A stretch of 25,250 nucleotides of DNA. It comes from a candidate division WOR-3 bacterium (GTDB taxonomy: Bacteria; SDB-A). The position numbers were made by a program, and so were the translations under genes. Each line of letters starts with the position of its first letter. Position 1 is the first letter of the stretch. Below, one piece after another: positions 1-25,250 of the stretch. The stretch covers positions 1-25,250 of the forward strand of contig JAFGON010000031.1 of NCBI GenBank assembly GCA_016926475.1, given 5' to 3'. A model generated the notes under the pieces. It saw nothing but the letters and a program-made list of their open reading frames with translations, did not search any database and had not been told where the DNA came from.

Positions 1-72
1 AGGTGGGAATATTCATCGATGGAAGACGCCATTGGCGGAGCGATGGATTTGGTTGGAAATATTTCAAGATGA
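1..72 (+). CDS. 3' end of an unidentified gene, cut by the window edge
   Basis: An open frame runs from the first base to a TGA and encodes the last 23 residues of a protein (ending GAMDLVGNISR). The TGA overlaps the ATG of the glycosyltransferase in an ATGA junction, which is the main reason to believe it is the real end of an upstream gene and not chance. The position suggests a cell-surface polysaccharide operon, but the fragment is too short to identify. Confidence 0.5.
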   Translation, partial: RWEYSSMEDAIGGAMDLVGNISR

Positions 73-1223
73 GAATAATCCAGATAATAACAAAACTCGA
101 AAAAGGCGGAGCTCAACTCACGGTTCTTGAGATAATGAGAAAAAAGAAAAACTCAATGTTGATAACCGGAAAAGATGGGGTTTTACTGCCAGAGGCGCTG
201 AAAAGATTCAAAGGCAGAGTTTTCATCGCTAAAGACCTCGTAAGGAACGTCGATCCAATAAGAGATTTTCTCGCTTTAATACAGATTATGAAGACATTGA
301 ATAAACTAAAAAAAGAAAGAAGATGCCTTGTCCATACGAACAGTTCAAAAGCAGGTCTTTTAGGAAGATGGGCAAGTATCGTTCTGAATATTCCATGCGT
401 TCACACCGTTCATGGATGGAGTTTTAATCCTCATCAAAAAAAAATATTTAGAAATTTGGCGATTATTCTGGAGAAGATCACCTCGTATTTCACTTCTCAA
501 ATTGTAGTTGTGACGACCCAAGACATCGAAAAAGGGCTTGAATTTAAAATTGGGAAAAAAGAGAAATATTCTCTTGCCAGGGCGGTGACGGATCTTGACC
601 CTTTCAGAATAAGTCCTGTTGAAAACCTGAGAAAGAAACTCGGTTTCCCGGAAAATTGTCCGTTAGTCGGCAGTGTATCTAATTTCAAACCTCAAAAAGC
701 ACCTCTCGATTTCATAGAAACAGCAGAAAAAGTAGTCAAGAAGACAGAAAACGTGATCTTTTTCATCGCGGGAGGCGGACCTCTTCTCTCGAAATCCAAA
801 AAACTCGCAAAAACCCTCGGAATAGAAGATAAAATCTTTTTTTTGGGATGGAGGGACGATATTCCCGATTTGATGAGAGTCATGGATGTGTTTTTGCTCG
901 TTTCTCTGTGGGAGGGACTTCCGCAAGTAGTATTACAGGCAATGGCTGCCGGTAAACCCGTAGTCGTCACCGCTGTCGACGGATCAAAAGAAATTGTCAT
1001 AAACGGTGTAAACGGTTTTTTGGTTCGACCCCAAAACCCTGAAGAAGCGGCTGAGAAAATCTTGAGTTTGATTAACGACGAACATCTCAGAGGTAGAATT
1101 GGAAGCCAAGCCTTTAAAACGGTCGAGAGGGGATTTTCGATTCAGGAGATGATGGAAGCTCTAGAAAATGTTTGGATAAAAGCGCAAACTCCCGCGAAAG
1201 AAATTAAGAGTTTCCTTTTCTGA
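69..1223 (+). CDS. Family 4 (GT-B) glycosyltransferase
   Basis: This protein of 384 residues probably transfers a sugar from a nucleotide donor onto a lipid-linked or surface-glycan acceptor at the inner membrane. The N-terminal half has the acceptor-side pattern of GT4 enzymes: IIQIITKLEKGGAQ at the start and HTVHGWSFNPH near residues 110-120. The C-terminal donor-binding half has VGSVSNFKPQK, FFLGWRDDIPDLM and EGLPQVVLQAMAAGKPVV. In the EX7E-type motif E282 is present and the second position is Gln. A longer frame is open to base 3, but the ATG at 69 was chosen because the protein then begins directly at the beta-strand typical of the family and overlaps the upstream stop codon as ATGA, which suggests translational coupling. 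Acceptor and linkage cannot be told from the sequence. Confidence 0.85.
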   Translation: MRIIQIITKLEKGGAQLTVLEIMRKKKNSMLITGKDGVLLPEALKRFKGRVFIAKDLVRNVDPIRDFLALIQIMKTLNKLKKERRCLVHTNSSKAGLLGRWASIVLNIPCVHTVHGWSFNPHQKKIFRNLAIILEKITSYFTSQIVVVTTQDIEKGLEFKIGKKEKYSLARAVTDLDPFRISPVENLRKKLGFPENCPLVGSVSNFKPQKAPLDFIETAEKVVKKTENVIFFIAGGGPLLSKSKKLAKTLGIEDKIFFLGWRDDIPDLMRVMDVFLLVSLWEGLPQVVLQAMAAGKPVVVTAVDGSKEIVINGVNGFLVRPQNPEEAAEKILSLINDEHLRGRIGSQAFKTVERGFSIQEMMEALENVWIKAQTPAKEIKSFLF

Positions 1224-1284
1224 TGAAAAAAGGGAAAATTCCGTATCAAAAATTGCTCTTGGAACCTTTAACTTGGAGATAATA

Positions 1285-1611
1285 GTGGCTGATGAGAAAA
1301 CAGAAAAATATCAGTGTACTCAGTGCGGGTCGACGGATTTTATAAAAGAGGAATTTAACCGCTTGAGATGTTCTCATTGTAAAACACTCTATAAAATAAA
1401 TTTCGACAGCCGGAAGGAAGGCAAACCGAACGTTGTTATAAAAAAGGGAGCAAACGTCAGTTTCGGAAAAAATGCCAAAGTTTCGATAAAGGGAGGCATG
1501 CTTATAGAAGACGGCGCGAAAGTTGAATTTTTAGGAGAATTGGAGTTGATAGAAAAAGGAGATAAAACTTTAATTAAAAAAAATGAAAACAAATTGAATC
1601 GGAACTATTGA
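1285..1611 (+). CDS. Small zinc-ribbon protein with a glycine/valine-rich tail
   Basis: This protein of 108 residues starts with a four-cysteine zinc ribbon (CTQCGSTDF, then RCSHCKTLY about 14 residues later). A tail of short alternating strands follows, with repeated GANVSFGKNAKV-like units that could form a small beta-solenoid or beta-roll. The GTG start was chosen over an in-frame TTG 12 bases upstream because GGAG lies 6 bases before the GTG. It follows the glycosyltransferase by 61 bases and may share its transcript. I do not recognise a family. The ribbon could bind nucleic acid or a protein partner, but nothing shows which. Confidence 0.7.
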   Translation: MADEKTEKYQCTQCGSTDFIKEEFNRLRCSHCKTLYKINFDSRKEGKPNVVIKKGANVSFGKNAKVSIKGGMLIEDGAKVEFLGELELIEKGDKTLIKKNENKLNRNY

Positions 1612-1691
1612 CAGAACAAGATGAAGTTTTCAAAAGAAGGTTTGTTTTGTTGCCGTCTAATTAATTTTTTAAATAGCAAGGGGGAAGCACC

Positions 1692-3006
1692 GTGAAAACT
1701 TTTATAATCTCCTTGTCGATTCTATTTTGGATTAAGATTTCCGCCGTTGATTACCCTGACACATTCAAGTTCGTAGAAGTCCCGGATCCTCTTTCGGGGT
1801 CAAATCTGCCGCATCTTTTAATACCGAGACCCTGCCCTTTGGTCGGGGAGACTATTGTTAATTATCATTTCGGAAAAATTCAGGTCAGGTCGACCCAGAT
1901 CGAAGGCATAAGTGGAAAACATGAATAATCGAGGTTCGACCCTTTCAACACGACAAAATCCGCGATAATTTTGAATCCTCAATCGCTTTGGAATTTGTAT
2001 TCAATTTCTTCAAGACCTTTCAACAGTCCACAGAACCTTCTGAATTATTGCCCTTTGAGCGAACACAGATGGGACAGGCAGAATATCCAGCTTATCTGGG
2101 AGATTGACGAATACAAAATCTTGACTTTTGACGTTGTTACAGGAGTTTTAGATACTGTAATAGATTTCGAAATCGATCCTGCCTTGTCTACTCTCATAAA
2201 TGCAGGGGACGTCTACAGGATAACTATGAACAACGAAGGGGAAACCTCCAGGGATAAAAGATACTGGGCGTTTATTCTGCAGGGAAATTCTTCGGTCGAT
2301 TACAGACCGGGATACATTTTTACATGGGACAGAACACTCGATTCCGTTTTGGGTGTCTATGAAGTGTCAGCCCTGGAATCGGATATCGATTGGGCCGGAA
2401 TGTCATGGCTTGGAAATTATGTGCTGATTGGAGATATGTCGGATAACACGGGAAATCTTGTCGGATTGACGAGTCCGACAAAGAATTCAGCTATTTTCAC
2501 AGACTTGATTACACAAGGTCTCACGCTGATTTGGGGCTTGATGTTGAAGGCAATGAAGTCATCGTCATGCAGAACAACCGAACGGATTTCATAGACCTGA
2601 TACCAATTGACACTCTGACTAAGCCTATTCTCGTCTCCGGGGGAAGCTACGCTGGAACAAACAGGACTCCGTTGATGATTCTCTTCTACAACAGCGGCTC
2701 GCCCCACGGGCTGAATTCAGGAGTTCATATTTCTTGCAACTACCCTGGTTTCGCAGTTGTCTCGACGACTATAGAGCCTTCTCTTGGGGAACAAAATTGG
2801 CTGTACAGGACGATTTCTCTTGTCAGATTAGACGAGCATGACGCCAGGGTTTTTTATCTTTTAAACTTTACAACACGACACAGGAATACTACGAGGAAAC
2901 ACACGCTGCGATTTCCGGCGATAGCGATGTAGCCCCGGGAGTTTATTTTATAACTTTCAATACAGGAATGTACGAAATTACTAAAAAAACGATTTCTTTG
3001 ATTTGA
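1692..3006 (+). pseudogene. Decayed secreted protein with a Por/T9SS-like tail
   Basis: A GTG start with a strong GGGGGA ribosome site opens a signal peptide (MKTFIISLSILFWIKISA). The frame is broken by a TAA at 1926-1928, after which it continues sensibly (SRFDPFNTTKSAIILN). It shifts by one base near 2480-2483, consistent with loss of one A from an AAA run between codons for TK and EFSYFHRLDY. It shifts again near 2860-2868, where the reading becomes YNTTQEYYEETHAAISGD. That last frame runs straight into SDVAPGVYFITFNTG and a C-terminal sorting-type tail ending in ISLI and TGA. The jump from the ETHAAISGD segment to the tail looks like an internal deletion. The middle resembles secreted beta-propeller-like proteins (DLGLDVEGNEVIVMQN), by memory of such families. 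Sequencing error could explain single indels but hardly all the lesions. A strong RBS means the 78-residue N-terminal piece may still be translated. Confidence 0.75.
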
Positions 3007-3030
3007 CGCGAAAAACCGATAAAATTACCT

Positions 3031-3048
3031 AAATTCTGGTTTCAATGG
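3031..3048. repeat. Left arm of an 18-bp perfect inverted repeat around an amphi-Trp gene
   Basis: The + strand reads aaattctggtttcaatgg here, and the exact reverse complement occurs at 3365-3382. The arms are 316 bases apart and enclose the whole distal amphi-Trp gene. This arm is in the short noncoding gap between the pseudogene end and the amphi-Trp stop codon. Confidence 0.8.
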
Positions 3049-3063
3049 ATTTTTGAAATGAGA

Positions 3064-3345
3064 TTATTCTTCTTCTCCTGAAGTGATTGAAAACGAAGAA
3101 TTTTCTTCGGCCTCGGCTATTCCGTCTTTTTTCCACTCGATTTCCAACTCAATTTTCTCTTTGTCCTTTTTCAATTCAGCTTCGAGTTCAAAACTTACTG
3201 TTCCTTCTGGGACAAGGGTGATGATTTCACCATTTTTTTCAATGATCACCTTTCCCGATTTTAGGGAATTGACCAAACTCTCAAGATGCTCCAAAACATT
3301 TTGAATTTCTCCCCTGGTCTTGATTTTGATCTCTTTCTTCGACAT
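3064..3345 (-). CDS. Amphi-Trp domain protein (distal copy of the GAK-like operon)
   Basis: This protein of 93 residues has the amphi-Trp pattern. A helix comes first (LEHLESLVNSLKSGKVIIEK), then strands holding ITLVPEG, then alternating charged and hydrophobic strands ending in the namesake tryptophan (ELEIEWKKDG). The acidic tail ends SGEEE. Amphi-Trp proteins are small, with no known activity, and occur beside ATP-grasp and HprK-like genes; a scaffold or carrier role is a guess. The ATG has an AAAGGAG-type site. It is the last gene of the operon, 14 bases after the CofD-like gene, and is a diverged paralog of the amphi-Trp gene at 8115-8384. It lies entirely between the arms of an 18-bp inverted repeat. 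Confidence 0.85.
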   Translation of the reverse strand: MSKKEIKIKTRGEIQNVLEHLESLVNSLKSGKVIIEKNGEIITLVPEGTVSFELEAELKKDKEKIELEIEWKKDGIAEAEENSSFSITSGEEE

Positions 3346-3359
3346 TTTTTCTCCTTTTT

Positions 3360-4547
3360 TTAAGCCATTGAAACCAGAATTTTTACTAGATTTTTGGGGT
3401 CAATTTTCGGGTAACTCTGTGGAGATACCAGTTGAGTGTCAATGATTTTTACACCCAGTTCTTCAATTTTATTTTTTTCAATTCTAAACGGATAAGACGC
3501 GTTTTGAGTGTCCAAAAGCACGAAATTTAAAACTCCGGCCACTCTTTTAGGGCAGATTTTTAAATACTCTGAGATGGTTTTGATCTGACTTAAAAGATCT
3601 AAACCCTTCATTTCGGGATCAACGTAAGTGTTTGGGACGTAGATTTTAGTGTTGGGGTTGGCTAAAATCGATTTTCCGACATCAAGAGGCAAGAAATTCG
3701 ATATCAAGCTGGAATAAAAGCTTCCGAAGGGGTAACATATCAAGTCGGCGCTTTTTATCAGGTTAGAAATATCGGGTTTTATTTTTATTTCAAAGGGTTT
3801 CATGCCCTCGGGATCGCTTGAAAGATAAATTCTTTTAATGCGGGATTTGATTTTTGGCGTTTCTTTTCCGGTTATAAGGTGCTGACCGTAAAGAAAAGAG
3901 TGGTTTTGGAGTTCTGAGACAATATTTAGTGAATTTTGAACGACAGGTTTGACAATTCCTTTGACCCCGACCAACTTGGTGAATGTATAAAGAGTAGAAT
4001 CTATGTTCCTGTCGCTGGAAAGATAACCTCCTGCCAAGACAATGTTACCGATGTTGGCTCCCCGGAAATCGAATTTACCAGATGTTTTTTTTAAAAATTT
4101 TTTGATGTAGGCCGAAATAATACTTTTCATCGGGTAATCGATGGAGAGAATCAAGTCATGTTCTCCTTCGGACATTTTTATGAGTATGTCTCTTGCGGCA
4201 GAGTTTTTAACGTTGCTTGAAAGCCTGTAGCTGAACAACGAGTAGATTCTTTTATTTGATTTTTCGGATGTATCGGCTAAAGCCATCAACCTGTTCCTTA
4301 AATCTCCAACTGAGAGAACCCCGAATTCCTTTCGGATTTTTGCAGAACTTCCTCCTGAATCGAACGGCGTTATTAAGTGAATGGAATTATGCGTGTATTT
4401 GACAAGGACTTTTGATGTGTCCCTCAGGGAACTGCCTCCGCTGAAAAAAAGAATTTTTGGACCGTATTCAGGAGATTTTTTGTATCTGGCGCACACCCAG
4501 GGATCTTTCAATTTCACCCTTTTCCTCAAAATGATTTTTGTTTTCAT
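3360..4547 (-). CDS. CofD/YvcK-like protein of the GAK-like operon
   Basis: This protein of 395 residues belongs to the CofD/YvcK (2-phospholactate transferase / gluconeogenesis factor) superfamily. Visible marks are a glycine-rich nucleotide loop ILFFSGGSSLRD (about 35-43), PFDSGGSSAKIRKEFG (about 62-74), GDLRNRLM, and NIGNIVLAG followed by YPFGSFYSSL. CofD transfers a phospholactyl group from an activated GDP or GTP donor, while YvcK binds UDP-sugars. Which chemistry applies here is unknown, and the variant SGGSS in place of GGTG-type loops suits the GAK-associated subgroup. The start is the ATG with AGG six bases upstream; a TTG two codons earlier would leave no spacing to that site. Its start lies 2 bases after the HprK-like stop codon, so the pair is probably translationally coupled. 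Confidence 0.85.
   Translation of the reverse strand: MKTKIILRKRVKLKDPWVCARYKKSPEYGPKILFFSGGSSLRDTSKVLVKYTHNSIHLITPFDSGGSSAKIRKEFGVLSVGDLRNRLMALADTSEKSNKRIYSLFSYRLSSNVKNSAARDILIKMSEGEHDLILSIDYPMKSIISAYIKKFLKKTSGKFDFRGANIGNIVLAGGYLSSDRNIDSTLYTFTKLVGVKGIVKPVVQNSLNIVSELQNHSFLYGQHLITGKETPKIKSRIKRIYLSSDPEGMKPFEIKIKPDISNLIKSADLICYPFGSFYSSLISNFLPLDVGKSILANPNTKIYVPNTYVDPEMKGLDLLSQIKTISEYLKICPKRVAGVLNFVLLDTQNASYPFRIEKNKIEELGVKIIDTQLVSPQSYPKIDPKNLVKILVSMA
3365..3382. repeat. Right arm of the 18-bp inverted repeat, inside the CofD-like gene end
   Basis: The + strand reads ccattgaaaccagaattt. On the minus strand this encodes the last codons of the CofD-like protein (ILVSM just before the final Ala and stop). 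In the operon mRNA the two arms are complementary and could pair, looping out the amphi-Trp reading frame. Confidence 0.8.
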
Positions 4548-4549
4548 TT

Positions 4550-5611
4550 TCAACCTGAAATGGTTTTAAGAAAAAATTCCGAAGCGAAATCGAAGTCCGG
4601 TTTGCCGGTTGCTTCAAATACCCGGCTTTTTTCTAAAGTTCTCAAAAAAGATCTGTCTTGATCCGAATGATAATTACCAATATAAAAAAGACCCGGTGGT
4701 TTTAGAAATGACGGGTAAAGGTCAGGTCTGTTTTTCAATTCAATTCTTTCGATTTTTGTGTTCTCCGGCGATTTTCTTGACCAATTAAGTATTAGAAGAT
4801 ATTTTAATTTGCTTTCAAGTTTGAACTTTTCTTTTCCGAAAATGTCTTCGATAAACACGTCAAATTTTCTTTCTTCATTCCAAAGACTTTCTCTGTCCAT
4901 GCTTTTATAATAATCCAACTCGCTTTTTATCAACATTTGCCTTAAATAAGGGTTGTTTACAATAGTACCGGGATTAATTCGGGGATATTTGGCGATTCCG
5001 TAGATCAAGGCTTCATCTCCCGCGTCTTTGCATAAAACTCTGTCGTTGCTTATGAAAGCAAGTCCTCTGGATACAAGCTGCAGAGCGAGAGTTGATTTAC
5101 CTGTGCCTGAGAATCCTGATATGGCAATCCCTTTTCTGAAATGTGAGACAGCGGAAGAATGCAAAAGAATGCTTCCGGATTCGATCATTTTCTGAATAAA
5201 CCTGTTGTTGATGTAGTTTATTATCTGATTCGAATTGTTCAGACAATCCCCTATAGCAAGGTTGATATTTCCCCCGAAAACGAAAACCATACCGGTTAAA
5301 ATCTTTCTTACGCATCTGCCGTCAGTTAAATCATGGAATTCTTCTTTGATTTTATTTTTTCCTGGATCCGGTTGCTTTTTCTCGAAATTCAAGTTGAAAA
5401 ACAATTCTCGGCTGTTGGCGATTTCAATAATTGTCGCCTTATCGCATTGTCGTGAAATAAAATTACTGTAGTATTTTTTTAAAAGGGTTAAAAGGTCTTG
5501 CGAATCTGTTTTTATAGAAAATTTCTGACCGCAAAAATTCAGGCAGATGGAATATTTCATCTGAAATTTATCGTTGAATTCTTCTTTAATGGACTCCACT
5601 GTCCAATTCAA
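4550..5611 (-). CDS. HprK-like kinase of the GAK-like operon
   Basis: This P-loop protein of 353 residues is related to HPr kinase/phosphorylase. The Walker A motif GFSGTGKST is at residues 166-174 (K172), preceded by ILLHSSAV and followed by a Walker B-like region GLAFISNDRVLC. This is the arrangement of the HprK catalytic domain, but without HPr or PTS genes nearby. The substrate is unknown; a phosphate transfer onto a protein or small molecule handled by its operon partners is inferred. The start is a TTG placed 5 bases after GGAGG, and that GGAGG lies in the last codons of the ATP-grasp gene. The frame is open a further seven codons to another TTG with no such site. Only one base separates it from the ATP-grasp stop. 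Confidence 0.85.
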   Translation of the reverse strand: MNWTVESIKEEFNDKFQMKYSICLNFCGQKFSIKTDSQDLLTLLKKYYSNFISRQCDKATIIEIANSRELFFNLNFEKKQPDPGKNKIKEEFHDLTDGRCVRKILTGMVFVFGGNINLAIGDCLNNSNQIINYINNRFIQKMIESGSILLHSSAVSHFRKGIAISGFSGTGKSTLALQLVSRGLAFISNDRVLCKDAGDEALIYGIAKYPRINPGTIVNNPYLRQMLIKSELDYYKSMDRESLWNEERKFDVFIEDIFGKEKFKLESKLKYLLILNWSRKSPENTKIERIELKNRPDLYPSFLKPPGLFYIGNYHSDQDRSFLRTLEKSRVFEATGKPDFDFASEFFLKTISG

Positions 5612-5612
5612 A

Positions 5613-6500
5613 TTATCCTCCGATTTTGTCAATCACGTATTGGGCGTACATTTTTGCCGCATTAATGTTAAGAGCTTGGAAAAGGCCTTTAAAACCACCG
5701 AAAGGAGACGCTTCAAAAACAAGTGGCCCTTCAGGCGTCACTGCGATATCAATGCAAGTGAAATCGAGTTCAAAAAGATCCTGAGCTTTTTTTGCCATGT
5801 CGATTATCTCCGAAGAAGGCTCAAATTTTTCATACCTGCCTCCAGAGAGGGTAGTTGTGTTCCATGAATTGTTTGTCCTCACTCTTGCGTAGGATCCAAT
5901 GAAATTTCCGCCGAGGAAAACCACGCCTATGTCTTTTTGAGGGATTTCAACGAATTTCTGGATGTACATGATTGGATTTCCTTCATTTTGAAAATTCCGG
6001 ATATTGCTTTCTATTTCGATATCATCATGAAAGATGACTTTCATGCCTCTCGCTTTCGAAGTAAACAATGGTTTGAAAACGGCTTTTTTATAGATTTTCA
6101 CAGTTTCAAGCGCTTTTTTTGTGTCTTCCGTGATCACTGTAGCAGGAATTGGTATTCCACCTGTTTCTAACCTCAATGTGCCGCTTAGCCTGTCAAAGCA
6201 ATTCATCATAGAATCAGGTTTTGAAAATATTCGAGTGCCTTTTTGATGTAGATACTTTAAGAGTTCAAGACGTTCTAAAGTATCTGAATTGTATTGAGGG
6301 CCGATTTTTTTTACTATTATCGCATCCAGATGGCTCAGGTCTAAATCTTCGCAGGAAAGGCTTCCGGATATGGAATCATAGTGTACCTGCGACATGTCTA
6401 TAACTTTCCGGAAACCAGTTATTTTTTGGATTTCATCGGCCAAGATTTCAGTTGACCATGCGCCTGGGAGGCCAATAACCGCGATTTGATCTTTGATCAT
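5613..6500 (-). CDS. ATP-grasp ligase of the GAK-like operon
   Basis: This ATP-grasp protein of 295 residues is RimK-like. It has a pre-ATP-grasp domain with IAVIGLPGAWSTEILADE at the start, an ATP-binding core with KKAVFKPLFTSKARGM (about 138-153) and YIQKFVE, and a metal/phosphate-binding end TCIDIAVTPEGPLVFEASPFGGFKG (split by the family's usual E-x-N/S pattern, here EASP). ATP-grasp enzymes form an acyl phosphate and join a carboxylate to an amine or thiol, which makes this the likely bond-forming enzyme of the operon. The ATG overlaps the TGA of the PhoU-kinase gene as ATGA. Its own last codons supply the ribosome site for the next gene. Substrates are unknown. Confidence 0.85.
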   Translation of the reverse strand: MIKDQIAVIGLPGAWSTEILADEIQKITGFRKVIDMSQVHYDSISGSLSCEDLDLSHLDAIIVKKIGPQYNSDTLERLELLKYLHQKGTRIFSKPDSMMNCFDRLSGTLRLETGGIPIPATVITEDTKKALETVKIYKKAVFKPLFTSKARGMKVIFHDDIEIESNIRNFQNEGNPIMYIQKFVEIPQKDIGVVFLGGNFIGSYARVRTNNSWNTTTLSGGRYEKFEPSSEIIDMAKKAQDLFELDFTCIDIAVTPEGPLVFEASPFGGFKGLFQALNINAAKMYAQYVIDKIGG

Positions 6501-8113
6501 AAGGACAGAATCTCAACAGGGAAAATAAAATCCCCGTTTTTCTGTGAATCTGAAAGTTTCAATTTTTCCAATAAATATCTCGATCTCAGAAGCATCTCCT
6601 TCGCGAAGTCTTTTTCCAAAGCGAATCTGGTTGAAGTTATCAGGGATCTTGCTACGCCAATAGAAAGCCTTTGTTCAAACGTAGGGTCGTTTGCAGAACA
6701 GGCGAAAATCCTGACCTGTGAAAGAACGAAATTGTTTATTTCGTCGATTCTCGATCTCATCGAATTGTCGAAAATTGGAATTCTGAAATTAGACACCAAA
6801 AAAACTGACAAGTCCTGGACATAGTCACCGTATTTTGAACGGAAAAGGTCGACGAAAAATATCCTGTCTTCCGCTTGCCCGTACAAAATGTTGTCGGAAT
6901 TGAAGTCTCCGTGCAGCAAAACGGAAAATGAGCATGTGAATTTTTTTTCTTCCAGACTCTTAAGTTGCAAAAGTAAGTTTTTTATAGGAATTTGTCTGAT
7001 GTCGAGAACGCTGAGTTCCAATTCGTCGAATTCCGGATGAGCTCCTATTACGTCGTCAATTCTCGTCAACACTTGATTTATAAAATCAGATTTCGCAGGG
7101 GTATCTTTTTTTGTTTCTATCCAGACCGTTTTGATCTTGTCGCAGAGTCTTTTCACGGCTTTTTCAACTGTTTTGTCGTTTTCCGTGAATACCAATTGCT
7201 GAAAATTCATGGCGTCCAGATACTGAATCAGGAGGACGGCGTTGTTGTCTTTTTCCATAAAACCAAAGGTTTTAGGGACAAGGTCAGGAAATTTTTCTGA
7301 CCAGATTTTCAGGTTGTAATCTTCTTTTTGGAGCTTATCCCTGTTCCCTTCTTTGTAAATTATGTTGTCGTTAGAATTTTCTTTTTTATTTGTCTTAATC
7401 CTCTCAATACGGCATCCAGATTTCGTCTCGACTCCGATATCTTCAAGAAAGACGATATCACACTTGGTCTTTTCTTTTAACATCGTAAAATCGTAAATTT
7501 TGAGCCTGGTTCCCGCAACAGAAGAAATTATAGCCTCTCCAATATTTTGAAAAGCGTCTCCTATCCTTTCAAGGTATCTTATGATTGTGTATAGAGCCAG
7601 ATACTCTCTTGTCCTGTCCCCTGCTTTTTTGATTTTTTCAACCAATACCGTGAAATCTTCCTTGTACAAACCGTCCAAGATGAGTTCTGTTCGGCAGATT
7701 TTGATTGCGTTTTGAGTGTTTTTTGTGAAAAAACTTTTTTCAATAAGATCAATGGAGTTAAAAATCTCGTTGAAATACCTGTCAAAGTCTACATTCTGAA
7801 GGATGCTCTTTTCAAAAATATGAGAAGTTTGCTTAGAGATGCTCTCGCATAGATCGCCGATTCTTTCGAGGTTTGAAGCAATTGTATTCAGGGACATAAT
7901 TGTCATAAGATCAGTTTCTTTAGTGCTTTTGCTTAAAGATGAATAGGCTTTTTTCAAAATTATATTCTTCAGATTGTCAACGTAATTACCGGGGGAAAGA
8001 ATTCTGGAAGCGTCATTTTCATGCGGTGAAGAAAGGCATTCTTTTGTCGCGACTATCTGTTTTTTGACTTCGATAATCAGAAATTTTAAATTCTCTTCAA
8101 GGCTGAACTTCAT
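6497..8113 (-). CDS. PhoU domain fused to an aminoglycoside-phosphotransferase-like kinase
   Basis: This protein of 538 residues has two parts. Residues 1 to about 225 are a PhoU-type helical domain with both characteristic repeats, LERIGDLCESI (82-92) and LERIGDAFQNI (181-191); these helices usually bind metal clusters or regulate phosphate transporters. From about 235 onward is an APH/choline-kinase-like fold with the catalytic loop HGDFNSDNIL (H401, D403, N408) and the metal-binding Asp in FFVDLF (D422), so the key residues are intact. IVFLEDIGVETKSG and IERIKTNKKE may belong to the N-lobe. The ATG follows the amphi-Trp stop by one base without a clear ribosome site, so translation is probably coupled. 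Phosphorylation of a small molecule or protein under phosphate-type control is inferred. The substrate is not evident, and antibiotic resistance is not implied. Confidence 0.82.
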   Translation of the reverse strand: MKFSLEENLKFLIIEVKKQIVATKECLSSPHENDASRILSPGNYVDNLKNIILKKAYSSLSKSTKETDLMTIMSLNTIASNLERIGDLCESISKQTSHIFEKSILQNVDFDRYFNEIFNSIDLIEKSFFTKNTQNAIKICRTELILDGLYKEDFTVLVEKIKKAGDRTREYLALYTIIRYLERIGDAFQNIGEAIISSVAGTRLKIYDFTMLKEKTKCDIVFLEDIGVETKSGCRIERIKTNKKENSNDNIIYKEGNRDKLQKEDYNLKIWSEKFPDLVPKTFGFMEKDNNAVLLIQYLDAMNFQQLVFTENDKTVEKAVKRLCDKIKTVWIETKKDTPAKSDFINQVLTRIDDVIGAHPEFDELELSVLDIRQIPIKNLLLQLKSLEEKKFTCSFSVLLHGDFNSDNILYGQAEDRIFFVDLFRSKYGDYVQDLSVFLVSNFRIPIFDNSMRSRIDEINNFVLSQVRIFACSANDPTFEQRLSIGVARSLITSTRFALEKDFAKEMLLRSRYLLEKLKLSDSQKNGDFIFPVEILSL

Positions 8114-8114
8114 A

Positions 8115-8384
8115 CTATATGCATGTGTTTATGAACAGCTTGTCGCCTGGTTTATCGGTGTTTTTTTTCCAGCTGAATTTTACTGTCAGTTTGGATTTAC
8201 CGTCCTTGACTTTCGATTTAATCTCGAGGTTGATCAAACCCTCGGGTTTAAGCAAGATTTCTTCTTTGCCTCTTTTGAAAACAAGTTCTCCTTTTTTGAA
8301 CCCTTCTGTCAAAGTCGCCAGATGTTTTATTATGGATTCATTGTCGAGAAGAGATTCGTATTTGAAGTCATTTTTCTGAGACAT
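8115..8384 (-). CDS. Amphi-Trp domain protein (proximal copy)
   Basis: This protein of 89 residues shows the amphi-Trp outline. A helix (IIKHLATLTEGFKKGELVFK) precedes an EILLKPEG turn and then paired strands NLEIKSKV and KLTVKFSWKKN carrying the conserved Trp. It is a diverged paralog of the copy at the distal end of the same operon, so two different amphi-Trp subunits are made. An AGGGGGG ribosome site lies just before the ATG, the strongest in the operon, which suggests high expression relative to its enzymatic neighbours. The short hydrophobic end (KLFINTCI) is unlike the acidic end of the other copy. Confidence 0.82.
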   Translation of the reverse strand: MSQKNDFKYESLLDNESIIKHLATLTEGFKKGELVFKRGKEEILLKPEGLINLEIKSKVKDGKSKLTVKFSWKKNTDKPGDKLFINTCI

Positions 8385-8397
8385 AAAACCCCCCCTG

Positions 8398-9516
8398 CTA
8401 ATTTAATCTGTTTGAGTATTCGTCTATAAGCGCGTCTTTATCAGAGCCAATTTCTTTTAATTTTTTTTGAATTTCTTTTGCGTACCATGCCGGTTGAAAG
8501 CCGACTTCTCTGTATAGTTTTTCTGGATCTCGAAGGTCTGAAGATTTGATTTTCTCACCTAAATGAGTGTCGTCGCCCATTGTGGCGAGAATTGGCTTTT
8601 TGTTCAAACCGGAATTTTTCTTTTTGATTACCGATATCAAAAATTCTGTAAACTCTCGGGACTGTGGGTTCCATATTTCGTAACCGTCGACGTCATAGTC
8701 GGCCAGAAGGATAGGCCAGAACTGTTCTGGATGCGGTACTATTACACAGCCTCCAAGTTTTCTGGTCTCTTCGATTATTTCCTGAACCCTGAAAAAATAT
8801 CCTGTGTTGAAATTTTTTTTGACCTTTCTTTTCACTGCGCTCAGCAAAAGAAGGCTCTTGTTGATTAAGTTTATGGGGTAAGAATCTTTCTGAGCGATTA
8901 TGAAATTTGACAGAAGCTTGTTTTTTTTTGAATCAGGGGGCAATTGGAATTCTTGCATCATTTTTTTGACTTTGAGAACCTGTTTTGAAACGAAATAAAC
9001 AGTATCGGTATCTGTTCCGGTCTCTTTTGACGCTTCGTTTAAAAGGGCTGATTTTCTTGAATTCAATATGGAATCTATGAATTTATTTAATTGACTCGAC
9101 CTGTAGTTGAAAGTGTGAGACAACATGTCTCTTAAAACACTGTAATTATCGAGCTTTGCATTCTTGAAGTGGAGTAGGAGCTGAACTTTTTTGTTGAATT
9201 CTTTCGCAAAGCAGTCGACTTCGACCCCTGAAAAATCGTCATAACTAAGTATCTGGTTGTGCTGGGTGGGGATTATCAACTCTTTTATCTTGTTGGGAAA
9301 CATTTTTTGGATTCTTTTTTTTGCGATTTCTATCGGGACATTTTCCGGATGCCAGTGTATTGCCAGTACAGATCTCGTGTCTGTATATATCACAGGCGGG
9401 TTGATTATCTTTTCGATTTCTTCAGGTAAAAGCTCGAAGCGAATTATGTTTTGAAAAATTTCTATGTCTCTTTGTGTTAATTCATCATCGTTTTTTGCTG
9501 TTTTCATCAGTATCAT
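8398..9516 (-). CDS. PHP-superfamily-like metal-dependent hydrolase, first gene of the GAK-like operon
   Basis: This protein of 372 residues has spaced metal-ligand motifs of the PHP (polymerase and histidinol phosphatase) superfamily: LAIHWHPEN (H54, H56), IPTQHNQ (H86), GVEVDCF (E99), CVIVPHPEQFWP (H262), GYEIWN (E280) and GDDTHLGE (D316, H318). Most members are phosphoesterases acting on phosphate monoesters or nucleotides, which would fit a system rich in phosphotransfer. A charged helical stretch (about 100-240) separates the two motif groups and is larger than in simple PHP enzymes. An in-frame ATG lies six codons upstream, but GGAG sits six bases before the ATG used here. It leads the operon, 13 bases before the proximal amphi-Trp gene. 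I see no convincing promoter in the 255-base gap shared with the divergent DUF362 gene. Confidence 0.75.
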   Translation of the reverse strand: MILMKTAKNDDELTQRDIEIFQNIIRFELLPEEIEKIINPPVIYTDTRSVLAIHWHPENVPIEIAKKRIQKMFPNKIKELIIPTQHNQILSYDDFSGVEVDCFAKEFNKKVQLLLHFKNAKLDNYSVLRDMLSHTFNYRSSQLNKFIDSILNSRKSALLNEASKETGTDTDTVYFVSKQVLKVKKMMQEFQLPPDSKKNKLLSNFIIAQKDSYPINLINKSLLLLSAVKRKVKKNFNTGYFFRVQEIIEETRKLGGCVIVPHPEQFWPILLADYDVDGYEIWNPQSREFTEFLISVIKKKNSGLNKKPILATMGDDTHLGEKIKSSDLRDPEKLYREVGFQPAWYAKEIQKKLKEIGSDKDALIDEYSNRLN

Positions 9517-9771
9517 AGAGCTCTCCTTTTTCATAAATAAAACCAGCTGTTTTTAAACGGAGAATTAAGTTTGTATTAAAGGAGTGTTAACGACAACATT
9601 TCTTTAAAATCAATATTTCTGTAGTTTCACCATAACTTCTCCAGGTAAAAGGAAGTGGTGGAATTTAAAATAACAACTTTTTTTTTGGTTTGAAAAATGT
9701 TTTAATCCATGAGCTTTAATAATAAGGATGAATATGAGAAAAACTTTGACTATATTTTCAGGAGAAATTTA

Positions 9772-10806
9772 ATGGCTGATGTGTATTATCACAGAATATC
9801 TAACAATATAACAGATGGATTTATATCCTATATCTCACGTAAACTACTTGAAAAGATCGTATCTTCTGAGAATATCCAATTTTCGAAAAAAGTCCCCCTC
9901 AAAGTCCATTTCGGAGAAAAGGGAAACGCCACTTACAACAAACCTGCTTTCTATTCAGGTGTGATAGACTTTTTAAAGTCTAAGGGTTTAGAGACATGCT
10001 ATATTGAGACAAACGTCCTGTACAGGGGAGAGAGGACGAGAAGAGACACCCACATACAACTCGCCCTCAAACACGGATTCAATCAGATCCCGGTGGTAAT
10101 AGCCGACGGTGAAAAGGGGGAAGATTGGACAGAAATTCAAATCGGCAAAAAACGTTTCGATAAATGTAAAATCGGCAAAGAGTATTCAAAATACGATCAG
10201 TTTATAGTTTTGAGCCATTTTAAAGGTCACGTTTTAGCAGGATTCGGGGGAGCAATAAAAAATCTCGCCATGGGCTTCGCCTCAAGAGGAGGAAAGCTCG
10301 CTCAGCACTCCGGTTCTGTCCCCTGGCTCAATTTTTTCGAGTGTAAAAAGTGCGGGGTCTGTGCGCAAAACTGTCCTGAAAACGCTATCGTAATCGGTCT
10401 GTTCCCGAGAGTGAAAAGAAATAAATGCGTGGGTTGCGCCTCTTGTATAGCCGTTTGCCCGACTGGCGCGATGAAGATAAATTGGCTGAGTTCGACAGGA
10501 AGAAAATTTCTGGAAAATATGGCAGAATACGCCCTCGCGGCTCAACTCGGAAAAAAAATGATTTTTTTCAATTATGTCATCAACGTGACAAAACTTTGTG
10601 ATTGCGTCTCAAAACCGCTAAAAAAAATAGCCGATGACGTAGGTGTTTTGGTTTCCACAGACCCGGTTGCGATAGACCAGGCAAGCCTCGATCTTCTGGA
10701 AAAGAGAAATGGGAGAAAAGTGTTCCGCAGGGGCAGGTATATACTGGGCTACGCCGAAGAGGTTGGTCTCGGAAAAAGAGAATACGAATTAAAAGACATC
10801 TCCTGA
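9772..10806 (+). CDS. DUF362 protein with a two-[4Fe-4S] ferredoxin domain
   Basis: This protein of 344 residues starts as DUF362 proteins do (VYYHRISN) and has the family core LKVHFGEKGN, then QFIVLSHFKGHVLAGFGGAIKNLAMG. A bacterial ferredoxin insert follows with CKKCGVCAQNCP (C191, C194, C197, C201) and CVGCASCIAVCP (C219, C222, C225, C229). The closing segment VGVLVSTDPVAIDQASLDLL is also typical. It probably binds two iron-sulfur clusters and acts in the cytoplasm as an electron-transfer or assembly protein; the family has no firm activity. The frame opens at an ATG 63 bases upstream, but that lacks a ribosome site, whereas AGGAG precedes this ATG at good distance. It is divergent from the GAK-like operon, which may be coincidence. 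Confidence 0.85.
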   Translation: MADVYYHRISNNITDGFISYISRKLLEKIVSSENIQFSKKVPLKVHFGEKGNATYNKPAFYSGVIDFLKSKGLETCYIETNVLYRGERTRRDTHIQLALKHGFNQIPVVIADGEKGEDWTEIQIGKKRFDKCKIGKEYSKYDQFIVLSHFKGHVLAGFGGAIKNLAMGFASRGGKLAQHSGSVPWLNFFECKKCGVCAQNCPENAIVIGLFPRVKRNKCVGCASCIAVCPTGAMKINWLSSTGRKFLENMAEYALAAQLGKKMIFFNYVINVTKLCDCVSKPLKKIADDVGVLVSTDPVAIDQASLDLLEKRNGRKVFRRGRYILGYAEEVGLGKREYELKDIS

Positions 10807-10857
10807 AAATTTAACCCAAAAACAGCTTCGAATATGAATTCAGGTTATTTCTGATGT

Positions 10858-11370
10858 TCAAAAACAGAAACCGAAGCTGGCGCCAACGAAGGGCACAAAA
10901 TTGTTCTGGTTGAAAAGAGGCGTGAAGCCGACTCTCAAAAATTTACCGTTTTTGGGTTGATACCTGTATCCCAGAACACCTGTCCCGAGGACAATTGTTT
11001 TGGATGTTTCGATTTCTTCTCCGAAGAAATAATCCGTCCCATCGATTTCTATGTGCGTTGGAACTGCGCCCAGACCCAATTCGAGGCTGTGGTTTCCCTT
11101 CCCCGTAAGATAACTCGCCGTTAAAGGGAAAGACTGAAATTTGATCCAGCCGTCGATAAAGAGGAAGAAAGACGACATGCTCCAATTTGAGTATCCTGCT
11201 CTCAACGCCAAAGGCCTTATTGGTCTGAAATCGTAGTTGATCGAGTAAAAAATACCGGGGCCAAACAATTCAAAATAGACTGCGTTTTTCGAGAAAGGTT
11301 TTGCGGTCTGGGAAAGCAGAGTTCCCGACAAGATGGCAAAAACAAGAAAAGCAAGTGTAAGTTTCTTCAT
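10858..11370 (-). CDS. Small outer-membrane beta-barrel protein
   Basis: This protein of 170 residues has a clear signal peptide (MKKLTLAFLVFAILSGTLLS) followed by alternating amphipathic strands such as AVYFELFGPGIFYSINYDF and NNFVPFVGASFGFCF. The terminal aromatic residue is the usual barrel-insertion signal. The length suits an eight-stranded barrel. The ATG has GGAG five bases upstream; an in-frame start 39 bases earlier would put a charged stretch before the signal peptide. It is transcribed alone and converges on the DUF362 gene 51 bases away. I see no strong terminator between them. Function beyond an envelope role is unknown. Confidence 0.75.
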   Translation of the reverse strand: MKKLTLAFLVFAILSGTLLSQTAKPFSKNAVYFELFGPGIFYSINYDFRPIRPLALRAGYSNWSMSSFFLFIDGWIKFQSFPLTASYLTGKGNHSLELGLGAVPTHIEIDGTDYFFGEEIETSKTIVLGTGVLGYRYQPKNGKFLRVGFTPLFNQNNFVPFVGASFGFCF

Positions 11371-11436
11371 ATAATCTCCAATCGCTTTAGAAATTAAGCC
11401 GAATTTCAAAACAGGCAGTTTTACTGCCGTAAAACA

Positions 11437-11464
11437 ATTTTAACACGCAATGCGAAATAGTAAA
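11437..11464 (-). promoter_or_regulatory. Possible promoter of the small barrel gene
   Basis: On the minus strand TTTACT, 16 bases, then TAAAAT resemble a -35/-10 pair and would start transcription near 11430, giving a leader of about 60 bases. That leader begins with a 5-bp hairpin (ggcag/ctgcc at 11413-11427). This is a pattern match only. Confidence 0.35.
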
Positions 11465-11543
11465 GTTTTTTTGACTAAAAGTTCTAATATATAAGCATGG
11501 GATAAGAGTTTACAAATTTTTGGGAAAGGAAAGTTGATTAATA

Positions 11544-11552
11544 TGGTATAAT
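11544..11552 (+). promoter_or_regulatory. Extended -10 promoter (TGGTATAAT)
   Basis: A perfect TATAAT is preceded by TG one base upstream, the extended -10 form that needs no strong -35. Initiation near 11559 would leave about 30 bases before the start of the four-cysteine protein. No good -35 is seen at 17 bases. Confidence 0.55.
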
Positions 11553-11587
11553 AACACTAATAAAATGAACTCTGACCGAGAAAATAA

Positions 11588-11818
11588 ATGAATGAATATT
11601 TTGCGCTCCGACATGACGACGGCAAAAAGATATGCAAATGGTATGAAGTCTGCCCCATGAAAAGGTTTTATGAAAAGGGTAAACTCGACGGGAAATGGAT
11701 TTTGTCATACTGCAAAGGAAGCTGGGGAAAATGCGTCCGTTACCAAATGGAAGAAAATGGAGAATACCATCCGGACTCCATGTTGCCCGACGGAACCATT
11801 GACGAAAACCTGATATAA
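11588..11818 (+). CDS. Small four-cysteine protein of unknown function
   Basis: This protein of 76 residues has cysteines in two pairs, CKWYEVCPMKRF and YCKGSWGKCVRYQM, spaced like a small metal or iron-sulfur site. The motif WYEVCPMKRFYEKGKLDGKW is one I associate with short conserved proteins of anaerobic bacteria and archaea, but I cannot give a function. An extended -10 promoter precedes it and the ribosome site is weak (GAG). It is 31 bases upstream of a metallo-hydrolase gene and may be co-transcribed with it. Confidence 0.75.
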   Translation: MNEYFALRHDDGKKICKWYEVCPMKRFYEKGKLDGKWILSYCKGSWGKCVRYQMEENGEYHPDSMLPDGTIDENLI

Positions 11819-11849
11819 AAAGAAAGAGGAAAAAATCCCACTGTTCATT

Positions 11850-12629
11850 ATGACCATGTTTTTTGGAGGAAATCTTACTTGGGGTATACTCCAGGATTTT
11901 TGTCTGAACCTAGGGTTTGAGTGTAATTCCCCTTCAGAAGGTATAGTGATAATTTCTGTTTACGACAACTATTCATGCGACCCGGATTTGAGAACTTCAT
12001 GGGGTTTTTCGACCATTGTCAGCACGGGAGAAGAATTGATTCTCTTCGACACAGGCGGAGATTCCCAGACGCTTCTCTTCAACATGATGAAAGTGGGAGT
12101 AAATCCTGGGTCTGTGACGAAGGTGTTTATATCACACATACACAGAGACCACATGGGCGGACTTGAAGGATTTTTGGATGCAAACAATAAAGTCACTGTC
12201 TATATTCCCTGTTCTTTTCCCGCAGAAATCAAAGAAATGATAACCAAAAAAGAGGCTCAATACATCGAAGTATCAGACCCTCAGGAAATATCAGACGGCG
12301 TTTTCACGACGGGAGTTCTTCCGGGTGATCCCTGTGAACAGTCGTTAATTATAGAAACAAGCCGAGGATCAATAATAATAACAGGTTGCGCTCATCCCGG
12401 AATTGTGGACATAGTCACCAAAGCCATTGAGATGACTGGGAACAAGCCCTTTTTGGTCTTGGGAGGGTTTCATTCTCCCCCTCTGGAAACCGTTCAAAGG
12501 TTCAGGGATATGGGGGTAAAAAAAGTCGCCCCCTCCCATTGTTCAGGGGATCGGATAAGGGATGCCTTCAGAGAAGAATACGGAGAACACTTCATAGAGT
12601 ACGGTGTGGGAAAAATAATTCATTTATAG
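11850..12629 (+). CDS. Metallo-beta-lactamase-fold hydrolase
   Basis: This protein of 259 residues has the metal-binding signature SHIHRDHMGG (H96, H98, D100, H101), with further histidine ligands H182 (GCAHPG), H208 (GGFHS) and H230 (PSHCSGD). IVIISVYDNYSCDPDLRTSWGFS near the start and TGCAHPGI place it with the subgroup annotated after the RFA-P (methanopterin precursor) synthase family. That name is a family label, and the true substrate is unknown. The chosen ATG has no ribosome site at normal distance: AGAGGA lies about 20 bases upstream, so the start could be a rare codon (CTG or ATC) at 11835-11841. The hydrophobic N-terminus KIPLFIMTMFFGG that would result hints at an export signal or membrane anchor. 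Confidence 0.8.
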   Translation: MTMFFGGNLTWGILQDFCLNLGFECNSPSEGIVIISVYDNYSCDPDLRTSWGFSTIVSTGEELILFDTGGDSQTLLFNMMKVGVNPGSVTKVFISHIHRDHMGGLEGFLDANNKVTVYIPCSFPAEIKEMITKKEAQYIEVSDPQEISDGVFTTGVLPGDPCEQSLIIETSRGSIIITGCAHPGIVDIVTKAIEMTGNKPFLVLGGFHSPPLETVQRFRDMGVKKVAPSHCSGDRIRDAFREEYGEHFIEYGVGKIIHL

Positions 12630-12646
12630 ACAATAACGCGTATAAT
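12619..12646 (+). promoter_or_regulatory. Possible promoter of the Asp-box protein gene
   Basis: A perfect TATAAT at 12641-12646 follows a weak -35 (ttcatt) by 16 bases, giving a leader of about 30 bases before the secreted protein gene. Confidence 0.35.
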
Positions 12647-12684
12647 GTTTCTGAGGTTTTAAACAAATTAAAAAGGGAGGCAAA

Positions 12685-14307
12685 ATGAGGTTTTTTTGTA
12701 TTTTTGCTGGATTTTTTTCCGCAGCCAGCCTTTTCGCTGGAAACGGCGGATGGAACCATGGCCTTGAAACGAGGTTTGCGAATATAGTCAGCGTAAGCGA
12801 GGACTGCGACAATGTCGATCTTTTGCCGGCACGGCATTCTACAACGGGTCAGGTTTTGCCTGATAAAGATATTGAGATGGCTTCAAGCCCTTCCAGATAC
12901 GCCCCGTTGTGGGGAAACGATCTGCTCGTATCGAACGGGTGGAACCTTGCCTCAAGAAGCAAAATAGCGTTCGACTACGGAAATGACAACTGCATCTACG
13001 CCGCCGCCATCCATGCGACGAGCACACCTACCGATTCGATAGTGTTTTTGAAATCTACTGATCTGGGACACACGTGGACACCATTTTTTGCACTGACAAA
13101 CTATGCTGATTTTCTCCTGATGCAGGATTTCAGTTTCAGGGTCGACAGGAACGCTGTGTCAAACCCCAACATTTATATAGCTCTCACCGACTCCAATTAC
13201 ACCGAAAACCAGAGGGAGATGTGGTTTTTTATTCTCGACCAGTCGTCTTTAAATCTCATTCCCGTTTTTTTCGACCCCGACACTTCGTCTTATTTTGTTT
13301 CGCCGACGAACGTCGCGATGGACATCACGGACGATGCGACTCCGCAGATCTGGATTACCTACAACAGAATAACTACGGCGGTTGGTTGGACGAGTGTATT
13401 TTCGACTGACGGAGGGTCGTCCTGGGCAATACAAAATCACTCTGCATCATCTGGAGGCGGAGGGTGCGACGTTTGTGTGGGGCCTGACGATTACGTTTAC
13501 ATAACAACCGTATACACTGAAAGCAATTACGCACTGAGGATGAACAGAAGACAGTTTTCTGCATACGGGGATTATTTATACGTATCTCCGACGACATCCG
13601 AGGAGAGATATTTTCCTTCTGTCGCTTCCCACATGGAGGCTGCGTACGGTTCAAACGTCGTTCACGTTCTCTATCAGACAGGCAGTGGATCGGCTTCGAG
13701 AATAAAGAACTCGTACTCGACGGACGGCGGCACAAACTGGGCGCTGGACAATTCCTGGTCTCCGATAGGTGACGTCTATGCCGTCAGGCCTTTTGTCAGG
13801 TGCGGTTGGAACTGCGACCAGTTTATTGGCTTAGCGGCGAGGATGGACACGGATTCTCTTGCGACGGCATGGTCGTCTGATCAGACCTGGGGCAGCGCGG
13901 CATACGTAAATGATTACCAGATAACTGGTGAAATAACCGCCCGTGGTTTTGTCGTCGACTCGACTGGAAGACAAGTGATATACAGGGAATTTGGCTCTGA
14001 CAACCTCTGGTACGACAGGTATGACATGACACTCGGTGTGGAGGAAGAAGTTCAGGGAACCGCGCAAATCATGAAGATTTCTGTTAAAGGTAAAAATATC
14101 GAAATCAATTTCAGTCTGAATGCCGAGCAAAAAGTCAGAATAGACTTGTACGACGTGACAGGAAGAAACGTCTTGAATATCTGCGACAGAGTTTTTCCCC
14201 AGGGAGAACATCATCTGGATTATGAAATGGGCTACCTTTCTGGTCCATACATAGTCAACTTCTCCCGTGGAAGCTTAACAACTTCAGAGAAAATTATTTT
14301 GTTCTGA
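12685..14307 (+). CDS. Secreted Asp-box (BNR) repeat protein with a Por/T9SS-like sorting tail
   Basis: This protein of 540 residues has a signal peptide (MRFFCIFAGFFSAASLFAG) and three Asp-box motifs of sialidase-like beta-propellers: KSTDLGHTW (about 121-129), FSTDGGSSW (about 239-247) and YSTDGGTNW (about 344-352). The last 75 residues form a tail of the Por/T9SS type: VRIDLYDVTGRNV, a loop, then GPYIVNFSRGSLTTSEKIILF, ending at a lysine-poor hydrophobic strand. It is therefore expected to be exported and held on or released from the cell surface. No catalytic residues of sialidases are apparent, so a binding or structural role is likely. GGGAGG seven bases before the ATG is a strong ribosome site. 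Confidence 0.82.
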   Translation: MRFFCIFAGFFSAASLFAGNGGWNHGLETRFANIVSVSEDCDNVDLLPARHSTTGQVLPDKDIEMASSPSRYAPLWGNDLLVSNGWNLASRSKIAFDYGNDNCIYAAAIHATSTPTDSIVFLKSTDLGHTWTPFFALTNYADFLLMQDFSFRVDRNAVSNPNIYIALTDSNYTENQREMWFFILDQSSLNLIPVFFDPDTSSYFVSPTNVAMDITDDATPQIWITYNRITTAVGWTSVFSTDGGSSWAIQNHSASSGGGGCDVCVGPDDYVYITTVYTESNYALRMNRRQFSAYGDYLYVSPTTSEERYFPSVASHMEAAYGSNVVHVLYQTGSGSASRIKNSYSTDGGTNWALDNSWSPIGDVYAVRPFVRCGWNCDQFIGLAARMDTDSLATAWSSDQTWGSAAYVNDYQITGEITARGFVVDSTGRQVIYREFGSDNLWYDRYDMTLGVEEEVQGTAQIMKISVKGKNIEINFSLNAEQKVRIDLYDVTGRNVLNICDRVFPQGEHHLDYEMGYLSGPYIVNFSRGSLTTSEKIILF

Positions 14308-14319
14308 TTCAAAACATGC

Positions 14320-14347
14320 TACGCGGCTCCATCAAGGGAGCCGCGTA
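14320..14347. terminator. Hairpin terminator between convergent genes
   Basis: tacgcggctcc and ggagccgcgta form a perfect 11-bp GC-rich stem with a six-base loop, 13 bases after the Asp-box gene stop and 46 bases beyond the end of the convergent GNAT gene. There is no long T run on either side (tgttttg on the minus strand), so it may be a weak bidirectional terminator or an mRNA 3' end stabiliser. Confidence 0.65.
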
Positions 14348-14392
14348 AATACAAAAATAATCCCTTTAGATCTTGTTTGAGAAAAATTAAAA

Positions 14393-15193
14393 TTACTCTA
14401 TTTCTCTCTCCATCCTCACCATTTCATATTGGAGCTTGAAGCCTGCTTTTTGGCACGCCCTGGCTATGTCTTCATCTGGAAAAGTCAGAATAAGCTCGTC
14501 TTTCGTCGAACTCAGATAGGAACCGATCGAATCTATCACAGAAGGCAAATCGAGGTGAGGTTCAAGAAGTATGAAAGGGGAACAACCTGGCAGGTCCGCT
14601 ACCAGGCGGGTTATGCCTTTGATCGTCGATTCTCCTTCGACAAACAAAAGTGCGAATTTCCGGGGAGGAGAATGCTGTTCAACTATGTAATCCCACTCTG
14701 AAGGTAAAATTGCCCTGAGGGTTTCGCTCAGGTCTCCGATGGATAGAACCCTTGTCCGAGGTTTCTTGTCTTCGGATGCGGTTCTTCGGTGAAGGGGAGC
14801 GATGTACTGGAATAGGTCTCCGACTTCTTCAAAGTCGTGTTTTTTGTAAAGCTCAAGAGCCGCTTCGTTGCTCTTCTCGACTGCGAGGGTGATTTTGGAA
14901 AAAGACATTTTCTTGCTTGAGTTCAGAGCAATCTCAACGAGCCTGCTCGCTATGCCTTTTCTACGATACCTTCCTATTACGGCGATTCTATGAATGTGGG
15001 CTGATTCCTTGAAACTTACATGAGAGTAGGCGGCAAGTTTGCCGTCGAGCCTGACGGTCCAGAATTTGTCCTTGAGGTATTCTTCAAAAACACCTCGTGA
15101 AACAACAGGTTCTCTTGGAAAACATTCGCGGTCTACAGCTAAAAATTCTTCATATTTTATTTCTGAACCGAGAGCGATTTCAAATCTCAGCAT
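14393..15193 (-). CDS. GNAT N-acetyltransferase with an extra C-terminal domain
   Basis: This protein of 266 residues has an N-terminal GNAT domain of about 135 residues. The acetyl-CoA loop is seen as IAVIGRYRRKGIASRLVEIA, followed by ITLAVEKSNEAALELYKKHDFEEVG, the usual strand and Asn-x-x-A-x-x-L-Y pair. The second half (about 140-266) ends ARACQKAGFKLQYEMVRMERE, which looks like the last strands of another GNAT domain but has no recognisable acetyl-CoA loop, so it is probably a degenerate second copy. The substrate is unknown; members act on small amines or protein N-termini. The ribosome site is weak (GGAT). Confidence 0.8.
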   Translation of the reverse strand: MLRFEIALGSEIKYEEFLAVDRECFPREPVVSRGVFEEYLKDKFWTVRLDGKLAAYSHVSFKESAHIHRIAVIGRYRRKGIASRLVEIALNSSKKMSFSKITLAVEKSNEAALELYKKHDFEEVGDLFQYIAPLHRRTASEDKKPRTRVLSIGDLSETLRAILPSEWDYIVEQHSPPRKFALLFVEGESTIKGITRLVADLPGCSPFILLEPHLDLPSVIDSIGSYLSSTKDELILTFPDEDIARACQKAGFKLQYEMVRMEREIE

Positions 15194-15367
15194 GAATTGA
15201 TCCAGTTTTTATCATGGGCGTTTTCATAGTCAATGAATTGTAATACAATCTATGGTTTTCTTCCACCTATAAAGACTCCACCGATAAAAGCCGAAGGGGT
15301 ATATTAAATCAAAATTATGAAATAATCTCAGAGGCTTGGGAGTATAACCCAATAAAAAGGAGGAAAA

Positions 15368-16489
15368 ATGAAAAGACTGCTCGCCGCTGTTATCGCGATT
15401 TGGGCGATAGCTTCCTGCAAGAACCCACAATTGGCGGGTGACAGAACCGTCAGGGTTGAAAGCCCTGCAATTGAAGTCGTCTTTGTCCTGGACGCTACCG
15501 GGAGCATGACAGGCCTGATTGAGGGTGCAAAACAAAAAATCTGGTCGATAGCAAATGAAATTCTCGAAGGTGATCCCGTTCCAGATGTCAGAATAGGACT
15601 TGTTGTATACAGAGACAGAGGGGATGAGTTCATAGTCAAAAAATACGATATAACGGACGACATAGATAAAATTTACGTCGACCTGACATCTGTGAGAGCT
15701 GACGGAGGAGGGGATTTTGAAGAAGATGTCAACCAGGCTCTTTCATGGGCTGTGGACAGCATGTCTTGGTCGGATTCGGAGAATGTTTTGAGGCTTGTGT
15801 TTCTCGTAGGCGACGCTCCTCCTCATATGGACTACAACGAAAAGGAATACAGAGAAATCTGCAAGGACGCTCTCGAGAATGAAATTATAATCAACACGGT
15901 GAGATGCGGCACGGAAGAAAACACGCGCAAGGTTTGGGAAGAGATTGCGCATCTTGCCGAAGGAACCTATACTTCGATAGGATACGAGGCGTCACAGACT
16001 ATAGCGACGCCTTACGACGAAGAGATAGCGGGTCTAAGCAGAGATTTGTACGGCACCGTTCTGATCTACGGAAAAACAGATGATGTCTCCATGGCAGAAG
16101 CCACTCTCGGAGCAAGCGAGGAGATAGCGGCTGGCTCTCCTTCTACCGCTGCCGACAGAGCTGTTTTTGCTTATTCGAAAGCTTCTTCCGGTTATGGGTT
16201 TGTGTCGGGAGATTTGGTCAGCGAAATTATTGAAGGAAATATTGATTTAAACGAAGTCGAAGAAGATGAAATGCCTGATCTTTTAAAAGATATGTCTATG
16301 GATCAAAGGGTCGCTTACATCGACAGCCTTAGAGTTGAAAGGGATAAAATCACGCAGAGGATGGCAGAATTGACCAGAATGAGAGATGATTATATCATGG
16401 AAAATTCCGGTGAAGTAAAGGATGCTTTCGACATCTTTGTCGTGGAGACATTGAAGAAACAAGCCGAAATAATCGGCGTCAGTTATTGA
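15368..16489 (+). CDS. VWA-domain lipoprotein
   Basis: This protein of 373 residues has a lipoprotein signal: hydrophobic stretch then IASC with the lipidation cysteine at C17. A von Willebrand A domain follows with an intact metal-ion site, beginning VVFVLDATGSM (D42, T44, S46), and later VFLVGDAPPHMD. RIGLVVYRDRGDEF and GGGDFEEDVNQAL (the third metal loop) complete the fold. The C-terminal 60 residues are a charged helix (DKITQRMAELTRMRDDYIME) that may form a coiled coil. AAAGGAGG gives a strong ribosome site. It is nine bases upstream of the VIT-VWA gene, whose ribosome site overlaps its stop codon, so the two are co-expressed and probably work together at the cell envelope as adhesion or assembly proteins. 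Confidence 0.82.
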   Translation: MKRLLAAVIAIWAIASCKNPQLAGDRTVRVESPAIEVVFVLDATGSMTGLIEGAKQKIWSIANEILEGDPVPDVRIGLVVYRDRGDEFIVKKYDITDDIDKIYVDLTSVRADGGGDFEEDVNQALSWAVDSMSWSDSENVLRLVFLVGDAPPHMDYNEKEYREICKDALENEIIINTVRCGTEENTRKVWEEIAHLAEGTYTSIGYEASQTIATPYDEEIAGLSRDLYGTVLIYGKTDDVSMAEATLGASEEIAAGSPSTAADRAVFAYSKASSGYGFVSGDLVSEIIEGNIDLNEVEEDEMPDLLKDMSMDQRVAYIDSLRVERDKITQRMAELTRMRDDYIMENSGEVKDAFDIFVVETLKKQAEIIGVSY

Positions 16490-16497
16490 GGTGAAAA

Positions 16498-18606
16498 ATG
16501 AAAATGTTTTTATTGCTCATACTCTCCCTTTTCGCTTCGTTGTTAAAAGCGGACGGTTTCATCATAGTACCCCCGGAACCGTATCTACCGAATCCGATTC
16601 AGGTAGAAGTAAAGTATCATCATGTGGACATTGAGCTGGATCACCAGTTCGCCCAGGTTCACATCGACCAGGAATTTTACAATCCTAACAACCGGGAAGT
16701 GGAAGGAAGATACATCTTTCCGATACCTGAAGAGGCTGCTGTATCGGATTTTGTACTGTGGATAGAAGGGGAAAAAGTTCATGGTGAAATCAAAGACGCC
16801 GAAGAAGCCATGCGGATATACCAGGATATCGTCCTGAGAATGATAGATCCGGCGATTCTCAGATATGCCGGTCAGGATATGTTTGAGGCGAGAATATACC
16901 CTTTTCCCGCAAAAGGGTCAAGAAGGTCCGAGCTCGATTACCAGCAACTCGTCAGAAAGGACGGAAATCTATACAGGTTTATTTACCCTCTTTCTACCGA
17001 GAGGTTCTCTTCAAAAAACCTTGAAAGCGCGGTCATAAGGATAGACCTTGAAACCGACAAACCTATCAAAAACATCTATTCTCCTTCCCATCTGATAGAC
17101 GTCAGCTACATAGATTCGAAACACGCAGAGATTACATGGGAAGAAAGGGACGTTAAACCAGACAAGGATTTCATACTCTATTATTCTTTGAACGAAGAAG
17201 AAGTGGACCTGTCGGTGATAACATATAAACCCAAAAGAGGAGACGACGGATATTTTATTCTTCTCGGCTCGGTGGGAAGCGGTGAAGTTCAAGCTACCCC
17301 CAAAGACATAGTTTTCGTAGTCGACCGTTCAGGATCGATGAGGGGCGAGAGGATTGAAATGGTAATTGACGCTTTAGAATACTGCGTTGACAACCTAAAC
17401 CCCGATGACAGGTTCAACATTATAACCTTTTCATCGAGGACAGAAACACTTTTCGAAGACCTTTCGAGAGCTTCAAGGGTCAACGTCGGCGACGCAGAAG
17501 ATTTTATAGAGGACATAGTCGCAAGAGGAGGCACAAATATCGGGAGTGCGTTGGACCTGGCATTCGATCAGGATTTCAACGGTGACAGGCCATCTTTCAT
17601 AGTTTTTTTGACTGACGGGTATCCGACAGTTGGCGAGATGGACTTGGGTAAAATTGTAGAGAAAGTCGAAGGTTTCGACGATGCCAAAATGTTCGTCTTC
17701 GGGATAGGCAAGGACGAAATCAACGCGATCTTGCTCGACGCGATGTCCGAAGCCGGCAGAGGACTCGTGGAATACGTAAAAGACGGCGATACTCTGGACG
17801 TCATAATAAGCTCTTTCTACGACAAGATTTCCCATCCTGTCTTGACAGACATATCAGTCAACTTTGGAACGGCAGGCGCTTACGATATCGTTCCACGGAC
17901 TCTGCCCGATATTTTTGAAGGTCAACAGCTCATCATTACCGGAAGATACAGAAACGGAGGGGATTCGAGGATTTATCTGACGGGAGAAAGAGGCGGCGAC
18001 AAGCAGGAATTCATTTTCACAGCGGATTTCACCGAATACGACAGGGACCTCGATTTTATCGGCCGCTACTGGGCGATGAGACAGGTAGGAACGCTTCTCA
18101 GGGAAATCAGGTTGAACGGTGAAAATCCCGAACTTGTGAGCGACATAAAAGCTATAGCCCTTGAGTTCGGAATTGTCACGCCCTACACTTCCTACCTTGT
18201 CACCGAGACAGAAGAAATGCTCGCCGGAGGAGATTTTGACGACATCAGGACCATGTCCTCTGAAGAGCTGATGAGAGACGGTTCGCTTGCTCCCGCAATG
18301 GGCGAAAAAAGCGCCTCCGGTGGTTTCGCGGTGGATGTCTCGAGCACAATAGACAGAATGGCAGAGGGGCGGGTTCAGGAAGTCGTGCACAACCCCGTTA
18401 TAAATTACATAAACGGAGTTACATTCGTTAAAGAAGGCAATGTGTGGAGGCAAAACGGTTATGAAGGCCAGACAGTTGAAAAAATAGTTTTTGGAAGCGA
18501 TGAATTCTTCAAACTTCTGTCTGAAAGTCCTGAGGCAGGTGATTTCATGTCTCTTGGAGACGTGATTTTCAAAATTGGTGACGCCTGGTTTGAGCTGACA
18601 CGCTGA
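16498..18606 (+). CDS. Secreted VIT and VWA domain protein
   Basis: This protein of 702 residues is built like the inter-alpha-trypsin inhibitor heavy chain family. A signal peptide (about 1-18) leads to a VIT domain (about 25-150, with VHIDQEFYNPNN and VEGRYIFPIPEEAAV). A VWA domain follows with an intact metal-ion site: DRSGSM (276-281), GGTNIGS (T346) and LTDGYP (D373). A beta-rich C-terminal part follows, with GIVTPYTSYLVTE (typical of this family). No transmembrane segment or lipobox is seen after the signal peptide, so it is likely periplasmic or released. Partners are unknown; the lipoprotein VWA gene just upstream is the best candidate. It ends at a strong terminator. Confidence 0.85.
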   Translation: MKMFLLLILSLFASLLKADGFIIVPPEPYLPNPIQVEVKYHHVDIELDHQFAQVHIDQEFYNPNNREVEGRYIFPIPEEAAVSDFVLWIEGEKVHGEIKDAEEAMRIYQDIVLRMIDPAILRYAGQDMFEARIYPFPAKGSRRSELDYQQLVRKDGNLYRFIYPLSTERFSSKNLESAVIRIDLETDKPIKNIYSPSHLIDVSYIDSKHAEITWEERDVKPDKDFILYYSLNEEEVDLSVITYKPKRGDDGYFILLGSVGSGEVQATPKDIVFVVDRSGSMRGERIEMVIDALEYCVDNLNPDDRFNIITFSSRTETLFEDLSRASRVNVGDAEDFIEDIVARGGTNIGSALDLAFDQDFNGDRPSFIVFLTDGYPTVGEMDLGKIVEKVEGFDDAKMFVFGIGKDEINAILLDAMSEAGRGLVEYVKDGDTLDVIISSFYDKISHPVLTDISVNFGTAGAYDIVPRTLPDIFEGQQLIITGRYRNGGDSRIYLTGERGGDKQEFIFTADFTEYDRDLDFIGRYWAMRQVGTLLREIRLNGENPELVSDIKAIALEFGIVTPYTSYLVTETEEMLAGGDFDDIRTMSSEELMRDGSLAPAMGEKSASGGFAVDVSSTIDRMAEGRVQEVVHNPVINYINGVTFVKEGNVWRQNGYEGQTVEKIVFGSDEFFKLLSESPEAGDFMSLGDVIFKIGDAWFELTR

Positions 18607-18626
18607 TCAGGCGGAAACGATCATAG

Positions 18627-18654
18627 AAAGGCGGTCCCCGGACCGCCTTTTTTT
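18627..18654 (+). terminator. Rho-independent terminator of the VWA operon
   Basis: aaaggcggtc pairs with gaccgccttt across a four-base loop, and the stem runs into a T tract of seven. It lies 20 bases after the VIT-VWA stop codon and separates that operon from the cyclase operon. Confidence 0.9.
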
Positions 18655-18655
18655 A

Positions 18656-18684
18656 TTTTCATCACAATGATTTGAGTATATCAT
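18656..18684 (+). promoter_or_regulatory. Possible promoter of the TPR-cyclase operon
   Basis: TTTTCA and TATCAT are 17 bases apart directly after the upstream terminator, and would leave a leader of about 45 bases. A short hairpin (gcgga/tccgc at 18695-18710) lies in that leader. Confidence 0.4.
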
Positions 18685-18736
18685 TATTGCATCTGCGGAA
18701 AATGATCCGCCGTCACTTCCTTTGGGAAAGGAACAG

Positions 18737-20647
18737 ATGGAAGACATCGGCGATATCGAAAAAAATCTCGAATCCTGTTCAGACGACGATGAAAGAGTTT
18801 CTGTTCTCCTTGAAATGTCCGAAAAATGGCGAAATAAAAACATCGAAAAATCGTTATTTTTCTCTGAAAAGGCTCTGTCAATTGCAGAGAATAACGGCGA
18901 CAAAAGGCAGATTGCCAAATCTGTTTTTTACGTGGGCACAGGAAAGGCTCTTTGCGGAAAACTCCGAGAATCCGTGATCTTGTTTGAAAAAGCCCTCGAA
19001 ATCGCCGAAGAGATAGGCGATGAGGGGCTTAAAGCGTCTTTGTGTAGTAGTGTCGGCCTGAACAGGTATTACCTGGGAGACTACGCCTTAGCACTTGAAA
19101 AACTCGAGAAAGCCGTGACATTTTCGAAAGAAACCGGAAATGAAATTGTCTTAGCTCAGGCTTTGAGCAACCTCGCTCTTGTTTACGATAAAATCGGAAA
19201 GCCTGAAAAATCGCTGGAACTGCTTCTGGAGAGCTTGCGGATTGAAGAAAGCCTGGAAAAGAATTTCGTAAAAATTGCCGATACACTCGGCAATATCGGC
19301 ACAATATACAAAAGTATATCTGACATTGAAAAAGCTTTTGAGTTCTACGAAAAAAGCCTGATTCTATATATAAGAGCGAGAGATAAAAAGGGGATGGCGG
19401 GGGCAATGTCAAACATGGCGAGTGTTTTCGAAGAAAAAGGAAGTGTTGAAAAGGCTCAGAAGTATTACTCAAAAGCGTTGAAATTAGCCCGTGAAGTTGA
19501 CCACAGGGAATTTGAATCTAAAATACTCAACAACCTGGGTTTTCTTTTTTTCAATAAGAAAATTTTCGCAAAATCGCTCGAATATTATTACGAAGCTTTG
19601 AAAATAGCCGAAGAAACTTCAAACAAGAGCTCTGAAGCGAACTATCTTAACAACATTGCCAACGTTTTCAAGGAAACCGGTGAAATCGAGAAAGCCAGAA
19701 GCCATGCCGAAAAGGCATTGTCAATTGCAGAGGAAATATCGGACGTGAGACTTGAATCCGAAATACTCAAAAATCTGTCTGCTCTCTTGAACGATAAAGG
19801 AGACCACAGAAGGGCTTACGAGTTGTTGAAAAAAGCCGTTCAAATCAGCGATTCTCTTTACGAGGATAGTATCGCAAAAAAGATAACGGACCTTGAAATC
19901 AGATTTGAGGTGGAAAAAAGGGAAAGGGAGGCAGAAATTGCCGGAACGAGAGCGGAAATATTCAGGTTGAAAAATACCGAACTGAATGAATTGCTTGTTA
20001 ACCTCGAAATTGAAAAAAGCAAAACAGAATCACTTCTGGAGGTCGTCCTGCCCAGAGAGGTTATTGAAGACCTGAAGAAAGGAAAGATGGCAGGATACCG
20101 GAAATTTGAAGGGGTTACAGTGTTTTATTCAGATATAGCGGAATTTACCCGTATCTCTTCGGAGTTGACCCCGGATGTGCTGATCGATGAACTGAACGAT
20201 ATGTTTTCCGCTTTCGACCTGATCCTTGAAAAACACGGAATAGAAAGGATCATGACGATCGGAGACGCCTGCCTTGCAGCATCGGGTCTGTTCGGTGAAA
20301 ATCAATTCGACCCAGGCAGGATCGTCGCCGCCGCCGTAGAATGCCAAAAATACACAGCCGAAAGAAACAACCAGGCACGAATACCGTGGTTAGTCAGAAT
20401 AGGGATCCACACGGGTGGAGTATTGGGCGGAGTCATGGGAGGCAAGAGGTATATCTTCGACATCATGGGTGAGGGTGTGGATGTAGCCAAATTCATTGAA
20501 ACTTCGGTTGAGCCGTCCGAGATAGGTCTGTCGGAGAAAACCGTGTCGTACTTAAAAGACATTTACACCTTTTCGGAGCCTGAGACGTTGGATATTCCAG
20601 GATACGAAAAAGTAAAAGTTATGACTATAGTGAACGAGTATACATGA
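18737..20647 (+). CDS. TPR protein with a C1-like class III nucleotide cyclase domain
   Basis: This protein of 636 residues has roughly ten tetratricopeptide repeats (about 20-385), a helical linker rich in Glu/Lys (about 385-450) and a class III cyclase domain (about 455-636). The two metal-binding aspartates are present: D466 in FYSDIAEF and D510 in MTIGDACLA. The residues used from the partner chain are lost: the base-selecting Lys is M506, the transition-state Asn is D582 and the Arg is F586 in FDIMGEGVDVAKFI. A homodimer should therefore be inactive, and the metal half needs a partner. The TPR domain probably senses or binds a protein. AAGGAA precedes the ATG; an upstream in-frame TTG has no such site. 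It overlaps the next gene as ATGA. Confidence 0.85.
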   Translation: MEDIGDIEKNLESCSDDDERVSVLLEMSEKWRNKNIEKSLFFSEKALSIAENNGDKRQIAKSVFYVGTGKALCGKLRESVILFEKALEIAEEIGDEGLKASLCSSVGLNRYYLGDYALALEKLEKAVTFSKETGNEIVLAQALSNLALVYDKIGKPEKSLELLLESLRIEESLEKNFVKIADTLGNIGTIYKSISDIEKAFEFYEKSLILYIRARDKKGMAGAMSNMASVFEEKGSVEKAQKYYSKALKLAREVDHREFESKILNNLGFLFFNKKIFAKSLEYYYEALKIAEETSNKSSEANYLNNIANVFKETGEIEKARSHAEKALSIAEEISDVRLESEILKNLSALLNDKGDHRRAYELLKKAVQISDSLYEDSIAKKITDLEIRFEVEKREREAEIAGTRAEIFRLKNTELNELLVNLEIEKSKTESLLEVVLPREVIEDLKKGKMAGYRKFEGVTVFYSDIAEFTRISSELTPDVLIDELNDMFSAFDLILEKHGIERIMTIGDACLAASGLFGENQFDPGRIVAAAVECQKYTAERNNQARIPWLVRIGIHTGGVLGGVMGGKRYIFDIMGEGVDVAKFIETSVEPSEIGLSEKTVSYLKDIYTFSEPETLDIPGYEKVKVMTIVNEYT

Positions 20648-22521
20648 ACAGCTCGCGGAAAACGGAAGATTTAGTCCACCATCACCTAAAAGAAGCCAAA
20701 AGTAATTGCAGATCGGATCCGGATAAAACGCTGATGCATGCGTTGGAGGCGTTGAAGCTTTCTTTGAAAAAGCCTGCCGGCGTTGAAAAAATAACCGCTC
20801 TCAATTTAGTCGGTATGGGTCTGGCGTTAAAACTCGAATATTTAAAAGCTTTGAAATGTTTTAAAAAAGCGCTTGAAGAAAACGATAAGCACGGAGACAG
20901 GAAAAGATCGTGTTCTATATGCAACAACATAGGACTGGCTCTTGTAGACTCCTTCAAATACGAAGAAGCTTTCGTTTACTTCGAAAAGGCAAGGGAAACA
21001 GCCCATGAAATGGGACTGAAAAAACAGCTTGCGATTGTATACCAGAACATTGCCCGGTTGTTTCTTGTTTCCGGAGATTATGACCAAGCGATACAATTCC
21101 TTTTTAAAGGACTTGACCAGGCAGAAAATGATTTTGCTTTAGTAGCGGAGATAAGAGTCAGCATCGGAGAATTGTATTTCAGGATGAAGGACTGGAAGAA
21201 AGCGTTGGAGTTTCATAGTGCAGCACTCGATGTTTTCGAAAGAACCGGCGATGCGATAGGAACCGCCGGGCAATACAACAATTTGGCTCTCGTTTTTGAA
21301 GCCCAAGGAAAAGAGCGACAGGCAATAGAACATTTACAAAAAGCCCTTGAAATGGCAGAAGAAATTAAACACTTGGAATTCATTTCCATAATGACGACGA
21401 ACATGGCTAGGCTTTATTCAAAGACAGGAGACGATGAAAACGAAAAAATGTTTCTAGAGAGAACTTTGAGAGAAAACGAGGAATTGAACAACACTGAAAA
21501 TCTGGCTGTAATCCACAGAAGCTTCGGCGATTATTACCTGAAAACGGGTGATTTAACTAAAGCCCTTGATAGTTATAGCTTATCTCGCGAAATGTCCATG
21601 ATGGTCCGGAATAAGTCAACACTGATGGACAGCGAGAAATCCCTTGCGGATTACTATTCAGCCGTCGAGGATTTCGGTATGGCGTATATTCATTTGGATA
21701 AATATATGTCGTTAAAATCCGAGCTTTTTCAGGAGAAAATAACAGAAAAAGTACGTGAAACGCAGGTAAGGTTCCTCGTCGAGCGAAAACAAAAAGATAT
21801 TGAACAAGCTAAAGCGGAAGCAAATTTTTTTGAGCAGAAAAACAAAGAACTCGAATCTGCCAGACATAAATTTGAAACCGAGAAAGCTAAATCCGACTCG
21901 CTTGTCTTAAGCATATTACCCTCTGTCGTCGCTTACGAGCTCAAGGAGAAGGGTGAGTTTAAACCGAGAATATACGACGAAGTTACGGTATGCATGATCG
22001 AGTTTCCGGAATTGGCAAAATTGCTGAAAAAAGAGGATTTTTCTTCCGTTCTCGAAGAACTTAACGGCATCTACTCGGTATTTGACATGAAGTTTGATCT
22101 GATGAACTGTGAAAAGATTAAAACATTCGAAAACAAGTACATAGCCGTAAGCGGAATGCCTTTGCCGGATGAAAACCATACTTTCAACATGGTGCGAGTC
22201 GCTGTAGAAAACGCAAGATACATGAAGGATAGAGCCCAAAGAGGAGGATTTAATTGGGCGGTTAAAGCCGGTATTCATTCGGGAAAAGTTATAGGGGGAA
22301 TTGTCGGCAAGAGGAAATACCTCTACGACATATTCGGAGATACCGTAAACAAGGCGGCGAGAATTCTGGAGGCCTCGGGACCCGATAGAATAAGTCTGTC
22401 CGAGACGGCATTTTTCCGTGTTAAAAACAACGTCAAATCATTTGAGGTGGCTGAAAAAAGCTTGAAGGGAATTGGAAGAACAAAAATATACTCTTTTAGC
22501 GAGTCCGACTGGTATGAATGA
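20644..22521 (+). CDS. TPR protein with a C2-like class III nucleotide cyclase domain
   Basis: This protein of 625 residues is a paralog of the preceding one: TPR repeats (about 10-380), a coiled-coil linker, then a cyclase domain (about 443-625). The losses are the reverse of its neighbour. The metal aspartates are E453 (VCMIEFPEL) and N497 (KTFENKYIA), but the base-selecting K493 (EKIKT) and D562 (YDIFGD) and the transition-state N569 and R573 (DTVNKAARI) are intact. The Lys/Asp pair predicts ATP and hence cAMP, where guanylyl cyclases use Glu/Cys. It is expected to give the second half of one composite active site with the upstream gene product. The start overlaps the upstream stop codon and the stop overlaps the next start. 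Confidence 0.85.
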   Translation: MNSSRKTEDLVHHHLKEAKSNCRSDPDKTLMHALEALKLSLKKPAGVEKITALNLVGMGLALKLEYLKALKCFKKALEENDKHGDRKRSCSICNNIGLALVDSFKYEEAFVYFEKARETAHEMGLKKQLAIVYQNIARLFLVSGDYDQAIQFLFKGLDQAENDFALVAEIRVSIGELYFRMKDWKKALEFHSAALDVFERTGDAIGTAGQYNNLALVFEAQGKERQAIEHLQKALEMAEEIKHLEFISIMTTNMARLYSKTGDDENEKMFLERTLRENEELNNTENLAVIHRSFGDYYLKTGDLTKALDSYSLSREMSMMVRNKSTLMDSEKSLADYYSAVEDFGMAYIHLDKYMSLKSELFQEKITEKVRETQVRFLVERKQKDIEQAKAEANFFEQKNKELESARHKFETEKAKSDSLVLSILPSVVAYELKEKGEFKPRIYDEVTVCMIEFPELAKLLKKEDFSSVLEELNGIYSVFDMKFDLMNCEKIKTFENKYIAVSGMPLPDENHTFNMVRVAVENARYMKDRAQRGGFNWAVKAGIHSGKVIGGIVGKRKYLYDIFGDTVNKAARILEASGPDRISLSETAFFRVKNNVKSFEVAEKSLKGIGRTKIYSFSESDWYE

Positions 22522-23548
22522 AGAAAAAAACAATAGTCCGGGTGTCGAAAGAATGCTTGACACAGCCACTTCAAAACTCGACGAAGACCCGATCTTGGCT
22601 CTTGAGATTGCGGAAAAAGCCCTAAAGGAAGCCCGGATACAGAATTTAACTGACGCTGAAAAAATGGCTCTCCGAATGCGCGCGAGAATTTTGGCTAGGA
22701 TAGGTAATTACAGCAAAGCGATTGAACGTTATGAGGAAAACAGCATCCTTTTCAAGGACGACAAAAAGGTTCTGTCGGAAACTTACAAAGACATAGGTCT
22801 GGTCCTTTACTATGTTAGCGATTATGACAGAGCTTTGAAGGAACTCGACAAATCGATGAAATTAGCCCAAGAACTTGGCGATGCAACCATTGTAGCTCAG
22901 GTCAACAACAACAAAGGAATCGTGCTTACCGCGCTGGGAAGATACGATGAATCTATTGCAATGCTCGAACTATCTCTTGCCCAGAAAAACGGCATTCGAA
23001 ACTATCCCGAAGTGAGTATCGCAAACACTTTAGCCAGCATAGGCGATTTGTATGACAAAAAGAATGAAATTTACAAGGCGTTCGACTATTTTGAAAAAGC
23101 CCTCAGATTGTACAGGAAAAACAAACCCGGAGTGGCGGCTCAACTTTGCAACATAGGTAATTGTCTGAAAAGCATCGGTAAGAAAGACGAAGCTGTAAAA
23201 CATTACGAAGAGGCGCTGGAGATTGTTCGAACGATTAAGCACAGGGAATTCGAGGCGAACATTCTTTACAACCTGGCAAACGCAATCGCAGTACTCGGTG
23301 ATATAAAAAAGGCTAAGAAGTGTTTTGGGGAATCACTGAAGATAAACAACGAACTTGGAGATCCGCAAGCCGTGGCGAATATCAAGCTTGAATTTTCATC
23401 GATTAAGACAAAGGAGAGAAAATTTGACGAATCTATTTCTCTTTTGAAGGAAGCTCAAGAGATTGCAGAAAAAATCCGGGAATCTCCGCTTTCAATGAAG
23501 ATATGCGAAGAACTTGCTAATGTGTACGAAATGAAAAAAGATTACTAA
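22514..23548 (+). pseudogene. Third TPR paralog, truncated before its cyclase domain
   Basis: This product of 344 residues has about seven TPR repeats resembling the two genes before it. A TAA then falls in the middle of a repeat (after YEMKKDY), and the frame beyond continues for some 15 codons as SLEYYRKYKNIKERI, which is the usual next helix. Matching sequence ends near 23595, inside the 3' end of the opposite-strand barrel gene. So the linker and the cyclase domain are missing, presumably by a deletion or rearrangement plus a nonsense change. The ATG overlaps the upstream stop by 8 bases; an in-frame TTG 42 bases earlier is less likely. It may still be made as a free TPR protein that binds its paralogs' partners. 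Confidence 0.65.
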
Positions 23549-23582
23549 AGATCTCTGGAATATTACAGGAAATACAAAAACA

Positions 23583-24236
23583 TCAAAGAACGTATCCGAG
23601 GCCGACCATCATAGAAGTTGTCTTGTTTTTCTGGTCGATCAAAAAAGGAAGTTCATTTTCTTGATCATGAACGGGTTTCAGGCCCAGGGTGTGCCTTATG
23701 TCTATTGAAAGGATCCATTTTCTGAAATCGAGGACGACGATATCCATCTGAGCTCCGATGGTCAATCCGAAATCAGAAGATTTCACTTTGCCGTTGAGGA
23801 GATACTCTATGTCTTCGGTGACGGGATGTGTTCCGATAGGAAAATTGCTGACTCCGCCGGCAAAAAACGAATAATAAGGTCCGGCGAGAAGGTTGTATTT
23901 CAGTGTGCCCCTGTCTAAGATCTTTAATTTAACCAGCAGAGGGCATTCGATATAATAAATGCACACTGATTTTTTGTATTTCGTAAAACCGATAAGGTAA
24001 GTGTTCTCTTTGCCTTTTGAAGTGAAGTTGAATTCAGGCTGAAAAGACAAAAAATCGTTTACCGTTATGTTGACAAAAGAACCGACGTAAAAACCACGTC
24101 TCGTTCCGTCATCGCTGAGCTGTCCTCCATAAAGACTCGAGACGTTTAAGCCAGTCTTGATTCCGGTTATTATCCCAGCCCAAGTAAAATTCGCTGAAAA
24201 AGCAAAGAAAATAAATAATGACAATGTTTTTTTCAT
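23583..24236 (-). CDS. Outer-membrane beta-barrel protein (porin-like, PorT-type)
   Basis: This protein of 217 residues has a signal peptide (MKKTLSLFIFFAFSANFTWA). It opens like other small barrels of the family (GIKTGLNVSSLYGG), with further strands FYVGSFVNITVNDFLSFQPEF and LLVKLKIL, and it ends TTSMMVGLGYVL. Its length and spacing of glycine-aromatic strands suit an eight-stranded barrel. An in-frame TTG 39 bases upstream was rejected, because it lies at or above the predicted promoter and adds no plausible leader peptide. The gene is convergent with the truncated TPR gene and its 3' end covers the break point there. Confidence 0.78.
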   Translation of the reverse strand: MKKTLSLFIFFAFSANFTWAGIITGIKTGLNVSSLYGGQLSDDGTRRGFYVGSFVNITVNDFLSFQPEFNFTSKGKENTYLIGFTKYKKSVCIYYIECPLLVKLKILDRGTLKYNLLAGPYYSFFAGGVSNFPIGTHPVTEDIEYLLNGKVKSSDFGLTIGAQMDIVVLDFRKWILSIDIRHTLGLKPVHDQENELPFLIDQKNKTTSMMVGLGYVL

Positions 24237-24262
24237 TTTTTTTATAGTCAAGGAATTAGGAG

Positions 24263-24291
24263 ATATTAACAGCAAAACCTGGGAATGTAAA
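24263..24291 (-). promoter_or_regulatory. Promoter of the PorT-type barrel gene
   Basis: On the minus strand TTTACA, 17 bases, then TAATAT form a good -35/-10 pair. Initiation near 24256 would leave a leader of about 20 bases before the ATG. It lies just after the MarR-GNAT gene, so the barrel has its own promoter. Confidence 0.55.
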
Positions 24292-24303
24292 ACTGAATTT
24301 AGT

Positions 24304-25250
24304 TTAATTTAGAGTCAAGCTCATTGTAGTTGATGTTTTTGATCTCGAAAGCTCTTCTCCATGGAATTTTCTCTTTTTTTCAACCGAAAAACCCAAACTC
24401 TTGTAGAGTTTTATCGCTCTTGTCAGCTTTTCGTCAGTCAGCAGAAAAATTATCTTCCCGTTTCTCTCCTTAACCTTCTTTATTGCTTCTGCAACGAGTT
24501 TTTTCCCCGCTTGTCTGTTCTGTTTTTTTTCTGTGACAGCAAGTTTTGAAAGCTCGTATTCATCTTTTGAAATTTCTGAAACAGCGCATGTCCCTACTAT
24601 TTCTCCATTGATAAGCGCGAAAAGAATGAATCCGTTTTTTGACAAAATATACTTTTCTGGATTGTTTAGTATTTCCTCGTCGTATTTTTCAATTTCGAAA
24701 AATTTGGCGAGCCATTCATAGTTGAAATCCCTGAAATACTTTTTTAACTCAGATGTGTATTCTATTATCGCCACTGCATCGTATTGAATTTTCTTTATAT
24801 TTGATATGACTCTTTCCGCCATTCCTTTCTTTTGGAGTGATTTTTCCATTTTCAGAAGAGCTTCTATAAAATCACAGTCGACCTCATCGAAAAGTTCGAG
24901 AACGGCGTTTTCAAAAGCTTTCCATAATGGTTCGAGAACTGGTATAAGAGTTCTGCCTTTATCGGATAGCTTTATTAAATGTTTTCTGGCGTCGTATTCA
25001 TCTTTCAAGGAAATCACCATGCCCTTTTTTGCCATAGATCGCACAATTTTAATCACGTTCGGGTGAGTGAAATGGAGAGAATTGGATATGTCTGTAATCG
25101 ATAGAGGGCCGTCGGATTTGTAAAGTGCGTAAAAAACAGGAAACCATTTGGTTTTGAATTGGATACCCTGATTTCTATAGACCATCTCGCCATCTTTTAC
25201 AAGTATGTCGAGAAATCTTTTTGTTCTGCTCGCTATTGCTGAAGGTCCCA
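24304..25250 (-). CDS. MarR-type regulator fused to a GNAT acetyltransferase, start outside the window
   Basis: The protein is open from the right edge: before the internal ATG the frame continues 21 codons (GPSAIASRTKRFLDILVKDG), which is the typical start of this fusion family, so the true N-terminus is beyond the window. A winged-helix MarR domain (LSITDISNSLHFTHPNVIKIVRSMAKKGMV, then DARKHLIKLSDKG) covers the first ~130 residues. The C-terminal GNAT domain has ELSKLAVTEKKQNRQAGKKLVAEAI and IKLYKSLGFSVEKKRKF, with the acetyl-CoA loop as QNRQAGKK in place of the usual RGxGxG/A. Such fusions probably regulate genes and acetylate a small molecule or protein; the target is unknown. The barrel gene is next downstream but has its own promoter. 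Confidence 0.8.
   Translation of the reverse strand, partial: GPSAIASRTKRFLDILVKDGEMVYRNQGIQFKTKWFPVFYALYKSDGPLSITDISNSLHFTHPNVIKIVRSMAKKGMVISLKDEYDARKHLIKLSDKGRTLIPVLEPLWKAFENAVLELFDEVDCDFIEALLKMEKSLQKKGMAERVISNIKKIQYDAVAIIEYTSELKKYFRDFNYEWLAKFFEIEKYDEEILNNPEKYILSKNGFILFALINGEIVGTCAVSEISKDEYELSKLAVTEKKQNRQAGKKLVAEAIKKVKERNGKIIFLLTDEKLTRAIKLYKSLGFSVEKKRKFHGEELSRSKTSTTMSLTLN

Follow-up and report, generated by a model that had tools for sequence, protein, structure and literature searches.

Two adjacent genes, cyc1 and cyc2, of a candidate division WOR-3 bacterium very probably encode the two chains of a class III adenylyl cyclase that is an obligate heterodimer, and these chains would together form one catalytic site and one pseudo-site. 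Judging from the residues that they carry, both products are class III cyclases and neither is self-sufficient, since neither chain has the complete catalytic residues of a homodimeric cyclase. The one-site heterodimer of animal adenylyl cyclases is usually told as a eukaryotic duplication and fusion that started from bacterial homodimers. If the present reading is true, an unfused bacterial pair, together with an apparent intermediate in a related genome (G003) and complete relatives outside the family, makes the transition from homodimer to heterodimer directly testable. The pair would also represent a small cyclase of two components with an output that hinges on their pairing, and it would raise the question of what a dead pseudo-site is good for.

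Organization of the locus

The window analyzed here is the whole stretch of 25,250 nucleotides, which is one contig of a source genome of 2.15 Mb in 106 contigs. Each of the four genomes that were examined from the phylum (that of the window and those called G001, G002, and G003) has adjacent cyc1 and cyc2 genes, at 35–56% identity; these four are the only genomes in which the pair was found, and all belong to one family. In the window, cyc1, cyc2, and a third gene, tpr3, are three overlapping plus-strand genes located 3' of a strong intrinsic terminator, which sets the cyclase genes apart from the upstream VIT/VWA gene (Table 1). A Shine-Dalgarno-like sequence (GGAAAGGAA) precedes the cyc1 ATG, which is therefore preferred as the start over the TTG located upstream at 18722. 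The preliminary description was correct on the gene coordinates, the reading frames, and the ATGA overlap between cyc1 and cyc2, and it had also proposed that the overlap suits equimolar production of the two chains. The overlap, found in the window, G002, and G001 but not in G003, suggests co-production but not equimolarity.

Table 1. Positions of the features of the cyclase locus in the window.
Feature	Position	Strand	Remark
Intrinsic terminator of upstream VIT/VWA gene	18625..18655	+	12-pair stem and T tract
cyc1: TPR array, helical linker, and class III cyclase domain	18737..20647	+	ORF; 636 aa
cyc1 cyclase domain	20102..20623	+	PF00211 match
cyc1 codon D466	20132-20134		
cyc1 codon M506	20252-20254		
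cyc1 codon D510	20264-20266		
cyc1 codon R554	20396-20398		
cyc1 codon D582	20480-20482		
cyc1 codon F586	20492-20494		
cyc1/cyc2 ATGA start/stop overlap	20644..20647	+	
cyc2: TPR array, helical linker, and class III cyclase domain	20644..22521	+	ORF; 625 aa
cyc2 cyclase domain	21970..22494	+	PF00211 match
cyc2 codon E453	22000-22002		
cyc2 codon K493	22120-22122		
cyc2 codon N497	22132-22134		
cyc2 codon D562	22327-22329		
cyc2 codon N569	22348-22350		
cyc2 codon R573	22360-22362		
cyc2 codon K608	22465-22467		
tpr3: TPR-only third gene	22514..23548	+	8-base overlap with cyc2

Pfam domains found are TPR_12 in cyc1 and Guanylate_cyc in both proteins (1.9e-32 in cyc1 and 1.2e-27 in cyc2), and the PF00211 scores of cyc1 (112.7 bits) and cyc2 (97.1 bits) are far above the curated cut-off of 21.9. 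The tpr3 gene is paralogous to the TPR parts of cyc1 and cyc2, and a gene of this TPR-only type, which the preliminary description had overlooked, follows the pair in each of the four genomes; its product may be a regulatory partner of cyc1 and cyc2. The window copy has an in-frame TAA at 23546, and the frame (22514-23611) goes on as RSLEYYRKYKNIKERI. Since RSLEYYRKYKNIKERI resembles the ends of intact orthologs, this copy appears to be about 20 residues short, or there is a base error.

A VWA gene and then a VIT+VWA (inter-alpha-trypsin-like) gene occupy 15368-18606, directly upstream of the cyclase locus. Upstream genes with closely similar C-terminal ends are found at the same places in G002 and G001, and none precede the pair in G003. 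Elsewhere in the window, a close run of minus-strand genes (3360-8113) encodes CofD-like, HPr-kinase-C-like, and ATP-grasp proteins and one protein of the PhoU plus phosphotransferase-like type.

Catalytic residues and predicted pairing

The class III cyclase fold is predicted for both proteins by AlphaFold2, with pLDDT of 92.0 (cyc1) and 95.0 (cyc2) in the cyclase domains, and the best PDB matches are cyclase domains with Z up to 26.6 and 27.4, respectively. In the models, the metal positions lie where the first strand ends and in the hairpin loop, the Asn and Arg positions are in the helix after it, and the triphosphate Arg and Lys positions are where a strand begins and in a late loop, respectively. 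These locations agree with a solved class III cyclase (PMC2576301). Residues named in the preliminary description were not shifted, and the same register was obtained with phmmer against AC8 and AC9, with MAFFT, and with a profile HMM. An alignment shift as an explanation was rejected by these three alignments and the two structure models.

Residues are given below in the order of first and second metal positions and, after a slash, Lys, base Asp, Asn, and Arg. By the profile HMM alignment, cyc1 is DD/MDDF (D466, D510/M506, D575, D582, F586) and cyc2 is EN/KDNR (E453, N497/K493, D562, N569, R573), with every residue that had been named earlier at its stated position. The complementary losses that had been proposed were thus found: cyc1 keeps both metal aspartates and has lost Lys, Asn, and Arg, whereas in cyc2 both metal aspartates are lost and Lys, Asp, Asn, and Arg remain. 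The more specific claim that each chain lacks an entire half-site was right for cyc2 and went too far for cyc1, in which the base-selecting D575 is kept; what cyc1 has lost is Lys, Asn, Arg, and the triphosphate Lys, and not its whole base/transition-state half.

The C1/C2-type partition, which had been described for the named residues, extends to other sites. In class III cyclases, one chain provides both metal aspartates and the triphosphate Arg, and its partner provides Asn, Arg, and the triphosphate Lys (PMC2576301). The phosphate-loop Phe and Thr and the triphosphate Arg are kept in cyc1 and lost in cyc2, and the triphosphate Lys is kept in cyc2 and lost in cyc1. Columns that are conserved in the outgroup were tabulated to compare the losses of each subunit. 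Only cyc2 lacks the phosphate-loop Phe and Thr, the Gly that precedes the second metal Asp, and the RIGIH Arg; only cyc1 lacks the Lys and one Gly of KGKG, a C-terminal motif, as well as the Phe and Asp that directly follow the base Asp. Because the chain assignment of PMC2576301 matches, these additional losses are on the predicted sides. The chance that the losses of the window pair fall in this way among ten positions is about 2e-4, before conservation in relatives is counted. A chance pattern was rejected by the ten-position partition and its conservation.

On this basis, a mechanism can be proposed. An ancestral homodimeric TPR-cyclase would have duplicated in tandem, after which cyc1 would have lost the base/transition-state half-site and retained the metal/triphosphate half, and cyc2 would have lost the metal half and retained the other; the losses and the retained halves alike are seen in the sequences. 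Head-to-tail pairing of cyc1 and cyc2, as in established class III structures, would give one working site, where D466 and D510 of cyc1 would bind two Mg and K493, D562, N569, and R573 of cyc2 would hold adenine, ribose, and the transition state, and the second site would be a dead pseudo-site. Either protein alone is expected to be inactive. For cyc2, this expectation follows from the mammalian C2 homodimer, which lacks metal residues and is inactive (PMC4174876); Glu and Asn can bind metals in some enzymes, and weak activity of a cyc2 homodimer is conceivable.

The product would most likely be cAMP, which may be read by the five cNMP_binding proteins encoded in the genome. Lys and Asp occupy the base-selecting positions of cyc2, the C2-like chain, from which ATP is inferred as the substrate; the earlier prediction of cAMP from K493 and D562 is in line with this adenylyl-cyclase type, and the two residues are invariant in all four cyc2 proteins. 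Base preference of class III cyclases may depart from residue rules, and the pseudo-site residues M506 and D582 are unusual, both of which would favor cGMP or a cyclic pyrimidine nucleotide as the product of the heterodimer. With the adenylyl-cyclase-type Lys/Asp pair invariant in cyc2, such a product is unlikely.

Conservation and evolution of the pair

The adjacent pairs in the relatives are DD/MDDK and EN/KDNR in G002, DD/MEDY and GE/KDNR in G001, and DD/MDDY and ED/KDNR in G003. In all four genomes, cyc1 has Met for Lys and Asp for Asn, and cyc2 keeps KDNR and has lost the first metal Asp. When ten residues were counted, cyc1 had 5/5 of the C1 side in every genome and 0–1/5 of the C2 side, and cyc2 had 0/5 of the C1 side (2/5 in G003) and 4–5/5 of the C2 side. 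The same complementary losses that had been expected in adjacent homologs were therefore found, only partly so in G003, where cyc2 has the second metal Asp and apparently represents an intermediate state. Since the four examined genomes of the phylum all share the pattern, it is neither chance nor one degraded copy.

This conservation bears on another explanation, in which cyc1 and cyc2 are both dead pseudo-cyclases acting as TPR/coiled-coil scaffolds or nucleotide sensors, with losses caused by decay after duplication. Degenerate cyclase domains do exist (EN/KDKL in genome G121, described below), many poorly conserved cyclase domains are found in the genome of the window, and the third gene, a paralog with TPRs only, lacks a cyclase domain. 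Nevertheless, the losses are partitioned between the chains and conserved in four genomes at 35–56% identity. In all four, moreover, the retained halves are complete or almost complete, including residues beyond the six named ones. Because complementary halves would not survive decay, we consider this explanation very unlikely.

Maintenance of the genes is also seen at the level of substitutions. Between the window and G002 (about 55% identity), dN is 0.34–0.35, synonymous sites are saturated, and all frames are open, which shows purifying selection on the genes. The maintenance of each retained half in four genomes led us to reject decay of either copy or of both.

In a tree built without the six catalytic columns, the cyc1 proteins form one clade and the cyc2 proteins form another (both 100/99) with identical internal order; therefore, the two genes have been inherited together. 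In the free tree, cyc1 and cyc2 were not resolved as sisters, and constraining them to a single clade gave a higher likelihood and was not rejected (p-AU 0.78), which is in keeping with duplication in the lineage but is not proof of it.

A further explanation is that one subunit partners another, complete cyclase of the cell, in a regulatory or dominant-negative role. G003 has a complete TPR-family cyclase (C147, DD/KDNR), which could cross-pair, and the genome of the window has further distant cyclases. Such an arrangement is highly improbable, because no complete cyclase near this family is found in the genome of the window, where the best other matches are far weaker, and because adjacency, overlap, co-inheritance, and reciprocal losses point to the neighbors as partners.

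For the obligate heterodimer of cyc1 and cyc2, regulation would involve the TPR arrays, which probably receive a protein or peptide signal and, together with the third TPR-only product, probably set when the catalytic domains meet via the helical linker. The preliminary description had assigned control of dimerization to TPR arrays on both chains, which is not general: cyc2 of G001 (302 aa) has lost almost all TPRs, and therefore a full TPR array on cyc2 is not essential in that genome. In cyc1, the replacements at 506 (Lys to Met), 582 (Asn to Asp), and 579 (Asp to Glu) do not vary among the four genomes; since this holds at 36–56% identity, selection on the dead site is suggested, perhaps for binding of a regulatory ligand. 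We propose only tentatively that an obligate C1/C2 adenylyl cyclase encoded by two genes arose independently in this lineage, that its pseudo-site is functional and allosteric, and that TPR3 is a third, regulatory subunit.

Comparison with other cyclases

Profile searches with cyc1 and with cyc2 were conducted over 386 diverse genomes, considering best matches only, so that a distant split pair could be missed. Among these matches and in a scan of the genome contigs, the split pattern was found only in this family, and the two-gene split seems to be an independent development of this bacterial lineage. The nearest TPR-cyclases of other phyla among the matches have the canonical DD/KDNR, except one with GD/KDNR, and in the ten-residue count, nearly all homologs outside the family have 9–10/10 (one has 8, and that of G121 has 4). 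Near-misses to the split are EN/KDKL in G121, with both halves degenerate, and GD/KDNR in L093.

The G121 protein (contig C77; L126:1320-2528) is a single class III relative with losses in both halves and is probably a pseudo-cyclase. In Plebeiobacterium sediminum (L087:4404-6678), two adjacent overlapping cyclase frames have the triphosphate Arg replaced (by Lys and Thr). Since both of these chains keep all six named residues, adjacency alone does not imply complementarity.

The chemistry proposed for cyc1 and cyc2 is already known from mammalian C1/C2 and soluble guanylyl cyclase (sGC) alpha/beta. In mammalian transmembrane adenylyl cyclases (e.g., C1 of AC5 with C2 of AC2, 1azs/1cjk), both metal aspartates and the triphosphate Arg are likewise on one subunit, the other gives Lys/Asp for base recognition, Asn/Arg, and the triphosphate Lys, and there are one catalytic site and one pseudo-site, as predicted here from sequence. 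The Asn-to-Asp change of cyc1 is shared with the C1 domain of AC8. The mammalian enzymes differ in that a single polypeptide contains both C1 and C2 along with two membrane domains of six helices each, whereas here two genes with TPR arrays are used and this single-chain membrane architecture is not found. sGC also has separately encoded homologous subunits, a helical linker, and a heterodimeric catalytic unit (PMC2576301). It differs from cyc1/cyc2 in H-NOX/PAS sensing and in its cGMP product, as the base residues of cyc1/cyc2 are of the ATP type; no Pfam match to H-NOX was found in cyc1 or cyc2, and only a short weak HNOBA match was found in the cyc2 linker.

The bacterial homodimeric class III cyclase Rv1625c (5o5k) has the same catalytic fold (Z 26.6 with cyc1 and 27.3 with cyc2), and many TPR-cyclases of Bacteroidota, Thiotrichales, Cloacimonadota, and others have a similar frame length and the same linker and cyclase end. 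Each chain of a bacterial homodimer has the complete catalytic set, so that two equal sites can form, unlike in cyc1 and cyc2 with half each. According to a review, bacterial monomers contribute equally to two sites, and the duplication and fusion that gave the pseudoheterodimer took place in early eukaryotes (PMC9552081). Rhodopsin guanylyl cyclases of chytrids (RGC/NeoR) are also obligate heterodimers of two gene products; however, their cyclase domains keep all catalytic residues (PMC8815786), so that the heterodimer must be needed for another reason. In the open-access papers searched, no heterodimeric class III cyclase encoded by two bacterial genes was found, and subscription literature could hold one.

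Two-domain cyclases are encoded elsewhere in the genome of the window. Open frames of about 1275–1400 aa with two weak cyclase domains each are located on contigs C33, C105, C24, C49, and C8 (L011, L015, L014, L010, and L017, respectively). In several of these proteins, domain 1 keeps the metal Asp pair and has lost the partner residues, and domain 2 has T-N-R or S-N-R; by their residues, these would have a soluble-AC-like C1/C2 arrangement inside one chain.
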